This document shows positions 1 to 64,000 of a stretch of DNA of 64,000 bases, one piece after another (positions within the stretch are counted from its first letter, which is position 1; each line of letters opens with the position of its first letter). Source of the DNA: Bacteroides sp. (lineage in GTDB: Bacteria; Bacteroidota; Bacteroidia; Bacteroidales; Muribaculaceae); assembly GCA_014802325.1 (NCBI GenBank), contig JAAVCK010000026.1, positions 1 to 64,000 of the forward strand. The letters run 5' to 3'. The notes beneath the pieces are model-generated. The model had not been told where the DNA came from. It was given only the letters and a program-made list of their open reading frames with translations, and ran no database searches. Position numbers and translations under genes: made by a program.

Positions 1-424
1 AAAGGTAAAAAAACTGATTTAGCTTTTATAAGAACTCGGTCTAAATTTATCCGCCTCTCTTGGCCTTTTTAAGATAAATTTTCCACTCTCTTATTTTGCT
101 GCTGCAAACTTAGAGTTTATCCGCGCTGATTCTTGACTGCTTGAAAAGTCTCGCAAACTTTCATACTTATGTCAAGGATTGAGCAACGGTAGATGCCCGT
201 AGTAATGTAATACCTTGTCTTCGGTATGTAATCTCGTGAGAGATATGTCCGGAGCATAGATTGCATATACTGGCGTGGGCTTCTGCGTTGCCGTCCGACA
301 TAGGTAAGGCAATGCGAGACGCCTCAAGCAGTAGGACGGCAATAGATACAGATTCCTACGCTTTTCCTTTATTAATCAATTATTTACGCCAACGAGGGGA
401 TGACCGCGGCACTGATAAGATAAA
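1..424. other. Non-coding stretch with several self-complementary segments
   Basis: No convincing reading frame is present. The part from about 200 to 345 contains successive inverted repeats: ATACC/GGTAT at 210-214 and 223-227, CTC/GAG around 233-242, ATATG/CATAT at 243-247 and 264-268, and the nine-base pair TTGCCGTCC (288-296) with GGACGGCAA (334-342). A -7-like element for leftward transcription (CAAACTTA) lies near 115. This could be a structured RNA or the long leader of the gene at 425; I recognise no known family. Confidence 0.3.
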
Positions 425-988
425 ATGACTAAACGCTATTTTAAAATTCTCTTGAGTGTTATAGTTATTGCTGCTATGTCAGCACTCAAGGCCAACGCAC
501 AATTCTACGACTCGGATACCGACGTGAGAATTTATGTATTAGATGACGTAATTAACAATCCTGGAAAGCCAGTGTCTGCATTTGTTGTGAATTTTAACGG
601 ATCAAAAGCAGCAATAATTGCTAAATCCGGAAATGCTCCAAGTAGTGCAAAATCAGGGATTATGGGGATTTTAGAAGATGATTCATACTTTGAGAAACTC
701 ATTTATGGCTCTCCTGATATCATCAATTACAATTCAGATAAATCTACCTATTCAAAGGTATGTTACACCAAGGTTCGTTATGCCCCTAATCTCTATAACC
801 CATTTGTACAAGATAGTTTTACGGAGAATTACTACTTTTCATCCGATGGAAATCGCGTAATAGAATTATCAGGAAGTAATTGGTCTGCTGGCCAAAGAAA
901 AGGTCAAACTTACAGTAGAGTATCAAAAGATAAATTAGTAGAATTAATTCTTGCTAATAAAAATAAAGGATCCGAAAGATGGCGATAA
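425..988 (+). CDS. Secreted hypothetical protein
   Basis: 187 residues, not recognised. The first 25 residues form a clear signal peptide (basic MTKRYFK, hydrophobic core, cleavage near ANA-QF), so the product is exported. The mature part is polar, rich in Asn, Ser, Tyr and Lys, with no membrane segment and no cysteine cluster. The end overlaps the start of the next gene by 10 bases in another frame, so the two are probably translated from one mRNA and may act together. Codon use is AT-rich compared with the ribosomal-protein operon just downstream, which may indicate recent acquisition. The function is unknown. Confidence 0.7.
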   Translation: MTKRYFKILLSVIVIAAMSALKANAQFYDSDTDVRIYVLDDVINNPGKPVSAFVVNFNGSKAAIIAKSGNAPSSAKSGIMGILEDDSYFEKLIYGSPDIINYNSDKSTYSKVCYTKVRYAPNLYNPFVQDSFTENYYFSSDGNRVIELSGSNWSAGQRKGQTYSRVSKDKLVELILANKNKGSERWR

Positions 989-1713
989 AAAAGATAATCT
1001 GTTATATGATGTTGTTGTTTACAGCATCATATTACATAAACATTATTGCACAAACAACGTCATATTATGCACTGATTAAGATTGATAATCATGGCAGTGT
1101 CGATTCAAAATGCAAGGGAGGTCAGTTCGTGAAAATAACCAAAAACATCTGTTTTGACACGGACGCAAATGGCAATGATGTAGGGAATGGCAAGCTCTAT
1201 CGAGAGGTAAGTAATAGTTCATCAAATCATACCTATTCAGGAGATAGCTTTCATGGTAAGGCACGTTATATTTTTAGCGAGGATTACTCTACATTAACCG
1301 TTGAGATTAATCCTCACTTTAAATATCACTACAAGAAAGCCTGCGCACCCAGTGGAGTACTTACATGTTCTCTGGTCAAGAAAAATAATGAGGGAAGCGC
1401 AGCTGTGCCATATGATGTAAATAATGGTATCACATGGAATAATTTTCAGGTTAATAATGGAAGCCCGATAAATAATAATTCATATCCTAATAATAGCAAT
1501 AGTAGTTCAAATGCTCAACCTGCTCGCAAATTCAAATGTGCATATTGTAATGGAACCGGACGAATAGAAAGAAACGACAATGCCCCTGCGTCATTTGGTC
1601 AAACGAGAGCTAATAAAAAATGTAATGAATGTGGTAAGATATATGACCCGACAGTTTTCAATCATTATCATGTTCAGTGCGGACATTGTGGAGGAACCGG
1701 TAACGCTAAATAA
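979..1713 (+). CDS. Secreted hypothetical protein with C-terminal DnaJ-like zinc-binding motifs
   Basis: 244 residues. Residues 1-25 look like a signal peptide (hydrophobic run ending near IIAQ). The middle (about 140-180) is a low-complexity Asn/Ser linker. The last 60 residues carry Cys motifs of the DnaJ zinc-finger kind: CAYCNGTG, then CNECG, then CGHCGGTG with a nearby His, enough ligands for two zinc sites. CxxCxGxG motifs normally bind zinc in cytoplasmic chaperones; here they sit at the tail of an apparently exported protein. The gene overlaps the preceding secreted protein by 10 bases. The function is unknown; a metal-binding or protein-interaction tail is inference. Confidence 0.7.
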   Translation: MAIKKIICYMMLLFTASYYINIIAQTTSYYALIKIDNHGSVDSKCKGGQFVKITKNICFDTDANGNDVGNGKLYREVSNSSSNHTYSGDSFHGKARYIFSEDYSTLTVEINPHFKYHYKKACAPSGVLTCSLVKKNNEGSAAVPYDVNNGITWNNFQVNNGSPINNNSYPNNSNSSSNAQPARKFKCAYCNGTGRIERNDNAPASFGQTRANKKCNECGKIYDPTVFNHYHVQCGHCGGTGNAK

Positions 1714-1870
1714 ATATTGAAAATAGGAACCGAATGGCAGCGATGCAAATAGTCATGTTGTTGTTTTGAGGACAACAGATAAAGATGTAGTTCATTGAAG
1801 CCTTCCTCGCTGGGTGCGTTGACAGAAAAGCAGAGTCCTCATCAATGCTAATCTTCTAATACCAGCCTGT

Positions 1871-1969
1871 ATGAAAACTTTAATTTATCTTATCCTTGAA
1901 CTCGTAGTGGCAGTTTCTGAATTAGTTACTGAAATATTCAAATATTACAGAGAGAAAAGAATAAAATAA
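1871..1969 (+). CDS. Possible 32-residue small hydrophobic protein
   Basis: A short frame starting MKTLIYLILE and ending KYYREKRIK. Residues 2-24 are hydrophobic or amphipathic and the tail is strongly basic, typical of a small membrane peptide. A good intrinsic terminator begins 11 bases after the stop. No clear -7 element is seen upstream. It could be a real small membrane protein, possibly toxin-like, or chance. Otherwise the 420-base gap between the secreted genes and rpsF holds no other frame. Confidence 0.4.
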   Translation: MKTLIYLILELVVAVSELVTEIFKYYREKRIK

Positions 1970-1980
1970 GCTACGTCTTG

Positions 1981-2012
1981 GGGTGTGTCGAGAATTTGGC
2001 ACGCCCTTTTTT
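1981..2012 (+). terminator. Intrinsic terminator
   Basis: Stem GGGTGTGTC (1981-1989) pairs with GGCACGCCC (1998-2006), two pairs being G-U, followed by six T. It ends the transcript of the small frame at 1871 and insulates rpsF. Confidence 0.7.
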
Positions 2013-2062
2013 GTGTAATTTCCCACTCGTAAAACGCACTTGAAGAATAAGTTCAAAAATAA

Positions 2063-2094
2063 TTTGGAAAAGAAGAAAATAATCACTACTTTTG
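2063..2094 (+). promoter_or_regulatory. Promoter of the rpsF operon
   Basis: TTTG at 2063-2066, 20 bases, then TACTTTTG at 2087-2094: a full match to the Bacteroidetes -33/-7 consensus, placed about 40 bases before the rpsF start. Confidence 0.75.
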
Positions 2095-2133
2095 CAGTCG
2101 CATTTAACAACCATATCAATAAATCATTAACAA

Positions 2134-2502
2134 ATGAATCATTACGAAACCGTTTTCATTTTAACTCCCGTTTTGTCTGATGTCCAGATGAAGGAAGCGG
2201 TAGAAAAGTTTGAGAAGGTAGTGACCGACAATGGCGCCACCATCGCAAATGAAGAACTCTGGGGTCTCCGTAAGCTCGCTTACCCCATCCAGAAGAAGAG
2301 CACCGGCTTCTACACCCTCGTAGAATTTGACGCTACTCCCGACACCGTAAAGAAGCTCGAAACCGCTTTCCGTCGCGACGAGCGCGTGCTTCGCTTCCTC
2401 GTATTCCGCAAGGATAAATATGCTGAGGAATATGCTCAGAAGCGTCGTCAGAACCGCGCCAAAGTAACCGAATCAACCACCGTAGAAGTAAAGGAGGACT
2501 AA
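2134..2502 (+). CDS. rpsF: 30S ribosomal protein bS6
   Basis: 122 residues, usual length for bS6. It begins [16 protein letters not shown], the conserved first strand, and contains the family features [10 protein letters not shown] and the C-terminal VLRFLV segment. bS6 binds bS18 on the platform of the small subunit, and rpsR follows after 4 bases. The first gene of a three-gene ribosomal operon under a consensus promoter, with the G+C-richer codon use of a highly expressed core gene, unlike its AT-rich flanks. Confidence 0.97.
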
Positions 2503-2506
2503 TCCC

Positions 2507-2773
2507 ATGGCACAGCAATCAGAGATCCGCTATTTGACTCCCATGTCAGTAGACGTAAAGAAGAAAAAATATTGCCGTTTCAAGAGAAGCGGTATCAAGT
2601 ATATCGATTATAAGGACCCCGAATTCCTCAAAAAGTTCCTCAACGAACAGGGCAAAATCCTTCCCCGCCGCATCACCGGAACTTCACTCAAGTTCCAGCG
2701 TCGCGTCGCTCAGGCCGTTAAGCGCGCTCGCCATCTGGCCCTCCTGCCCTACGTTACCGACTTGATGAAATAA
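2507..2773 (+). CDS. rpsR: 30S ribosomal protein bS18
   Basis: 88 residues. The basic segment with [15 protein letters not shown], followed by [15 protein letters not shown] and a basic C-terminal helix, is diagnostic for bS18. It partners bS6 on the 30S platform. It lies 4 bases after rpsF and 20 before rplI, the standard order rpsF-rpsR-rplI. Nothing unusual is seen. Confidence 0.97.
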
Positions 2774-2793
2774 CTTTTAAAATCACAGGAACT

Positions 2794-3237
2794 ATGAAGA
2801 TTATCCTTAAAGAAGACATCGCCAACCTCGGCTACAAGGACGACGTGGTTGAAGTTAAGAACGGCTATGGCCGCAACTACCTCATCCCTCAGGGCAAGGC
2901 AGTTATCGCCACTGATGCCGCTATCAAAATGCTCGCTGAAGATCAGCGTCAGCGCGCTCACAAGCTCGCCAAGATCAAGGCTGATGCCGAAGCTGCTGCC
3001 GCAGCCCTCGAAGGCGTTAAGCTCACTATCGGTGCCAAGACCAGCTCTACCGGTACTATCTTCGGCTCTGTCAACGCTATCCAGATCGCTGAAGCTCTTG
3101 AGAAACTCGGCCACAATGTTGACCGCAAGCTCATCTCGCTCAAGGAATCAGTTAAGGAAGTGGGCGAATACACCGCTACCGTTAAGTTCCACCGCGACGT
3201 TACCATAGAGGTTCCCTTTGAAGTAGTGGCTGAATAA
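2794..3237 (+). CDS. rplI: 50S ribosomal protein bL9
   Basis: 147 residues, normal length. The N-terminal domain MKIILKEDIANLGYKDDVV with GYGRNYLIPQGKA is the bL9 signature (rRNA-binding domain); a long Ala/Lys/Glu helix (about 60-85) links to the C-terminal domain. bL9 sits at the base of the L1 stalk. Last gene of the operon, followed within 30 bases by a strong terminator. Confidence 0.97.
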   Translation: MKIILKEDIANLGYKDDVVEVKNGYGRNYLIPQGKAVIATDAAIKMLAEDQRQRAHKLAKIKADAEAAAAALEGVKLTIGAKTSSTGTIFGSVNAIQIAEALEKLGHNVDRKLISLKESVKEVGEYTATVKFHRDVTIEVPFEVVAE

Positions 3238-3261
3238 TTTCGACATTCACTTACAAGTAAT

Positions 3262-3295
3262 AAGGCGCCGGCTCATTAGAGTCGGCGCCTTTATT
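3262..3295 (+). terminator. Intrinsic terminator after rplI
   Basis: GGCGCCGGCTC (3264-3274) and GAGTCGGCGCC (3279-3289) form an 11-pair stem with an ATTA loop and a short T run. Because A residues flank the left arm it may also act for the minus-strand sigma-factor gene. Confidence 0.85.
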
Positions 3296-3407
3296 GCATA
3301 ATGGAAATAATAAGTAACTTGAGGGAATAAGTAAGTTTCGAATATTAGGCAATATTAAGACTCAAATTGGTATATACTCAGTTCCAAAGCAAGCTTATAT
3401 AGATAAC

Positions 3408-4370
3408 TTATCCCAGATAAGTTTTGAGTATTGTTGATTTATCCCTTCTTAGTTTTTTAATAGCATTCTGCTTTATTTGACTGACGCGATCACTAGTGAA
3501 GTCATAAATTTCACCTATTTCAGTAAAGGTTAATTCATGACACCCTATTCCGTAATGATATTTTAAAATCTTCATTTCTCGCGTGTGAAGCTCATTTAAA
3601 CAATCATCTAAATCTATCACGAGGGATTCATGATACGAATCTTCAAATCTTTTAGATTTGAGATCTTCATATAACGTAAAAAGTTCATCTAAAATATGCT
3701 TGTCCCCCAAATATAATGCAAGTTTGTCAAGTGAAATTTCCACATTATTGAATTGTAGTATATCATCAATTAATTCAATATCTATATTGCTTGCTTCAGC
3801 TATTTCATCTAAAGACGGAGTGTGTCCTAACCGCAATTCTAAGCGATTAATAGTCTTCTTTATAACCGAAATATTTTGAATGAGATTTTGGGGATAATAA
3901 ATCTGTCCTCCATACTTGTTTATTGCATTATGAATAAAACTTTTTATGTAATATTTCGTATAGGAGCATAATCTAAAGCGGCCAGGTTCTACTTTCCTTA
4001 TTGCTTCCATCATGCCTATATTTCCCTCGCTAATAAGATCATTTAGAGGGAGTCCACAATTCCGATATTTTCTTGCAATATTTATAACAGTGGGTAATTG
4101 GTAGTATATTAGTTTGTTAAAGGCTTCTTGATTACCCTTACATTTTTGCTTTATAAGAGATTGTTCTTCTTCATAGTTTAAAGATTTAACATGATTCAAT
4201 TTTTGTACGTGTTTGATCTCTTTTCTGTAAATATTATATGATAGTTCATCTATTTCCCGTAAGGGCTCGTTGAGGCACAATTCAGCAAAACTATCGAGAA
4301 TTAATAATTTAGTTAAATAAGTATGACTATTATTTTGCCAATTTTTTAATAATTCTGACAGATGATACAT
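3408..4370 (-). CDS. RNA polymerase sigma factor, sigma-70 family, divergent
   Basis: 320 residues. Residues 1-60 are a non-conserved extension. Region 2 covers about 65-150, with NQEAFNKLIYYQLPTVINIARKY and LISEGNIGMMEAI; the promoter-melting segment reads RFRLCSYTKYYIKSFI instead of the usual FSTYATWWIRQAI. Region 3 is about 168-205 (LGHTPSLDEIAEAS). Region 4 is about 252-312 (LHTREMKILKYHYGIG, then TFTEIGEIYDFTSDRVSQI), which binds the -33 element. It resembles a primary-type sigma factor more than an ECF factor, but divergence of the melting helix suggests an alternative factor. No anti-sigma gene is adjacent. The gene is much more AT-rich than its neighbours, suggesting transfer. Confidence 0.85.
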   Translation of the reverse strand: MYHLSELLKNWQNNSHTYLTKLLILDSFAELCLNEPLREIDELSYNIYRKEIKHVQKLNHVKSLNYEEEQSLIKQKCKGNQEAFNKLIYYQLPTVINIARKYRNCGLPLNDLISEGNIGMMEAIRKVEPGRFRLCSYTKYYIKSFIHNAINKYGGQIYYPQNLIQNISVIKKTINRLELRLGHTPSLDEIAEASNIDIELIDDILQFNNVEISLDKLALYLGDKHILDELFTLYEDLKSKRFEDSYHESLVIDLDDCLNELHTREMKILKYHYGIGCHELTFTEIGEIYDFTSDRVSQIKQNAIKKLRRDKSTILKTYLG

Positions 4371-4454
4371 GTGTTAATTATCTTTTGATATAATGCTTAG
4401 GTATTTATATGAGAAGTATCTAAAATAACGTCTGTTTGGATTTAAATGCAATAT

Positions 4455-5180
4455 TTACTTTTCCATTGACTTATAGCGTCGGTAGGCGGCTGCGAGACGT
4501 GTGTGATAACCGCTTCGGGCATAGGCCGGTCCGTTGTAGCCACGGGCGAATTGCGCCCAGTTTTTATTGCGAAGATGTTTTAGCAGGTCAGTATTGACGA
4601 TAAATCCTGCGAATAGTTCGAGCTGGTCACGCTCGGAGCGGCTCATCAGTCTGACAAATTCTTCGGGAGAGCTTACTCCGCATTTCTGCCAGTTGAACCC
4701 GCCGATCTGAAACATGCCCCAAAACGTAGCTTCTACAGCAAGAGTAGTGTCGATCTGCATGGCGCTCTCCAGGCGGCTGAAAACTTCGGGTTGGGTACGT
4801 CGACCGCTTTTGAATACATCAGGATGACTTGACATATATCGCCCGAGACTGACTCCACGACGTGAAGCAAGGGATCTGAACATCGACAGATCGAAATTTA
4901 CAAGCGGTTTCTGCGGGGCTGAAAATCCCTGGTGTGTCTTTCCTGCCTCAATTTCCACCACGGCCTTTATGGCTGCTACTTCCACACCCAGTTCGTCAGC
5001 TACGGTGCGAAAATCGTCTTCGGTCAGGCGGTGTATCGAGTCAGGATGGAAAAATGGTTCCCAAGGATATGGCACCTCAAGGTAAAAAGAATCGAGGTCG
5101 AAAGGCGAAACTGCTTTTGTGGCCGGCATGAATATCATGACAGCAGCCCCTATCGCAGCTAAGCGGGAGAGTAGATTCAT
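4455..5180 (-). CDS. Exported N-acetylmuramidase-domain protein
   Basis: 241 residues with a signal peptide (about 1-24). From about residue 55 the sequence follows the N-acetylmuramidase family (PF11860): ELGVEVAAIKAVVEIEAG (acidic residues E76/E78 are candidates for catalysis), KPLVNFD, WGMFQIGGFNWQKCG and ARGYNGPAYARSGYH. Family members cleave the glycan strand of peptidoglycan and are common as phage endolysins, but here the export signal and chromosomal context suggest cell-wall remodelling or attack on neighbours. Monocistronic; a terminator lies just upstream, after pepD. Confidence 0.8.
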   Translation of the reverse strand: MNLLSRLAAIGAAVMIFMPATKAVSPFDLDSFYLEVPYPWEPFFHPDSIHRLTEDDFRTVADELGVEVAAIKAVVEIEAGKTHQGFSAPQKPLVNFDLSMFRSLASRRGVSLGRYMSSHPDVFKSGRRTQPEVFSRLESAMQIDTTLAVEATFWGMFQIGGFNWQKCGVSSPEEFVRLMSRSERDQLELFAGFIVNTDLLKHLRNKNWAQFARGYNGPAYARSGYHTRLAAAYRRYKSMEK

Positions 5181-5190
5181 AATGTGAATG

Positions 5191-5225
5191 AAAAAAATCC
5201 CCCGCTGCTGCGTCGCTGCGGGGGA
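5191..5225 (-). terminator. Intrinsic terminator of pepD
   Basis: On the minus strand an 8-pair stem (TCCCCCGC/GCGGGGGA) is followed by seven T. It lies between the pepD stop and the muramidase start. Confidence 0.85.
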
Positions 5226-5242
5226 TATGATTGATAGAAAGA

Positions 5243-6706
5243 TTATTTTTTAGAAGCCTCGGCCACCTTGGTGAGAGTCAGTTTGAGGTGATCCCAGAAT
5301 TTCTGCACGGTAGGTATGAGCATGCGTTCGGAAGGCGAGTGAACATCGCGCAGCGTAGGACCGAACGATACCATGTCGAGGTGAGGGAATTTTGTAAGGA
5401 AAAGTCCGCACTCCAGACCGGCGTGTATAGCCTTGATGGCGGGTTCTACACCAAAAAGTTCCTTGTAGGCTTCGCGGGCCACGTGCATGATGGGGGAGTC
5501 CATATTGGGAGCCCATCCGGGATAGCCCTCACCATGAGTCACCTTGGCGCCGGCAAGAAGGAAGAGAGCTTCGATTTGCATGGCTATGTCCCATTTGCGA
5601 GACTCTACCGAGCTGCGCTGGCTGGTGACAACTTCTATGGTGTTTTCGGGACGCATCTTCACTGATGCCAGGTTGGTGGAAGTTTCAACAAGACCTTCGA
5701 GTTCGCGGCTCATCGACATCACTCCGTGGGGAGCGGCGTAAAGAGCGCGCACCAGATTTACCGTAGTGGTCTGGTCGAGTACGAAGTCGGGCTTATCCAC
5801 GCTCTCCATAGTAATCTTCATGCCGGTCTCAAGTCCCTTGTATTCATTTTCTACGGCGGCGATAAATTCGTTGAGCATCACGCGCACCTTTTCTTTGTTG
5901 GCGGTGTGGACTCCGATTACTGCATGAGCGGCGCGGGGGATGGCGTTGCGGAGGTTGCCACCGTCGATTTCGGCGATAGCTATCTCATATTTGCTTTGCA
6001 GATTGAAGAGGAAACGGGCAAGGAGCTTGTTGGCATTAGCGCGGCCGAGATGGATGTCTCCACCCGAGTGACCGCCCAGCAGACCTTCAAGCGATATGCG
6101 GAAATAAAGGAAATCTACCGGTGCAAATGAGCGGCTGTAGTTGAATGTGCACACAGTATCCACGCCGCCGGCGCAACCTACGAAGATTTCGCCGTCATCC
6201 TCCGAGTCAAGGTTGAGCAGGATGTTGCCGGTGATCATATCGTTGCCTACGTTGAATGCTCCGGTCATACCGGTTTCTTCGTCAACGGTGAAGAAAGCCT
6301 CGATCGGACCGTGAACATAGCTGTCGTCGATAAGAGCGGCGAGCGAAGCGGCCACGCCTATACCGTTGTCAGCTCCGAGGGTGGTGCCTTCGGTGCGTAC
6401 CCAGTCGCCGTCTACCACTGCGGGTATGGGTTGGGTAGTGAAGTCAAAGCTTTTGTCGTTGCTCTCACACACCATATCCATGTGTCCCTGAAGCACCACG
6501 GTAGGGGCGTTTTCGTAGCCCTTGGTGGCAGGTGCGAGTATCATCACGTTGCCGGCCTTGTCGGTCTTTGATTCAAGATTATGTTTCTTGGCGAAGTCGA
6601 GAAGATACTGACGGATTTTTTCTTCCTTCTTTGAGGGACGGGGTATCTTGGTGATGTCTTCAAAAATACTGAAGACCAGTGCGGGTTGCAAGTCTTTAAT
6701 GTCCAT
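5243..6706 (-). CDS. pepD: Cytosol non-specific dipeptidase (Xaa-His dipeptidase), M20C family
   Basis: 487 residues, the normal size of PepD. Zinc-site motifs in order: LQGHMDMV, GADNGIGVAA, DEETGMTGA, LDSEDDGE and, near the end, HAGLECGLF. The lid/dimer domain (about 205-395) includes GLLGGHSGGDIH. The enzyme is a cytoplasmic di-zinc peptidase that hydrolyses dipeptides, finishing intracellular peptide breakdown. Single gene with its own terminator. The 335 bases upstream contain no frame. Confidence 0.95.
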   Translation of the reverse strand: MDIKDLQPALVFSIFEDITKIPRPSKKEEKIRQYLLDFAKKHNLESKTDKAGNVMILAPATKGYENAPTVVLQGHMDMVCESNDKSFDFTTQPIPAVVDGDWVRTEGTTLGADNGIGVAASLAALIDDSYVHGPIEAFFTVDEETGMTGAFNVGNDMITGNILLNLDSEDDGEIFVGCAGGVDTVCTFNYSRSFAPVDFLYFRISLEGLLGGHSGGDIHLGRANANKLLARFLFNLQSKYEIAIAEIDGGNLRNAIPRAAHAVIGVHTANKEKVRVMLNEFIAAVENEYKGLETGMKITMESVDKPDFVLDQTTTVNLVRALYAAPHGVMSMSRELEGLVETSTNLASVKMRPENTIEVVTSQRSSVESRKWDIAMQIEALFLLAGAKVTHGEGYPGWAPNMDSPIMHVAREAYKELFGVEPAIKAIHAGLECGLFLTKFPHLDMVSFGPTLRDVHSPSERMLIPTVQKFWDHLKLTLTKVAEASKK

Positions 6707-7041
6707 AATTATTTATTTCGTTATATTGATGATTAAATTTCTTTGATTATCCGAAGCGATCGAAAAGATTGCCGTCGGGAGGGTGGCGGCGCTCTATTCA
6801 GAATGCTAAGTTAAAAAATATAATTGATTTTTCATGCATAAAGTTCAAATTATTTTACTGCTGACGGCGAATTGCAACCCGGTTGCGGACAGATGACAGG
6901 CAGTGCGGTTTAACAGTCGTTGAGATATATGGCAAATAATGTTAAAACAGAGTGAGGAGGGGCGCCCAAGGGTTAAAAAATCCGACTTGATAGCCGAAAA
7001 TTAAGTGTAAATTGCTACATTTGCAGCACAAAAAGCTAACC
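6707..7041. other. Intergenic region between pepD and the small membrane protein
   Basis: No coding frame is seen. It contains a small perfect hairpin GCAACC/GGTTGC near 6873-6885 and, at its right end, a -7-like TACATTTG (7016-7023) preceding the small membrane protein. No other structure is convincing. Confidence 0.5.
7016..7023 (+). promoter_or_regulatory. Probable -7 element for the small membrane protein
   Basis: TACATTTG matches TAnnTTTG and lies 18 bases before the ATG at 7042. A -33 TTG at the standard distance is not seen. Confidence 0.5.
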
Positions 7042-7236
7042 ATGATACAGAGCATCATCGTAATCACACTTGCGATACTCCTTGTAGCCATAGCCGTAGT
7101 GCTTCTCGGTGTTAAGGTGTTTTTCAAGAAAGACGGAAGGTTTCCCTCGGGACATGTGCATGATCTTCCGGAGTTGCGCGACAAGGGTATAACCTGCGCA
7201 TCGGGCTGCGACGACGATAATGCCTGCCACAATTAA
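7042..7236 (+). CDS. Small single-span membrane protein with C-terminal cysteines
   Basis: 64 residues starting MIQSIIVITLAIL; the ATG at 7042 is preferred to an upstream TTG because it follows the -7 element and starts the membrane segment directly. Residues 2-26 form one transmembrane helix. The tail has GRFPSGHVHDLPELRDKGITCASGCDD, a pattern I recall from short Bacteroidales 'membrane or secreted' proteins. The cysteines at the end could bind metal or form a disulfide. Role unknown; it lies 56 bases before the OmpH-like gene. Confidence 0.7.
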   Translation: MIQSIIVITLAILLVAIAVVLLGVKVFFKKDGRFPSGHVHDLPELRDKGITCASGCDDDNACHN

Positions 7237-7292
7237 TGCTCCAGTAACAAGAAAACTAAAAATTAAAAAAACAATACTTTTATTACCATCTC

Positions 7293-7901
7293 ATGAAAAA
7301 AACAGCAATCACGGCCTTCGGCTTGATCCTCGCACTCGGCTCTGCCATATCATGCACCACTCAGCCTGCTACCGGCAGCTCCGAAGCCGCTGCGAACGTC
7401 GACACCGTGTCAGCTAACGACGCTCCCTCTACCCTCAATATCCGCTATATCGATGGCGATTCGCTTGCCGCCAAATACAATCTGGCCAAGGACTTCAATG
7501 AAGCCTATATCCGCTCACTCTCGCGTCTGGAACAGGCCCGTCAGTCGAAAGCCAACGAAATCAACCGCTTCGGCAATCAGATTCAGCAGCGTATGCAGTC
7601 AAACGGTTATCTCTCCGAGGCTACTTACAATGCCGACGTACAGAAACTTCAGAAGATGCAGGCCGATGCAGAGAACTATATCGCCAATATGAGCCGTAGC
7701 GCTGAAAATGAACTTGCTCAGCAGCAGCTCCAGCTTCACGACTCTATAGAGAACTATATTCTCATCTACAACTCTACCCGTGGTTACGACGCTATTCTTC
7801 TTAAGCAGGCAGGTCTCTATTTCAATCCCGCGCTCGACATCACCGACGAGATCGTGGAAGGCCTCAATGCCCGCTACAACAAGGTAGCCGACAAGAAGTA
7901 A
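7293..7901 (+). CDS. OmpH/Skp-like lipoprotein chaperone
   Basis: 202 residues. Signal peptide with lipobox (ALGSAISC, lipidated Cys near residue 21). After a short acidic/Ala linker comes IRYIDGDSLAAKYN, the first strand of the OmpH/Skp fold, then a long alpha-helical coiled coil (about 65-150, rich in Gln, Ala, Lys, Glu) and a return strand near YDAILLKQAGLYFNPALDIT, which matches the family's ending VTDEIVEGLN. Skp-like proteins hold unfolded outer-membrane proteins in the periplasm. Unlike E. coli Skp, this copy appears to be a lipoprotein. Confidence 0.85.
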   Translation: MKKTAITAFGLILALGSAISCTTQPATGSSEAAANVDTVSANDAPSTLNIRYIDGDSLAAKYNLAKDFNEAYIRSLSRLEQARQSKANEINRFGNQIQQRMQSNGYLSEATYNADVQKLQKMQADAENYIANMSRSAENELAQQQLQLHDSIENYILIYNSTRGYDAILLKQAGLYFNPALDITDEIVEGLNARYNKVADKK

Positions 7902-7999
7902 ATCTCCTTGCATCCGATAGCCGGCCCATGTATTTATGGTACGGTAAAGTCGGAGTGACGCACCCGTGTGCGACACATTTTCTCCGAATATGACAATCC

Positions 8000-8067
8000 A
8001 GCCCCGCATGCCCGCGTAATAGCCGGTGCGGGGCTAATATTTAGAGCCGATGCTACGATGGCTCTAA
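8000..8067 (+). terminator. Terminator-like hairpins between ompH-like and sensor genes
   Basis: AGCCCCGCA (8000-8008) pairs with TGCGGGGCT (8027-8035), followed by an AT-rich stretch; a second stem, TTAGAGCC (8041-8048) with GGCTCTAA (8060-8067), follows at once. The first probably ends the OmpH-like transcript; the second may lie in the leader of the sensor gene. Confidence 0.55.
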
Positions 8068-8091
8068 CCACTTGATTCACCGCCTAAGCTC

Positions 8092-10188
8092 ATGCTAAGA
8101 AAGTCATCATTTTTATCAGGCATTATCGCCATAATTCTCTTTCCGTTTTACGCCATATCACAGCCGGTCGACACGACTTCATACAATCGACTCCGCCTGC
8201 AACTTGCCGATGCTCCGTTTGCGGTGGATTCGATAGCGATTCTCAACAATATGTTTGACCTCGTGACACAACCGCGGTCGCTACGCAACAGCATAGGCGA
8301 GACCCTCAAGAGTGTGGCTGACCGTAACGGCCTGGATGCAACCTCGTTCGATATCATACGTCGGATGGTCAACTATAACTCCGGCAATAAGGCATATGTC
8401 GACTCAATGCTTGAGGTAACCGAGCGCTATCCCGAGTCGTCTGACCGTGATATGACCGTGGCTTTCATCAATATGATGAGCAACAGCAGCACACTGAAGT
8501 CGCTTAATGACTCTGTGAAGACGAAATACGTGAGCCGCTTGGCAAAAGAATTTTCCGAAAATCCCCCGTCTTCCCCTCTTGACCGTATAGTGAAGCTCCA
8601 TGCCTTGTGTCTGTTGCTCGGCGATAGCTACCAGCAGGAACTTGTAGGAAAATACATGCAGCGTCTCGGTGCACTTGTCGACGAACTGCCCGACGAGGCT
8701 ATGGCTATCAAGAATCTATATTATGTACAAGCTGCCATAACTTATGCGCAGTGCAATATGCCGGCGGAAGCTATTGCGGCAGATGAGAAACTGCTGCAGA
8801 TCATAGGAGAACTTGAGACGAACTACAAGCTCCAGGGACGCCAGTTTGTGAACTACGATGCCAATAAGTATATCATCTATACCCGTCTGCTGTCGTCGTA
8901 TAAGCATCTCGACCGAAAAGATATAGAGAAGTATTACAGAAAGGTGCAGCGAATCATCGGGACAGATGTCCGTGCCCGCAATACGTGGAACAATCGTCCG
9001 GAAGCCGAGGTATATTACGCGATGGCCAATCAGGATTACGGTAAAGCCGTAGAGATATTGCCTCGTGTTATCAGCAATACCAGAGACTCTTGGAGTCGCC
9101 GCCGCTTCCTGAAGCTGATGATAGATGCGTCAGATAAACTTGACCGCAAGGATCTGCTTCTTCCGGCTCTGAAGGAATATTCCACTATGACCGACAATCT
9201 GCTTCAGCATCACATATCGTCGATCTATCGCGAGATGCAGATTGCCTATGATATGTATGATCTTGAGAATGAGTTCAACACACTTAAGGCCGAGAAAGAC
9301 AATAATGAACGCAAGTTCAACCGCAAGCTCATAATATTCGCCGCTATAACCACATTCGTATTGCTCATTCTGATATTTGTGCTCTCCGTTCTCTATCGCC
9401 GTACGCGCACACTTGCCCGTCGACTGGAGGAGTCAAACAATATTCTCACATCGGAGCGCGATCAGTTGCGCGTGCAGCAGGATGCCATACGAGTGGCTCG
9501 CGAGGAGGCTGAAAAAGCCAATGCCCTCCGCGCGCATTTCATCAAGAATCTGTCGTCGGAAATCGTGCCACCGCTCAATGCCATCACTGAGTATGCCCAC
9601 CTGCTCACCGATCTTATCGACGAAAATACCAAGCAGTATATGGAGTCATATGTAGGTATGATAGATATGAACTGCGACCTGCTGCGCACGCTGTCGCAGG
9701 ACGTGATGCTCCTCTCGGATATCGATACTACCCGTCTGCCGGTAAATGCTACTAACGTGGATGTGGATCTTACGGTCCGCACCGCAATCGAGTCGGCTAA
9801 ACGTCTCGACCGGAAAGGTCTTGAAGTCAGCTTTGTCAACGACGGAGTAGATCTGATGATACATTCGGACCCTCAGCGTATTCAACAGATACTCACCTAT
9901 CTGCTGTCAAATGCATTTAAGTTCACCGATGAGGGTTCTGTGACCCTGCGTGCTTACAAATCGGGTAAGAATGTAGCCATATCGGTCACCGATACCGGTA
10001 TTGGCGTAAACCATAAATTTAAGGATAAGATCTTTGACCGGTTCTTCAAAGTGTCGCGCGAGACACCCGGTGCCGGACTCGGACTCCACATTGCGCGTCA
10101 TCTTGCCCGCCTGTTGGGTGGTGAGCTCAAACTTGACTCGGCCTACGATAAGGGCGCGCGCTTTATACTTACTCTCCCGTTGAGTTGA
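8092..10188 (+). CDS. Membrane sensor histidine-kinase homologue lacking the phospho-acceptor histidine
   Basis: 698 residues. Signal peptide (1-23), a helical, TPR-like periplasmic part (about 30-405), one transmembrane helix (about 412-434), a coiled coil (440-480), then the kinase core. The H-box reads KNLSSEIVPPLNAI: residue 489 is Ser where the family has the phosphorylated His (SHEIRTPLN). The ATP-binding domain keeps its motifs: LLSNAFKF (N box), DTGIGV from residue 634 (G1), IFDRFFKV (F box), GAGLGLHIARHL from residue 660 (G2). It may therefore bind ATP without autophosphorylating and act as a partner or allosteric sensor. No response regulator is adjacent. The stop lies 4 bases from that of the convergent permease gene. 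Confidence 0.88.
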   Translation: MLRKSSFLSGIIAIILFPFYAISQPVDTTSYNRLRLQLADAPFAVDSIAILNNMFDLVTQPRSLRNSIGETLKSVADRNGLDATSFDIIRRMVNYNSGNKAYVDSMLEVTERYPESSDRDMTVAFINMMSNSSTLKSLNDSVKTKYVSRLAKEFSENPPSSPLDRIVKLHALCLLLGDSYQQELVGKYMQRLGALVDELPDEAMAIKNLYYVQAAITYAQCNMPAEAIAADEKLLQIIGELETNYKLQGRQFVNYDANKYIIYTRLLSSYKHLDRKDIEKYYRKVQRIIGTDVRARNTWNNRPEAEVYYAMANQDYGKAVEILPRVISNTRDSWSRRRFLKLMIDASDKLDRKDLLLPALKEYSTMTDNLLQHHISSIYREMQIAYDMYDLENEFNTLKAEKDNNERKFNRKLIIFAAITTFVLLILIFVLSVLYRRTRTLARRLEESNNILTSERDQLRVQQDAIRVAREEAEKANALRAHFIKNLSSEIVPPLNAITEYAHLLTDLIDENTKQYMESYVGMIDMNCDLLRTLSQDVMLLSDIDTTRLPVNATNVDVDLTVRTAIESAKRLDRKGLEVSFVNDGVDLMIHSDPQRIQQILTYLLSNAFKFTDEGSVTLRAYKSGKNVAISVTDTGIGVNHKFKDKIFDRFFKVSRETPGAGLGLHIARHLARLLGGELKLDSAYDKGARFILTLPLS

Positions 10189-10192
10189 TAAG

Positions 10193-11083
10193 TCAGCTCT
10201 TGCGCGAAGCCGATACGATATACACACCCCAGAATATCATGGCTATTGCGAGAAGTTTCATGGGTGTGATGCGATCCAGACCTATGGCTATGCCTACGGC
10301 TGTGGCTACCACCGGCTGCACATAATTGTACATGCCCACAACGGCCGGGCGGAGATTTTTCTGACCGATCATCACCAGCACGTAAGCCACGAATGTGGCA
10401 CCCGTCACCACGTATGCCACGCCTGCTATTTCGGTGGCGGTGACCTCTCTCCAAGCGGCCGACAATATACTATCGGCCGAAAATGGAAGTATCACGATGG
10501 TGGCAAACGTAAACATCCATTTCATCAGAGTGACCACCGAGTATTTCTTGATGAAATTCTTATACAGGGTAAGATAGCACGCATAGCTCAGCTGTGCGGT
10601 GAGTACAAGCAGATCGCCCTTGATATTATTGTCGCCGCCGGCGGTGTTACCGAGATTGCCCAAAACCAGTATTAGAGCTCCGCATCCGCCTAATACGATA
10701 CCTGTGATCTTACGGCCGGTGATCCGCTCTTTAAGCACCACGGCTGAAAGCAGTAGCACCCAAAGGGGCATCGTGGTAGTAATCACCGCAGCCTCGCCGG
10801 GTGCGGTGTGACTTACGCCGAATATGTAGCAACCTTGATTAAACACGATTCCTATTAGGGCCGCGCCGAGCAGACGAAGCAAATCTGGCGCAGGTACATG
10901 CTCCTTTTTGCAAAAGAGAGAATATATCCAAAACATCACAGCGGCTCCGGCTATGCGGAAATCCGTCATCAGCAGCGGACCGATTATTCCCGCGGCCATA
11001 ACCATTTTTGCAATTGGAGCCATGAGACCCCACATCACGTTGGCACCGAGCATGGATAAGTGCCCTTTAACGGAACTTGTCAT
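10193..11083 (-). CDS. EamA/DMT-superfamily permease
   Basis: 296 residues with about ten hydrophobic helices arranged as two EamA repeats (about 8-140 and 155-290). The first repeat has NVMWGLMAPIAK and SHTAPGEAAVITTTMPLWVLLLS, the second YNYVQPVVATAVG, typical of drug/metabolite exporters of the inner membrane. The substrate cannot be read from sequence. A leftward -7 element (CAAAATTA, 11103-11110) lies 19 bases upstream and is back to back with the tRNA promoter. Confidence 0.85.
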   Translation of the reverse strand: MTSSVKGHLSMLGANVMWGLMAPIAKMVMAAGIIGPLLMTDFRIAGAAVMFWIYSLFCKKEHVPAPDLLRLLGAALIGIVFNQGCYIFGVSHTAPGEAAVITTTMPLWVLLLSAVVLKERITGRKITGIVLGGCGALILVLGNLGNTAGGDNNIKGDLLVLTAQLSYACYLTLYKNFIKKYSVVTLMKWMFTFATIVILPFSADSILSAAWREVTATEIAGVAYVVTGATFVAYVLVMIGQKNLRPAVVGMYNYVQPVVATAVGIAIGLDRITPMKLLAIAMIFWGVYIVSASRKS

Positions 11084-11131
11084 AAATATTCAAAATTACG
11101 CGCAAAATTACTACAAAAATTTGCAACCGCG

Positions 11132-11162
11132 TTTGATTTATAAAAAAAAACTCCTAACTTTG
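11132..11162 (+). promoter_or_regulatory. Promoter of tRNA-Leu
   Basis: TTTG at 11132-11135, 19 bases, TAACTTTG at 11155-11162; mature tRNA starts 12 bases later. A textbook Bacteroidetes promoter. Confidence 0.85.
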
Positions 11163-11173
11163 CACACGCTATC

Positions 11174-11255
11174 GCCCGGATGGCGGAATCGGTAGACGCG
11201 CTGGTCTCAAACACCAGTGGGGCAACCCATCTCGGTTCGAGCCCGAGTCCGGGTA
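11174..11255 (+). tRNA. tRNA-Leu(CAA)
   Basis: The 82-base sequence folds as a class II tRNA: acceptor GCCCGGA with TCCGGGT (first pair G-U), D arm, anticodon stem CTGGT/ACCAG with loop CTCAAAC giving anticodon CAA (codon UUG), a short variable arm TGGGGCAACCCA and T arm CTCGG/CCGAG with TTCGAGC. CCA is not encoded. Confidence 0.95.
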
Positions 11256-11261
11256 CTGAAA

Positions 11262-11292
11262 AGAGGATTCTCATTTTGAGAGTCCTCTTTTT
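11262..11292 (+). terminator. Intrinsic terminator of tRNA-Leu
   Basis: AGAGGATTCTCA pairs with TGAGAGTCCTCT (one G-U) with a short T loop, followed by a T run. Starts 7 bases after the tRNA. Confidence 0.85.
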
Positions 11293-11408
11293 CTATCCCC
11301 GCTTCTCTGACCTCTTTGGTCTGCTATAGCTAAATTCAAGCACCTTGTCATAAGAATAGGTCAGTAGATATCATCCGCATCTACCACAAATATCTACTGC
11401 CCCATAAA

Positions 11409-11456
11409 TTTAACGGCACCCCGAAAAGTTTTATCAGACTTTTGGGGCGCAGTTAA
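11409..11456 (-). terminator. Long hairpin at the end of the UvrA2-like gene
   Basis: Left arm 11409-11429 and right arm 11438-11456 are complementary over about 19 bases with few mismatches and a one-base bulge (CCCCGAAAAGT against ACTTTTGGGG). It overlaps the stop codon. T-richness beyond the stem is modest, so termination is likely but not certain. A separate inverted repeat, CAGTAGATAT/ATATCTACTG, lies at 11362-11399. Confidence 0.5.
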
Positions 11457-13981
11457 GTTTTATCCTTTCGGAAGTGTTTTGGGGGTTCGGGGTTTGGGTA
11501 GATGAAGCGGCCTGTAATGCTGTCGGGATTGGCTGCTATAGATTCAGGAGTGCCAGAGGCTACAATGCGTCCTCCGTCGTCGCCACCGCCCGGACCCATG
11601 TCAATGATATAGTCGGCGTTGCGAATCACGTCAAGGTCATGCTCAATTACTATCACCGTGGCTCCCAGCTCGATAAGATGCTGAAATACTTCAATCAGTT
11701 TCCTTACGTCAAGCGGATGCAGACCTATGGTAGGCTCATCGAATACAAACACGGTATCGCTCTGTTCGCGTCCCATCTCGGTAGCGAGTTTAAGTCGCTG
11801 AGCTTCCCCGCCCGATAAACTTGGAGTGGCTTCCCCGAGAGTAAGATAGCCGAGGCCGAGATCGTAGAGCGTAGAAAGGCGTGACGAAACAGTCTTATGC
11901 GCCGCGCAGTCTGTAATAGCCTGCTCCACATCCTCGTCCATAAGATAAGGCAGCGATACGGATTTGTCGGCCGTTGCCGGGATCTTTATCGTCCATGCAT
12001 CCTTGCTGTAACGCGAGCCTTTGCATTCGGGGCACGGAATATCTACGTCGGGAAGAAACTGCACGTCAAGACTCACAGTGCCAGTACCGTCGCAGACCGG
12101 ACAGCGCAGGCTACCGGTGTTATAAGAAAAATCACCGGCTTTGAGGTTACGTACCTTGGCATCTTTAGATCGGCCGAATATCTTGCGGAGCTCGTCGTGG
12201 ATATTGGCATATGTAGCTACGGTAGAGCGTACGTTGGCGCCTATCGGGGTAGAGTCGATCAGCTTTACATGGCTGATGCCCGGAGCATCCACAGCCGTGA
12301 CGTGATGAGGCATAGGTGAGTGGTCGGTAACTGACTGGAGAGCCGGCACAAGACTTTCGAGCACCATAGTGGTCTTTCCCGATCCTGAAACTCCGGTCAC
12401 TACCGTAAGGCGCCCCTTGGGTATACGGACTTCGAGAGGCTTTACGGTGTGAATGGACGATGTGGCAAGCGAAATAGTGCCGTTGCTGAAAATTTCATCA
12501 GGTGCTATATCAGCGCGGATTCTTAGTTCGCCTTCGCCCGAGAGAAACGGGCCTATGTTTGAATCAGGATTGTCTTCGATCTGCTTAATAGTACCTTCTG
12601 CAACTATGCGTCCACCGTTGGCACCCGCTCCGGGACCCAGTTCCACAATCCGGTCAGCGTCGCGCAGGATCTGCGTGTCGTGGTCAACGAGTACTATGGA
12701 GTTACCGTCGGCCACGAGGTCGTGCATCACACCCTTAAGTCCGTAGATATTGGCAGGGTGAAGTCCTATAGATGGTTCGTCAAGCACATATAGTATGCCG
12801 GTGGTGCGATTACGCACCACACGAGCCAACTGCATACGCTGGCGTTCGCCGGTCGACAGAGTGGCCGATGCGCGGTCAAGGCTGAGGTAGCCGAGTCCGA
12901 GGTCAACAAGCCTGCGGGCGGTGAGCAGAAAAGCCTCGCCTATGTTCACAGCCATCTGCCGCATCTCGTCGGGCAGTGTGGAGGGCACAGATTTTACCCA
13001 TTCGATAGCGTCGGTGAGGGTCTTGGCGGTAGCCGTGTCAAGGCCGATGCCTGCGATGCGCGGAGCGCGGGCGGCCTCTGAAAGGCGAGTGCCGTGACAG
13101 CACGGACACACGTCACTTTTAAGGAATTTCTCCACGCGTTTCATTCCTTTCTCATCGGTGACTTTCGCCAATGCATTTTCTACGGTGTAGACGGCATTGT
13201 AATACGTGAAGTCGAGTTCGCCTGCCGTGCCGGTCTTTTTAGCTTTATAGAGAATGGTCTTTTTTTCAGCCGGGCCGTGAAATACTATGTCACGTTCCTT
13301 ATCGGTGAGTTGGTTGAAGGGCACGTCGGTACGCACCCCCATGGCGCGGCATACGTCGGTCATGAGCGACCACATAAGGCTGTTCCACGGAGCTACGGCT
13401 CCCTCATCTATGGTGAGAGATTCATCGGGCACAAGCGAGTCCATATTCACTGTCATCACCACACCCGTACCGCCGCATTTTTCGCATGCTCCGGTGCTGT
13501 TAAAGGCAAGCTCTTCAGCTCCCGGGCCGAAAAACCGGTTGCCGCAGGTGTGACACACAAGTTCTTTCTCGGCAGCGACATCGAGCGAAGGAGCGTGATA
13601 ATGTCCACACTTGGGGCAGCGGTGACTTGCAAGGCGTGAGAACATCAGTCGCAGACTGTTGAGCAGTTCCGTACCGGTGCCAAACGTGCTTCTTACACCC
13701 GGTACACCCGGACGCTGATGAAGAGCCACAGCCGCCGGCACATGACGTATGTCATCCACATCGGCGCGCGGCGACTGCGAGATACGGCGACGCGTGTAAG
13801 TCGACAGAGCCTCAAGGTAGCGCCGGGAGCCCTCGGCGTAGAGCACACCCAGTGCGAGCGATGATTTGCCGGAGCCTGATACTCCTGCTATGCCTACTAT
13901 CTCTCCGAGAGGAATATCCACATCGATATTCCTCAGATTATGTACTTTCGCGCCGCGTATTTCGATTTTATCGGGTTTCAT
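11453..13981 (-). CDS. UvrA2-like ABC ATPase without the UvrB-binding domain
   Basis: 842 residues, about 100 shorter than UvrA. Two ABC halves: Walker A GVSGSGKSSL near the start and GVSGSGKTTM near residue 530; signature LSTGERQRMQLA in the first half (LSGGE in normal UvrA) and LSGGEAQRLKLA in the second; Walker B LYVLDEPSIGLHP and VFVFDEPTIGLHP. Zinc-type Cys pairs (CPKCG, CHTCG, CEKCGGTG, CPVCDGTG, CPECKG) are present. The segment after the first CPKCG passes within about 35 residues to CEKCGGTG, so the UvrB-interaction domain is missing. This is the UvrA2/DrrC class, linked to DNA-damage or intercalator tolerance, rather than the housekeeping UvrA. Last gene of the panB-MATE-HAD-ribF operon. 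Confidence 0.88.
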   Translation of the reverse strand: MKPDKIEIRGAKVHNLRNIDVDIPLGEIVGIAGVSGSGKSSLALGVLYAEGSRRYLEALSTYTRRRISQSPRADVDDIRHVPAAVALHQRPGVPGVRSTFGTGTELLNSLRLMFSRLASHRCPKCGHYHAPSLDVAAEKELVCHTCGNRFFGPGAEELAFNSTGACEKCGGTGVVMTVNMDSLVPDESLTIDEGAVAPWNSLMWSLMTDVCRAMGVRTDVPFNQLTDKERDIVFHGPAEKKTILYKAKKTGTAGELDFTYYNAVYTVENALAKVTDEKGMKRVEKFLKSDVCPCCHGTRLSEAARAPRIAGIGLDTATAKTLTDAIEWVKSVPSTLPDEMRQMAVNIGEAFLLTARRLVDLGLGYLSLDRASATLSTGERQRMQLARVVRNRTTGILYVLDEPSIGLHPANIYGLKGVMHDLVADGNSIVLVDHDTQILRDADRIVELGPGAGANGGRIVAEGTIKQIEDNPDSNIGPFLSGEGELRIRADIAPDEIFSNGTISLATSSIHTVKPLEVRIPKGRLTVVTGVSGSGKTTMVLESLVPALQSVTDHSPMPHHVTAVDAPGISHVKLIDSTPIGANVRSTVATYANIHDELRKIFGRSKDAKVRNLKAGDFSYNTGSLRCPVCDGTGTVSLDVQFLPDVDIPCPECKGSRYSKDAWTIKIPATADKSVSLPYLMDEDVEQAITDCAAHKTVSSRLSTLYDLGLGYLTLGEATPSLSGGEAQRLKLATEMGREQSDTVFVFDEPTIGLHPLDVRKLIEVFQHLIELGATVIVIEHDLDVIRNADYIIDMGPGGGDDGGRIVASGTPESIAANPDSITGRFIYPNPEPPKHFRKDKT

Positions 13982-13999
13982 ATCCGTGTATGATTAATG

Positions 14000-14926
14000 C
14001 TATTTACAAAGCATCTTTCTCACCTTTGCGGCATCGGCTTCAAGAGCCGAAGTCAGTTTTTTGAGCGAAGGGAATTTTTTCTCCCCGCGAAGTCGCTCTA
14101 CAAAATGTATCGACAGCTCTTCATCATAAAGAAATCCGCTAAAATCCAGTATGTGGACTTCGATGGTAAGGGCAGTACCATCAGTCACCGTAGGACGTGT
14201 GCCGATATTCACCATGCCGGGACGTTGGGTTCCGTCGGGCAAGGTGACTCTGACAGCATACACCCCCGGGGAGGGTATGAGGGTGGTGTCGCTTAGAGGG
14301 TGAATGTTGGCTGTGGGAAATCCTATGGTTCGACCTACGTGAGAGCCGTTGACCACTGTCCCGCGTATCGTATAGTCGTATCCGAGTTTACGCGAGGCTT
14401 CGGCCACCTTACCTTCCGAAAGCAGTTTTCTTATAGCCGAGGAACTGATGGGCGCATTTTCGCCCGTATATTCGGGGGCTTCAATTACGGTCATCCCTAT
14501 CTCTGAGGCTATCTGCCTGTACTGATCAATGCCGTCGACACGGTCGCGACCGAAACGATTGTTGAATCCCACTACGAGGGTATCCACGCCATAATCATGC
14601 TTAAGCGCGCGCAGAAATTCTGCGGCAGTCATGTGTCGGGTCTTGTCATCGAAATCGAGCATGATGCAGTGTTCCACTCCGGCTCGGTCAAGACGGTCAA
14701 GGCGCTCATCGGGAGTGTTGAGCAGCGGGGGCATGTCGTGAGGACGCACCACGCTCAGAGGGTGGCACGTGAAGGTGATTACGGCCGGAATAAGATCGCG
14801 ATACTTGCTTTCGACGCGCACATAATCAATCAGAAACCGATGTCCGAGATGGACACCGTCCCACATGCCTACCGCCGCAATGCGGCCGCGTTCGGGAGCA
14901 GGCGATGATTTAGTTATCAGTTCCAT
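14000..14926 (-). CDS. ribF: Bifunctional riboflavin kinase / FAD synthetase
   Basis: 308 residues starting MELITKSS; an upstream ATG at 14962 would overlap the HAD gene by 53 bases and adds non-conserved residues, so the inner start is chosen. The N-terminal FAD synthetase domain has the nucleotidyl-transferase motif GMWDGVHLGHRFLI, VVGFNNRFGRDR and ISSSAIRKLLSEG; the C-terminal flavokinase domain (about 175-300) has HVGRTIGFPTANI and VNIGTRPTV. It converts riboflavin to FMN and FAD in the cytoplasm. The start overlaps the HAD stop by 17 bases, indicating translational coupling. Confidence 0.95.
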   Translation of the reverse strand: MELITKSSPAPERGRIAAVGMWDGVHLGHRFLIDYVRVESKYRDLIPAVITFTCHPLSVVRPHDMPPLLNTPDERLDRLDRAGVEHCIMLDFDDKTRHMTAAEFLRALKHDYGVDTLVVGFNNRFGRDRVDGIDQYRQIASEIGMTVIEAPEYTGENAPISSSAIRKLLSEGKVAEASRKLGYDYTIRGTVVNGSHVGRTIGFPTANIHPLSDTTLIPSPGVYAVRVTLPDGTQRPGMVNIGTRPTVTDGTALTIEVHILDFSGFLYDEELSIHFVERLRGEKKFPSLKKLTSALEADAAKVRKMLCK

Positions 14927-15542
14927 TATCAAGCACTTCGGCAAGGAGCGATGCAAATTCATCGCCGGGATTTACTTTCACGGCTTTGTAGCCATAGCTG
15001 CGTGCCGCGTCAACATTCGTCTGCGAATCATCGAAAAAGAGTGTTTCTTCAGGCCGAATGCCAAACTTTTCAGCGGCATAATCAAATATTCCGCGGTCGG
15101 GTTTGTAGCTTTTTGCTTCAAACGAAGTCACAGTGTCGTCAAAATAGTCGGCTATCGAGCCGCCTTCCTGCTTGAACTCATCGGCAATCTTGGAGTGATA
15201 CATCACCGGATTGGTGTTGGAAAGCAGATACACGGGATATGACTTGCGCAGTTCGCGGAGCTGTGTGAGACGATGGCGCGGAATTCCGATGAGAAATTCA
15301 CAGAAAGCTGCGTCGATCTGAGCGTCGGAAGTTCCCGGCGTAACGTGTTGCCTGACGCATCGGTGAAATTCATCCACATCCACCGAGCCGTTTTCAAGCC
15401 CGAGGAAAAATTCCTTCTGACCGTAGTCGCCCAGATAGTCGGCCACATCGCTGAATCCCAGTTTCTCAAAGGCTCTAACGCAGTTCATGCGGTCGATATC
15501 CATTATCACTCCGCCGAGGTCAAACATCAGATTCTTAATCAT
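14910..15542 (-). CDS. HAD-superfamily phosphatase, possibly FMN phosphatase
   Basis: 210 residues. HAD motifs: motif I MFDLGGVIMDID (nucleophile Asp of DLGGV), motif II LLSNTN, motif III Lys in SYKPD, motif IV FFDDSQTN. The cap helix region (about 20-95) is of the type 1 cap seen in YihX/epoxide-hydrolase-like phosphatases. The tight link with ribF (17-base overlap) makes a flavin-related phosphate substrate an attractive guess, but the family is promiscuous and this is inference. Confidence 0.85.
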   Translation of the reverse strand: MIKNLMFDLGGVIMDIDRMNCVRAFEKLGFSDVADYLGDYGQKEFFLGLENGSVDVDEFHRCVRQHVTPGTSDAQIDAAFCEFLIGIPRHRLTQLRELRKSYPVYLLSNTNPVMYHSKIADEFKQEGGSIADYFDDTVTSFEAKSYKPDRGIFDYAAEKFGIRPEETLFFDDSQTNVDAARSYGYKAVKVNPGDEFASLLAEVLDNGTDN

Positions 15543-15547
15543 ATATC

Positions 15548-16903
15548 TTATTCATTTGTGTCGTTAAAACTGTTATTGTGCAGTGTGTCGAGAAAAAAAT
15601 ACAGAAACAGAGCCGCCGCCAGAAACAGACTCACGCTGAACGACAGCACTATACCATACACACCCAATCGGGCCGTAAACCCGAGCAGATACATTGCCGG
15701 CACACCTGCTATCACGTAGGCCATGAAGGCTATCCAGAGCATCGGCATCACTCGCGATGTGCCTCTCAGCGCATTGCTGAAAGTGATTTGTGTAGCGTCG
15801 CCGAGCTGATAGAGTATGAGCGGCACTATAAGCGCCACCGAGGCAGTAAGCACGGCCGCATCGTCGGTGAAAAGTCCCATTATCCGGCGTCCGGCAGTGA
15901 GAAATAGCAACGAGGCTGCCAGCATGAACACAAGCATGATGTGATAGCCGCCCCACGCATCGCGACGCATAGCGTGTACATCACCGCGTCCGCGGTCATT
16001 GGCTACCATTATTGCCACGGCATTGCCTACGCTGTAGTATACGCAGAAGCCGAGCATTCCCGTCACCACTATCACCTGAAACGAAGCCAGAGGAATCTTG
16101 CCGATCCATCCCGACATCACGGCGGCAAGTGTGAACGAGCCGCTTTCAAGTGCCAGCTGCAGTGCTACGGGCCAGGAGGTGGAATTGACGCCTGCCATTT
16201 CCTTTATAGTTATCAGTCCTGAGCGGAATCCTTCGCGATACACCGCCCAGTCTTTACGCAGCAGAAACACCATCACCATCACTGCCAGCGGAAGCGTGCG
16301 GGCTATCAGTGTGGATATGCCTGCACCGGTAAGACCCATTTCCGGAAAGCCCCATCGGCCGTAGATAAGAGCATAGTTACCTACGATATTGAAGGCATTT
16401 GCGCCGAGCAGGAGCAGGGTGGGGAAGAGAGTGCGGTTGATGGCATAGCTCCACTGTAGGAAAACTCCGAAGAGCGCCACCGGTATCAGGCCGACTACAT
16501 AGAGCAGATAATAAGGGCGGATGAGCGGAAGAAGTTCGGCTGGAGGATCGAGCACTCCGATGTTGAAATAAAACCACATCATGATCCCTATCACTACAGC
16601 GGCAAACAGACCGGTCACTACAAGGCCGTTTTTCAGCACGCAGCCTATACGGTCAAACCGTCCGGCACCGAACAGAGCGCCCACGAGGGGCGTCATGCCA
16701 TAGGTGAAACCCATGATTGACATCATGGGCGTATTGAAAAGATTGTTGACAAACGAGGCCGACGCGAGGGCTTCGGTTGAATAATGCCCTACCATCATCG
16801 TGTCGGCAAACGCCGTAATGATAAGCCCGAGCTGCCCCAATATCAGAGGCAGACCGAGCTTAAGAATATTCTTATATGTAGCGCCGTAGCGCGACAGCCA
16901 CAT
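15548..16903 (-). CDS. MATE-family efflux transporter
   Basis: 451 residues, about 12 transmembrane helices in two six-helix halves. The start [26 protein letters not shown] and FADTMMVGHYSTEALASASF are the MATE signature region. MATE pumps export drugs or metabolites with Na+ or H+. The start overlaps the panB stop by one base and the stop is 5 bases before the HAD gene, so it is in the middle of the operon. The substrate is unknown. Confidence 0.9.
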   Translation of the reverse strand: MWLSRYGATYKNILKLGLPLILGQLGLIITAFADTMMVGHYSTEALASASFVNNLFNTPMMSIMGFTYGMTPLVGALFGAGRFDRIGCVLKNGLVVTGLFAAVVIGIMMWFYFNIGVLDPPAELLPLIRPYYLLYVVGLIPVALFGVFLQWSYAINRTLFPTLLLLGANAFNIVGNYALIYGRWGFPEMGLTGAGISTLIARTLPLAVMVMVFLLRKDWAVYREGFRSGLITIKEMAGVNSTSWPVALQLALESGSFTLAAVMSGWIGKIPLASFQVIVVTGMLGFCVYYSVGNAVAIMVANDRGRGDVHAMRRDAWGGYHIMLVFMLAASLLFLTAGRRIMGLFTDDAAVLTASVALIVPLILYQLGDATQITFSNALRGTSRVMPMLWIAFMAYVIAGVPAMYLLGFTARLGVYGIVLSFSVSLFLAAALFLYFFLDTLHNNSFNDTNE

Positions 16904-17724
16904 TAATACTGCTCTTTTTCGTTGGGGAAGTCGCGGGTTTTCACGTCGTTGATATAGTTGCCGAGAGCCTCGTTCATTACAGTGGCGAGATCGGCATATC
17001 GGCGCAGAAAGCGGGGTGAGAAGCCCTGGTTGATACCAAGCATGTCATGAATCACGAGTACCTGACCGTCGACACCACCGCCGGCACCGATACCTATCAC
17101 GGGGATTTTCACTTCCTGAGCCACACGGGTGGCAAGTTCGGCCGGAATCTTTTCAAGCACGAGGGCGAAACATCCGGTGCGTTCGAGCAGCTTGGCATCC
17201 TCGATAAGTTTTTGGGCTTCGGCTTCTTCGCGGGCACGCACATTATAAGTGCCGAATTTGTTGATGGATTGGGGGGTGAGACCCAGATGACCCATTACGG
17301 GAATACCTGCACAGAGTATTCGCTCTATCGACTCAACTATTTCCGAGCCGCCCTCCATCTTGACAGCCTCTGCGCCGCTTTCCTTCATGATGCGCACAGC
17401 CGAAGCGAGAGCTTCCTTGGAATTACCCTGATACGTACCGAATGGCATGTCGCATACCACGAGTGCGCGCTTCACACCGTTGGTCACGCTCTTGGCGTGA
17501 TATATCATCTGGTCGAGGGTCATAGGCAGAGTGGTGGGATTACCTACCATCACGTTTGACGCTGAGTCGCCTACGAGTATCACATCCATGCCGGCTTCGT
17601 CGACGAGTTTGGCCATAGAGTAATCATAGGCGGTGAGCATGGCGATACGCTCGCCGCGTTCCTTCATTTCCATCAGGCGGCGGGTAGTGACCTTGCGCTG
17701 ATCGGTAGCAGTATAAGTTGACAT
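16903..17724 (-). CDS. panB: 3-methyl-2-oxobutanoate hydroxymethyltransferase
   Basis: 273 residues starting [17 protein letters not shown]; a longer frame exists but the conserved part begins here. Signature residues: [69 protein letters not shown] and [14 protein letters not shown]. The enzyme adds a one-carbon group from methylene-THF to alpha-ketoisovalerate, the first step of pantothenate (vitamin B5) synthesis. First gene of the operon, with a leftward -7 element and a small hairpin in its leader. Confidence 0.96.
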
Positions 17725-17753
17725 AATTCTTTTAGCGGTTGTAATTAAAAAAT

Positions 17754-17779
17754 ACCGGTTAAAAACCGGTGCAAAATTA
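17754..17779 (-). promoter_or_regulatory. panB promoter and leader hairpin
   Basis: Leftward -7 element TAATTTTG (plus-strand CAAAATTA at 17772-17779), followed by a perfect ACCGGT-N5-ACCGGT hairpin (17754-17770) in the short leader. CAAA at 17803 could be the -33, although its spacing is slightly long. Confidence 0.5.
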
Positions 17780-17843
17780 CAAAATATCTCACATATGCAC
17801 TTCAAATAGTTGAAAAAACACGCTGTGAGTCAAAAAAACTGAC

Positions 17844-17851
17844 TATATTTG
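17844..17851 (+). promoter_or_regulatory. -7 element of the GH97 gene
   Basis: TATATTTG matches TAnnTTTG, 53 bases before the ATG. No clear -33 element is seen. Confidence 0.5.
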
Positions 17852-17904
17852 CGTGATAATCCGTAATTACTTAATCCCTTTAGGGAGATCAACCCTTACT
17901 TGCA

Positions 17905-20004
17905 ATGAGAAAATTACTTTTGACCTTGTCACTTCTGAGCGGAATAGCCGCCGGAGCATCGGTGGGAGTCACCTCACCATCAGGCGACATATCGCTGAAT
18001 TTTGATGTCGATAAGTCGGGCGTACCTCTTTACTCTATCGATTATAAGGGGCGGCAGCTCGTGGCTCCGAGCCGCATGGGACTGCTGGCCGACGAAACAG
18101 CCTTTACCGACGGCTTCTCGATAACCGGTGTAGATACGGTGACCGTTGACCGCTCATGGGAGCCGGTGTGGGGCGAATACAGCAGTGTCCGCGATCATTT
18201 CCGCGAACTTGCGGTGAATCTCCGTGGCGAAAACCCCGAGCGTGAGCTCACGGTGCGCTTCCGCGTGTTTGACGACGGAGTGGGTTTCCGCTACGAACTG
18301 CCTGTGCAGAAAGGCTCCAATTACCTCACCCTGCGCGACGAGCTTACCGAATATAATCTCACCTCCGACAATACAGTGTATTACATACCGGGCGATTATG
18401 ATACCGACGAATACATATGGTCAGAAACAGCCTTGACCGATATTCCGGCAGCACTCGAAAAATATCACAAGCACACGGAAGCCCAGCGTGCCGAAGGGAA
18501 AAACATCCAGACTCCGATGCTGATGAAGACCCCTGACAGTGTGTATGTAAATATCCACGAGGCTGCTTTGGTGGGTTATCCTGCCATGCTGCTTGACGTG
18601 GATACCGACAATCTGAAATTCAAGACTCACCTCGTGCCCGACCGTCTGGGAGTGAGTGCTTATCTTCAGATGCCTTTCAATACACCGTGGCGCACATTTA
18701 TAATCAGCGACGATGCTCGCGACATACTCGCTTCGCAGCTCATCATGAATCTCAACGAACCCACTGCCATAGAAGACACATCGTGGATCAAGCCTATGAA
18801 ATTCGTGGGTGTATGGTGGGAAATGTTTACGGGCAATGTCAAGACCTGGGCTTACTCTGACGATCCGCTGGCCAAACCGGGAGTGACCGACTACAGCAAG
18901 CTGCCTTCCAACGGCCGTCACCCGGCAAATACCGAGAATGTGAAGCGCTACATAGATTTCGCTGCCGAACACGGCATAGACGGAGTGCTTGTAGAGGGAT
19001 GGAATGAAGGCTGGGAAGACTGGGCGAGCTATCGGAAAAACCGACAGTTTCTCTTCGATAAGCCTTATCCTGATTTTGACCTCCCGCTCCTCCGCGACTA
19101 TGCCCGCGAGAAAGGTGTGAAACTTATCATGCACCACGAGACTGCCGCCAACGCGGCCGACTATGATTTTCAGCTTGACCGTGCGTTTAAGTTTATGAAA
19201 GATAACAACTACGATGCCGTGAAGACCGGATACGTAGGTGCGATTATTCCACGCTCCGAGCATCATACCTCACAGTGGATGGTGGATCACGTCAACCGTG
19301 TGGCTGAGCGCGCAGCCGAGTATCAGATAATGGTCGACAGCCACGAAGCTCCGCGTCCTACGGGCCTGTGTCGCACTTATCCCAACTGGCTTGCACAGGA
19401 GAGCGCGCGCGGAGGCGAATTTGAGTCGATGGGTGGTAATCCGCCTTCACATACATGCATACTTCCCTTTACCCGTCTGAAAGGCGGCCCGATGGATTAT
19501 ACTCCCGGCCTTTTTGAAACCCGCATGAGCTACTATGGCGAAGGAAAGGACTCGCAGGCCGGCACTACGCTTGCCCGTCAGCTGGCGCTATATCTTACGA
19601 TGCCATCGCCTATCCAGATGGCCTGTGACCTGCCCGAAAATTACGAGCGTTTCGCCGACGCATTTCAGTTTATAAAAGATGTACCGGTGGACTGGTCAGA
19701 CTCTCACTATCTTGAAGCCGAGCCCAACAGATATATCACCGTGGCTCGCCGCGACAAAAATTCCGATGACTGGTATGTAGGAGCCATCACCGGCGATGAC
19801 GGACGCACTGCTACCATCGACTTCTCATTCCTCCCTGCCGGAGCTACGTATGAGGCCACAATCTATGAGGATGCACCCGGCGCTCACTGGAAAGACAATC
19901 CTCAGGCTTACCGCATACGCAAGGTCACTGTCACCCCTGCCACAGTTCTTGCTCAGCCTCTTGCTCCCGGAGGAGGCGCTGCCATGCGTATCGTCAAGAA
20001 GTGA
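17905..20004 (+). CDS. Glycoside hydrolase family 97, inverting type (SusB-like alpha-glucosidase)
   Basis: 699 residues with a signal peptide (1-17), so periplasmic. N-terminal beta-sandwich (about 20-270), (beta/alpha)8 barrel (about 285-570), C-terminal sandwich. Three glutamates, E412 (MHHETA), E481 (DSHEAPRPTG) and E505 (ARGGEFE), have spacings of 69 and 24, the same as E439, E508 and E532 of SusB as I recall them, which marks the inverting subgroup; retaining GH97 enzymes use an Asp instead. The likely substrate is alpha-glucan oligosaccharide. It is not next to a SusC/SusD pair; a LuxR-type regulator follows after 191 bases. Confidence 0.93.
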   Translation: MRKLLLTLSLLSGIAAGASVGVTSPSGDISLNFDVDKSGVPLYSIDYKGRQLVAPSRMGLLADETAFTDGFSITGVDTVTVDRSWEPVWGEYSSVRDHFRELAVNLRGENPERELTVRFRVFDDGVGFRYELPVQKGSNYLTLRDELTEYNLTSDNTVYYIPGDYDTDEYIWSETALTDIPAALEKYHKHTEAQRAEGKNIQTPMLMKTPDSVYVNIHEAALVGYPAMLLDVDTDNLKFKTHLVPDRLGVSAYLQMPFNTPWRTFIISDDARDILASQLIMNLNEPTAIEDTSWIKPMKFVGVWWEMFTGNVKTWAYSDDPLAKPGVTDYSKLPSNGRHPANTENVKRYIDFAAEHGIDGVLVEGWNEGWEDWASYRKNRQFLFDKPYPDFDLPLLRDYAREKGVKLIMHHETAANAADYDFQLDRAFKFMKDNNYDAVKTGYVGAIIPRSEHHTSQWMVDHVNRVAERAAEYQIMVDSHEAPRPTGLCRTYPNWLAQESARGGEFESMGGNPPSHTCILPFTRLKGGPMDYTPGLFETRMSYYGEGKDSQAGTTLARQLALYLTMPSPIQMACDLPENYERFADAFQFIKDVPVDWSDSHYLEAEPNRYITVARRDKNSDDWYVGAITGDDGRTATIDFSFLPAGATYEATIYEDAPGAHWKDNPQAYRIRKVTVTPATVLAQPLAPGGGAAMRIVKK

Positions 20005-20053
20005 AAATAAGTATGTGAGGGAGTTTTCCCTACATTCCAATAATTGAAAGTAT

Positions 20054-20110
20054 TCTGCAAGTTGTCTGACTGCCCTGTGGCGATAGTGAGGCGACTTGCA
20101 GATTATTTTT
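20054..20110 (+). terminator. Terminator after the GH97 gene
   Basis: TCTGCAAGT (20054-20062) pairs with ACTTGCAGA (20094-20102), followed by TTATTTTTG. Confidence 0.65.
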
Positions 20111-20195
20111 GTCATAAATCTTGGAGCATAATGTAACTTTCGGATGATTGCGACGTCTAATGAGAGTGAACAGATAGAGTTGACACAGCAAGACC

Positions 20196-20954
20196 ATGGA
20201 CGAAAAAGTATCGGATTTCTTTATACCCGACAATCGGATCACACTCGATGAAGAACTTGACTATTCGAGGGTGGACGACTTTATTAGCGCAGCCGATGCG
20301 TTTTCACGCGCCACTTATCAGAGCGTATATATAATCGACTACTACAAGCAAAAATTTTCCTACGTATCGCCTAATCAGATATTGCTGAGTGATCTTACAC
20401 CCGACAGGATGAAAGAAATTGGTTACAAGTTTTATCTCGATTATGTGCCCGACGATGAGAGAGCCATGCTACTGGAAATTAACCGTGCCGGATTTTCGTT
20501 TTATGGTAATATACCCATAGAGGAGAGAAAAAAGTGGTATATATGCTATGATTTTCATGTGAAAAATGGTGAGAAATGGCAGCTCGTTACACATAAACTT
20601 GCTCCGATGGCTCTTACGTCTGACGGTCAGGTATGGTTGGCTCTGTGTGTGGTGTCGGTATCAAGCCACTCTTCGGCCGGACATGTGGAGATGCATCGCG
20701 TCGGCTCGCCCGAGTATTATGAATATAATATCGACACGCGGCGGTGGAAAAAATGTATCATGCCCACCCTGAGTCCGGCTGAGAAAGATGTGCTCACTCT
20801 CTCGATGCAGGGATATACTATGGCCGAGATAGCCGATAAGATTTGTCTGTCGGCCGATTCGGTCAAGAAATATCGTCAGCGTATATTCGAGAAGCTTGAT
20901 GTAAAGAATATTGCCGAAGCTATAATGTGTGCGTCAAACAATAAACTTATCTGA
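20196..20954 (+). CDS. LuxR-type transcriptional regulator
   Basis: 252 residues. The C-terminal 60 residues form a LuxR/GerE helix-turn-helix: LSPAEKDVLTLSMQGYTMAEIADKI then LSADSVKKYRQRIFEKL. The N-terminal part (about 40-180) has a PAS-like pattern of the kind found in Bacteroidales LuxR regulators (YVSPNQILL, FYLDYVPDDERAML). It has no receiver domain, so it may sense a ligand. The outer-membrane barrel gene follows 84 bases later in the same direction and is the likely target. A TAACTTTC element near 20131 may be its -7. Confidence 0.85.
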   Translation: MDEKVSDFFIPDNRITLDEELDYSRVDDFISAADAFSRATYQSVYIIDYYKQKFSYVSPNQILLSDLTPDRMKEIGYKFYLDYVPDDERAMLLEINRAGFSFYGNIPIEERKKWYICYDFHVKNGEKWQLVTHKLAPMALTSDGQVWLALCVVSVSSHSSAGHVEMHRVGSPEYYEYNIDTRRWKKCIMPTLSPAEKDVLTLSMQGYTMAEIADKICLSADSVKKYRQRIFEKLDVKNIAEAIMCASNNKLI

Positions 20955-20981
20955 CATAGTCATTGCCCCCGGCTAATTGTC

Positions 20982-20989
20982 TACTTTTG
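20982..20989 (+). promoter_or_regulatory. -7 element of the barrel gene
   Basis: TACTTTTG matches TAnnTTTG, 49 bases before the ATG at 21039; TTG at 20963-20965 is a possible but close -33. Confidence 0.5.
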
Positions 20990-21038
20990 GGTATTGCGTG
21001 AGGGCACCGAGCTGAGTAATTTTGCCAAAAACTTACGT

Positions 21039-23135
21039 ATGAGAAAAGAATTTTTGATATTGTGGGTATGGCTCATTTTTCTGATAATGTTTGCTGTCCC
21101 GGTGGCTTCAGCTCAGACAGAAGAACCCGATTCGCTGACAGATATGACACTTCAGGAAGTGGTGATAAAAGCTCCGAGAGTTATACGCAAGGCTGATATG
21201 GATCTTTACTATCCCTCTAAGAGCGCCACTGACAATTCGGCCAACGGCATGCAGCTTCTCGGTAATCTGATGATACCGTCGCTCACGGTTGACGATGCCT
21301 TAGGCTCGATTAAAGCGTCGGGGCAGTCGGTACAGGTGAGAATCAACGGGCGGGAGGCTACGATTGATCAGGTGCGTGCCCTCCTTCCGGAGACTATCAA
21401 GCGCGTGGAGTGGATAGATAATCCAGGTTTGCGCTACGGCGGGGCCAACTATGTGGTCAACTTCATCGTGTCCAACCCGACCCTCGGAGGTTCGCTAATG
21501 GCAAGTGGCCACCCGGCTCTTAATACGGCCTGGGGGCGTTATGTGGCCGATGTGAAGTTCAATTCCGGCCGGTCGCAGTGGGAGGCGGGCGCTCACTATA
21601 AAATGACCAACCGATTGAAGTCGCACAGGGATTATGAGGAGACATTCACTTACCCCGACGGGTCTTCACTGACCCGCGAAGAGAGCTCGCGTGGCGGTGT
21701 GATGGACAATTCGATGATCAGTGCCTGGGCTTCGTATAATTATCTCAAGCCTGATACCACGGTGCTGGTGGTGGACTTCGGATTGTTTCATAAACTCAAT
21801 GACCGTTTCCTATATGACGGCGTGCTCTCGCTAAGCGACGGATCTGACGATATATTACTTACTGACTCGCACGGCGATAAGGGTACAACGCCGAGTCTGT
21901 CTGTATATCTTGAGCAGCATTTCAGTCGCCGGCAGACATTGATAATGAATTTCAGCAGCTCGTTTTATTTCGGCAATACATATTCCGACTATCTTGAGCG
22001 GCTGCCCGGAGCGGGTGCATATATCAATGATATCCATACCGATATACATGACCGCAATCAGGCTTACGCCATCGAAGCCGATTACATAAAAAACTGGCAA
22101 AACGGACGCTTAACAGCCGGGGCTACTTATACGGCCAACCGAAACAGGTCAGCATATGCTTCGCTCGACGGGGCAGTATTTCATCAGCGGCAAAATAAAG
22201 TTTACATGTTTGCCGAGTACTTCCATCGCTTCGGTAAATGGACAGCCACTGCCGGAATGGGGGTGCAGTATAATGACTTCGTATTCGCAGAGTCGGGGAG
22301 AGGTACACATACGTGGAGTCCGCGACCTCAGGCCACCATTACTTATTCGCCTGATCAGAACCATAACATCCGACTTAACTTCACCTCGTGGCAATCCACA
22401 CCCACTCTTGCCGAGACTAATGTCATACCGCAGCAGCTCGACGGATTTCAATGGCGGGTGGGCAATCAGAATCTTAAGACGGCCAACTCCTATATGATGA
22501 CTTTGCGTTACGGATTTAATCTGCCGCGTGTGAGCGGCACGTTCGGTGTGCGCGCCTTCTCGTCGCCCAACGCCATCACACCGCTCCTGCGCTGGGAGGG
22601 AGACCGACTTCTCACAACCTACGAAAATAGCCATGGTCTGCGTAATCTCTCATTCTTCCTTGCTCCTCAGATAGAAATCGTGCCAGAATGGTTCACGGTA
22701 AGCGGATATCTGCAGTACAGGCTTGAGCGCATGAGTGGTACGGACTATCTGTTTCACCACAACGCGTGGAGCGGAAGTCTGGCTGCTCAGGTGACCCACT
22801 GGGGGTTCGTGCTCAGCGGTCGGTATATGAGCGCTGATCATGACCTGTGGGGTGAGAAAATTTCGTGGGGTGAGAGTGTCAACATGATTGATCTGAGCTA
22901 CAACTGGCGCTCGTGGCAATTCATGGCCGGTATACTTATGCCATTCGGCAAGTATGATCAGGGTTCGCGTTCGCTCAGCAAATGGAATCGAAATGAGCAG
23001 CATATGCGACTCGATATGCGGATGCCATATATTCAGATAAGCTACAATTTCCAGTGGGGACGTCAGAGACGAGGTGCCGAAAAACTCGTCAATACCGATG
23101 CCAGCGCTGACCGTTCTACCGCCGGAGGTAGGTGA
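21039..23135 (+). CDS. TonB-receptor-like outer-membrane beta-barrel protein
   Basis: 698 residues from the ATG at 21039, which starts a signal peptide (MRKEFLILWVW... to ASAQ); an upstream TTG is not preferred. A short TonB-box-like LQEVVIKAP is followed by a plug-like domain (about 50-155, with QVRINGREATIDQVRALLP and IEW/VEWIDNPGLRYGG) and a long beta-barrel with alternating aromatic strands. This matches the outer-membrane beta-barrel family (PF14905 type) without an N-terminal carboxypeptidase-like domain and without a SusD partner. Likely a small-molecule, metal or peptide import channel, or a surface assembly protein. Probably controlled by the upstream LuxR-type regulator. Confidence 0.82.
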   Translation: MRKEFLILWVWLIFLIMFAVPVASAQTEEPDSLTDMTLQEVVIKAPRVIRKADMDLYYPSKSATDNSANGMQLLGNLMIPSLTVDDALGSIKASGQSVQVRINGREATIDQVRALLPETIKRVEWIDNPGLRYGGANYVVNFIVSNPTLGGSLMASGHPALNTAWGRYVADVKFNSGRSQWEAGAHYKMTNRLKSHRDYEETFTYPDGSSLTREESSRGGVMDNSMISAWASYNYLKPDTTVLVVDFGLFHKLNDRFLYDGVLSLSDGSDDILLTDSHGDKGTTPSLSVYLEQHFSRRQTLIMNFSSSFYFGNTYSDYLERLPGAGAYINDIHTDIHDRNQAYAIEADYIKNWQNGRLTAGATYTANRNRSAYASLDGAVFHQRQNKVYMFAEYFHRFGKWTATAGMGVQYNDFVFAESGRGTHTWSPRPQATITYSPDQNHNIRLNFTSWQSTPTLAETNVIPQQLDGFQWRVGNQNLKTANSYMMTLRYGFNLPRVSGTFGVRAFSSPNAITPLLRWEGDRLLTTYENSHGLRNLSFFLAPQIEIVPEWFTVSGYLQYRLERMSGTDYLFHHNAWSGSLAAQVTHWGFVLSGRYMSADHDLWGEKISWGESVNMIDLSYNWRSWQFMAGILMPFGKYDQGSRSLSKWNRNEQHMRLDMRMPYIQISYNFQWGRQRRGAEKLVNTDASADRSTAGGR

Positions 23136-23260
23136 GATGGTCTGATCTGAGTCAGCATTCCATTTCCATTTTTTTGACAGCAGAATCATACTGTAAGTCA
23201 CGTCGTCGGCAGTGATGCCGGCGGCGTGGCGTTTTAGTATGATATTTCACAAAAAAGTCG

Positions 23261-23268
23261 TAACTTTG
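23261..23268 (+). promoter_or_regulatory. -7 element of the second MATE gene
   Basis: TAACTTTG, about 106 bases before the ATG at 23375, leaves a leader of roughly 100 bases. The leader contains CGGG/CCCG and two copies of CCGGACT and could fold, but I recognise no riboswitch. Confidence 0.5.
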
Positions 23269-23374
23269 TAGCGCTCATCGGAGGGTCGATAGTCGCAACT
23301 AATCAGGCCGGATAAGATGTCGGGTGCGCCCGGACTCTTTTCCGGACTTTATTTTTTTATATATTCAGAGTTAT

Positions 23375-24703
23375 ATGAAACAAGAGTCATTAGGTCTTGA
23401 TTACGGCAATGGCAGGGTGAGCCGCCTGTATTTCAAAATATTTTTCCCCACGCTGCTGGGCATGATATTCAATGCCCTGCTTACGATAATAGATGGTGTA
23501 TTTGTGGGTCAGCGCGTTGGCCCCGACGGCATAGCTGCTGTAAATATCATAGCTCCGCTCTTTATGGTCACCACCGGAATAGGTCTGATGTTTGGTATCG
23601 GTTCGTCAGTATCGGCCGGAATAGCATTGTCGGGTAAGAACTTCGCGCGCACTAATTCGATAGTCACATCTGGATTCTTATTTTCTACATCGCTTATTGC
23701 CGTGCTTGTGGTGGCGGGCTACGCATTTACCACTCCGCTTGTGGTGGCTCTCGGAAGTTCGGCCCAACTTGATTATCACACCACCGGCTATCTGCTGTAT
23801 CTGTTGCCCGGACTGATACCGCTCATGTGGCAGAGCATAGGCATGATGGTGATTCGTCTCGACGGTTCGCCTAAATATGCCATGATGTGTAATGTGATAC
23901 CGGCAGTAATCAACATTGTGCTCGACTGGTGGCTGGTATTTCCCATGGACATGGGAGTGCGCGGTGCCGCACTTGCCACGTCGCTTTCGTGCTGTGTGGG
24001 CGGCATAATGGGAGTGGTTTATTTCAGATACTCGTATATCATCAGATTCACCCGCCACATCCGCCGCTTCGGCAGTGAAGTGGCCGCACAGGCTCGCATA
24101 GGCTCGTCGGCTTTCGTCACTGAAGTAGCCATGTCGGTCATGATGTATACTGGCAACTATGTGTTTATGCGCTCATTCGGCGAGAGCGGAGTGGCCGCTT
24201 ATTCGATAGCCTGCTATCTGTTTCCGCTGATATTCATGATCAACAATGCCGTGGCGCAGTCGGCTCAACCGATTATAAGCTACAACTTTGGCAGAGGCAG
24301 CGACTCACGCGTAAGTGAAGCGCTAAAGGTGAGCATATTTACCGCCATAGTGTGCGGCTTGATAGCGTGGGCGGTTATTTCACAGGGCGCTCGCTTTATA
24401 GTTGCGATGTTTATCTCGCCTGAATGTGAGGCGGGGATGATAGCAGTGGCCGGACTACCTGTATTTGCGCTTGCTGCGATATTTTTCGGCCTCAATATCA
24501 CATTTATCGGTTACTATCAGAGCACCGGAAAAGCAGTGCAAGCACTGGTGTACACGCTGCTGCGCGGAGTGATATTCCTCGTACCCCTCTTCCTCATCCT
24601 CAGCCGCATATATCCCTCGTGGGGAATGTGGTGCGCCATCCCGGCTTCCGAATTCCTCACATTCCTGCTTATCCTGTCGTTGTATTTCTTGCGTAAGAAA
24701 TAA
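23375..24703 (+). CDS. MATE-family efflux transporter
   Basis: 442 residues from the ATG at 23375 (MKQESLGLDYGNGRVSRLYFKIFFPTLLG); an upstream GTG adds residues with no support. Twelve predicted helices; IDGVFVGQRVGPDGIAAVN is the conserved helix 1-2 motif, and AQSAQPIISYNFGRG belongs to the second half. It belongs to the MepA/NorM-like branch, distinct from the MATE gene at 15548. Substrate unknown. Confidence 0.9.
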   Translation: MKQESLGLDYGNGRVSRLYFKIFFPTLLGMIFNALLTIIDGVFVGQRVGPDGIAAVNIIAPLFMVTTGIGLMFGIGSSVSAGIALSGKNFARTNSIVTSGFLFSTSLIAVLVVAGYAFTTPLVVALGSSAQLDYHTTGYLLYLLPGLIPLMWQSIGMMVIRLDGSPKYAMMCNVIPAVINIVLDWWLVFPMDMGVRGAALATSLSCCVGGIMGVVYFRYSYIIRFTRHIRRFGSEVAAQARIGSSAFVTEVAMSVMMYTGNYVFMRSFGESGVAAYSIACYLFPLIFMINNAVAQSAQPIISYNFGRGSDSRVSEALKVSIFTAIVCGLIAWAVISQGARFIVAMFISPECEAGMIAVAGLPVFALAAIFFGLNITFIGYYQSTGKAVQALVYTLLRGVIFLVPLFLILSRIYPSWGMWCAIPASEFLTFLLILSLYFLRKK

Positions 24704-24850
24704 CTGTTTCTACTCGTAAGAAAGTAGTATATATTCATATCCATTCGTCTGAATTGGTTCCGGCATTAACAATCCTTAAGGAAACTTTTCGGGAAGGGTG
24801 GGGGTTATAATAATGTCAACACAAATTATTAACACACCCACTGTTCAACT

Positions 24851-26560
24851 ATGGAAATTCTCGACTGGATTGTGCAGACGTTGCGCGACAACCCTGCCAT
24901 AGCGATCTTCCTCACGCTCGGAATCGGATTCTGGATTGGCCGATTCAAGTACAAATCTTTTTCTCTCGGCACGGTTACGTCTGTTCTCCTGGTCGGGGTG
25001 CTGATGGGACAGCTTGATATACCTGTCCCCGGTCCGTTAAAGCAGGTTTTCTTCCTGCTGTTTCTCTTTGCGATAGGCTATAGCGTTGGCCCGCAGTTTT
25101 TTGCGTCGCTTCGTGGCTCAGGCCTTAAGCAAGTGTTGTTTGCGGTAGTCATGTGTGCGATAGTGCTCGTCACTACTATCGTGGTAGCCAAGCTGTTTCA
25201 TTATAATGCCGGCGAAGCTGCCGGACTGTTTGCCGGCGCGCAGACTGTGTCGGCTGTGATAGGAGTGGCCGACGATACGATTCAGACTCTCGGTGTTTCG
25301 GACGCTGAGAAGACCGAGTGGACCAATCTGGTCCCGGTGGCTTACGCGGTGACTTATATATTCGGTACAATCGGTTCGGCGTGGATACTTGGTTCGCTCG
25401 GCCCGATGATGCTCGGCGGTCTTAAGAAAGTGCGCCAGCAGACCGAAGATCTTGAGCGAAGCATGAATCAGGATCCCGCAGCATCGGATCCCGCTATGGT
25501 CAATGCTTACGCCCCGGTAGTATATCGTGCTTATAAGACTGAAAACGAATATTTTGCTCCTGGTCACACGGTGGCGGAAATAGAGGAGTATATGCAATCA
25601 CAAGGCCGACGCCTGTTTGTGGAGCGAGTTCGTTCGGGCAATGATATAGTGTCGCTGCCGGCTGCCGACTACGTGGTGAAGCAAGGCGACGACGTGGTGC
25701 TCTCCGGCCGACGCGAATTTATCATAGAAGATGAGTCATGGATCGGACCGGAAGTGTCTGATGCCGCACTTCTTTCATTTGCCGTCGAGCAGATTCCTGT
25801 GATGGTTCACTCGAAGCATGTGGTAGGTACTACGGTAGATGATTTCCGTCGCTCGCCCGGCACACACGGAGTGATGATCAGCTCTATAAAGCGTGGAGGC
25901 GTGGAGATACCCGTGCTTGCTCAGACACGTCTCGAACGCGGCGATATGCTCACACTCAACGGCCCTGCAGCCTCTGTCAACGCTGCAGCCGCTTATATAG
26001 GGTATGCAGATAAACCCACCACCGCCTCCGACATGGTATTTATCGGTCTCGGTATAGCCGTAGGTGCACTCATCGGCGCCATTACACTCCATTTAGGCGG
26101 CATACCTGTCAGCCTCTCTACGAGTGGCGGTGCGCTCATAGCAGGTCTTGTGCTCGGCTGGCTCCGATCCAAGCATCCCACCTTCGGCCGTATACCCGAA
26201 CCAGCTGTGTGGATATTCAATAACGTAGGTCTTAATATGTTTATCGCCGTGGTAGGTATTTCGGCAGGACCGACGTTCGTGGCAGGTCTTGCTCAGGTAG
26301 GATGGCAGCTTCTGCTTGCCGGTGCCATAGCCACCACCGTACCTCTGCTTATTGGTATATGGCTCGGCGATAAGGTATTCAAGTTTCACCCTGCCATCAA
26401 TCTCGGCTGCGTGGCCGGAAGCCGCGTCACCACCGCCGCCCTCGGTGCAATTCAGGATTCACTTCAGTCTACCGTACCGGCTATGGGTTACACCATAACC
26501 TACGCTATCGGCAATACGTTGCTTATCCTGTGCGGACTCGTGATGGTATTCGTAATGTAA
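24851..26560 (+). CDS. aspT: Aspartate:alanine antiporter family transporter
   Basis: 569 residues: two membrane halves (about 15-185 and 390-569) joined by a cytoplasmic part with two TrkA-C-like domains (about 215-375). Conserved motifs FAIGYSVGPQFF, AGAQTVSAVIGVADDTI and, in the second half, NVGLNMFIAVVGISAGP and GSRVTTAALGAIQD define the AspT/YidE family (TC 2.A.81). It exchanges external aspartate for internal alanine. The aspartate 4-decarboxylase gene follows after 24 bases, which fixes the substrate assignment well. Confidence 0.93.
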   Translation: MEILDWIVQTLRDNPAIAIFLTLGIGFWIGRFKYKSFSLGTVTSVLLVGVLMGQLDIPVPGPLKQVFFLLFLFAIGYSVGPQFFASLRGSGLKQVLFAVVMCAIVLVTTIVVAKLFHYNAGEAAGLFAGAQTVSAVIGVADDTIQTLGVSDAEKTEWTNLVPVAYAVTYIFGTIGSAWILGSLGPMMLGGLKKVRQQTEDLERSMNQDPAASDPAMVNAYAPVVYRAYKTENEYFAPGHTVAEIEEYMQSQGRRLFVERVRSGNDIVSLPAADYVVKQGDDVVLSGRREFIIEDESWIGPEVSDAALLSFAVEQIPVMVHSKHVVGTTVDDFRRSPGTHGVMISSIKRGGVEIPVLAQTRLERGDMLTLNGPAASVNAAAAYIGYADKPTTASDMVFIGLGIAVGALIGAITLHLGGIPVSLSTSGGALIAGLVLGWLRSKHPTFGRIPEPAVWIFNNVGLNMFIAVVGISAGPTFVAGLAQVGWQLLLAGAIATTVPLLIGIWLGDKVFKFHPAINLGCVAGSRVTTAALGAIQDSLQSTVPAMGYTITYAIGNTLLILCGLVMVFVM

Positions 26561-26584
26561 ACAACTTCAAAAAACTCCCCCGAT

Positions 26585-28216
26585 ATGAACTCTACAACTT
26601 CCCGTAAAGAACGTGAGCTCGCCAAGATGAGCCCGTTTGAAATCAAAAATGAACTGATCAAGCTGGCAAAGAAAGATGCCCGCAAGTCAACCCGTCAGTT
26701 TCTTAATGCCGGACGTGGCAATCCCGACTGGATAGCTACCGAGCCCCGACAGGCTTTCTTCCTTCTCGGACAGTGGGCGCTTACTGAATGTGAACGCACA
26801 TTTAAGGATGTGCCCGGTATAGCCGGTATACCTCAGAGCGATGGCGCGATGGAACGCCTGAAGCACTTTATCATGGTCAACTCCACACGTCCCGGAGCCA
26901 CGATGCTTGCCGACGCTATAGACTATTGCTTAAAAACTCTTGATATCGAGCCTGATGCCCTTGCCTATGAGTGGGCCGAGGCTATTATCGGCGACCAGTA
27001 TCCCACGCCTGTGCGCATACTTGAGCATACGCAGGACATTATCCGTGCCTATATGGCCAAAGAGATGGGTAATAATGCCCCCGGCTTCGGACGTGAATAT
27101 GACCTCTTTGCTACGGAAGGCGGCACGGCAGCCATGTGTTATATCTTTGACTCTCTGCAGGCCAACCATCTGGTGAACAATCATGACCGCATAGCGCTGA
27201 TGACGCCTATTTTCACTCCTTATCTTGAGATACCCGGTCTGGACAGATATGAGTTTGACGTGGTGAATATCGAAGCGAAGCTCATGGATGCCGACGGGCT
27301 GCACGTATGGCAGTATCCCGATGAGGAACTTGACAAGCTCCGCGATCCTTCGGTGAAGTTGCTCTGTCTTGTCAATCCGTCAAATCCGCCGTCCTACAAG
27401 CTGTCGCAGCATTGCATGGACCGGATAGTGGAAATCGTAAAGAACGATAATCCCAACCTCATGATAGTGAGCGATGATGTATATGGAACTTTTGCCAAGG
27501 ATTTCCGCTCGCTTATGTATGAACTTCCGGCCAATACCCTCTGTGTATATTCATTCTCGAAATATTTCGGAGCCACCGGATGGCGACTGGCTGTGATAGG
27601 TCTTGCCAAGGATAATATCTATGACCGACTGATAACCGAACTTCCTGAAATCCAGCGTAAGGATCTTTACAACCGTTACCGTTCGCTTACACCTGATCCT
27701 GAGGATATATCGTTTATCGACCGACTCGTGGCCGACTCACGCGCTGTAGCACTCAACCATACGGCCGGACTGTCCACTCCTCAGCAGGTTCAGATGGCAC
27801 TGTTCGCTCTTTTCTGCCTGCTTGACAAAGAGGATGCCTATAAGCAGAAGATGCAGTCCATGATACATGGCCGCCTCGATGCTCTGTGGGATGCCGCCGG
27901 ATTTACCCTCCAGCCCGACGAGGATAGAGTGGGATACTACTCTGAAATCGACATTATGGTATGGGGTAAGAAGTTTTATGGCGATGACTTCTGTAAGTGG
28001 CTTGCCGATACTTATCAGCCGCTCGATGTGGTGCTCAGACTTGCGCGCGAGACCTCGGTAGTGCTCCTCAACGGCAGCGGATTCGCAGGTCCTGACTGGA
28101 GTGTGCGCGCTTCGCTGGCCAACCTCACCAAAGATGACTACGTGGTGATAGGCAAAGCCGTGCGCAAGATACTCGAATCATATCACGACGAATATGTAGC
28201 CGCCACCAAGAAATAA
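26585..28216 (+). CDS. asdA: Aspartate 4-decarboxylase / aspartate aminotransferase
   Basis: 543 residues, the normal length of AspD/AsdA, a fold-type I PLP enzyme. The PLP lysine is probably K326 in YSFSKYFGATGWRLA; LNAGRGNPDW near the start and NPSNPPSYKLS are characteristic. It converts L-aspartate to L-alanine and CO2. Together with AspT this gives an electrogenic cycle: aspartate enters, alanine leaves and a proton is consumed inside, supporting proton motive force or acid tolerance. The operon ends at a strong hairpin. Confidence 0.95.
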   Translation: MNSTTSRKERELAKMSPFEIKNELIKLAKKDARKSTRQFLNAGRGNPDWIATEPRQAFFLLGQWALTECERTFKDVPGIAGIPQSDGAMERLKHFIMVNSTRPGATMLADAIDYCLKTLDIEPDALAYEWAEAIIGDQYPTPVRILEHTQDIIRAYMAKEMGNNAPGFGREYDLFATEGGTAAMCYIFDSLQANHLVNNHDRIALMTPIFTPYLEIPGLDRYEFDVVNIEAKLMDADGLHVWQYPDEELDKLRDPSVKLLCLVNPSNPPSYKLSQHCMDRIVEIVKNDNPNLMIVSDDVYGTFAKDFRSLMYELPANTLCVYSFSKYFGATGWRLAVIGLAKDNIYDRLITELPEIQRKDLYNRYRSLTPDPEDISFIDRLVADSRAVALNHTAGLSTPQQVQMALFALFCLLDKEDAYKQKMQSMIHGRLDALWDAAGFTLQPDEDRVGYYSEIDIMVWGKKFYGDDFCKWLADTYQPLDVVLRLARETSVVLLNGSGFAGPDWSVRASLANLTKDDYVVIGKAVRKILESYHDEYVAATKK

Positions 28217-28243
28217 AAACGATACTTGTAGCACTTCAATCAG

Positions 28244-28292
28244 CCGCCCCCGCAAGAGTACCGGAAGGTCACTTGCGGGGGCGGAATATTTG
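28244..28292 (+). terminator. Terminator after asdA
   Basis: CCGCCCCCGCAAG (28244-28256) pairs perfectly with CTTGCGGGGGCGG (28272-28284), followed by AATATTTGT. Confidence 0.75.
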
Positions 28293-28317
28293 TCGATGTG
28301 TCTATCTATCCGAAGTT

Positions 28318-29103
28318 TTATCGGCCCGATTTTCGTAGTTTCTGTCTCAGCCTGAACAGATTCACCTCGCAGAATTTATAGAAATACCTGAAAGCTTCAT
28401 GGAAAATCGACGAAGAGACGCCATTTTTCTTGTAAGCCCTGAGGTGATCTTTCAGTATGCGCTTATGGCTGCTGAATCCTGAAGTAGACGCACCACCCTT
28501 GCGCATCGTGACAAAATCGATGGGCAGATACCGAGTGGATATATTATGGAGAAATATGGCACGCAGGAGGAATTCAAAGTCAGATGCCACTTCAAACGAC
28601 TGGTCATAAAGTCCGAAATCATCATAGATTCTGCGCCAGCAGTAGAACGACGGGTGAGCAGGCATGAATCCGAAGCGCATCATCCATCGGCTGAAAGATT
28701 TGGAGCTGTATACGCGCACAGGTTTGGAAAGATCATTTGGCAAAACGTAGTGAATATCGCCATAGACGGCGTCAACGTCGGCAATCTCCCGCGCCACAGT
28801 GGCGAGAATATCTGTCGATGAATAGAAATCGTCGGAATTCAATATGCCTATCACATCGCCGGTGGCCATGCTGATACCCTTGTTCATGGCATGATAGATG
28901 CCATCGTCGGGTTCGGATATCCACTTCATGCGACCGTTGAACCGCGGTTCATAGGCGCGCACTATGTCGAGCGTATTATCCTCGCTTGCACCGTCGACCA
29001 CGATATATTCATAGTCGTCATACGACTGCGCAAGCACACTTTCGAAAGTATCCTTGACGGTCTTGCCGCTGTTGCGTGTCGCGGTGATAATGGATATTGT
29101 CAT
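28318..29103 (-). CDS. Glycosyltransferase family 2
   Basis: 261 residues. GT-A features: ISIITATRNSGKTVKDTFESVLAQSYDDYEYIVVDGASEDNT at the start, the DxD-type motif NSDDF near residue 93, GDIHYVLPN and, later, ASDFEFLLRAI as the acceptor/catalytic Asp region. WcaA-like enzymes of this type add single sugars to lipid-linked repeat units at the inner membrane. Last gene of the glycan cluster, 32 bases after the preceding glycosyltransferase. Confidence 0.9.
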   Translation of the reverse strand: MTISIITATRNSGKTVKDTFESVLAQSYDDYEYIVVDGASEDNTLDIVRAYEPRFNGRMKWISEPDDGIYHAMNKGISMATGDVIGILNSDDFYSSTDILATVAREIADVDAVYGDIHYVLPNDLSKPVRVYSSKSFSRWMMRFGFMPAHPSFYCWRRIYDDFGLYDQSFEVASDFEFLLRAIFLHNISTRYLPIDFVTMRKGGASTSGFSSHKRILKDHLRAYKKNGVSSSIFHEAFRYFYKFCEVNLFRLRQKLRKSGR

Positions 29104-29135
29104 AATAGATGTATATGGTTTGAGAATTATTCTGA

Positions 29136-30191
29136 CTATTTGACAAGCAGTGTGTCATAAAGATTTACATATTCGCGGGCCATTCTTTCCCATGAGAATC
29201 GCTTGCTGTTGTCCAGTCCTTTAGAAACGACGTCGGATTTCAGACTATTGTTCAGTAGAATATCGATTTTGTCTGAAAATTCCTGCTGCGACAGATTATT
29301 CATCAGAAGTGTCTTGTCGCCGATTATTTCAGGAATAGATGAGGCATTGAGGGCTATCACAGGGCATCCGCACCGCTGAGCCTCGATGACGGGTATACCG
29401 AACCCTTCGTATGACGACGGATACGCCAATGCAAACACTGAATTGTATATCATATTGAGTTCGTCGTTGGTGGGATATGTCACGCATCGGTATCTACCCG
29501 GAATTTCTCGGTTGAGCCTGCTGATTTCATCGTCGGTCAGGGCCGACCCACATATTATCAGGCTGAACCGGGTGTCACGTATACACTCTAAAAGAAATGA
29601 GAAATTTTTATAGCTCTGCCGGCCTCCCACGTAGAGGATATGATCGGCCAGCTCCGGATATGGCGTGTGATCGAGTTTGCGGAAGCTGTCGGCAACGCCG
29701 TTGTGGATTACGTGTACTATATCAGGATTCACCTGCGGAACATAGGTGAGCAAGTCATGTTTAGTATTCTCGCTCACACATACCACGGCGTCGCTCTCGG
29801 TGATGGCGCGGGTGTTCAGACCGGTACGTATGCGTTGCCTTAACGACATTTTGCTCGACTGCTGATATATAAAGTCATGCACGGTGGTGACGTTGATAGC
29901 TTTCGGGTTGCGACACGTCCTGAAAAATGATGAATGAAATATAAATTTTTCTTTACTGCTGACTTTAGGATGCAGAAACTGGCTTATCAGTTTGTGGTAT
30001 AGCGGCCTGGTGATAATACGTGAAGAGGGTAAGGCAAGTTCTTTTCTGAATATATTATCGGATGCCGACGGATGCTCTATGTATCTGACATCGTCATATG
30101 TACTGAGCAGGTAGGAAATCAGTTGCTGCCAGAACACCGATATACCGCCCGCTCTCTGAAGTGAAAATATGATATTATCCAGGATGATCAT
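29136..30191 (-). CDS. Glycosyltransferase family 4
   Basis: 351 residues from the ATG at 30191 (MIILDNIIFSLQRAGGISVFW), which leaves 4 bases after the upstream stop; a longer start would overlap that gene by 29 bases. GT-B fold: N-terminal acceptor domain, then HNGVADSF, ILYVGGRQSYKNF and the donor-binding motif YPSSYEGFGIPVIEA with its two conserved Glu. Probably a mannosyl- or related hexosyl-transferase of the repeat unit; the sugar cannot be read from sequence. Confidence 0.9.
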   Translation of the reverse strand: MIILDNIIFSLQRAGGISVFWQQLISYLLSTYDDVRYIEHPSASDNIFRKELALPSSRIITRPLYHKLISQFLHPKVSSKEKFIFHSSFFRTCRNPKAINVTTVHDFIYQQSSKMSLRQRIRTGLNTRAITESDAVVCVSENTKHDLLTYVPQVNPDIVHVIHNGVADSFRKLDHTPYPELADHILYVGGRQSYKNFSFLLECIRDTRFSLIICGSALTDDEISRLNREIPGRYRCVTYPTNDELNMIYNSVFALAYPSSYEGFGIPVIEAQRCGCPVIALNASSIPEIIGDKTLLMNNLSQQEFSDKIDILLNNSLKSDVVSKGLDNSKRFSWERMAREYVNLYDTLLVK

Positions 30192-30195
30192 TATG

Positions 30196-31413
30196 TCAGG
30201 AAATTTTTTCCGGGTGCTCAGCACACTTGGACCGGCCTGAATAATAGTAAAGATAGCACCAGAATATGAATCCGTATCTCACGTAGTGTCCGCCCTTGAG
30301 GAGGAAAGAAAATAGTATTGACAGACACATGATATTCAGCACATTGTATCGGTTATAATTCTTGAAGAGAAACATAAGTACGAGTACGCACCCGACTATA
30401 CCGAACTCCGAGAAAGCACGGTTGAAAAACGAATATCCGTCGGTACTGTTGGTCCCGTAATATACATGAGAGGACTTATAGGTAGATGTATAGTTCTGCT
30501 CATGCGTGCCCAGACCCGTACCCGATATTCGGTTCGGGGCATGGATGGCTACCCAGATATTGGTCAGAAATGCGTATGACGACATGTTGAGCACCTCAAA
30601 GTTGTTAGGCTCCAATTCCATGAATCCCTGAAAAGTATCCTCAAAACGTTTTATCACTCCGGTTTTGGTTTTGTGAGATGAATTATACTCGGATGCTGTC
30701 TGGTAGGCTATAAATGTTACCAGTAAAACCGCCCCGGCCGTGATTATCAGTTTAGTTTTGGCAAACGATCTGAATATCAGAAACATTATAGCAAGGATTA
30801 TGACGAGATAAGATACTGCTCCGAATGTGAGGATAAAACATAGTTCGATAGCTAAGTATCGCTTCACGAATACCTGCTTGGTAATTATGGCATATATCAC
30901 AGCCGGAGTCAATAGGATGCTGAGGTATCCGGCTTCGTCGAGTATGGAAGTTATGCGGATTATGCGAGGAAATACCTCGTCTGCGTCGCTATGGTAGACG
31001 AATTGAAGGATGTTGTGTCCGGTAAAGTAGTAAATCACGAATTGCACCAGACCTAACGATGCTACGCAAAATGTGATCGTCAGATATTTTCCCAATAGCG
31101 AATCAAGGTGATATTTCAGCCGATTAAATAGTATATTATACCCGAATATAAACGCTGAGAGTAATACAAACTGTTGAATGAATTTTGAATAAGCATAACT
31201 GTAGAAAAATATGCTTACCGAGGAATATAGGAATATATACGAGAGCAGAAGTACCTGCTTTTTGCCTACGGCTGTCCGGTAATCATTATTTTTGATCGAC
31301 AGCGCTATGGCACAGAGCATACAGCAGAACTCTACATAAAAGTTGCAATAGATACCAAACACAACCAGCCATTCGATCAGGTCGGTATTTTTTATTCTGC
31401 GTACAAGTATCAT
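30196..31413 (-). CDS. O-antigen/capsule polymerase-like membrane protein (Wzy/WaaL type)
   Basis: 405 residues, very hydrophobic, about 11-12 transmembrane helices. It has a large polar loop (about 240-330) containing NRISGTGLGTHEQNY, matching the Wzy/O-antigen-ligase pattern where GxGxG..H lies before the last helices. It overlaps the upstream glycosyltransferase by 4 bases (ATGA type). Such proteins join lipid-linked repeat units into a polymer on the periplasmic side. The family is poorly conserved, so the assignment rests on topology and context. Confidence 0.8.
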   Translation of the reverse strand: MILVRRIKNTDLIEWLVVFGIYCNFYVEFCCMLCAIALSIKNNDYRTAVGKKQVLLLSYIFLYSSVSIFFYSYAYSKFIQQFVLLSAFIFGYNILFNRLKYHLDSLLGKYLTITFCVASLGLVQFVIYYFTGHNILQFVYHSDADEVFPRIIRITSILDEAGYLSILLTPAVIYAIITKQVFVKRYLAIELCFILTFGAVSYLVIILAIMFLIFRSFAKTKLIITAGAVLLVTFIAYQTASEYNSSHKTKTGVIKRFEDTFQGFMELEPNNFEVLNMSSYAFLTNIWVAIHAPNRISGTGLGTHEQNYTSTYKSSHVYYGTNSTDGYSFFNRAFSEFGIVGCVLVLMFLFKNYNRYNVLNIMCLSILFSFLLKGGHYVRYGFIFWCYLYYYSGRSKCAEHPEKIS

Positions 31414-32519
31414 TTGCTCAATATGGTTTCAAAAGTTCGGATTGCATTTGTGCGAAATTTATCGAAGTCCGAATATGCCGGGTCGAACTCTATCGTAGAC
31501 AGGTCACCGGCGACGCACTTATTCAGGATTCTTGAAAATTCAGAATCTTTGTGTATTTCAAACAGATTTGATTCGGGAATAAATTCCTTAAATTCAGGAA
31601 TACTGTTGGCTATAATCGGAAGGCCGAAATATGCGCCTTCAAGCATGGTCAGCGAAACCCCTTCAAATCTTGAGGGCATGATCAGAACGTCGATGGCTGC
31701 ATAGACCGCTGAAAGATCCTGAGTCCAATCATGCAGAAGGATATTATCATTGTCAGCAGCTAATTTTTTGATCTGATTTTTCAGCGGGCCGTCGCCGATA
31801 AAAAGGAATGTGATGTCGGGATAATTGCGGCTGCTCTTTGTCAGGAATTCGATATACCTGTCAAGGCCTTTGTGGTGAGCCTCAAGTCGACCCACATACC
31901 CGACTACCTTTCGGGCAGGATTCAGTCCCAATGCTGTCTTGGCGGCGAGTAGGTCTTTTTTGACCAGTCGAGAAGTATCGATATAATTGCGGAGTACTAT
32001 CACTCGTTTCTTGCTGCCGGATAGTTTCAGATAATCAGCCTGAGTGTCTGAAATAGTTACGAATCCGTCGGGCTTGCTATAAAGAACTTTTCGTAACTGA
32101 TCTTTCACAACCCCGGTCAGCCTATTTGAAGAAACACGTTTAAGCGGCTGGCATAGCGGAATGTATGACCATACGGCTATTCCGGCCTTCTTTGCCGCCT
32201 TAATGCCGGCAAATGAAATTTCGATGTTGCCTTGCAGACAGACTACCAGATCAGGCGACAGAGAGCGAATCAATTCGGACAACTTGGCGACATCCGATGT
32301 ATTGAAGAAACTTTTCAGTATATCAAGGCGGTGACAGCAATAGTCTACGGTAAGGAATTTGCAGCCTGCGTCTGTCAATATTTCCTGAAAGCGGCTGTTG
32401 GACGCCGATATGATAAACGTCACGTCAAAACGATCTTTGATGGCGCGATACATCTGCACGGCCATTAATTCATGGCCGCCTACATTTGAGGCATCGCTGT
32501 AAAAGATTATCTTTTCCAT
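31410..32519 (-). CDS. Glycosyltransferase family 4
   Basis: 369 residues from the ATG at 32519. GT-B fold: FYSDASNVGGHELMAVQMY at the N-terminus, LRNYIDTSRL, VGYVGRLEAHHKGLDRYIEF, FIGDGPLKNQIKKLA and the donor motif MPSRFEGVSLTMLEGAYFGLPIIA. A cytoplasmic, membrane-associated enzyme of the glycan cluster. The gene is AT-richer than the housekeeping genes around it, as is common in surface-polysaccharide clusters exchanged between strains. Confidence 0.9.
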   Translation of the reverse strand: MEKIIFYSDASNVGGHELMAVQMYRAIKDRFDVTFIISASNSRFQEILTDAGCKFLTVDYCCHRLDILKSFFNTSDVAKLSELIRSLSPDLVVCLQGNIEISFAGIKAAKKAGIAVWSYIPLCQPLKRVSSNRLTGVVKDQLRKVLYSKPDGFVTISDTQADYLKLSGSKKRVIVLRNYIDTSRLVKKDLLAAKTALGLNPARKVVGYVGRLEAHHKGLDRYIEFLTKSSRNYPDITFLFIGDGPLKNQIKKLAADNDNILLHDWTQDLSAVYAAIDVLIMPSRFEGVSLTMLEGAYFGLPIIANSIPEFKEFIPESNLFEIHKDSEFSRILNKCVAGDLSTIEFDPAYSDFDKFRTNAIRTFETILSK

Positions 32520-32548
32520 CAAAGGTATGCGTGTGAGTCAGGACGGGT

Positions 32549-33406
32549 TCACGGGTTCAACTTTCGGGGTCTGCCCAAGAAGAATGAGAGATTGTAACGG
32601 ATTTTTGTTATCATGTATCTTACCGTGGGATGTTTTTTGAAATTATCGGTGATAAATCTCACGGGCATATATTTTATGCGGAGGTCGCTATCGGACTTTT
32701 TCGCGAGAAACACGTTCCACAGTCGCTCGGCAAGAAATCCGTAGATACGTTTCTGATACGGACTGTAATGTTCGACAGATATATTTTTTTCAGCCTCGGC
32801 GAGCACTCCAAACAAAAACCTGCAATATTCGTCGAAGATATCCCATCGGGTTATAAACATGTTGTAGGGCGACGACGAGTTGGACAGATATATAGCCTTT
32901 ATGAAAGCGTCGTAATACTCAGGGAAATTTTTTCTTATGACATCCTGCACGCATCTCATATCCTCGCTGATATGGGCCACTGAATATTCCGTAGCCACGT
33001 TGTAAGGATATATGTTAGGGCGGGGAGTGATTATGTCGTATCGCTTGACCAGAGAGGCAATCACTCTTTGATCTTCGGCCGGGTCATAAGAAGTATTGTC
33101 AGTAGTGATGATCTCAGCGTATTCATTCGTGGAGAGATCAAAATACCTGCGGTAATGAGCCAAGCCGATGTAGTCGACATCTTTAAGATTTTTCCAAGCC
33201 CAATACAGAGCGGTGAGCTCGCAATATGATGCGTTTTTTTCAGAGATATTGTCGCCCGTGCTGTCGGTAATAAATCCGAGGTCAAGGTCGGGATGCAATG
33301 TCTTGCCCACCTGAATGGGGGTGTATATATTGTCGTGCCTGATAGCCGGGTCTTCTTTATGGCATGCTACAAGAATTTTTATTACCGGCTCTTTGGTGGA
33401 AGTCAT
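32549..33406 (-). CDS. DUF4422 family glycosyltransferase-like protein
   Basis: 285 residues from the ATG at 33406 (MTSTKEPVIKILVACHKED). DUF4422 hallmarks: KILVACHK at the start, SYCELTALYWAWKN, IGLAHYRRYF, ISVEHYSPYQKRIYGFLAERL and a conserved FF-type C-terminus. Members are found in capsule and LPS gene clusters and are thought to transfer hexoses such as galactofuranose or glucose; this is by family, not shown here. Second gene of the cluster, 17 bases after the antiterminator gene. Confidence 0.87.
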   Translation of the reverse strand: MTSTKEPVIKILVACHKEDPAIRHDNIYTPIQVGKTLHPDLDLGFITDSTGDNISEKNASYCELTALYWAWKNLKDVDYIGLAHYRRYFDLSTNEYAEIITTDNTSYDPAEDQRVIASLVKRYDIITPRPNIYPYNVATEYSVAHISEDMRCVQDVIRKNFPEYYDAFIKAIYLSNSSSPYNMFITRWDIFDEYCRFLFGVLAEAEKNISVEHYSPYQKRIYGFLAERLWNVFLAKKSDSDLRIKYMPVRFITDNFKKHPTVRYMITKIRYNLSFFLGRPRKLNP

Positions 33407-33423
33407 ATCTGAATAGAGTAATA

Positions 33424-34338
33424 TCAATTTTGCGCCTGAAGAAAGCGCCATGGTATCGGTGCGCTGGCTGCGATGCCTAAGAGCGGAAAACTCACTGCCA
33501 CCGTGGCTTCGAGGGGAGTGGAGGTGTCGCCGGATATCACCGTACCTGTCGCACCACGGAAGCGCCCGTCGGTGATGGTCACTGGCGTGCCTGCCGAAAT
33601 AGTAGTGCGCATGGCTTCGTCGGGGAAATAGAGGAGTATGCGCTCGGGTGCTATGTCATTGAAATACATAAACATTTTCATATCCATATCCGATACGACC
33701 GCCATCTTGCGGCTCCCCTCTGACGGATAGTCGAATATGTAAGCTACACTATGATATGCGCTTTTCATGCGTTGGCATATCTGTAACGTAGTTCGGAAAA
33801 ACATGATGTCTTTGAGCAACTCTATCATGCGCCTGTGTTTGCCCGAAGGTGTGTCGACAATCCGCTCCACGTCGGTGCGGAAGACTTCAACATCGGGAAA
33901 TTCATCGGCTATGCGATGAGCCATCTCCTCACTATCTGTAGCGCGACACTTCATGGCAAACCAATGTGGCTTGTCGTCGGCCTTACGGACGGTCACGGTT
34001 GCGGGGGAGGGAGCGGATAGCGCCGGTGAATTGGTGCGAAGACCTACAGGGATAGCAGCAAGATCTACGTTCTCGCCTTGCCTGGCGACAAAGCGCAAGG
34101 CTGAATAGATGGCCCGGAGATAGGTAGCCCTGCTGTTGGGGCTTAATCCGCGGGTGGATATGAGCCATTGAGAGAATGATTCTACCCATGATTCGTCTAT
34201 ATCGCTGAGCGATACAGAGGCGGCGCCGCAGTAGGCGTCGACACATTTGCGGGCAAATTCGAGCTTGCGCAATGCAGCGTCGCGGCGTTGCTCGCGTTTG
34301 GATTTTATTGTAAGGTCTATGGCTTCAGCCAAAGTCAT
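33424..34338 (-). CDS. UpxY/NusG-type antiterminator fused to a recombinase-like SAM domain
   Basis: 304 residues from the ATG at 34338 (an upstream TTG start is possible). Residues 1-95 resemble the core-binding (SAM-like) domain of tyrosine recombinases: TLAEAIDLTIKSKREQRRDAALRKL, then FSQWLISTRGLSPNSRATYLRAI. The catalytic recombinase domain is absent. After a Ser/Pro/Ala linker (100-122), residues 124-235 match the NusG N-terminal domain of UpxY proteins (HWFAMKCRATDSEEM, IMFFRTT, VVSDMDMKMF) and 248-300 a KOW domain (AGTPVTITDGRFRGATGTV). UpxY proteins let RNA polymerase read through long capsule operons. Position as first gene of the cluster fits that role. The SAM-like extension is unusual and may bind the operon's DNA leader. 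Confidence 0.82.
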   Translation of the reverse strand: MTLAEAIDLTIKSKREQRRDAALRKLEFARKCVDAYCGAASVSLSDIDESWVESFSQWLISTRGLSPNSRATYLRAIYSALRFVARQGENVDLAAIPVGLRTNSPALSAPSPATVTVRKADDKPHWFAMKCRATDSEEMAHRIADEFPDVEVFRTDVERIVDTPSGKHRRMIELLKDIMFFRTTLQICQRMKSAYHSVAYIFDYPSEGSRKMAVVSDMDMKMFMYFNDIAPERILLYFPDEAMRTTISAGTPVTITDGRFRGATGTVISGDTSTPLEATVAVSFPLLGIAASAPIPWRFLQAQN

Positions 34339-34692
34339 GGTATAGGCGAATGCATGTGATGAAAAAAGGAACTGACTTACGTCCGGACAATTCTCTAACT
34401 CCCTCCTATAACCGGATGCTGATGTCGGATACAAGAGGTAACTGCCTGAGCAACTGACTGTATGTGTTGTAGGTTATCGTACTGTTGACAAGGCGTATAT
34501 GTCAGTTCACCACCTATTTATAAATACTATATACGCAGATGGCCTTGCAAAGATAATATTTTTTTCTCAAAGTAACTTTTACATGCGTAGATAAATTATT
34601 GGTCCGACGGTTTTATATTCAATATTTTAGGTTGTGTGGCGATTTGTTTTTAACTTTGCCGCTGATAAACTAATCAGATATTCATCGATGAT
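34339..34692. promoter_or_regulatory. Divergent promoter region with long leader for the glycan cluster
   Basis: No frame is present. A leftward -7 element, TATCTTTG (plus-strand CAAAGATA at 34548-34555), would give the glycan operon a leader of about 205 bases, as expected for UpxY-controlled operons. Inside the leader GCGTATAT (34493-34500) pairs with ATATACGC (34529-34536). To the right, TAACTTTG at 34651-34658 is the -7 of the gene at 34693. No inverted-repeat pair of the kind flanking invertible capsule promoters was found. Confidence 0.55.
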
Positions 34693-36600
34693 ATGAATAC
34701 TCACAAAGAAATAGACTATAAAAAGGGTTTCACTATCGAGCCCGGGCAGGATGAGTACGTATTTCAGTTGCGCCGGCGTAGCTACCGATGGTTATGGTGG
34801 TTGCTGTTGTTATTGCCTCTGCTGCTTTTTGTGAAATGCGAGCGGACTATCACCGTTCATACGATAGATGCGAACTCGGGCGCAGCCGTAGTGCCTGACT
34901 CTGTGGTGATTGATTATACCGCGCACTATCTTTTCAGCGACGGTAAATTCCTGACTGATGAGGCTCAACATCGCACCGCTCGACCCGACTCAACCGGTAC
35001 AGCCGTGTTCAGCGGCCTGCCATGCAGCGTGTTCAGTTATATATTTTACTGCATGAGCGAGGCTGCCTATGATATTTCCGATTCATGCTTCGGCCTGCCT
35101 GATGCCCCGGAGAAATCACTCTTTCATTTCACCCGAAATCAGACACTCCGGCTCGTTCCGGCTCTGACCGATATTGTGATTAATGTAACTGACCGGGAGA
35201 ATGCTGACCCGGTGTCGGGTGCTACCGTAGAGTACAGATTAGTACGGGGCGTGGAAGAGCGTCGCGACTCGGTGGTGACCGATGCTGCCGGTAACTGCAC
35301 TATCACCGGAGTGCCCCGATGCGGCATGCTTCGGGTAGATCGTGCGGCATGTTACGCCTATCGTGACACTACGGATGTGAAAATCGACGTCGCCTCCGCT
35401 CTGACTGACCGTGAGGCGGCAACCATACAGCTGACACCTGTCAAGGAGAGCTTCGTATATTTCGTGCATAATCTCTACACTCGGCGTCCTATACCTGACG
35501 CACGGGTGGAAATCATATTGAAAAACCGCGAAAATGTGATATGTCACGGTCCGGTGTCAACCAATGTCGATGGCAAGGGGCGCGGAGCTTACGGCGACGT
35601 ATTTATAGGTGCGTTGCTCGAACTGAGAGCATCAAAGCAGAATTATGCCGACAGCATGTATACGCCTGTCTGCACGGTAGCCGAGTTTATCAGCCGTCCT
35701 GACGACCGGCGCATAATATATCTCCGTCCTCTCGCGAGCACTCAGTCGTTTGTCAACATAGATTCGGCCAGCGGAAAGCCCATAGCCGGAGTGATGAATC
35801 ATATTAAGGTAATATCGCTTGACGGCAGGGTCTATGAGTATGATGAGCCGAGCAATCGCGACGGAGTTTTCACTTTCCGTGCCCTCGAAGGCGATAATAT
35901 TGTCATTGACTCGCGCTGCGAACCCCGCTACGAGTCGAAACACACTGAGATTCCATCGTTCAGACGCGCCGAAAAGATTAAGATGAAGGCGCGAGTCACC
36001 GATATTACTTTCCGCACGGTTAAAGCTGGATCGACTGCACTCGTACCCGAGTGCATACTACTGATCACCGACTCGGACGGCAATGAGTATAAACCGCGCA
36101 CGAGCGGATCGGGTGTATTTACAGTGAAAGACGTACCGGTGGATACCGAGATATCCATCGTGGCGGCTAAGACCGGATATGAGGACAACGATTATACAAT
36201 CAGCCACATCGGCGTGGCCGAGCTTGTCAAGGCCAACCCGTCGCAACGCAATATACCTATGACGCCGTCGCTGCCGCCGTGCGACGCAAGCAGTGCCGGA
36301 CAAAAGGATGTGAAAGCCGGCACCGTGTCTGCTCCTATGTCGTATAACATGGGAGTCGATAAGGGTGAGTTTACCATATCTTATGATACCGGATCGACTC
36401 AGAGCGACCGCATCGACGTGTATAATCACGAGCCGGGTGAATCATACGAGGGAAAGCTCATCTGGACTTCAGGTATGGTAGTCACCGACGGCACCCGCAG
36501 AGCCTCTATCCCGTTCAGCGGCGGAAGTGTAATAACAGTGATAGTGACTACCGGACCCGACGACGGATCGGTGTGGGACTACCATATCAGCTGTCCGTAA
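34693..36600 (+). CDS. Membrane-anchored protein with repeated Ig-like (Cna-B/carboxypeptidase-regulatory-like) domains
   Basis: 635 residues, not a named family. Residues 1-33 are polar and probably cytoplasmic, 34-52 (WLWWLLLLLPLLLFVKC) form one membrane helix, and the rest is exported. Several repeats share the pattern of a GATVEY/DARVEI-like strand, then TDAAGNCTITGVP or NVDGKGRGAYGDV, as in bacterial Ig-like Cna-B or carboxypeptidase-regulatory domains (about 55-140, 155-225, 240-330, 345-415, 425-500). A linker (about 510-550) leads to a final beta-domain (about 555-635) ending in WDYHISCP. Possible roles are adhesion or an envelope scaffold; none can be assigned. It is transcribed divergently from the glycan cluster. 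Confidence 0.7.
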   Translation: MNTHKEIDYKKGFTIEPGQDEYVFQLRRRSYRWLWWLLLLLPLLLFVKCERTITVHTIDANSGAAVVPDSVVIDYTAHYLFSDGKFLTDEAQHRTARPDSTGTAVFSGLPCSVFSYIFYCMSEAAYDISDSCFGLPDAPEKSLFHFTRNQTLRLVPALTDIVINVTDRENADPVSGATVEYRLVRGVEERRDSVVTDAAGNCTITGVPRCGMLRVDRAACYAYRDTTDVKIDVASALTDREAATIQLTPVKESFVYFVHNLYTRRPIPDARVEIILKNRENVICHGPVSTNVDGKGRGAYGDVFIGALLELRASKQNYADSMYTPVCTVAEFISRPDDRRIIYLRPLASTQSFVNIDSASGKPIAGVMNHIKVISLDGRVYEYDEPSNRDGVFTFRALEGDNIVIDSRCEPRYESKHTEIPSFRRAEKIKMKARVTDITFRTVKAGSTALVPECILLITDSDGNEYKPRTSGSGVFTVKDVPVDTEISIVAAKTGYEDNDYTISHIGVAELVKANPSQRNIPMTPSLPPCDASSAGQKDVKAGTVSAPMSYNMGVDKGEFTISYDTGSTQSDRIDVYNHEPGESYEGKLIWTSGMVVTDGTRRASIPFSGGSVITVIVTTGPDDGSVWDYHISCP

Positions 36601-36607
36601 GGTGCGT

Positions 36608-37384
36608 TCAGTCGAGAGTTTGCACACCACCGCCGTTCACCATCAGAGTCTGTCCGGAAATCCATGCAGCCATAGGCGATGCGAGGAAAAGTACAGCCTG
36701 AGCTATGTCGGAGACCTCGCCGAGCCGGTGAATGGGAGTGTGGGCCAGCATCCGGGCCTCAATCTCCGGTGTCATCACACCTGCGAGAGCATGAGTACGG
36801 GTAGCGCCGGGTCCCACGCAGTTGATACGTATGCCCATCGGGCCGAAGTCGTGAGCCAGATTGGCCGACATGTGGTTGAGCGCGGCTTTGGTAGAGGCAT
36901 AGATGGCAATGCCCGGGCTGTGGTTGATACTGCTCATCGACGATATATTGACTATGCTGCCGTAGCCGGCCTCCTGCATGTGAGGAGTGCAGAGCTGACA
37001 CAGGCGCCACGGAGCGAACACATTCATCGAATAGATGCGCTCCACGTAGGCACGGTCAATGCTGAACGGACTCTCCGTCCCCCCGCCGCCACCTCCGGCA
37101 TTGTTGACAAGTATGTTGATTTTGCCGTAGGTCTTGAGGGTGAAGTCGACCACGGCTACGAGGTCAGTGTCATCGAGCACATTGCATGCACAAGCCACAG
37201 CCTCACCGCCGTCGGAATTGATTTTGGCAGCAATATCCTCAGCCTTGGCAAGAGTGCGGTTGCTGACCACCACTTTTGCCCCGGCCGCCGCCAGGATTTC
37301 GGCACATCCGGCGCCGATACCATCGCCGGCACCGGTGACGAGTGCCACCATGCCGGTCAAGTCGAGTAATTCAGAAGGTTTCAT
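36608..37384 (-). CDS. Short-chain dehydrogenase, close to 7-alpha-hydroxysteroid dehydrogenase
   Basis: 258 residues, classical SDR. Cofactor motif TGAGDGIG (residues 17-24), NNAGGGGGG (94-102), catalytic S149, Y162 and K166 (YASTK). The C-terminal part (VMTPEIEARMLAHTPIHRLGEVSDIAQAVLFLASP, then GQTLMVNGGGVQ) follows E. coli HdhA, as I recall it, almost residue for residue. HdhA oxidises the 7-alpha-hydroxyl of bile acids with NAD+. In a gut organism a bile-acid role is plausible, but SDR specificity is hard to read and another alcohol substrate is possible. Single gene, 7 bases from the convergent stop of the preceding gene. Confidence 0.85.
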   Translation of the reverse strand: MKPSELLDLTGMVALVTGAGDGIGAGCAEILAAAGAKVVVSNRTLAKAEDIAAKINSDGGEAVACACNVLDDTDLVAVVDFTLKTYGKINILVNNAGGGGGGTESPFSIDRAYVERIYSMNVFAPWRLCQLCTPHMQEAGYGSIVNISSMSSINHSPGIAIYASTKAALNHMSANLAHDFGPMGIRINCVGPGATRTHALAGVMTPEIEARMLAHTPIHRLGEVSDIAQAVLFLASPMAAWISGQTLMVNGGGVQTLD

Positions 37385-37488
37385 ATCCGCTAAACAGATT
37401 TATTGCCCGGCTTGTTCTCAACATTATGAATTTTTGAATTGTTAAATTATTGGAACGACAAGGTTGTCAATCCTGAAACCACAGATTT

Positions 37489-38904
37489 ATGCAGAAATTT
37501 ACCAAGATTGTAGCCACGGTGTCAGATAGACGATGCGACATCGAGTTTATAAAATCCCTTGCCGAAGCAGGGGTAAATGTAGTGCGTATGAATTCAGCCC
37601 ACCTTGAATACGAGGGCTTCAAAAAGATTGTCGATAATACACGCGCCGCCGACCCGGCGCTCGCCATAATGATGGATACCAAAGGCCCGGAGATCCGTAC
37701 TACAGTCACCGCTACAGGTGAACCGGTAGTATACACTTCCGGTGATGTGGTCAAGGTGTATGGAAATCCTGATGGTGTCACCACCTCTGCGGAGATAAAC
37801 CTTAATTATAAAAATATAGCCCAAGTGCTTAAGGTAGGCGACCGAATGCTGATAGACGACGGCGAACTTGAGTTTCTCGTCACCGAGGTGACAGACGATG
37901 CCGTGACGGTGGTGGCAGAAAACGACGGACGCCTCGGCTCACGTAAGAGTGTCAATCTCCCCGGCGTAAGTATTGATCTTCCTGCCGTAACAGAGCGCGA
38001 CAAGCGCAATATCGGTTATGCCGTAGAGTTGGGAGTGGATTTTATAGCCCACTCGTTTGTGCGCTCGGCAGCCGACGTGGCCGAAGTCCAGGAAATACTC
38101 GACGGACATGACTCGCGCATAAAAATCATATCAAAGATTGAGAATCAGGAGGGTATAGACAATTTCGACGAAATTCTCGCAGCCTCCTACGGTATAATGG
38201 TGGCCCGCGGTGACCTTGGTATAGAAGTGCCGGCCGAGCGAATCCCCGGTATTCAGGTGATGCTGATCAATAAGTGTATTGCCGCTCATAAGCCTGTGAT
38301 AGTGGCCACGCAGATGCTCCACACCATGATAGAGCATCCGCGTCCCACACGAGCCGAGATTTCCGATGTGGCAAACGCTGTGGCGCAGCGTGCCGATGCC
38401 ATGATGCTTTCCGGAGAGACCGCCTATGGCAAATATCCGGTCGAGGCTGTGCGCACCATGACCAGTGTGGCACGCGAAGTAGAGTCGTCGCTGCGGTCGA
38501 AAATCGAAGTTCCGCTGATGACCGATGCCGATGTCACCTCTTTCCTTGCCCGCCAGGCCGTAATGTCGGAGATACGTGTAGGTACAAAAGCTATTTTTAC
38601 CGATGCTTTTCAGGGCACATCCGCTCGCTTCATAGCTTCATTCCGCGGCAATAACCCTACATTTGCCATATGTCATAATATAAATGTAAGACGATGGCTT
38701 GCCCTCAGCTACGGAGTGGCGGGATATTATTTCCCGCAACCCGGCGACGTCACTCCACGCTATTCGGTCGACGCTATACGTACCATTGTAGATGAGGGTC
38801 ATATATCGGCGGGCGACCGCATAGCTTACCTGACCGGTACACGCCGAGGTACACGCGCCCTTGAGATACTTACTCCCGGCGAGATACTTGAAGAGGAGCA
38901 GTGA
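37489..38904 (+). CDS. pyk: Pyruvate kinase
   Basis: 471 residues. Characteristic motifs: TKIVATVSDRRCDIEFIKSLAEAGVNVVRMNSAH, MDTKGPEIRT, the B domain (about 70-160), KIENQEGIDNFDEIL with the catalytic Lys, VARGDLGIEVP, and MLSGETAYGKYPVEAV. The C-terminal allosteric domain (about 350-465) is complete and ends with a Glu-rich tail. It makes pyruvate and ATP from phosphoenolpyruvate and ADP in glycolysis. The stop faces that of the FtsZ-like gene 19 bases away. Confidence 0.96.
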   Translation: MQKFTKIVATVSDRRCDIEFIKSLAEAGVNVVRMNSAHLEYEGFKKIVDNTRAADPALAIMMDTKGPEIRTTVTATGEPVVYTSGDVVKVYGNPDGVTTSAEINLNYKNIAQVLKVGDRMLIDDGELEFLVTEVTDDAVTVVAENDGRLGSRKSVNLPGVSIDLPAVTERDKRNIGYAVELGVDFIAHSFVRSAADVAEVQEILDGHDSRIKIISKIENQEGIDNFDEILAASYGIMVARGDLGIEVPAERIPGIQVMLINKCIAAHKPVIVATQMLHTMIEHPRPTRAEISDVANAVAQRADAMMLSGETAYGKYPVEAVRTMTSVAREVESSLRSKIEVPLMTDADVTSFLARQAVMSEIRVGTKAIFTDAFQGTSARFIASFRGNNPTFAICHNINVRRWLALSYGVAGYYFPQPGDVTPRYSVDAIRTIVDEGHISAGDRIAYLTGTRRGTRALEILTPGEILEEEQ

Positions 38905-38923
38905 CGTCTGTCATGTTACCACA

Positions 38924-39616
38924 TTATTTAAATCCTGAAGCTATCATCATGACGCCGACAGCATCGTCAGGCATACTGTGATCAAAATAATTTCCCCATA
39001 TAAGATCGACAGTATCCGGGAGTGACGCGGTGAAATCTGTTATAGCAATGATTTCTCCCATTTTTATCGGATTTGACGAGCCGGGATTATGCGATAAGAG
39101 CATGATGATATGATCGGCTGACTCAATATTGTCGTGCCCGATATTGCAGACTGTACTTTCGATAGCTTTTTTGATACGTTCGTCGCCTTCCGCCACAGCG
39201 CGGGAGGTGACGAAATTTTTTGTCGCTTTCATCGAAGAGTCCAAGTCGAAGAATCCGATATGAATGGCTCCACTGTGAGAAAATGGATAAAGTATGATTT
39301 CCGTTACTTCTGCAAGTTTTTCGGCTGGCACGGTTGTGAGTGAGTCTGCGAGATCAGGGCTTATGCCGGTGACGTCCGTCACAGCTGCAAGAGTGAGCAG
39401 TCCTGCCTTGCGGAAAGCTCGGGCAGTATCGACGAAACCTTTGCAGGAATTACCGGCTAACAGTATCGCCATCTTGTCACCTTCGTGAGGTACGACTGTA
39501 TCATTCATACCCGCAACTTCGGCTTTAGTGTAATCAAGATTTTTTGCAATGATTTCATTTACAGCAGCTTCGCCTTCCTTACCGAAGCCAATCACTCTGA
39601 ATGGTGTACTATTCAT
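38924..39616 (-). CDS. Shortened FtsZ homologue without the GTP-binding signature
   Basis: 230 residues; FtsZ cores are about 310. The N-terminus FRVIGFGKEGEAAVNEII follows FtsZ's first strand and glycine loop (VIGVGGGGGNAVN), but with charged residues replacing glycines. Residues 49-81 (MAILLAGNS... LLTLAAVTD) follow the FtsZ segment that normally holds the GGGTGTG signature; that motif is gone. Residues 120-229 match the FtsZ C-terminal domain: GFFDLDSSMKATKN, EGDERIKKAIES, then a strand pattern to VGVMMIASGF (FtsZ ...VTVLATGF). It is thus probably unable to hydrolyse GTP and might bind FtsZ or act alone. The promoter shares a 19-bp box with the small RNA and AAA+ gene. Confidence 0.75.
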   Translation of the reverse strand: MNSTPFRVIGFGKEGEAAVNEIIAKNLDYTKAEVAGMNDTVVPHEGDKMAILLAGNSCKGFVDTARAFRKAGLLTLAAVTDVTGISPDLADSLTTVPAEKLAEVTEIILYPFSHSGAIHIGFFDLDSSMKATKNFVTSRAVAEGDERIKKAIESTVCNIGHDNIESADHIIMLLSHNPGSSNPIKMGEIIAITDFTASLPDTVDLIWGNYFDHSMPDDAVGVMMIASGFK

Positions 39617-39655
39617 AACGGTTATATTATTAATGGTTTAAGTATCTTCATGCTG

Positions 39656-39691
39656 CAAAAGTAAAGCATAGATGTATTATTTTCCGATACA
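39656..39691 (-). promoter_or_regulatory. Promoter of the FtsZ-like gene with shared 19-bp box
   Basis: Leftward -7 element TACTTTTG (plus-strand CAAAAGTA, 39656-39663) and, 9 bases upstream of it, the box TGTATCGGAAAATAATACA (39673-39691, minus strand). No -33 TTTG: the box occupies that position, which suggests an activator or a repressor site. Confidence 0.7.
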
Positions 39692-39709
39692 GCATAAAAA
39701 TTTTCATAG

Positions 39710-39745
39710 TGTACTGAAAAATGATACACCTGAAAGATAATTTTG
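39710..39745 (+). promoter_or_regulatory. Promoter of the candidate small RNA with shared 19-bp box
   Basis: Box TGTACTGAAAAATGATACA (39710-39728), 9 bases, then -7 TAATTTTG (39738-39745). Back to back with the FtsZ-like promoter; same architecture as the AAA+ promoter at 43050. Confidence 0.7.
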
Positions 39746-39748
39746 CAT

Positions 39749-39910
39749 CGTGACAGAGATTTCGACCGCCCGTCAGAAGGTTTTTGAATTCCGGCTCGGG
39801 TATGTCGATTACTGACAAAGGTAATTCTTACAGCTAATACTATAATACACACAAAAAAATGCAGAAAGTTACCGTCTTCGGCATCATTAGGCCGGAGACG
39901 GCGTTTTTTT
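39749..39910 (+). ncRNA. Candidate small RNA (about 160 bases)
   Basis: A full promoter (39710-39745) and a strong rightward terminator (39872-39910) bracket about 160 bases that hold no convincing protein. The start lies on the strand opposite to both neighbours. Very short frames exist (a GTG frame of 21 codons at 39750 that would be almost leaderless, ATG frames of 11 codons at 39802 and 17 at 39859), so a tiny peptide cannot be excluded. I propose a regulatory RNA made together with the FtsZ-like and AAA+ proteins. Confidence 0.5.
39872..39910 (+). terminator. Strong terminator of the candidate small RNA
   Basis: CCGTCTTCGGC (39872-39882) pairs with GCCGGAGACGG (39891-39901), one G-U pair, then CG and seven T. 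The T run directly after the stem shows the rightward direction; it may also serve the WYL gene leftward, where a T run comes about 10 bases later. Confidence 0.85.
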
Positions 39911-39924
39911 GAGTGCATGTCCGA

Positions 39925-40968
39925 TTAACGGCTGTCACTGTCGGTAACGTTGCGGTAATGCGACGCGGCTATATTCACGTGACGGGCCATGCGTTCACGC
40001 AGAATGGGGGGAGCTGTCACTTCCACATGTCCGCCGAATCCGAGTATCAGTCGTTCGAGTTCATTGTTGAGCACCACTTTCATTGATATCTGAATACTAC
40101 CGTCGCCGAAACGCTGCTCCACCTTTTGAGAGCGATGAAACGGCTTAGACTCTACGTAGGGAGCCTGATCACTATCGATTTTTATCACAACCCTACGCGC
40201 ACGGTCATGAATATTTTTCGATACACCTATGGTATCATCAAAAAAGTGAGCCGGATCGAAAGCCACACATGCCTTAAACGGATGCGTCGTGTCTACTTCA
40301 ACGGAGTGAATGCGGTCAAGAGCGAAGATATTGACCTGTGGTGTATGATTAGAGGCTTTCTCACATATAAGAAACCAGCGGTTGCGGTATTCCTTAAGCA
40401 AGTAAGGATATACGGTGATCTTGTCGGCAGTGCGCGCCTTGAACGAGCGGTACTCTATGATCAGTGTCTGCTGCTTGCGCACCGCATCGTAAAGCGTACC
40501 GATGTATTCAGCTCCTCGATAGCCGGGCACGTGCTCCATATCCATGGCCGGAGCCGAGGTGCCGGTGTGACGTGAAATCTGTTCGTTGAGCTTGCTGATG
40601 GTATCGATTGACGATGCCAACTGCGGGAAGCCCTGGAGCTGGCGCAAGATGTCGAGAGCCGAGTTGAGCGCGTCGAGACCCTCGTCGTTGAGGGGCAGAT
40701 GGGTGATACTGTAATCAGGATCGTCGTATTCGTAATATTTGTTATCGCGTACTACGATGGGCGCGTTATAACCCAGACGGTCGCTGCGCATCAGAGCCAG
40801 ATCGTTTTGAAACGTGCGTCGGCTCACCGGATTGCTGCGGCCTTCGTATTCGGCCAGCGCATCCGTACATGCGTCGATAAGATCATTGATGGTCCAGCGG
40901 CGGTATCGGTTCTGAAGACAGCGGTCGATAGTGGAGATGCGTATCAGAGTGGAGCGATTAAGAGGCAT
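39925..40968 (-). CDS. WYL-domain transcriptional regulator
   Basis: 347 residues. N-terminal winged helix-turn-helix (about 5-75, STIDRCLQNRYRRWTINDLIDACTDAL and VSRRTFQNDLALMRS), central WYL domain (about 150-235: LIIEYRSFKARTADKITVYPYLLKEYRNRWFLIC), and C-terminal WCX domain ending VEVTAPPILRERMARHV. WYL regulators bind nucleic-acid ligands or respond to DNA/RNA damage and often control RNA-repair or defence genes. It is divergent from rtcB-prfH with a 25-base perfect-arm palindrome between the promoters, so it very probably controls them and itself. Confidence 0.9.
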   Translation of the reverse strand: MPLNRSTLIRISTIDRCLQNRYRRWTINDLIDACTDALAEYEGRSNPVSRRTFQNDLALMRSDRLGYNAPIVVRDNKYYEYDDPDYSITHLPLNDEGLDALNSALDILRQLQGFPQLASSIDTISKLNEQISRHTGTSAPAMDMEHVPGYRGAEYIGTLYDAVRKQQTLIIEYRSFKARTADKITVYPYLLKEYRNRWFLICEKASNHTPQVNIFALDRIHSVEVDTTHPFKACVAFDPAHFFDDTIGVSKNIHDRARRVVIKIDSDQAPYVESKPFHRSQKVEQRFGDGSIQISMKVVLNNELERLILGFGGHVEVTAPPILRERMARHVNIAASHYRNVTDSDSR

Positions 40969-40984
40969 GATTGAAATTTTTTTG

Positions 40985-41044
40985 CAAAAATATGAAAATA
41001 TTCTCCGGTGCGCAAATCAGTTGCGCACCGCCCGCGTAATTTTG
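40985..41044. promoter_or_regulatory. Divergent WYL/rtcB promoters with palindromic operator
   Basis: Leftward -7 TATTTTTG (plus-strand CAAAAATA, 40985-40992) for the WYL gene and rightward -7 TAATTTTG (41037-41044) for rtcB. Between them a perfect 10-base inverted repeat, CGGTGCGCAA (41006-41015) and TTGCGCACCG (41021-41030) with a 5-base spacer. It covers the -33 position of the rtcB promoter; likely the WYL binding site. Confidence 0.75.
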
Positions 41045-41062
41045 CATCAAAATTCTTAATCT

Positions 41063-42262
41063 ATGATCATCAAAGGAAAATCTACCGAAGCATTAATTTT
41101 TACAGATAATATAGAAGAGGAGGCTGTGAAATGGATAAAGGAGCTTTGCAATCAGGAGGGTATGGCGGGTATCCCGGTAGTGCAGATGCCTGATGTACAT
41201 TCAGGCAACGGATGCAATGTCGGCACTGCGTATCCTGTCGGGGAATATGTGAATCCCGACCATGTGGGTGGCGACATAGGATGCACTATCTCGATGCATC
41301 GACTTTCTTCGCCGTTATCCGGCAATGATTTCGCCCTGCTCGACCATCGAATCCGCGAAGCAATACCTATGGGTACAGATATATGTATGAAAAATTCTTT
41401 GAATGAAAAGGAAATGTTTCGATTCATCAACTCGCGCTACATGCAGGCGCGATCGGCTGCTCCCAATCTCGTGGCGGAGCTGCCTCGTATCGATGCCCGC
41501 TTCATTTCCGACTTCTGCCGACGGATAAAGTTGCAGGAAGGGGTTTTCTACAAGAGTATAGGCACGCTCGGCGGAGGAAATCATTTCATAGAATATGGCG
41601 AGGACACTGCCGACGGCAGCGGATGGCTCACCATACACTGCGGCTCGCGTAATCTCGGAGTCAAAGTGGCGTCATACTGGCATGGCGTTGCGCAAAATCC
41701 CCGACGCGCTAAGCTCGTGGGTTATCTTTGGGGCGATGCTCTACAAGGGTATCTGTCGGATATGGTGATAGCCCGAGCCTACGCTCTCTACAATCACCAT
41801 ATTATCCGCGACCGCGTATTTGCAATACTGCGTAAGTTGTGCAAGGCGAAATGTAGCGAGTCAATATTCACCACTCATAACTACATATCTTTCGCCGATG
41901 AAGTACCCGTGCTCCGCAAGGGGGCCGTGGATGCCTCGGAAGGGGTGAGGCTCGCTATTCCGCTCAACATGCGTGACGGCATAGCGATATGCACGGGTAA
42001 AGGCAATCCACAGTGGCTCCGGACCGCGCCTCATGGGGCCGGACGGATCATGAGCAGGGCGCAGGCACGCAAGAATCTATCGATGGATGAATATCTGGCC
42101 TCCATGCAGGGCATATATTCCACATCGGTCGATTCGGGCACGCTCGACGAGTCGCCTATGGCTTACAAGCCGGCTGAAGAAATTCTGCGGCTGATTGAGC
42201 CTACGGTCAATGTGCAGTCGATAGTCAGACCATTAATCAACATCAAGCACTCAGGAGAATGA
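41063..42262 (+). CDS. rtcB: RNA-splicing ligase RtcB (RtcB2 type, PrfH-linked)
   Basis: 399 residues. Mn2+/GTP site residues are all present: D71 and C74 (GGDIGC), H174 (GGGNHFIE), H192 (IHCGSRNLG), H272 (FTTHNY), and the guanylylated His H324 (RTAPHGAGRIMSR). RtcB joins 3'-phosphate or 2',3'-cyclic-phosphate RNA ends to 5'-OH ends. The stop overlaps the prfH start by 4 bases. In the published RtcB2-PrfH pairs the ligase repairs 16S rRNA cut near the decoding centre after PrfH frees the damaged ribosome; this pair has the same arrangement. Confidence 0.95.
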   Translation: MIIKGKSTEALIFTDNIEEEAVKWIKELCNQEGMAGIPVVQMPDVHSGNGCNVGTAYPVGEYVNPDHVGGDIGCTISMHRLSSPLSGNDFALLDHRIREAIPMGTDICMKNSLNEKEMFRFINSRYMQARSAAPNLVAELPRIDARFISDFCRRIKLQEGVFYKSIGTLGGGNHFIEYGEDTADGSGWLTIHCGSRNLGVKVASYWHGVAQNPRRAKLVGYLWGDALQGYLSDMVIARAYALYNHHIIRDRVFAILRKLCKAKCSESIFTTHNYISFADEVPVLRKGAVDASEGVRLAIPLNMRDGIAICTGKGNPQWLRTAPHGAGRIMSRAQARKNLSMDEYLASMQGIYSTSVDSGTLDESPMAYKPAEEILRLIEPTVNVQSIVRPLINIKHSGE

Positions 42263-42864
42263 AAAAGTATATTCAGATCACAGCCGGGCGAGGTCCGGTG
42301 GAATGCGCACGTGCTGTCACACTTGTAGCCCGCGAATTGCTAAAGGCGGTGCCGTCTCTTACGATGGTGACATGCGAGCCCCATCATCAGGCCCCCGACT
42401 GCTTTATGTCAATCACATTTGTGACCGACTGCGATGAGGCGTATGTGCTGATCCGTCAGTGGGACGGTACGGTATTGTGGCGGTCGACCCGCAATCCTTA
42501 CCGCCCTAATCACAAGCGGAGCAACTGGTATGTAGGCATCAGCAGCTTTGATGAAGTTGCCCTCCCTGCTGTGAATGAATCAGATATTATATATGAGACT
42601 TCACGCTCGGGAGGCAAAGGCGGTCAGAACGTCAACAAGGTAGAGACAGCCGTGAGGGCCGTGCATACACCTACGGGGTTGTGGGTGAAGTGTAGCGACG
42701 AGCGCTCACAGCTACGCAACCGTGAGACAGCGCGCGAGCGCCTTATGCTGAAGCTCCGTGAACTCAATACCTCTCGCGAGGCAGCTTCACGCTCCCGACA
42801 GTGGAGTGCACATGACTCGCTGGAGCGTGGCAATCCCGTGAAGACATTCAGCGGACAATTGTAA
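42259..42864 (+). CDS. prfH: Peptide chain release factor homologue PrfH
   Basis: 201 residues, lacking the codon-recognition domain of RF1/RF2. The catalytic GGQ is at 121-123 in SGGKGGQNVNKVETAVRA, followed by VKCSDERSQLRNRETARERL. The N-terminus (about 1-60) carries the PrfH-specific domain. PrfH hydrolyses peptidyl-tRNA on ribosomes whose small-subunit decoding centre is cleaved. Overlap with rtcB (ATGA) indicates coupled translation. The 250 bases downstream hold a MITE-like element. Confidence 0.94.
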   Translation: MKKYIQITAGRGPVECARAVTLVARELLKAVPSLTMVTCEPHHQAPDCFMSITFVTDCDEAYVLIRQWDGTVLWRSTRNPYRPNHKRSNWYVGISSFDEVALPAVNESDIIYETSRSGGKGGQNVNKVETAVRAVHTPTGLWVKCSDERSQLRNRETARERLMLKLRELNTSREAASRSRQWSAHDSLERGNPVKTFSGQL

Positions 42865-42865
42865 A

Positions 42866-43032
42866 TAAGTAAGTTTCAAGAATTAGTTTATATCAATCTT
42901 CGGCTTGATAATGCAATCTTTCAACTTACTCACACGTCATTATGGAACCCCATAACTCCATGCTCCTAAATTGAAATCTTATCATTATCAATCACGAATC
43001 TTATATATAAACTAATTTCTGAAACTTACTTA
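42866..43032. mobile_element. MITE-like element, 167 bp
   Basis: Terminal inverted repeats: TAAGTAAGTTTCA at the left end and TGAAACTTACTTA at the right end match perfectly, and the match extends to 26 of 28 positions. GTAAA flanks both ends (42861-42865 and 43033-43037) as a probable 5-bp target duplication. The inside is AT-rich and has no frame. This is the form of a miniature inverted-repeat element moved by a transposase elsewhere. Confidence 0.7.
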
Positions 43033-43049
43033 GTAAATTTTTTTCAAGG

Positions 43050-43085
43050 TGTATCGGTAAATGATACAGCATGGGAGTAATTTTG
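43050..43085 (+). promoter_or_regulatory. Promoter of the AAA+ gene with shared 19-bp box
   Basis: Box TGTATCGGTAAATGATACA (43050-43068; TGTATC-N7-GATACA palindrome), 9 bases, then -7 TAATTTTG (43078-43085). The ATG follows 29 bases later. Same box and spacing as at 39656-39691 and 39710-39745. Confidence 0.75.
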
Positions 43086-43114
43086 CAATACAATAATTTA
43101 ATGCGTTTCAAACT

Positions 43115-44806
43115 ATGAGAAAGCTCAACATTTCAAAGCAGGACAAAAGCGAAAACATTAAGGACAAGACACAGACCATTCGTGTGAAAAGCATTCTTGA
43201 GGCCTTCGAACACATCGTGGAATTGGCGGAAAACTCCAACCTTGATGACGACTTTTTCACCAAGGCTTCATCGTGTATCCGCTATGCTTCGCGCAAACTC
43301 GGACTCACATCTATGCAGGTGGTTCTTCTGGCTATGTTTGTTGACCGCAGCGAGGATCGTCGTATCATGATGTCGGAAATGGCTAAATATACCGGATGCC
43401 GCACCACTAAGTTTCTCCGTCTGGCTGATGATATAGATATTCTCGAACAGTGTCGTTACATAAGGGCATCGCGCGGCCGCGATTCACTCAGCTACCGTGT
43501 ACCTGCTCCCGTACTTGCCGCTTTGCGCGCCAACGTACCCTATACGCATGTAGAGGAACCTGTGATGGACACTCAGGAATTCTTCGACCGATTTGATCAA
43601 TACCTTTCCGAGATGAGCGCCGGCGAGCTGACATACAGTGAGTTGTGTAACCTTATCGCAGATATACTCGAAGAGATAAAAGATACTACATTCGCCCGTA
43701 ATCTGGCCCGCTTGGACCTTGAAGGCGAAGACAGGATGCTGTTTCTATTCATGGCACATCTGTTCGTGAGAGATGACGATGACAATATCGGCTTTCACGA
43801 TATAGAGGAACTCTATGACCTCCGCGAGATCCCTTCGTGGGTGCGCCGCGAATTTCGCTCACGCTCTTCTGATCTGTTCGAGAAGAAACTTATCGAGAAT
43901 GTGAATGAAGACGGCATGGCACGTACGGACGCATTCAAACTCACCGATTCAGCCAAGCAAGATCTTCTTGGCGAACTCAATCTGCAAGCATTCGCCAAGT
44001 CCGACAAAGGATTGGTTATGGCCGCAAGTCTCGCTGAAAAGCGCCTGATATACAATTCGGCTGAGGCCGGTCAGATAGCCGAACTAACGTCAATCCTGTC
44101 GGCCGAGCGTTTCAGCCAGGTTCAGACCCGCCTTGAAAAAGCCGGTATGCGCAAGGGTTTCTGCTGCATATTTTACGGTGCACCCGGTACCGGTAAAACC
44201 GAGACCGTATACCAGCTTGCGCGTCGTACGGGCCGCGACATAATGCGTGTCGATGTCGACAAGATCAAGAGCTGCTGGGTGGGTGAGAGCGAGAAAAACA
44301 TCAAAGCGCTCTTTGACCGCTACCGCAATATTTGCAGCTCTCGCGAGTTGGCTCCCATACTGCTCTTCAACGAGGCCGACGCCGTGCTCGGTGTGCGTAT
44401 GGAGGGGGCGTCAAGAGCTGTGGACAAAATGGAAAACTCCATTCAGAATATCATATTGCAGGAGATGGAATCGCTCGACGGCATTATGATAGCCACTACC
44501 AATCTCACCACTAATCTCGACAAGGCATTCGAGCGCAGATTTCTCTACAAGATACGTTTTGAGAAACCCACCGCAGAGTCACGAGCCATAATATGGAAAG
44601 AGATGCTCCACGGTCTGTCCGACAGCGACGCCGCCTTACTGGCAAAACGTTTTGACCTGTCGGGAGGCGAGATAGAAAACATATCGCGCAAACACACCGT
44701 CAACTCTATCCTTGCCGGCAAGGATGAGATAGTAATCGACGACATAATCGACAGCTGTCTTAATGAGCGCCTCGACAATAGCAATCGAAGCCGCATCGGA
44801 TTCTGA
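43115..44806 (+). CDS. AAA+ ATPase with N-terminal helical domain
   Basis: 563 residues. Residues 1-310 are mostly helical and unassigned, with a winged-helix-like part near 80-135. The AAA+ module: Walker A GAPGTGKT (355-362), Walker B LLFNEAD (416-422; Asn419 replaces the usual Asp, as in other bacterial proteins of this kind, and Glu420 is kept), sensor 1 N463 (ATTN), arginine finger candidates R474/R475 (AFERRF), then a C-terminal lid. A single AAA+ ring is typical of remodelling ATPases. Substrate unknown. The promoter shares a 19-bp box with the FtsZ-like gene and the small RNA, linking it to that system. Confidence 0.85.
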   Translation: MRKLNISKQDKSENIKDKTQTIRVKSILEAFEHIVELAENSNLDDDFFTKASSCIRYASRKLGLTSMQVVLLAMFVDRSEDRRIMMSEMAKYTGCRTTKFLRLADDIDILEQCRYIRASRGRDSLSYRVPAPVLAALRANVPYTHVEEPVMDTQEFFDRFDQYLSEMSAGELTYSELCNLIADILEEIKDTTFARNLARLDLEGEDRMLFLFMAHLFVRDDDDNIGFHDIEELYDLREIPSWVRREFRSRSSDLFEKKLIENVNEDGMARTDAFKLTDSAKQDLLGELNLQAFAKSDKGLVMAASLAEKRLIYNSAEAGQIAELTSILSAERFSQVQTRLEKAGMRKGFCCIFYGAPGTGKTETVYQLARRTGRDIMRVDVDKIKSCWVGESEKNIKALFDRYRNICSSRELAPILLFNEADAVLGVRMEGASRAVDKMENSIQNIILQEMESLDGIMIATTNLTTNLDKAFERRFLYKIRFEKPTAESRAIIWKEMLHGLSDSDAALLAKRFDLSGGEIENISRKHTVNSILAGKDEIVIDDIIDSCLNERLDNSNRSRIGF

Positions 44807-44840
44807 ATCCATTGAAAAACACACAAATACTGACATGGAA

Positions 44841-44889
44841 AGGCCACCGGAACACATTGCCCCTTGAGAGGGGATGGTTCCGGTGGCCT
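44841..44889. terminator. Hairpin between convergent genes
   Basis: AGGCCACCGGAAC (44841-44853) pairs perfectly with GTTCCGGTGGCCT (44877-44889), with a second stem CCCC/GGGG in the loop. No T run is attached; it probably ends both the AAA+ and the cupin transcripts. Confidence 0.6.
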
Positions 44890-44910
44890 GAAGTGTATGG
44901 TGTGGACTGC

Positions 44911-45732
44911 TTACTTCAGTTTGTCGTATTCCTCATCGGTCACAGGCTCAAGCCATATGTTTTCGGTCTTTTCACCAGGCACACCAAATGCCAGATGTGC
45001 AAACCAAGAATCCTTGGCTGCGCCATGCCAGTGCTTTACGTTGGCAGGGATATTTATCACCGTGCCGGGAAGAATCTCCACGGCAGGCTTTCCTTCTTCC
45101 TGATACCATCCGCGTCCGGCCACGCCCACAAGCATCTGTCCGCCGCCATTCTCGGCTTTATGAATATGCCAGTTGTTGCGGCATCCTGGTTCGAATGTCA
45201 CGTTGGCAAAAGGTATCTGCTCGGTTGATATCTGAGCCAGATAGCTGTTGCCGATGAAATATTTGGCATAGGCCGTGTTGGGCTCTCCGATCGGGAAAAT
45301 CATAGAGCGGGCAAACTCCGCGCGGGCGTCATCGCCTTTGATATCTTCCGCCCACACCTCTTTGGCCTGACGGAACGCGGCCCATGCTTTGGGCCATCCG
45401 GCATAGAAAGCCACATGAGTGAGTATCTCGGCAATTTCGGTGCGGGTTATACCGTTTTTCTTAGCTTCCTGCAAGTGGAAGGTGAGCGATGAATCGGTGA
45501 TGCCTTGCGCCACGAGTGCTGTCACGGTGACAAGGCTGCGGTCGCGTAGCGACAGGAGGTCGTTGCGGCTCCATACTTCACCGAATAGTATGTCATCGTT
45601 GAGATGGGCAAACTCGGGTGCGAAGTCGCCGAGTTGCTGATGTCCTGCTGTCTGGACTATTTTCTGTTGTGCCATGATGGTAGGAGTGAGTGTTATGATA
45701 CAAAGTAAAAATGAAATGATTTTCCTAAGCAT
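44911..45732 (-). CDS. Exported carboxymuconolactone decarboxylase / cupin fusion
   Basis: 273 residues. Signal peptide (about 1-21). Residues 40-140 form a carboxymuconolactone-decarboxylase (AhpD-like) domain: WSRNDLLSLRDRSLVTVTALVA and EIAEILTHVAFYAGWPKA; the usual CxxC of peroxidase-active AhpD is absent. Residues 165-262 form a cupin: CRNNWHIHKAENGGGQMLV, GTVINIPANVKHWHGA with the metal-binding His residues. The natural substrate is unknown. Such fusions sit beside flavodoxin-like lipoproteins in Bacteroides, and a broken flavodoxin gene lies about 1 kb upstream here, so a redox-linked role is a reasonable guess. Confidence 0.87.
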   Translation of the reverse strand: MLRKIISFLLCIITLTPTIMAQQKIVQTAGHQQLGDFAPEFAHLNDDILFGEVWSRNDLLSLRDRSLVTVTALVAQGITDSSLTFHLQEAKKNGITRTEIAEILTHVAFYAGWPKAWAAFRQAKEVWAEDIKGDDARAEFARSMIFPIGEPNTAYAKYFIGNSYLAQISTEQIPFANVTFEPGCRNNWHIHKAENGGGQMLVGVAGRGWYQEEGKPAVEILPGTVINIPANVKHWHGAAKDSWFAHLAFGVPGEKTENIWLEPVTDEEYDKLK

Positions 45733-45745
45733 AAAGTTCAGATAT

Positions 45746-46642
45746 TTATTGGTGGATTACATAATTATATACACATTCTGCTACCGTCGCCATAATGGCC
45801 GACGCTTCTGCCTCTGACCCCTTGAAATCGCGTATCATCACCGCCAGAGCATAGTTTCTGCCGTCGGGAAATTCTATATAGGCCACATCGTTGTGAGCAA
45901 TAAGTATGCCCGACGGATCGCGGTAGCCGCTTCCGGTTTTGTGGGCGAAGAGTATGTCATCCCGACCGTTGAAGACTGCGCCCAATCGGTCTTGCCCCGT
46001 GGTAACCGTTGACAAAGCCCGGCGTATCTCTTCAATACCATCGAAAGAGTCGGCGCTCCGGCTGAATACGAGTCTTATGAGCATAGCGGCCGAGAGGGGA
46101 GAGGTGTGGTTCGTATAGCTGAGCGAGTGGTCACGCTTCATGTCTGCCTCGCTGCAGGCGATATGGAAAGTAGAGTCGGGTGCTATGGCCTTGACGTAAG
46201 CATCGGTCTCGGCAGGTGAGATGATGCGGCTGAAAAGCAGATTACTCGCGTTATTGTCGCTCACGGTGATGGCATACCTGATCAGATCTGCAATGGAGAT
46301 ATCAAACACGCTGTCGGTGTAATCCTTCATCATAGGGCTCCATGTGTCGCGGTCGAGAAGGTGTGACGACACGGTGAGCAAGCTGTCGGGCGATTGTCCG
46401 AGGGATGCTATACGGTGCATGGCGGCGAGCGACTGGTGCAGTTTATACACACTCATCATCGGATATTCCACCGAATTATTTATCGTAAGCGTATCATCAT
46501 CGGTCACAAACGATATGCCTACCGTGCCAGGTGAGTCGGCGACTATTTTATTCAATAGCCGCTCAAGGTCATGTGATGAAGCGCCGGCACACGAACACAA
46601 CGCCATACAGACTGCCAGATTAAGAGAAATAAGCCATTTCAT
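45746..46642 (-). CDS. Class A beta-lactamase, CfxA/CepA-like, lipoprotein
   Basis: 298 residues from the ATG at 46642 (MKWLISLNLAVCMALCSC, lipobox with Cys18). All class A catalytic motifs are present: S64-V-Y-K67 (PMMSVYKLHQ), S128-D-N130 (TVSDNNASN), E165 (SEADM) and K235-T-G (HKTGSG). PMMSVYKLHQSLA and DRDTWSPMMKDY follow the Bacteroides subgroup (CfxA, CepA). The enzyme hydrolyses penicillins and often cephalosporins; spectrum cannot be predicted. No mobile element adjoins it, so it looks chromosomal and intrinsic. It lies 13 bases upstream of the cupin gene and may be co-transcribed. Confidence 0.93.
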   Translation of the reverse strand: MKWLISLNLAVCMALCSCAGASSHDLERLLNKIVADSPGTVGISFVTDDDTLTINNSVEYPMMSVYKLHQSLAAMHRIASLGQSPDSLLTVSSHLLDRDTWSPMMKDYTDSVFDISIADLIRYAITVSDNNASNLLFSRIISPAETDAYVKAIAPDSTFHIACSEADMKRDHSLSYTNHTSPLSAAMLIRLVFSRSADSFDGIEEIRRALSTVTTGQDRLGAVFNGRDDILFAHKTGSGYRDPSGILIAHNDVAYIEFPDGRNYALAVMIRDFKGSEAEASAIMATVAECVYNYVIHQ

Positions 46643-46793
46643 ATGCACAAAGTTAATGATAAAACCTGTCTTCAACAATAAAGTAAAGACGAATCGGTAA
46701 AAATGTGAAAGAATTACTCTGATTAGTGCTACAATCCGAGGTGAGTTATTAGTTGATTTTGCATAGAACGAAATAAATCAGATATATAAAACT

Positions 46794-47072
46794 ATGAGAA
46801 TAAGATTACTTGGCATATTAGTCGCGGGACTATGCTCCCTGCTCGGAGTGACATCATGCAGCGCCGGCTCAGCTGATAAAGATAATGATAATAATGTAAA
46901 ATCAACAGATATGAAAACTGACGCAAAGAAACTCGTGGTTTATTTTTCCCACGCCGGAGAGAATTAGAATGTATGTTACATCACCAACGGCAACACTCAT
47001 ATCATAGCCGATATGATAGCCGAAGCCGCCGGAACTGATATCTTTGAGATAGCTCCCGTAACCCGCTATCTA
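46794..47072 (+). pseudogene. Broken flavodoxin-like lipoprotein gene
   Basis: The frame starts with a lipoprotein signal (MRIRLLGILVAG, lipobox near GVTSC), then KKLVVYFSHAGEN and an in-frame TAG at 46965-46967. Reading through gives NVCYITNGNTHIIADMIAEAAGTDIFEIAP, the continuing flavodoxin fold; the homologous part ends at about residue 93, where the rest of the domain (FMN-binding loops) is missing. So the gene has both a nonsense codon (probably from the Tyr codon of EN-Y-NVGY) and a 3' deletion. Remnant of a flavodoxin-family lipoprotein gene. Confidence 0.75.
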
Positions 47073-47121
47073 ATCGTGAAGATTTCCTGTCATAATCTGT
47101 TGGCTGGTAGTTATCATAGGT

Positions 47122-47817
47122 TTATGAGCCGAGGAGATTCATAATGTCGGCTGCATACTGTCGGCCTATCGGGATGGTGGCGTCGGTCACCAGCACTATT
47201 TCCTGACGGTTATATGTCTTGATTTTGGATTTTGACACGATAAACGAGCGATGGATACGCACGAAATCTTCCGGAGGCAGCAGCGCGGAAAGCTTTTTCA
47301 GCAGCATGCGGGTGACTACGCAGCCGCCCGACAGACGGAATATCTTGGAATATCCTTCCATAGCCTCGATATAGAGAATATCGTCGACCGGTATACTGAT
47401 GTTGTTATAATCCTGCTTGACGGTGATATTTTGGCCTACGGCTTTAAGCTGCTGCCGGCCAATGCGGCGGAGTGCCTTATTGAAAGCAGCCTGAAATCTG
47501 CTGAACGCGAATGGTTTGTGAAGATAGTCTACCGCGTCGAGATCATATCCGTCAAGAGCGTAGTGCAGATAAGCCGTGGTGAATATGAAGCATGTCTCCT
47601 GAGGCAGACGGGCGGCGATATACAGACCGTCGTTCGGCTCCATCTCTATGTCGAGAAATACCAGATGAGGACGCTCGGTTTTGATATACTCAAGTCCTTC
47701 GAGCGGATTAGAGAAAGTAACGAGGTCAATACCTCCGAGGCGGCGGCAGAAAGTCTCGATGATGTTGAGAGCGAGAGGTTCGTCGTCGATTGCTACACAC
47801 TTTATGTTACTTTCCAT
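47122..47817 (-). CDS. LytTR-family response regulator
   Basis: 231 residues. Receiver domain (1-115): acidic pocket DDE (11-13), phospho-acceptor D56 (FLDIEM), T80 and K101. LytTR DNA-binding domain (about 130-230): ILYIEAMEGYSKIF, FVRIHRSFIVSKSKI, VLVTDATIPIGRQYA. It overlaps the upstream sensor kinase gene by 11 bases, a classic LytS/LytR pair. The target is unknown; the divergent flavodoxin remnant could have been one. Confidence 0.94.
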   Translation of the reverse strand: MESNIKCVAIDDEPLALNIIETFCRRLGGIDLVTFSNPLEGLEYIKTERPHLVFLDIEMEPNDGLYIAARLPQETCFIFTTAYLHYALDGYDLDAVDYLHKPFAFSRFQAAFNKALRRIGRQQLKAVGQNITVKQDYNNISIPVDDILYIEAMEGYSKIFRLSGGCVVTRMLLKKLSALLPPEDFVRIHRSFIVSKSKIKTYNRQEIVLVTDATIPIGRQYAADIMNLLGS

Positions 47818-48847
47818 AGCTGTTGAGATTAATTTTTAATATCACTTCAAATCGTGACTGCTTTTCATCGGTAAGCAGTTCGTAATTGTCGGGAAACAAT
47901 ACTTCGAGCCGGTTGCGACAGTTGGCCAGACCTACCGACATGGCCGATTCAAATTCGCTTTTGTGGCGTATAATACCGTTTTCCGTGCGGAAGTCCAGCA
48001 TTCTGTCGCTGATTTTCATATTGATGTGTATCACACAGTCGGTGGTCGACGACGCTCCATACTTGAAAGCGTTTTCCACAAAAGTCAGAAAGAGCATGGG
48101 CGGTATTAGCGTGTCATCATCATCTACATCGAAGTCAGCCATTACACGTGTGTGGCCGTCGAGCCGTATCATCTGGAGGTCGATGTAGTTGCGTATGTAA
48201 TGTATCTCGTCGCTTACGGCCACAAATTCATTTTCGATAGTGACGTAGGTATACTTCATTATTTCCGTGAACTTTATGAAAGCGTCCTCGGCTTTCTGCG
48301 ACGTGCCTATCACCAGACTGTAGAGCGAATTGAGAGTATTGAACAGGAAGTGAGGACTGATCTGAGCCTTAAATACTGCGAGTTGCGCCTCATTGCGGGC
48401 TTTTTCAGTCAGAGCCTGCTGGAGCATTCGCTCATAAAGCTCTTTTACGAATGCCACCGTAAGAGCATAGCTGATCACTACCGAGAACATAAACCACACG
48501 CTGATGGCTATATTATAGTTTCGCACGCGGGTCTGATATTCGCTCATCGATGGAATCACGAAGTCCATATCGGGCAGCGGAAAGAGAGTCACGAGATATG
48601 TGGTCACAAGTGCTGTGATCAGTATGGCGGCCAGGCGGTAATATTGCTTGTTGATGATAAGTTTCGGCAGGCGCAGATAGCCGGTAGTGAAATACACGGC
48701 ATAGAGATACACGATAACCACCACCGTGAAGAGCGGCAGCGAATGCCACCACGAGTGCACCGGGCCCACCGCTATCAGCAGCGGCATGAACACGATGGCG
48801 AAAAAAAGGTCGAAGATTAATCCGGTATTGCGTCGTAGAAAATTCAT
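47807..48847 (-). CDS. LytS-like sensor histidine kinase
   Basis: 346 residues. Four transmembrane helices in the first 140 residues, a short coiled coil, then the His_kinase (PF06580) domain with phospho-acceptor H166 in QISPHFLFNTLNSLYSLV. The ATP-binding part has IPPMLFLTFVENAFKYG and VGLANCRNRLEVLF. It phosphorylates the LytTR regulator encoded directly downstream. The N-terminal part has no recognisable ligand domain, so the signal is unknown. Its start faces the coiled-coil lipoprotein gene 144 bases away. Confidence 0.94.
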   Translation of the reverse strand: MNFLRRNTGLIFDLFFAIVFMPLLIAVGPVHSWWHSLPLFTVVVIVYLYAVYFTTGYLRLPKLIINKQYYRLAAILITALVTTYLVTLFPLPDMDFVIPSMSEYQTRVRNYNIAISVWFMFSVVISYALTVAFVKELYERMLQQALTEKARNEAQLAVFKAQISPHFLFNTLNSLYSLVIGTSQKAEDAFIKFTEIMKYTYVTIENEFVAVSDEIHYIRNYIDLQMIRLDGHTRVMADFDVDDDDTLIPPMLFLTFVENAFKYGASSTTDCVIHINMKISDRMLDFRTENGIIRHKSEFESAMSVGLANCRNRLEVLFPDNYELLTDEKQSRFEVILKINLNSYGK

Positions 48848-48991
48848 GTCGCAAAGTTACTCAATCTTCCTCTGAATGACAATATTGTCGGGCAAGCGCT
48901 TATTTACAAAATCCGTCTGTCTATTTACACTCGCTTTATGCAGAGCGATTAAATACATACCTTTGCGCCAACCAATCGTAAGTCACACATT

Positions 48992-49861
48992 ATGAAAGTG
49001 CTTTTCTCCAATACATGGTACTGCATTGCCATAGCCGCTGCTCTGTCGGCATGTGATACCTCCGACCATAGCGAGCGCCAGTCACTCATGGAAATTTCCA
49101 AGCAGGAACTCGCCGACGCTATAGCCGAGCGCGATCAGCTGCTGGCGCTTGTCAAGGAAATATCAGCAGGCATGCAGCAGATACGTCAGCTTGAGAGCCG
49201 AACGGTTCAGGCTTCGGCCGATTCGCGCGATGTGAGCGCCGTGCGCTCACAGATACTCGGTGATATTGCCGAAATCAAGCATATAACTCAGGAGCGTAAA
49301 CGATACATCGACCGCCTTGAGAAGAGTCTTGAAAACTCCACAATCAATAACAATGAACTGCACGAGACTCTCGATGCTCTGCGCATGCAGCTCGATGCCC
49401 AGATGGCGGAAGTAGAGTCACTCCGGCTTCAGCTTATCTCCGCCACCGAGCGTATAGGCGACCTCAATCAATCGGTCGACTCGCTCAACTCCACCGTGAC
49501 GAGTGTCACCGAAGAGCTTGACGCCGCTCAGGCCGAGGCTTTGATACTGGAGAATAAACTTAACTTATGCTATTACGTGGTGGCTACGAAATCGCAACTC
49601 AATGATGCCGACATAGTCAAAGGTGGTTTCCTGCGAAAAACTCAGGTGCTCCCCGAGAATTTCGACAGTACAGCTTTTATTACCGACGACCGCCGCACGC
49701 TGCTCCGCATACCTCTTCACTCGCGTAAAGCCCGCGTGTACACCTCGCATCCCGACAGTTCATACGAAATTGTTGAGGCTGACGGTGCAAAGACCCTTGT
49801 CATACTCGATCCGGCGCGATTCTGGAGTCTGAGCAATTATCTTGTAGTAATGATTGACTGA
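48992..49861 (+). CDS. Coiled-coil lipoprotein upstream of susC
   Basis: 289 residues. Lipoprotein signal with LSAC at about residues 18-21. Residues 30-185 are almost entirely heptad-rich coiled coil (RDQLLALVKEI, ERKRYIDRLEKSLE, VDSLNSTVTSVTEEL). The C-terminal 90 residues (LCYYVVATKSQLNDADIVKGGFL to SSYEIVEADG and RFWSLSNYLVVMI) form a conserved small beta-domain I have seen in Bacteroidales proteins of unknown role. The stop lies 4 bases before the SusC start, so it belongs to the same transcript and may aid assembly of the SusCD complex at the envelope. Confidence 0.75.
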   Translation: MKVLFSNTWYCIAIAAALSACDTSDHSERQSLMEISKQELADAIAERDQLLALVKEISAGMQQIRQLESRTVQASADSRDVSAVRSQILGDIAEIKHITQERKRYIDRLEKSLENSTINNNELHETLDALRMQLDAQMAEVESLRLQLISATERIGDLNQSVDSLNSTVTSVTEELDAAQAEALILENKLNLCYYVVATKSQLNDADIVKGGFLRKTQVLPENFDSTAFITDDRRTLLRIPLHSRKARVYTSHPDSSYEIVEADGAKTLVILDPARFWSLSNYLVVMID

Positions 49862-49865
49862 TAAT

Positions 49866-52800
49866 ATGAAAAACATATTGATTTCTTTAGTTGTACTTCT
49901 GACATGGAGTACGAGCTTATACGGACGTGAATCAGCCACGTTCGATATAAGCGGTACGGTGAGCGACAATACCGGCGAACGACTTGCAGGTGCGCAGGTT
50001 GTAGCCGGTAGTGGCGCTTCGCGTTCAGGAGTGACCGACGCTGACGGCCTTTTCACCCTGACAGGAGTAAGTGTCGGTGACACCTTGACTGTAAATTATA
50101 TAGGATACAGACCCTATGTAGAAGTGGTGAAGTCGCCCGCCCAGACCTACGATATTGTACTCCGGCCTGAGGAAAGTAGTCTTGACGAAGTAGTGGTGGT
50201 GGGTTATGCCTCGCAACGCAAGGTTGACCTCACGGGCGCGGTATCTTCGGTCGACAGTCATGCGTTTGCCGACCGTCCGCTTACCAATGCCACCAATGCT
50301 CTGGCCGGACTCGCTTCCGGACTCACCGTGACTAACAGTGGCGGAAATACTCCGGGTTATGAATCGCAGACCATCAGAATCAGAGGCCAGGGCACGATGA
50401 ACGATGCGTCGCCGCTCGTAGTGGTCGACGGCATGACCGGTATAAGTATCAGCGACCTTAATCCTCACGATATAGAAAGTGTGTCAATACTCAAGGACGC
50501 CGCAGCAGCATCGATATATGGTTCGCGCGCGGCCAATGGTGTGATTCTTATCACTACGCGGCAAGGTGTGGAAGCAGCTCCGCGTCTGACCTACAGCGGT
50601 AACATATCGTTTGAGACAGTGGCCCGCAGGATGAAACTCGTGACTGACTACGCCGACTTCATGGAGATACAGAATGCGGCATTGATAATCAACGGTCAGG
50701 CTCCGCGCTTCTCGCAGGGCAAGATTGACGAGTGGCGCAACGATGCTGGGCAAAATCCCACAATTTATCCTAACACCGACTGGCAGGATCACATCTACCG
50801 CAATCCTAACGTGGTGCAGAATCACAATCTTTCGGTGACCGGTGGAGGTAAGCGTGCGCGTTACAACATATCACTCGGATACGTGAATAATCCGGGTATA
50901 ATATATTACACTGACTACGAGAGGTATCAGCTCAGTTCGTCGATAGACGTAAACGTCAAGTCCTGGCTCAGTGTAGGGGCCAATGTGATGGGATTTCTTG
51001 ACAAGAATAATCCGTCGACAGAGAATGCAGCTGCCGGAGGCGACGTGATATTTGGCTCGGGAGCTTTCAATACCGTGCCGGGTATGACGCTCTACGATCC
51101 TGCTACGGGTCTATATGGCGGTATTCAGAACCCCGAGGAAGAAAACGTAAGTAATTTCAATCCCTATCGCCGTCAGTGGTTTTACAAGACGGAATATCCT
51201 ACCGTCACCCGTAAGTCTGTAGCCAAGATCTACGCTCGTCTTTCGCCGGTGAAAGGTCTTACGCTCCAGGGAGCTTTTTCCTACAACTACTGGCAGAGAA
51301 ATGTGGAGCTTCATCTTACTGACCGCGATCTGTATCGGTTTACCGCTGATGGTCCGGTACTTATAAGGGAAGGTGTGGTAAGGACATATATCCGCCGATA
51401 CAATTACAAGAATACCTACCGGCAGTCAGAACTCACCGCCCGATATGAATTCAAGGTTTCCGACCTGCATACCACCCTGCTTGCCGGTATGAGTCAGGAA
51501 TACAACAAATATGACCAGGACTACTATATAAAATATGATCTTGTCGACCCGTCGCTCGGTGCACTCGACGCTGCCACGACCAATGGCAATATCGCCGGCA
51601 ATTACAATGAATGGGCCATGCGCTCATATTTCGGAAGAATCAATCTCAACTGGGACAACAAGTATCTTCTCGAAGCCAATCTGCGTGCCGACGGCTCGTC
51701 GAAGTTCGCTCCCGGAAGCCGCTGGGGATATTTTCCTTCGGTGTCGGCCGGATGGAGAATATCAGAGGAGAATTTTATGCGGGCTGCTTCGTCATGGCTC
51801 GACCAGTTGAAAATCCGAGCCTCATACGGTTCGCTCGGCAATAACGCCACCACCAACTACTATATGTATCAGTCGCTTTTTGCCACGGCCAATTACGTGC
51901 TTAACGGTAACATTGCAGGCGGATTTGCCCAGACCGTACTTGCCAACCCTGATCTTACGTGGGAGAAGACCTATATGACTAATGTGGGATTGGACTTCGC
52001 TCTGTTCGGCAGCCGCCTGAGCGGATCGGTCGACTTCTACAATAAAGATACAAAAGGTATTCTCATCACGCTCCCCGTGTCGCTGGAACATGGCACAAGC
52101 ACTGTCCCCGACCAGAATGCCGGTGAGGTAAATAATCGCGGTGTAGACCTGGATATCAGGTGGAACGACCGCATAGGTAAGGTGAATTACAGCGTGGGCT
52201 TCAACATGGGATTTGTCAATAACCGTGTCACAAAATTCCGCGGTGACATTTCTTCGATCAACGAAGTATATAAGATACAGGAGGGGCATCCGATCAATCA
52301 GTTGTATGTCATGACGGTTGACCGTATCGTGCGTGATCAGTCCGATTTGGATTACGTGCAGTCGCTCGTGGATGCCAATCCCGACTATTTCGCTACCTAT
52401 CAGCGCCCCGAGCTTGGCGATTTCCTTTATCGCGACGCTAATGGCGACGGAAGTCTTGACGCTGACGACCGTGTGGAGATAGGCCACGGCACACTGCCGC
52501 GCTTCACATACGGCGTGGACTTGGCTCTGAGCTGGAATAATTTTGACTTCAATGTGATGTTTCAGGGTGTGGGCAATCATCAGGTCTATTACAACAATCA
52601 GGCATTCCGTTTCGTGACGGTGATGGGTCAGTCGCTCAACAAGGAGATTACCGACAACGCATGGACGCCCGAAAACCCCTATGATTCAAAATATCCCGTG
52701 CTGCGCAACAGTGCCAACGGTAAAAACAATATAGCCAGCGACGCCCTTGTGCATAATGCGGCCTATTTCCGCTGCAAGAATATTCAGCTCGGCTACACGA

Positions 52801-52970
52801 TTCCGCAGCAGATCACCCGCAAGTTTTATGTAGAAAAACTTAAGGTGTATACAAGTATCGACAATCTCTTTACCATCACTGATTTCCCGGGGCTTGACCC
52901 TGAGATAGGAGCTACGGTAGGTTATCCTCAGCTGAGGCAGTACTCCGTGGGACTTAACATAGTGTTTTAA
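49866..52970 (+). CDS. SusC/RagA-family TonB-dependent outer-membrane transporter
   Basis: 1034 residues from the ATG at 49866; an earlier TTG is less likely. Signal peptide (1-20), carboxypeptidase-like domain (about 27-100, DISGTVSDNTGERLAGAQV), TonB-box region LDEVVVVGYASQRKVDLTGAVS, plug (about 120-230 with IRIRGQGTMNDASPLVVVDGM and SILKDAAAASIYGSRAANGVILI), then the 22-strand barrel ending in an aromatic residue (LNIVF). Paired with the SusD-like gene 13 bases downstream it imports a glycan or peptide. No glycosidase or SusR-type regulator adjoins, so the substrate is unknown. Confidence 0.96.
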   Translation: MKNILISLVVLLTWSTSLYGRESATFDISGTVSDNTGERLAGAQVVAGSGASRSGVTDADGLFTLTGVSVGDTLTVNYIGYRPYVEVVKSPAQTYDIVLRPEESSLDEVVVVGYASQRKVDLTGAVSSVDSHAFADRPLTNATNALAGLASGLTVTNSGGNTPGYESQTIRIRGQGTMNDASPLVVVDGMTGISISDLNPHDIESVSILKDAAAASIYGSRAANGVILITTRQGVEAAPRLTYSGNISFETVARRMKLVTDYADFMEIQNAALIINGQAPRFSQGKIDEWRNDAGQNPTIYPNTDWQDHIYRNPNVVQNHNLSVTGGGKRARYNISLGYVNNPGIIYYTDYERYQLSSSIDVNVKSWLSVGANVMGFLDKNNPSTENAAAGGDVIFGSGAFNTVPGMTLYDPATGLYGGIQNPEEENVSNFNPYRRQWFYKTEYPTVTRKSVAKIYARLSPVKGLTLQGAFSYNYWQRNVELHLTDRDLYRFTADGPVLIREGVVRTYIRRYNYKNTYRQSELTARYEFKVSDLHTTLLAGMSQEYNKYDQDYYIKYDLVDPSLGALDAATTNGNIAGNYNEWAMRSYFGRINLNWDNKYLLEANLRADGSSKFAPGSRWGYFPSVSAGWRISEENFMRAASSWLDQLKIRASYGSLGNNATTNYYMYQSLFATANYVLNGNIAGGFAQTVLANPDLTWEKTYMTNVGLDFALFGSRLSGSVDFYNKDTKGILITLPVSLEHGTSTVPDQNAGEVNNRGVDLDIRWNDRIGKVNYSVGFNMGFVNNRVTKFRGDISSINEVYKIQEGHPINQLYVMTVDRIVRDQSDLDYVQSLVDANPDYFATYQRPELGDFLYRDANGDGSLDADDRVEIGHGTLPRFTYGVDLALSWNNFDFNVMFQGVGNHQVYYNNQAFRFVTVMGQSLNKEITDNAWTPENPYDSKYPVLRNSANGKNNIASDALVHNAAYFRCKNIQLGYTIPQQITRKFYVEKLKVYTSIDNLFTITDFPGLDPEIGATVGYPQLRQYSVGLNIVF

Positions 52971-52983
52971 CAGCGCATCAATC

Positions 52984-54720
52984 ATGAAGATAATTCAATC
53001 GTTATACGTCATATCAGCAGCCGTGACACTCACGTGTTGCGAAAGTCTTGACTACGCTCCGGGCGACAATCTGTCTGACACCACCTTCTGGCAGACGGAA
53101 GATCATGCCCGCCAGGCAGCTGTAGGAATGTATTCGGCTATGAAAGCCCCGTGGTGTTTCGGCATGGACTTCACATTTGACATGTGCAGCGATATCGCCG
53201 ACGGGACTTCGCCGTGGGCCGACGTGGCGCAGGGCAATACATTTTCGTCCGTATCTGCCGGAGTGCAGAATCACTGGCAGTATCTGTATGAGCTCGTTCA
53301 CCGCGCCAATACCGTGATGAGAAATGTGGCCGGAATGCCGATCGACCGCGAGACAATAGAGCGTGTCACAGGCGAGGCGAAATTCCTGCGTGCCATGGCA
53401 TATTTCCGTATGCTCAACTGCTGGGGCGGTGTACCATATTACGATGAGACGTGCGATATCAACCAGCAGTTTGCCAATCTTGACGCACCTCGGTCGTCGG
53501 CCGATGAGATCTTCGGCCATATTATCGATGATCTTACTGATGCAATAGCGCTGCTGCCAGTGAAGTGGGATGAAGCGGATCTGGGTCGTGCCACCCGAGG
53601 CGCCGCGTATGCCCTCCGCGGTAAGGTATATCTCTACAGTCAGCATTGGGATGAGGCTATAAGCGATTTTGAGGAAATAGTGTATAATCGCCACGCCGAC
53701 TATGGATATGCTCTGCATGATGATTATAATGATCTCTTTCGTCTCTACAACGGCCGACACAGCGACGAGATGATTTTCTCCATTCAGTCTATCGACGGCA
53801 ATACGGCCGGATATGCGCTTGATATCGTATCGTATTTCGGCAATAAATCCACCTTGCGTCTCATTGCCGGAAATACGATTGTGCCATCCACCACACTTGT
53901 GGATATGTATGAAAATGCCGACGGTACAGACTTTGACTGGGACAGCTATTTCCCCGGATTCACCGACGGCGGCAGCGACCTGCGACGTAAATATATGTGT
54001 GTGGCTATCGATCAGAGCAGCACTGAAGTGACCACCACGCTCGACTGCGACACGAGTAAAGTGATGGATGCTTACCGTAAGCGCGACCCGCGGTTGAATC
54101 TGAATGTAATCACTCCATATTCTCACTACCTCGGCACCGACGCTGGTTCGGAGCCGCGCGACAAGCAGTTTGTACTCGCTGATCCCTCGAAAGGAGGTGC
54201 GCCTATGGAGGCTATGGCATTCATACGTAATTCGCAGGGATGGAACTCATATTTCTGGCGCAAATGGATACCCACGGGCAATCTTGACGGTTATTGGGGC
54301 GAGTATAACCGCACGCCTTATGAGTTTCCGCTTATCAGGCTCGGCGATGTGATACTCATGCTTGCCGAGGCTTACAATGAAACCGACGAACTTGAGAAAG
54401 CTATGGCTGAGGTGAATAAGATCCGACGCCGTGTGGCTATGCCCGAGCTTGGCAGCGGCCCGCAGTGGCTCAGTGTGGCCGACAAGGATGAAATGACTGC
54501 ACGTATATTCCGCGAGCGTGCCTGTGAACTCGCCGGCGAGGGTCACCGATATTGGGATCTGAAGCGACGCGGCATGCTGAAAAATTCAGTGAAAAATGCT
54601 ACCGATATATTCGGCGATCTGATGTTTACCCGTACTTATCAGCCCCGCCATGAGTTGTGGCCCATTCCGCTCGTGGAGATGGAGCGCAATACCAACCTTA
54701 CACAAAATGAAGGGTGGTAA
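52984..54720 (+). CDS. SusD/RagB-family nutrient-binding lipoprotein
   Basis: 578 residues. Lipobox LTCC (Cys near residue 18), then the SusD fold with TPR helices: LSDTTFWQTEDHARQAAVGMYSAM near the start, ELVHRANTVMRNV, GEAKFLRAMAYFRMLNCWGGVPYYD (family signature) and, near the end, FRERACELAGEGHRYWDLKRRGML and LWPIPLVEMERNTNLTQNEGW. It caps the SusC channel on the cell surface and binds the substrate. Last gene of the susC-susD unit; the permease gene downstream is convergent. Confidence 0.96.
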   Translation: MKIIQSLYVISAAVTLTCCESLDYAPGDNLSDTTFWQTEDHARQAAVGMYSAMKAPWCFGMDFTFDMCSDIADGTSPWADVAQGNTFSSVSAGVQNHWQYLYELVHRANTVMRNVAGMPIDRETIERVTGEAKFLRAMAYFRMLNCWGGVPYYDETCDINQQFANLDAPRSSADEIFGHIIDDLTDAIALLPVKWDEADLGRATRGAAYALRGKVYLYSQHWDEAISDFEEIVYNRHADYGYALHDDYNDLFRLYNGRHSDEMIFSIQSIDGNTAGYALDIVSYFGNKSTLRLIAGNTIVPSTTLVDMYENADGTDFDWDSYFPGFTDGGSDLRRKYMCVAIDQSSTEVTTTLDCDTSKVMDAYRKRDPRLNLNVITPYSHYLGTDAGSEPRDKQFVLADPSKGGAPMEAMAFIRNSQGWNSYFWRKWIPTGNLDGYWGEYNRTPYEFPLIRLGDVILMLAEAYNETDELEKAMAEVNKIRRRVAMPELGSGPQWLSVADKDEMTARIFRERACELAGEGHRYWDLKRRGMLKNSVKNATDIFGDLMFTRTYQPRHELWPIPLVEMERNTNLTQNEGW

Positions 54721-54749
54721 GACCCCGTGTCTAAAGAAGGTATTTTATT

Positions 54750-56129
54750 CTAAACCAGGTATTTTAGATTGTAAAGCGTAAAGACAGCACCTGTACAGAG
54801 CAGTGCGATAGTGAGCTTTTCATTACGGGTGAAGAGTGTGGAATCGTTATGTTCGCGCCTTGTGCGGATATAGAAAAATATTCCTGTGAGGTAAAATGGC
54901 GAAGTCATTACCAGATCGATCAGTCCGCCTGCGTAAGCCATCCAAAGGCAGAAGAGGGTGGTGATTAGCGCCACGGCTTTTATCTTACTCCCGCGACCTA
55001 CCTTAAGCAGAAATAGACCCGTGAAGAAGTAACAGGGCGTAATCATCAGACCCGTGATGTGCAGAGCGGCCAGATACAAGTCATCGGCCATCACTACCAG
55101 CAGCAGAAAAAGCTCCATAGCTATACTCGAAGCCATGAGTCCGAATGCCGGCATGCCCCGGCGGTTAAGCCGGCTGAATCGTCGGGGCATAATGCCCACA
55201 AGCGAGGCCTCGTATGGCACCTGAGCCACTACAAGAGTCCAGGCTACCCATCCGCCCAGAAGGGATATGATTATGGCCGTGATGACGAGCCAGTAAGCCC
55301 ATTGTCCTACTACGTCTTTAAGTATGTATGCGATCGACGGATTATGAAGTTCTTTGAGTTGACTTCCGGTCATGATGCCGAAACACAGTAGCGAAACGGC
55401 AATATATAACAGCAGCGAAATAGAGAAACCCGCAAATCCGGCTTTGCCTATATCAGATTTTTTCTTGGCTCTTGCTGCCATCATTACCGCTCCTTCCACA
55501 CCTAAGAAGCAGAAGAGCGTTATCATCATGGTGCTCTTGACCTGCTCCCATACGCTCGTGCCACATGTCAGTTCGCCCCAGGGGTCAAATTCAAATTGTT
55601 CTAAGTTGAAAAATATTATCAGGATAGAGATAATCAGCACGAGCATTACCACTTTCACCAGAGCGAGCAGCGACGTGAGCATCTCGGCCAGTCTGATGCC
55701 TCTCGCCACTACTCCAAACATCACCCATATAAGCGTGGAGCAGAATATTACGGTGGGCCATCCGTGAGTGAGAAGCACCGGGAAAAATGCTCCCACCGAA
55801 TCGTTGAGCATCACACCGAAAGCTACATTTGAGAATGCCGAGCACAACCAGTAGCCCCAAGCTATATTGAATCCGGCGTAATTGCCGAACCCGGCTTGAG
55901 CATATTGATATATACCGGCATTGTATTGCGGGTAAGTGTTGCTCAGATAGTTGAATGAAATCATCAGCGGAAGTATCCCGGCTCCGGTGATGAGCCATGA
56001 GAGCAATATGGCGCCCTGCGAGGCAGACGCCGCCATATTTTGAGGCAGATTGAAGATGCCTACACCTATTACCATGCCGAACACGAGTGCCGTCAGCCCC
56101 CAGAATCCGAGTTTTCCGTTTTGAAACAT
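54750..56129 (-). CDS. APC-family basic amino acid antiporter (copy 1)
   Basis: 459 residues, about 12 helices. Motifs FGMVIGVGIFNLPQNMAASAS (helix 1), NIAWGYWLCSAF, FCFLGVEGAVMMAARAKKKSDIGKAG and LLGGWVAWTLVVAQVPYEASL match the basic amino acid/polyamine antiporter branch (arginine:ornithine type, ArcD-like). It is a close paralogue of the gene at 56167, same length and order of motifs, 37 bases apart in tandem. Substrate specificity is inferred from family only. Confidence 0.9.
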   Translation of the reverse strand: MFQNGKLGFWGLTALVFGMVIGVGIFNLPQNMAASASQGAILLSWLITGAGILPLMISFNYLSNTYPQYNAGIYQYAQAGFGNYAGFNIAWGYWLCSAFSNVAFGVMLNDSVGAFFPVLLTHGWPTVIFCSTLIWVMFGVVARGIRLAEMLTSLLALVKVVMLVLIISILIIFFNLEQFEFDPWGELTCGTSVWEQVKSTMMITLFCFLGVEGAVMMAARAKKKSDIGKAGFAGFSISLLLYIAVSLLCFGIMTGSQLKELHNPSIAYILKDVVGQWAYWLVITAIIISLLGGWVAWTLVVAQVPYEASLVGIMPRRFSRLNRRGMPAFGLMASSIAMELFLLLVVMADDLYLAALHITGLMITPCYFFTGLFLLKVGRGSKIKAVALITTLFCLWMAYAGGLIDLVMTSPFYLTGIFFYIRTRREHNDSTLFTRNEKLTIALLCTGAVFTLYNLKYLV

Positions 56130-56166
56130 AGCTAAGCCGGTACTGTATAAGTTGACATGCTCCGGG

Positions 56167-57546
56167 TCAGATCATATCAGTAAGTTGGTATATCGTGAAT
56201 GCGGTGCCCATACACAGCAGAGCTATGATCCACTTTTCATTGCGGGTGAAGAGGGTAGTGTCGTTCTGCTCCCGCCGCGTGCGGATGTAGAAGAATATAC
56301 CTGCCAGATAAAAAGGCGTGGTCATCACCAGATCAGTCAGACCTCCCGCATAGGCCATCCACAGGCAGAAAAGAGTGGTGACAAGTGCCACGGCCTTAAT
56401 TTTCACCCCACTGCATTTTTTCAAGATAAACAGGCCTGTGAAGAAGTAGCAGGGTATCACCATCAGTCCGGTGATACGCAGTGCCGCGAGATATAAATCG
56501 TCGGCCATCACTACCAGAAGCAGAAATATCTCCATGGCGATACTCGACGCCACGAGGCCGAATGCAGGCATGCCGTATCGGTTGAGGCGGCTGAAGCATC
56601 GTGGCATTATGCCTACCAGCGATGCCTCGTAAGGCACCTGCGCCACCACGAGAGTCCACGCCACCCAGCCGCCGAGCAGCGACACTATGATGGCTACTAT
56701 TACAAACCAGTAGGCCCAGTCGCCTACCACTTCTTTGAGTATATAGGCTATCGAGGGATTGTTGAGCCCCTCAAGCTGGATCAGGCTCATGATACCGAAA
56801 CACAGAAGCGACACAGCTATATAGAGCAGCAATGAAATAGAGAACCCGGCGAATCCGGCCTTGCCGACATCGGATTTCTTTTTGGCTCTCGCCGCCATCA
56901 TCACAGCCCCTTCCACGCCCAAGAAGCAGAAGAGTGTAATCATCATGGAGTCCTTGACCTGAAGCCATACGCTTGTGCCGTGGGCAAGGTCGCCCCACGG
57001 ATCACACTCGAACCGGCTGAGCTTGAAATACATGATCAGAATCACGATAATGAAAACAAGCATCACTACTTTTACGAGCGCCAATATGGAGTTGATCAGC
57101 TCGGCAACGCGTATGCCTCTGACCACTATCGCATACATTACCCAAATAAGTGAGGAGCAGAATACTACGGTGATCCACCCGTGATCAAGCAGCGGCGGAA
57201 AAAATGCCCCTACCGAGTCATTGAGCATCACACCGAAAGCCACGTTTGGAAATGCCGAGCAAAGCCAATAGCCCCACGCTATGTTAAATCCGGTGTAGTT
57301 TCCGAATCCGGCCTGCGCATATTGATATATACCGGCATTGTATTGCGGATAATTATTGCTCAGATAGTTGAACAAAATTACGAGCGGGAGTATTCCCGCA
57401 CCTGTGATGAGCCACGATATCAATATGGCACCCTGCGAAGCTGAGACCGCCATATTCTGAGGCAGGTTGAATATACCCACACCCACCATCATGCCGAATA
57501 CGAGAGCCGTCAGTCCCCCGAATCCAAGTTTGCCGGATTTCAGCAT
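56167..57546 (-). CDS. APC-family basic amino acid antiporter (copy 2)
   Basis: 459 residues, the same length as its tandem partner and highly similar along its full length. Differences cluster around helices 3-6 (for example PPLLDHGWITVVF against PVLLTHGWPTVIF). Motifs GVGIFNLPQNMAVSAS, FCFLGVEGAVMMAARAKKKSDVGKAG and GWVAWTLVVAQVPYEASLVGIMPR are kept. It is the first gene of the pair; a leftward -7 element (plus-strand CAAAATTA, 57625-57632) lies 78 bases upstream. Divergence of the copies may reflect different substrate preference. Confidence 0.9.
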   Translation of the reverse strand: MLKSGKLGFGGLTALVFGMMVGVGIFNLPQNMAVSASQGAILISWLITGAGILPLVILFNYLSNNYPQYNAGIYQYAQAGFGNYTGFNIAWGYWLCSAFPNVAFGVMLNDSVGAFFPPLLDHGWITVVFCSSLIWVMYAIVVRGIRVAELINSILALVKVVMLVFIIVILIMYFKLSRFECDPWGDLAHGTSVWLQVKDSMMITLFCFLGVEGAVMMAARAKKKSDVGKAGFAGFSISLLLYIAVSLLCFGIMSLIQLEGLNNPSIAYILKEVVGDWAYWFVIVAIIVSLLGGWVAWTLVVAQVPYEASLVGIMPRCFSRLNRYGMPAFGLVASSIAMEIFLLLVVMADDLYLAALRITGLMVIPCYFFTGLFILKKCSGVKIKAVALVTTLFCLWMAYAGGLTDLVMTTPFYLAGIFFYIRTRREQNDTTLFTRNEKWIIALLCMGTAFTIYQLTDMI

Positions 57547-57624
57547 TGTATATTAGTCATTTTTTGAGTTGGAAAGTCGCCGGTAATCAGTGGCTGAACT
57601 TATATACATTTATTAAATCGGGTG

Positions 57625-57632
57625 CAAAATTA
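57625..57632 (-). promoter_or_regulatory. -7 element of the antiporter pair
   Basis: Minus-strand TAATTTTG matches TAnnTTTG. No obvious -33 at the standard distance. Confidence 0.45.
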
Positions 57633-57821
57633 GTAATAATTTGCGAATAATTGGTTTTTTCAGTACCTGTCGCGTAATTTTTGATGCGAAAGAGAAAATC
57701 ACACAGATTTGACGGTTCGGTCACCCGCAGGATGCGCTTTCGGGTGGCCGAATTGTGTAAAAATTAGTGTCGGGTCGTGAAAAAGTGATGGCATGGTTAA
57801 TGCAGGGAGCGAATTTTGTTG

Positions 57822-57829
57822 TATCTTTG
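57822..57829 (+). promoter_or_regulatory. -7 element of the LysE-type gene, giving a very short leader
   Basis: TATCTTTG lies only 7 bases before the ATG at 57837, so transcription would begin within a few bases of the start codon. Confidence 0.45.
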
Positions 57830-57836
57830 TGCTTCC

Positions 57837-58478
57837 ATGCTGGATCTGTTAGTTATAATGCTCCGCGGACTGCTAATCGGCGTCCTCATATCGGCTCCTA
57901 TGGGGCCGGTAGGTGTGCTGTGTATCCAGCGCACACTCAATAAGGGTCGTTGGCCGGCGTTCTGTACAGGCGTCGGCGCAGGATTAAGCGACTTGATCTA
58001 CTGCCTTCTTACAGGACTGGGACTATCGTTTGTGACTGATTTCATTGAAGCCAACCTGAGCCTGCTTCAGATCATAGGCAGTATATTTCTTATAGCTTAC
58101 GGCGCGTATCTGTTTGGCAGCAATCCCTCGCGTCAGCTCCGACGCCCGCAGGTGCAGGTCAATTCTTATTGGAAAGATTTCGTGACAGGATTTCTGTTTA
58201 CGTTTTCCAATCCCCTTATACTTTTTCTGATTATAGCCCTCTTCGCACGGTTCAGTTTCCTTGCGCCTGAATTCAGAGCCTACCATTATGTGGCCGGTTA
58301 TGCGGCTATATTCGGCGGCACGTTGCTGTGGTGGCTGTTTGTTACTTATTTTGTCAATAAAGTGCGTGCCCACTTCAATGTACGCTCCATGTGGCTTGTC
58401 AACCGTATCATCGCGGTGATATTACTCGTAATGGCAACCGTGGGATTCGTATCAGGTATATCTGATCTGCTCGGATAA
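57837..58478 (+). CDS. LysE-family amino acid exporter
   Basis: 213 residues from the ATG at 57837 (MLDLLVIMLRGLLIGVLISAPMGPVGVLCIQRTLNKGRW); upstream TTG codons would overlap the -7 element. Six predicted helices. Conserved APMGPVGVLCIQRTL and FLFTFSNPLILFLII are the LysE/RhtB signature regions (here TFSNP, as NP in the third helix). Exports amino acids or small metabolites across the inner membrane. Ends at a hairpin shared with the convergent operon. Confidence 0.88.
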   Translation: MLDLLVIMLRGLLIGVLISAPMGPVGVLCIQRTLNKGRWPAFCTGVGAGLSDLIYCLLTGLGLSFVTDFIEANLSLLQIIGSIFLIAYGAYLFGSNPSRQLRRPQVQVNSYWKDFVTGFLFTFSNPLILFLIIALFARFSFLAPEFRAYHYVAGYAAIFGGTLLWWLFVTYFVNKVRAHFNVRSMWLVNRIIAVILLVMATVGFVSGISDLLG

Positions 58479-58500
58479 GTTGAAAATATATATTGAATAA

Positions 58501-58540
58501 GAAAGCCCGACCTCGTCATGAAGTCGGGCTTTCAGGATTT
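58501..58540. terminator. Bidirectional terminator
   Basis: GAAAGCCCGAC (58501-58511) pairs perfectly with GTCGGGCTTTC (58523-58533), followed by GGATTTTA; A/T-rich on both sides and located between convergent genes. Confidence 0.8.
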
Positions 58541-58568
58541 TATAATTTCAGGAAGAAAGTGAAAAGTA

Positions 58569-58889
58569 TCAGAACGTCAGGATTCCCCAAAGGTTGAATC
58601 CTATCCACACCATATTCCACACGGCTAAACGCATGTTGCCTTTCGACTTAAATATGGGGAAGAAGCACATGATAGTCTGTATGACAGCTCCTATAATCAG
58701 GAACCACACGGCGGTCATGATATTTTCAAAGAATGATTCCAGATCAAACGATGGGATAAAGTTTGAGATAGCTCTCCATCCGAGGGCAAAGTATCCTACA
58801 ATGAGGATTATCTCGATTACGTCGATCACCCATGCGAAGCGACCTTTCTGCTCCGCGGGCTTAATGGTAGTGGCTGTTTCGTTGCTCAT
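58569..58889 (-). CDS. Small three-helix membrane protein
   Basis: 106 residues, not recognised. After a polar N-terminus (1-18) come three hydrophobic segments (about 20-40, 58-78, 85-104) with Trp-rich ends (VWNMVWIGFNLWGIL). It is the last gene of a three-gene minus-strand operon: lipoprotein (59225), membrane protein (58905), this gene; gaps are 11 and 15 bases. Probably a membrane complex with the next gene; role unknown. Confidence 0.65.
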   Translation of the reverse strand: MSNETATTIKPAEQKGRFAWVIDVIEIILIVGYFALGWRAISNFIPSFDLESFFENIMTAVWFLIIGAVIQTIMCFFPIFKSKGNMRLAVWNMVWIGFNLWGILTF

Positions 58890-58904
58890 GTTTCAATGAT
58901 TTTA

Positions 58905-59213
58905 TCAGTTAAAAAGATTGATTCCTACAAATTTGAGTGCTATCTCAATGCATACCCAGATAATGTTGAGCCAGGCGACGTAGTTACCGGTGCTCCTTAC
59001 AGCGTCGGTAAACCAGGTGGCGTTTTTATCTTTTGCCGCGATGGAGAGTATCATTCCGGTGACGCCGAAAAATATTTCCGCGACGGGTTTAAAATACACG
59101 CACAGACCTATGATGCCAATGATAATCGACCCGTAGGCCATGAGGGTTTTCTTGGAATCAGGTGCTCCTGCCTTGGCTTCGGTGCCGGTTGATTCAGGGT
59201 TTTCAGTTGCCAT
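58905..59213 (-). CDS. Small membrane protein, DUF4190-like
   Basis: 102 residues. A polar, Ala/Glu/Thr-rich N-terminus (1-25), then two or three helices with GSIIIGIIGLCVYFKPVAEIFFGVTGMILSIAA, the pattern of DUF4190-type proteins (repeating GxxG in paired helices). Middle gene of the operon. Function unknown. Confidence 0.65.
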   Translation of the reverse strand: MATENPESTGTEAKAGAPDSKKTLMAYGSIIIGIIGLCVYFKPVAEIFFGVTGMILSIAAKDKNATWFTDAVRSTGNYVAWLNIIWVCIEIALKFVGINLFN

Positions 59214-59224
59214 AATTTCGAATA

Positions 59225-60070
59225 TTACATGGCCGAGGCCATTTTAGCCATGATCTTGGAATAGCGGGCCATCTGGGCGGGAGTCATATCGTCGGAGGCG
59301 TTCTGGAGTTTGTCGCCCAGGGTCTGAGCTTCCGACATAAGTTCAGTGTACTCCGACATTACGCTCATATCGCCGTTCTGAAGTTTCTTGGCTACTGCTA
59401 TATACTTGGTCACATAGCGGTCGTAAGAGTCGAGGACTGAATCCCAGTCGGTAGATGAGGATGAACGGGTAGAAGAATTGTCATCGTCATCGTCAGCTAC
59501 CACTTCTACCACATCATTATCGTCGGAAGAGGACGCATAGCCGTAAAAGCTCGTGCGCTCTTCTGCTTCTTTAGCGGCTTCGAATACAGTGTTGACGCGG
59601 AAAGATATGGCACCCTTTATATCATCGGTGGGTAACTCAAATTCCACTGAACCTGTATCACCGGGCTCCAATTTCATAAGCTCTACAACCGATTCATTGT
59701 TTTCGAGGCGGTTGGCGTGCTCCCAGTAGCTTGTGAGTTCTGTCTTATAGATAATATCACCGTCTTTATCAAGAAGTTCGAGACCCATACCTACACCATC
59801 TTTTTCATTATTGCCTCCATAGTAGCACACATTACCGGCCTTATAGACGAATGGAAGCGCGGCATCGGTTCTCTCAAGCTCTATGGTTATGTGAGAGGAG
59901 CTACCGTCTTTTTTCAACTTATATTCACGGTCAACAACAGTAAAGCAACTGCCCAATTTACCTTTCACGGTAGTAGTTTCGGGCTTGAGAGAGTCGGCAC
60001 CACCGCCGCAGGCAGTCATGGTAGCGGCAATGATAGCACCCATTGCCAGGCGAAAAAAGTTAAGTTTCAT
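59225..60070 (-). CDS. Lipoprotein with C-terminal helical domain (DUF6591-like)
   Basis: 281 residues from the ATG at 60070 (MKLNFFRLAMGAIIAATMTAC), a lipoprotein signal with lipidated Cys at residue 21. Residues 30-180 are a beta-rich domain, followed by an acidic, Ser-rich linker (about 180-210, run of Asp) and a helical tail (DSYDRYVTKYIAVAKKLQNGD, LMSEAQTLGDKLQNASDDMTP) of the type annotated DUF6591. First gene of the operon. Unknown function, likely periplasmic side of the outer or inner membrane. Confidence 0.7.
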   Translation of the reverse strand: MKLNFFRLAMGAIIAATMTACGGGADSLKPETTTVKGKLGSCFTVVDREYKLKKDGSSSHITIELERTDAALPFVYKAGNVCYYGGNNEKDGVGMGLELLDKDGDIIYKTELTSYWEHANRLENNESVVELMKLEPGDTGSVEFELPTDDIKGAISFRVNTVFEAAKEAEERTSFYGYASSSDDNDVVEVVADDDDDNSSTRSSSSTDWDSVLDSYDRYVTKYIAVAKKLQNGDMSVMSEYTELMSEAQTLGDKLQNASDDMTPAQMARYSKIMAKMASAM

Positions 60071-60221
60071 AATGTATAAATAGCGTATGTCGACACCGGC
60101 CATACATATAATTTATTTAGTAAGGTTAAAAAATCTGGTGAAAGTGTAGTGTCGGGCCGTGGCATCACTTTCCGTAATCATTCGAGCGACAAATTTATGT
60201 GAAATTTATTCAAATCGGTTG

Positions 60222-60279
60222 GTTCATTTCGTTCACTTTTGTATTGGGGAGCGGGGTCTAAAAGTTTTTTGTAAATTTG
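60222..60279 (+). promoter_or_regulatory. Promoter of the kinase-like gene; shared motif and very short leader
   Basis: -7 element TAAATTTG (60272-60279) ends 4 bases before the ATG at 60284, so the mRNA would be leaderless or nearly so. Upstream, TCATTTCGTTCA (60224-60235) also occurs, in the same orientation relative to transcription, before the gene at 61593. Confidence 0.5.
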
Positions 60280-60283
60280 TGCC

Positions 60284-61603
60284 ATGAATAATGAGCCACA
60301 GATCTCACAATTTTCAGAGGCAATATCTCACGACGACACGGTAATCGATTTCAAAACGGCAGTGCCCTTGGGGCGGTCGGGGTCAGCGTGCGATGCCTAT
60401 GTCACGCGCCACCATAGGCGGCGTGTATTTATCAAGCGTCTGAAAGAGCCGTACCGATATGATGCCATCTACAGGGCGGCTCTTGAGAAGGAATTTGAAC
60501 TTGGAGTGGAGCTGAGGCATCCCTCTTTGCCACAGTATAGGGAAATCCATGGCGACTATGTGGTGATGGACTATGTGGACGGATTCACATTGGCTGAAGT
60601 CTTAGGCAACGAATCGTCTTTAGGTCTGGAAATTGTCCGCCGATGGCTTTCGCAACCTGAAAATGTGAGGAAGTTGATAAATAATCTCATTCAGGTAGTG
60701 GCGTATCTTCACAGTCATAATATAGTTCATTCCGATGTCAAGACCGACAATATTATGCTGACCAAAGACACGCATAATCTCGTGCTGATAGATCTTGACA
60801 AGGCCTTCACTACGTGGCTCGACGACACGCAGGGAAGACGGGAAATTTATGGTGTAGGTAGCGACGCAATGGTTACTGATGTTGATTTCCATGGCATCGC
60901 CATAGTAATTGGCAAGTTGCGCAAAGCCGGCTTTGAATTTGAAGGAATGGATGCTGTACAAGAAAAGTGTCTTGGCGAAGGAGCGCGTGCCGACGATATA
61001 TTGAAATTGCTTGACGATAATCTTGGTAACGGTCGGAATCCCGTCTTATTACCATTGATGTTGATATTCACCTTGGCTGTGGGACTCTTCGTCCTTTTAT
61101 ATCTCACATCACCCGCTGATGATGAAGCGGCGGAACGTATTGGTGTTGAAAGTGAGTCAATCGCTCCGGCGCCGGTGACGGACGAACAGGCACCCGTTGA
61201 GGTCGTTAAGGCTCAGGAGTCGTCCGTCGCAAAATCTCCTTCCTTTTCATGGGATCAGCCGGTGGAGGAAACCTTAAAAAGCCCTGACGCTATAATTCAG
61301 CCGATATATGATAAGCTATATCAGTCGCTGAATGAACTGGATGCCTACTGCAAGAGCGACAGCCTTACTGCAGCCGGATTACTTAAATCGATTACTGAGT
61401 TCAGCGAATTAGAGTCATCGACGATTTCGAGAAGTATTTCATTAGTAAAAAATGATCTCGCACTTGATGACGACGTGGATGCAATGAAGGCCGTATGGAA
61501 TTCAGAAGTATACCTCCGTTACAGCTTTGTGTCAGACAGTATCCAGAAACTGATAGGTGCTGAAATCAGCCGCAAGCGACGGCTGGAAAGTGTCAACCGA
61601 TAA
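60284..61603 (+). CDS. Membrane-anchored Ser/Thr protein kinase-like protein
   Basis: 439 residues. N-terminal kinase fold (about 20-245): glycine loop LGRSGSACDAYV, Lys51 in VFIKRL, catalytic loop IVHSDVKTDNIML (D151, N156; HSD replaces HRD), and DLD (170-172) in place of DFG. The lobe is short, since the activation and substrate regions are compact. One transmembrane helix (about 253-274) and an exported C-terminal domain (about 275-439) rich in Ser/Glu and helices. PASTA-like repeats are not present. The catalytic Asp, Asn and Lys remain, so activity is plausible. It ends 11 bases inside the convergent gene at 61593. Confidence 0.85.
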   Translation: MNNEPQISQFSEAISHDDTVIDFKTAVPLGRSGSACDAYVTRHHRRRVFIKRLKEPYRYDAIYRAALEKEFELGVELRHPSLPQYREIHGDYVVMDYVDGFTLAEVLGNESSLGLEIVRRWLSQPENVRKLINNLIQVVAYLHSHNIVHSDVKTDNIMLTKDTHNLVLIDLDKAFTTWLDDTQGRREIYGVGSDAMVTDVDFHGIAIVIGKLRKAGFEFEGMDAVQEKCLGEGARADDILKLLDDNLGNGRNPVLLPLMLIFTLAVGLFVLLYLTSPADDEAAERIGVESESIAPAPVTDEQAPVEVVKAQESSVAKSPSFSWDQPVEETLKSPDAIIQPIYDKLYQSLNELDAYCKSDSLTAAGLLKSITEFSELESSTISRSISLVKNDLALDDDVDAMKAVWNSEVYLRYSFVSDSIQKLIGAEISRKRRLESVNR

Positions 61604-62123
61604 TTTCGATTGAAGATAAGCCGATATCTTTAGCTGCGAAGTAGAGTCCCATATTGACTCCATCGCGTATGACCTGCCAGGCTATGAGTTCAAATCCCTT
61701 TCTAAAACAGTCGACCTTGATCATGTCACCTTTACATAATTTACATCCCACTGCCTTTTCAATGTAAAAAAGGTGATTGCCGAGATATTTCATTTCGATA
61801 GTGCGCTCCGGATGGTAGCATATTCTTAAGCGGGTGCCGTCACTGAGATCATCGGAGTGTATGTCGTCGGCTTGTGCAAACGACGAGATAATATTGTCCT
61901 CGCTCTCGGTCTCGCCTATATATTCGGCCAGAATATCCAACGTGGAAGCCCGCGGGGCCACTCTCATTGTAGTAAAACCCAGCAGACGCTTCAGCGTGGT
62001 CGTACTCAATCTTTCACTGGTTTCTTCATAGATAGATTCCGAGAGAGCCTCACATTCCTGGGAATAACGTATCGCTTTGCCGAAACGAGCTTCAAGTTTT
62101 TTTCGCAGTTGCTCTGAGATCAT
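61593..62123 (-). CDS. Hypothetical protein, possible DNA-binding
   Basis: 176 residues from the ATG at 62123 (MISEQLRKKLEARFGKAIRYSQE); the open frame extends 117 codons further upstream but that part covers a promoter and repeats and is rejected. N-terminal 75 residues are helical (ERLSTTTLKRLLGFTTMRV, ASTLDILAEYIG) and could be a helix-turn-helix; the remaining part is beta-rich (YHPERTIEMKYLGNHLFYIEKAVGCKLCKGDMIKVDCF) with two Cys. I know this only as a Bacteroidales family of unknown role. It faces the kinase-like gene (11-base overlap) and shares a promoter motif with it. Confidence 0.65.
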   Translation of the reverse strand: MISEQLRKKLEARFGKAIRYSQECEALSESIYEETSERLSTTTLKRLLGFTTMRVAPRASTLDILAEYIGETESEDNIISSFAQADDIHSDDLSDGTRLRICYHPERTIEMKYLGNHLFYIEKAVGCKLCKGDMIKVDCFRKGFELIAWQVIRDGVNMGLYFAAKDIGLSSIEIIG

Positions 62124-62159
62124 GTTTTTCTGAAATACCTGTGTATTTTTATTCGTGTA

Positions 62160-62232
62160 CAAAGATAGTTCAAAAAGTTCATTATGTACATTTAATGAAC
62201 GAAATGACCGAAATGGCCGAAATGACCGATTA
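62160..62232 (-). promoter_or_regulatory. Promoter with inverted repeat and 9-base tandem repeats
   Basis: Leftward -7 TATCTTTG (plus-strand CAAAGATA, 62160-62167). Upstream, GTTCATT (62177-62183) and AATGAAC (62194-62200) form an inverted repeat over the -33 area. Adjacent are 3.5 copies of a 9-base unit: GAACGAAAT, GACCGAAAT, GGCCGAAAT, GACCGATTA (62197-62232). Likely operator sites. Confidence 0.6.
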
Positions 62233-62252
62233 ATATAGAGTGGAAAAGAAAT

Positions 62253-62289
62253 CGGTGTCAAAATGCCGGATTCGGTTATTTTGACACCG
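62253..62289 (-). terminator. Terminator of the GDP-fucose synthase gene
   Basis: CGGTGTCAAAAT (62253-62264) pairs perfectly with ATTTTGACACCG (62278-62289); on the minus strand ATTTCTTTTCC follows. Starts 10 bases after the fcl stop. Confidence 0.75.
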
Positions 62290-62298
62290 TAGGTGAAT

Positions 62299-63246
62299 TT
62301 ATCGGCAGCCGCGGTTGGCTTCGCCGAGATTGATAAAATCTTCATAGGCAAAGCGTATGCCTTCGTCAAGTTCAGTCGAGTAGGTCCATCCGAGAGCGGT
62401 GGCTTTCGATACATCGAGGAGTTTGCGAGGCGTACCGTTGGGTTTTGAGGTATCCCAGAGTATTTTCCCTTCATAACCGACTATCCGCGCCACCTTTTCG
62501 GTAAGCTCTTTAATGGACAATTCCTTGCCGGTGCCGGCGTTAACGGTTTCGTTGCCGGAGTAATTATTCATGAGATATACGCACAGATTGGCAAGATCAT
62601 CCACGTAAAGAAATTCACGCAGTGGCGATCCGTCGCCCCAGCATGTCACTTCAGTCAGCCCTTCGGTTTTGGCCTCGTGAAAGCGCCGGATTAATGCCGG
62701 AAGTACGTGGGAGTGAGTCGGATGATAGTTGTCGTTGGGTCCGTAAAGATTGGTGGGCATTACCGATATGAAGTCTGTGCCATACTGACGGTTGAGATAC
62801 TCGCAGTATTTCAGACCGGATATTTTAGCAAGGGCATATGCTTCGTTGGTCTGTTCGAGCGCAGAGGTCAGCAGACAGTTTTCGGGCATGGGTTGGGGCG
62901 CCATGCGCGGATAAATGCACGATGATCCGAGAAATTCGAGTTTCTTGCATCCGTATCTCCAAGCGGCATTTATCACGTTCATCTCTAGCATCATGTTGAT
63001 ATACATGAAGTCGGCCGGAGCGGAACTGTTGGCCACGATACCACCCACTTTAGCAGCCGCGAGAAATACGTATTCAGGCTTTTCGCCGGCGAAGAAAGCA
63101 TCCACGGCGCGTTGGTCGGTGAGATCGAGTTCGGCATGTGTACGGGTCACAATATTTTCGTAACCCTGACGCTTAAGTTCGCGCACTATCGCCGAGCCTA
63201 CCATGCCGCGGTGTCCGGCGACGTATATTTTAGAGCTCTTATCCAT
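62299..63246 (-). CDS. fcl: GDP-L-fucose synthase
   Basis: 315 residues, extended SDR. NADP motif [12 protein letters not shown], catalytic Ser in FLGSSCIYP, and the Tyr/Lys pair of [31 protein letters not shown] and [14 protein letters not shown] are specific to Fcl/WcaG. It makes GDP-L-fucose from GDP-4-keto-6-deoxymannose for surface glycans, a characteristic of gut Bacteroidales. The GHMP kinase gene lies 6 bases upstream. The gmd partner is not in the window, but may lie beyond its end. Confidence 0.95.
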
Positions 63247-63252
63247 AATGTA

Positions 63253-64000
63253 TTACATCAGACCTTTTCGACGTATTTTTACCGGAATAGTACCCTCGGG
63301 AAGAGAGTCGACCACAAGAGCGAGATGACCTCCACCTCCTGCCCCGAGCATTTTCCATGCTTTAGCCTTTGGCGCCCAAGCCTTGATAAATTCCTGCACC
63401 CCGGGTTGCATCATGCTGGGAAACATGGCTATCTGTGCTTCAAAAGAGTCACGGAATGCGGTGGCGAAGGCATCAAGGTCACGAGCCATTATAGCATTCC
63501 AGCAGCGGTCGGCCGCGTCAGTGAGATTTTTAACTTTCTCGGGCGTTATATCCTTTCCCTCCACAACCGAACATCCGGCACGTCGGGGAAACATCGGGAC
63601 AATGCATAAATGGCTTTCGAGCCACGACAAAGTATCTTCGTCGGTGCACTGCTCGATTTTCGAGGGCCAGTAATGGCCGTCATAATAGTGTCGGCACAGC
63701 CCCGACATGCAGATGCCTATAGCGTCTTGAGCACCGGAGATGTGTCCTTCGTTTTCAGGATCGTTCTCGAAGCAAAAGAGCAGTCGGGCCAGCATCTCCT
63801 CGTTGTAGTTGGGCAGTTCGTATGGCCAGATCTTGCGGGCGGCATTTCGTGTGGAAGTCGACATGCCTCCGCGCTCCATGAACTCAACCGTGGGTTCGAT
63901 AGAAATAGTGAGAGCCCATCCGTGACCGAATTGCGATACGTAGGGCTGGTCGATCCATGTACCGGCCAGATCCACACGATAGGGGAGATGACTCTTGACT
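63253..64000 (-). CDS. GHMP-family sugar kinase, 5' part beyond the window
   Basis: Partial: the frame stays open to the window end, where VKSHLPYRVDLAGTW precedes an internal GTG sometimes taken as the start. RVDLAGTWID is the GHMP N-terminal motif; HISGAQDAIGIC corresponds to the phosphate-binding loop and KMLGAGGGGHLALVV to the third GHMP motif. The family includes galactokinase, the heptose-phosphate kinase HddA and the kinase part of Fkp. Six bases from fcl, it probably supplies an activated sugar for the same glycan; the exact sugar is uncertain. Confidence 0.8.
   Translation of the reverse strand, partial: VKSHLPYRVDLAGTWIDQPYVSQFGHGWALTISIEPTVEFMERGGMSTSTRNAARKIWPYELPNYNEEMLARLLFCFENDPENEGHISGAQDAIGICMSGLCRHYYDGHYWPSKIEQCTDEDTLSWLESHLCIVPMFPRRAGCSVVEGKDITPEKVKNLTDAADRCWNAIMARDLDAFATAFRDSFEAQIAMFPSMMQPGVQEFIKAWAPKAKAWKMLGAGGGGHLALVVDSLPEGTIPVKIRRKGLM

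Follow-up and report, generated by a model that had tools for sequence, protein, structure and literature searches.

A 19-bp palindrome at fixed spacing from the -7 element marks a probable WYL-regulated, RNA-repair-linked regulon in Bacteroidales

The locus lies on contig JAAVCK010000026.1 of a Bacteroides sp. genome of the Muribaculaceae (GCA_014802325.1), and 'the window' refers throughout to the whole stretch of 64,000 nt that was analysed. It contains genes for the RNA ligase RtcB and release factor H (PrfH), a divergent WYL-type regulator (WYL-A), an FtsZ-like protein, a candidate short RNA and an AAA+ ATPase (Table 1). The FtsZ-like, WYL-A, rtcB, prfH and AAA+ genes were likewise clustered in two other genomes, G142 and G161, the rtcB of G161 being found by similarity search and absent from the ORF list. 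Two different 19-bp palindromes are present, box A between WYL-A and rtcB, and box B, which occurs in three promoters.

Table 1. Features of the window and the unlinked WYL-B gene of the same genome
Feature	Position	Strand	Description
FtsZ-like protein	38924..39616	-	230 aa
Box B1	39673..39691	-	TGTATCGGAAAATAATACA, before FtsZ-like gene; -7 element TACTTTTG at 39656-39663; whole unit 39656-39691
Box B2	39710..39728	+	TGTACTGAAAAATGATACA, short-transcript promoter; -7 element TAATTTTG at 39738-39745; whole unit 39710-39745
Candidate short RNA	39748..39914 (ends approximate)	+	terminator-like hairpin 39872-39901
WYL-A	39925..40968	-	WYL + WCX regulator, 347 aa, divergent from rtcB
Box A	41009..41027		TGCGCAAATCAGTTGCGCA, 19-bp palindrome different from box B
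RtcB RNA ligase	41063..42262	+	
PrfH, release factor H	42259..42864	+	
MITE-like insert	42862..43036		between prfH and AAA+ promoter; 28-nt inverted ends
Box B3	43050..43068	+	TGTATCGGTAAATGATACA, before AAA+ gene; -7 element TAATTTTG at 43078-43085; whole unit 43050-43085
AAA+ ATPase	43115..44806	+	563 aa; AAA domain nearest IetA-type models
WYL-B	G000:C5:123710-124612 (own genome, unlinked to window)		301-aa WYL regulator, WYL-A paralogue

A first-pass annotation had described three near-palindromes of 19 bp, each 9 bases from a -7 element, and judged a chance origin unlikely. All three were correctly placed and displayed no mismatch to the proposed consensus, which had been derived from these same boxes. 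The spacing was exactly 9 bases to TACTTTTG, TAATTTTG and TAATTTTG, respectively, with CA following each element. At up to three mismatches the window yielded these three boxes against 0.25 expected from shuffles, and the next best match to this consensus in the same genome carried two mismatches. The box alone at up to three mismatches gave 17 matches in the genome and 18 in the reversed control, and loose matching of the box by itself is therefore uninformative. Box B1 had a counterpart at the equivalent place in the loci of G142 (L099) and G161 (L115), and box B2 was kept in both together with its -7 element.

Extending the search to box, spacer and -7 element, as the annotation had suggested, returned 40 matches (up to three mismatches) in 24 of 198 genomes of the family, with three in the control. 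A refined promoter consensus built from the sites of that search, TGTMKCRNNAAWTGMKACA-N9-TANNTTTG, gave 138 matches at up to two mismatches in 52 of the 198 genomes against three in the reversed control. A scan of 84,980 species for exact matches placed it on 59 stretches, whose titles are almost all Bacteroidales. On the strength of the window shuffles, the reversed controls and this exact scan we rejected a chance origin of the boxes. At least one of 26 regulon families was present on 50 of the 59 stretches, each up to 8 kb long, which amounts to a consistency check and not an independent test, because the reference families had been drawn from the window and from loci for the most part retrieved with box B itself, and the genomes of many stretches also form part of the family sample. 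WYL-B at 50% identity or more was present on 29 stretches, and none of the 26 families on nine.

The genes most commonly found after box B encode the AAA+ ATPase and the 301-aa WYL-B. Box B also precedes genes for RtcB, an RNA-repair HAD, a phosphoesterase and MoxR, as well as tRNA-Leu-like RNAs; in this next-gene tally three of the eight RtcB entries lie more than 1 kb from the box, and the HAD cluster is mixed. Pfam names among the box-linked families comprise RtcB, HAD_SAK_2, RNase_T, Metallophos, bpMoxR and PLDc_2. Cultured strains are included: Bacteroides salyersiae DSM 18765 has one box before the AAA+ gene and another before WYL-B, and Paramuribaculum intestinale DSM 100749 carries boxes and a WYL-B match split over two reading frames.

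As a -7 element, TAnnTTTG is the usual one in Bacteroidota. Since our weight matrix was built from 30 hand-chosen sites of the 40, which makes its scores there non-independent, the spacing was re-tested elsewhere. Across 49 loci that had not been fetched by box B, TAnnTTTG stood at exactly 9 bases from 32 of 41 boxes with spacing left free, and other spacers (range 0-27) were seen only twice. The proposed replacement of the -33 element by the box was likewise borne out, TTTG being found 19-21 bases before the -7 element in 0 of 121 sites. Three of the four letters matched at this place in 2 of 121, compared with 163 of 400 comparison TAnnTTTG sites upstream of ORFs that matched three or four. 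With the box sequence fixed at the -33 place, this counts as one fact about the consensus and not as 121 independent ones. As read from these sites, box B would overlap a poor -33 place at a fixed distance from the -7 element, the arrangement expected of DriD- or PafBC-type activation.

Three candidates had been named for a common regulator: the neighbouring WYL protein, an unlinked factor and an alternative sigma factor. The unlinked WYL paralogue, WYL-B, fits best. In the window's own genome, a box-B variant followed by N9 and a -7 element ends 24 bp upstream of the WYL-B gene; this box (TGTCGC...GCGACA) differs from those in the window (TGTAT...ATACA) at variable positions. Among 41 WYL-B genes in the 198 family genomes (E <=1e-100), box B lay within 150 bp upstream of 27 and a further eight had one on their own strand 0.9-3.9 kb upstream; for the remaining six there was no box within 8 kb at that stringency. 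Within the family, box B was present in all 37 genomes that have WYL-B and in 15 of the 161 that lack it, or in 34 of 37 versus 15 of 161 when the boxes of WYL-B's own promoter were left out, although the genomes are related and these statistics overstate their independence. For the 15 genomes with a box and no WYL-B, it may be noted that all 198 together give three control sites. Outside the family, in an order sample of 295 genomes, G234 was the sole other genome with WYL-B (E <=1e-90); it carries one exact box, heading a same-strand gene run that ends in rtcB-prfH, and one weaker box. Three genomes of other families, G414, G465 and G255, had a box at up to one mismatch and no WYL-B at E <=1e-90, and the box stretches of the latter two held none of the regulon families looked for.

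Pfam assigned WYL (60.8 bits) and WCX (28.6 bits) to the WYL-B of locus L135, both above cut-off, and for WYL-A and WYL-B alike found only these two domains, the CARF and sigma54 AAA+ architecture of RtcR being absent. The best PDB matches of a WYL-B model of modest confidence (pLDDT 77.5, pTM 0.57) were DriD (E 8e-12, but TM ~0.5), and its sequence profile matched PafBC (2e-11) and DriD (8e-5). From what can be established at the sequence level, namely the boxes, their spacing, the gene associations, the co-occurrence of WYL-B and box, and the folds, we consider it likely that box B is the operator of WYL-B and that these promoters, in a geometry like that of DriD, form an RNA-damage regulon activated by WYL-B. 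The genome holds two further WYL paralogues, on C4 (41% identity) and C25 (38%), that could also bind box B; only the C4 promoter was among those examined.

The idea of one regulator behind the three promoters therefore survives in part: they look like a single regulon linked to RNA repair, but its control probably does not lie with the neighbouring WYL protein. The palindrome that WYL-A faces, upstream of rtcB, is one of its own, likewise spaced by 9 bases, and on that ground WYL-A was rejected as the box-B regulator. On the rtcB side, box A is followed by N9 and TAATTTTG (41037-41044); on the WYL-A side, N16 leads to TATTTTTG (40985-40992), and the box itself holds a TTTG at the -33 place. 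Of 25 WYL-A genes examined, 20 had box A and, at N9, a -7 element (up to one mismatch), many of these loci having been fetched through box A. That WYL-A might nonetheless control everything, rtcB and the three box-B promoters together, is suggested by its position beside these genes and by the cluster shared among the window, G142 and G161. We regard this as quite unlikely, given the different palindrome and the occurrence of box B with WYL-B and without WYL-A in the 8 kb of B. salyersiae and the 19 kb of G234 that were read. A second box-A match in the window's own genome (C10) precedes a 297-aa ORF of no assigned name, and inspection by eye of the called ORFs nearby revealed no repair genes.

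Box B could instead be a repressor site at which WYL-B or another protein blocks polymerase. Repressors, too, typically have palindromic sites that cover the -33 region, and BrxR and CapW are WYL proteins described as repressors. Promoters with no -33 element would, however, be weak without help, and the fixed 9-base spacing suits an activator that touches polymerase, so we think repression improbable. An alternative sigma factor would account for box and -7 element forming one fixed unit, yet it would have no need of a dyad, the -7 element is the usual one, and the unit tracks a WYL gene; by this argument, a sigma factor promoter has only the slightest chance of being the right description.

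Activation by WYL-B could work as follows. A WYL-B dimer would become active in response to a nucleic-acid signal of damage, for which RNA ends or fragments are the probable source, would occupy the 19-bp palindrome centred at the -33 place, and would keep the housekeeping polymerase at promoters whose -7 element is good but which lack the -33 TTTG. Its output in the window would be the AAA+ ATPase, the FtsZ-like protein and the short RNA, to which relatives would add RtcB, PrfH, a Swiss-Army-Knife HAD, a 3'-5' exoribonuclease, a phosphoesterase, MoxR/VWA proteins and tRNA-Leu-like RNAs. The paralogue WYL-A would read its own box in equal geometry, activating rtcB-prfH and probably repressing itself, and the FtsZ-like protein may halt division during RNA repair. 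A bolder version, which we hold tentatively and with considerable doubt, is an 'RNA SOS' in which a WYL activator detects broken RNA, such as the ends of tRNA or rRNA, and drives a regulon of ligase, end-healing and rescue enzymes in Bacteroidales of the gut. In it, tRNA-Leu-like RNAs with altered anticodon arms would draw off anticodon nucleases as decoys, and an FtsZ look-alike lacking the GTP site would cap FtsZ filaments via its kept T7 face, stopping division until the RNA is mended.

The FtsZ fold spans the whole length of the FtsZ-like protein. In an alignment of 13 such proteins, the window's included, the GTP-binding loop GGGTGTG (T4) was missing from all, and the T7 catalytic aspartate (the last of NxDxxD; D124 in the window protein) was kept in all, with the other T7 residues varying. 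The box was also recovered before FtsZ-like homologues elsewhere, in keeping with the annotation: among 14, three had it directly upstream and six lay in same-strand runs with box and WYL gene upstream, while two were cut off by contig ends and three had no box. The protein may plausibly serve as a division checkpoint. SulA-type division inhibitors are damage-regulon proteins, and the FtsZ-like protein resembles them as a damage-regulon product that may act on FtsZ; it differs in being an FtsZ homologue itself, with its effect on FtsZ predicted. A partner corresponding to the GTPase half of FtsZ (cluster 10), encoded beside some FtsZ-like genes, had no close match in the window's own genome, its sole match there being a 474-residue FtsZ frame.

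The proposed small RNA fared less well. Its promoter and hairpin were conserved in three of three genomes, but its body was not, so support for it is weak. The fold z-score was -2.3, and Rfam returned three matches at E <=1 over 38900-43200, all below gathering thresholds, and hence no known RNA family. A general sigma70 promoter scan was uninformative (10 versus 6.4 expected). We see an even chance that the transcript is a functionless by-product, with the second box aiding the divergent FtsZ-like promoter; promoter and hairpin alone are kept, and the hairpin could equally terminate WYL-A transcripts. Against this, box B2 is better conserved than B1, its -7 element and hairpin are retained, and box B heads tRNA-like RNAs elsewhere.

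DNA-damage regulons are well known, among them those of LexA, PafBC and DriD, and the RNA-damage counterpart that we found described is the RtcR operon. The annotation knew of no comparable system, and we found no WYL-run RNA-repair regulon in the literature searched, Burroughs and Aravind (2016) aside; that study of RNA repair in conflicts may already mention some of these gene neighbourhoods. A close parallel in geometry is Caulobacter DriD, whose 20-bp pseudo-palindromic site covers the -35 element and keeps a constant distance from -10; as proposed for WYL-B, it is a WYL+WCX activator with a poor -35 beneath its site and a site before its own gene (PMC12340889). Phylum, operator and targets differ, DriD serving DNA repair and WYL-B, as proposed, RNA repair. 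Mycobacterial PafBC, a case of sigma adaptation, similarly opens special promoters to the housekeeping polymerase, but it is a heterodimer tied to DNA damage and has a -26 motif, no palindrome being mentioned in the part of the account used here (PMC11804915). The Salmonella rsr-yrlBA-rtcBA operon resembles the proposed box-B regulon in pairing damage-induced RtcB repair with an RNA bearing a tRNA-like domain; its activator RtcR is of the CARF type, and the portion of the source consulted mentions no WYL regulon, FtsZ-like, AAA+ or PrfH gene (PMC7790460). In Escherichia coli, an rtcB-prfH operon like that of the window encodes RtcB2-PrfH, which protects from colicin E3, a 16S rRNA cleaver, and for which the excerpted text does not mention a WYL regulon (PMC9223846).

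If the proposal is true, gut bacteria including cultured strains would possess an RNA-damage regulon spread over several loci and marked by an operator that can be read. Box B would let its targets, genes of unknown function included, be listed from sequence, and would allow the signal that WYL domains sense to be tested directly; WYL-A and WYL-B, two paralogues with two palindromes and one geometry, would constitute a natural specificity swap.

The AAA+ gene was the other protein-coding gene expected to follow the box, and this was borne out at nine of ten places in the genus (>=276 bits), the window's included. Against the curated NCBIfam model of the IetA anti-phage ATPase the protein scored 101.1 bits, far short of the cut-off of 510. 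The MITE-like insert upstream of its promoter has two more copies in the same genome.

Box B, the 19-bp near-palindrome upstream of the TAnTTTTG -7 element, was described in the first-pass annotation as standing 9 bases from that element at all three promoters, and a check of the window sequence bore this out. The annotation also proposed a search for the box-N9-element arrangement in this genome (2.34 Mb) and its relatives. Scanning 198 Muribaculaceae genomes with the box as first described plus N9 and the -7 element yielded 40 matches in 24 genomes, against 3 for the reversed control pattern (≤3 mismatches), and the refined consensus derived from those sites, TGTMKCRNNAAWTGMKACA-N9-TANNTTTG, gave 138 matches in 52 of the 198, against 3 for the control (≤2 mismatches). 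A scan of 295 genomes of the order with the refined consensus at ≤1 mismatch gave 8 sites in five genomes, four of these sites being in the genome containing the window, and one control match. Across 84,980 species, the exact consensus was found at 65 sites on 59 stretches; for a pattern of about 40 bits and equal base frequencies, we estimate that chance would give less than one in the 257 Gb. One stretch was titled Ignavibacteria bacterium and one 'uncultured bacterium', whilst the others were placed in Bacteroidales by name, two Candidatus names among them. With spacing left free, TAnnTTTG lay 9 bases from the box in 32 of 41 boxes from 49 loci fetched by similarity to WYL-B, box A, the FtsZ-like protein or the AAA+ ATPase. 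Judged by its sequence distribution, box B is a real, specific and conserved predicted operator. The window locus itself is common to two further genomes (G142 and G161). A fifth box-B site in the genome of the window (L216) lies upstream of unnamed ORFs of 203 and 334 aa; the ORF preceding it resembles by eye protein cluster 48, a cluster that is linked to the box in L102 and L267.

Among the regulators suggested in the first-pass annotation, the neighbouring WYL protein (WYL-A) faces a box of its own, and the unlinked factor is the suggestion that fits best, the leading candidate being WYL-B, a 301-aa WYL paralogue. Box B was present in 37/37 family genomes with WYL-B versus 15/161 without (Fisher P ~2e-28), or 34/37 versus 15/161 when boxes at the promoters of WYL-B itself were left out (P ~5e-23), both P values being inflated by shared descent of the genomes. 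In the genome of the window, WYL-B (70 % identical to the query) is encoded on another contig; TGTCGCACGAAATGCGACA-N9-TATATTTG immediately precedes its gene, and the next gene after it encodes an exoribonuclease. Bacteroides salyersiae DSM 18765 carries WYL-B (70 %) and the AAA+ ATPase (63 %), each with its own upstream box, and in L279 and L283 the two genes are back to back with the box pointing toward the AAA+ gene. G234 belongs to a different family within the order; there, WYL-B (69 %) was accompanied by an exact box heading a gene run that ends in rtcB-prfH and by a weaker second box upstream of a phosphoesterase gene; no WYL-A was found in the 19 kb read. Counting against WYL-B as the reader, three genomes of other families (G414, G465 and G255) had a box at ≤1 mismatch and no WYL-B. 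Two of their three box stretches held none of the regulon families, and the G414 box lies upstream of a short ORF resembling by eye a gene under the G234 box. The WYL-B match in Paramuribaculum intestinale (G143:C13) consisted of two overlapping pieces in different frames, so that either the gene is broken or the sequence is faulty.

WYL-B comprises WYL and WCX domains, and DriD ranked first among PDB matches to its predicted structure, which was of modest confidence. According to PMC12340889, the DriD operator is a 20-bp pseudo-palindrome that overlaps a poor -35 element and keeps a constant distance to the -10, and the DriD DNA-binding domains flank sigma domain 4 on both sides. Box-B promoters follow the same plan, with fixed spacing, an ordinary -7 and no -33 element, and PafBC, according to PMC11804915, is a second precedent for promoter activation by a WYL protein. 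By analogy with both, we take WYL-B to act as an activator at box B. PafBC and DriD respond to ssDNA; for WYL-B, the box-linked cargo genes suggest RNA as the signal.

Of the 198 family genomes, 44 had box A with N9 and a -7 element (≤2 mismatches; no match to the control). This arrangement, with ≤1 mismatch in the -7, was present at 20 of 25 WYL-A genes, a sample drawn in part by way of box A. None of 28 box-A promoters directed toward rtcB had at least three letters of TTTG as a -33 element, and all 14 N16 sites in the WYL-A direction carried a full TTTG in the -33 place, within box A. From this absence toward rtcB and presence toward WYL-A, we infer that WYL-A is probably an activator of rtcB and a repressor of itself. 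A single palindrome in the window is shared by two promoters, at a spacing of 9 toward rtcB and 16 toward WYL-A, which would suit activation in one direction and autorepression in the other. A second RtcB gene type has boxes B then A in tandem upstream (L101, L102 and L142). L193 (G153) encodes a more distant WYL paralogue of 298 aa (38 % to WYL-B), whose own promoter carries TGTTTCAGGTTTTGAGACA followed after 9 bases by TAATTTTG, perhaps a third related specificity.

Coordinates of box-linked and neighbouring features
Feature	Location	Details
Box A	window 41009-41027	TGCGCAAATCAGTTGCGCA, 19-bp palindrome between back-to-back WYL-A and rtcB
Box A to -7, toward rtcB	window 41009-41044	TGCGCAAATCAGTTGCGCA-N9-TAATTTTG
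MITE-like element	window 42862-43036	175 bp, 28-nt inverted ends, between prfH and AAA+ promoter
Fifth box-B site	G000:C13:2700-2735	
Cluster 10 protein	L110:9294-9974	Match to PF00091
tRNA-Leu-like RNA	L121:9430-9520	Right after box B
tRNA-Leu-like RNA	L130:9440-9518	Right after box B
tRNA-Leu-like RNA	L137:1748-1839	Right after box B
tRNA-Leu-like RNA	L140:8981-9069	Right after box B
tRNA-Leu-like RNA	L127	Right after box B; cut by contig end
tRNA-Leu-like RNA	L139	Right after box B

A tabulation of 85 box-B sites covered 49 stretches, the 48 loci L099-L146 plus part of the window; genes starting ≤150 bp from the box were AAA+ ATPase (18), WYL-B (11), RtcB (5), HAD protein (5), phosphoesterase (4), MoxR ATPase (4) and FtsZ-like protein (3; window, L099 and L115), counts that are descriptive because the loci were fetched partly through box B itself. 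In the whole-collection scan (65 exact sites), the first gene behind the box encoded AAA+ in 16 cases and WYL-B in 15 or 16. Pfam searches with representative box-linked proteins identified HAD_SAK_2 ('HAD domain in Swiss Army Knife RNA repair proteins'), RNase_T/Rv2179c-like exoribonuclease, Metallophos, bpMoxR, VWA, PLDc_2 and tubulin/FtsZ GTPase domains. The gene set is likely an RNA-damage regulon. The expectation that boxes precede homologues of the window genes was confirmed for AAA+, with an upstream box at 9 of 10 places found in the genus by protein alone (≥276 bits; window included), the boxless one being a 38 % paralogue. It held in part for 14 FtsZ-like genes, with a box directly upstream of three, six lying downstream of a box and a WYL gene in runs on the same strand, two cut off at contig ends and three without a box. 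Short FtsZ-related proteins of cluster 10 (L110 and six others) mostly keep a T4-like loop, and some adjoin an FtsZ-like gene without the T4 loop, perhaps forming a split or complementary pair.

The small RNA proposed in the window retained its box, -7 element and terminator-like hairpin in its own genome, G142 and G161, but no conserved RNA body was found across these three; its fold z-score was -2.3, with the hairpin as the strongest stem. Other family members carry structured RNAs behind box B, with a tRNA-Leu-like sequence at six loci, followed by a HAD gene in L121, L140 and L137; Paramuribaculum intestinale DSM 100749 (L235) carries one of these RNAs. ARAGORN called two of the six as tRNA-Leu(UAG), one as Gly and one as Asp, with no call in two. 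The acceptor, D and T arms were similar where complete, whilst the anticodon arm was variable or missing, being shortened in L130 and L139, whilst that of L140 has an odd loop; an additional insert is present in L139. According to PMC7790460, a Salmonella operon similarly yields an RNA that contains a tRNA-like domain, and the authors raise competition with the anticodon nuclease as one possibility. Contig C10 of the genome of the window holds two further copies (98-99 %) of the MITE-like element.
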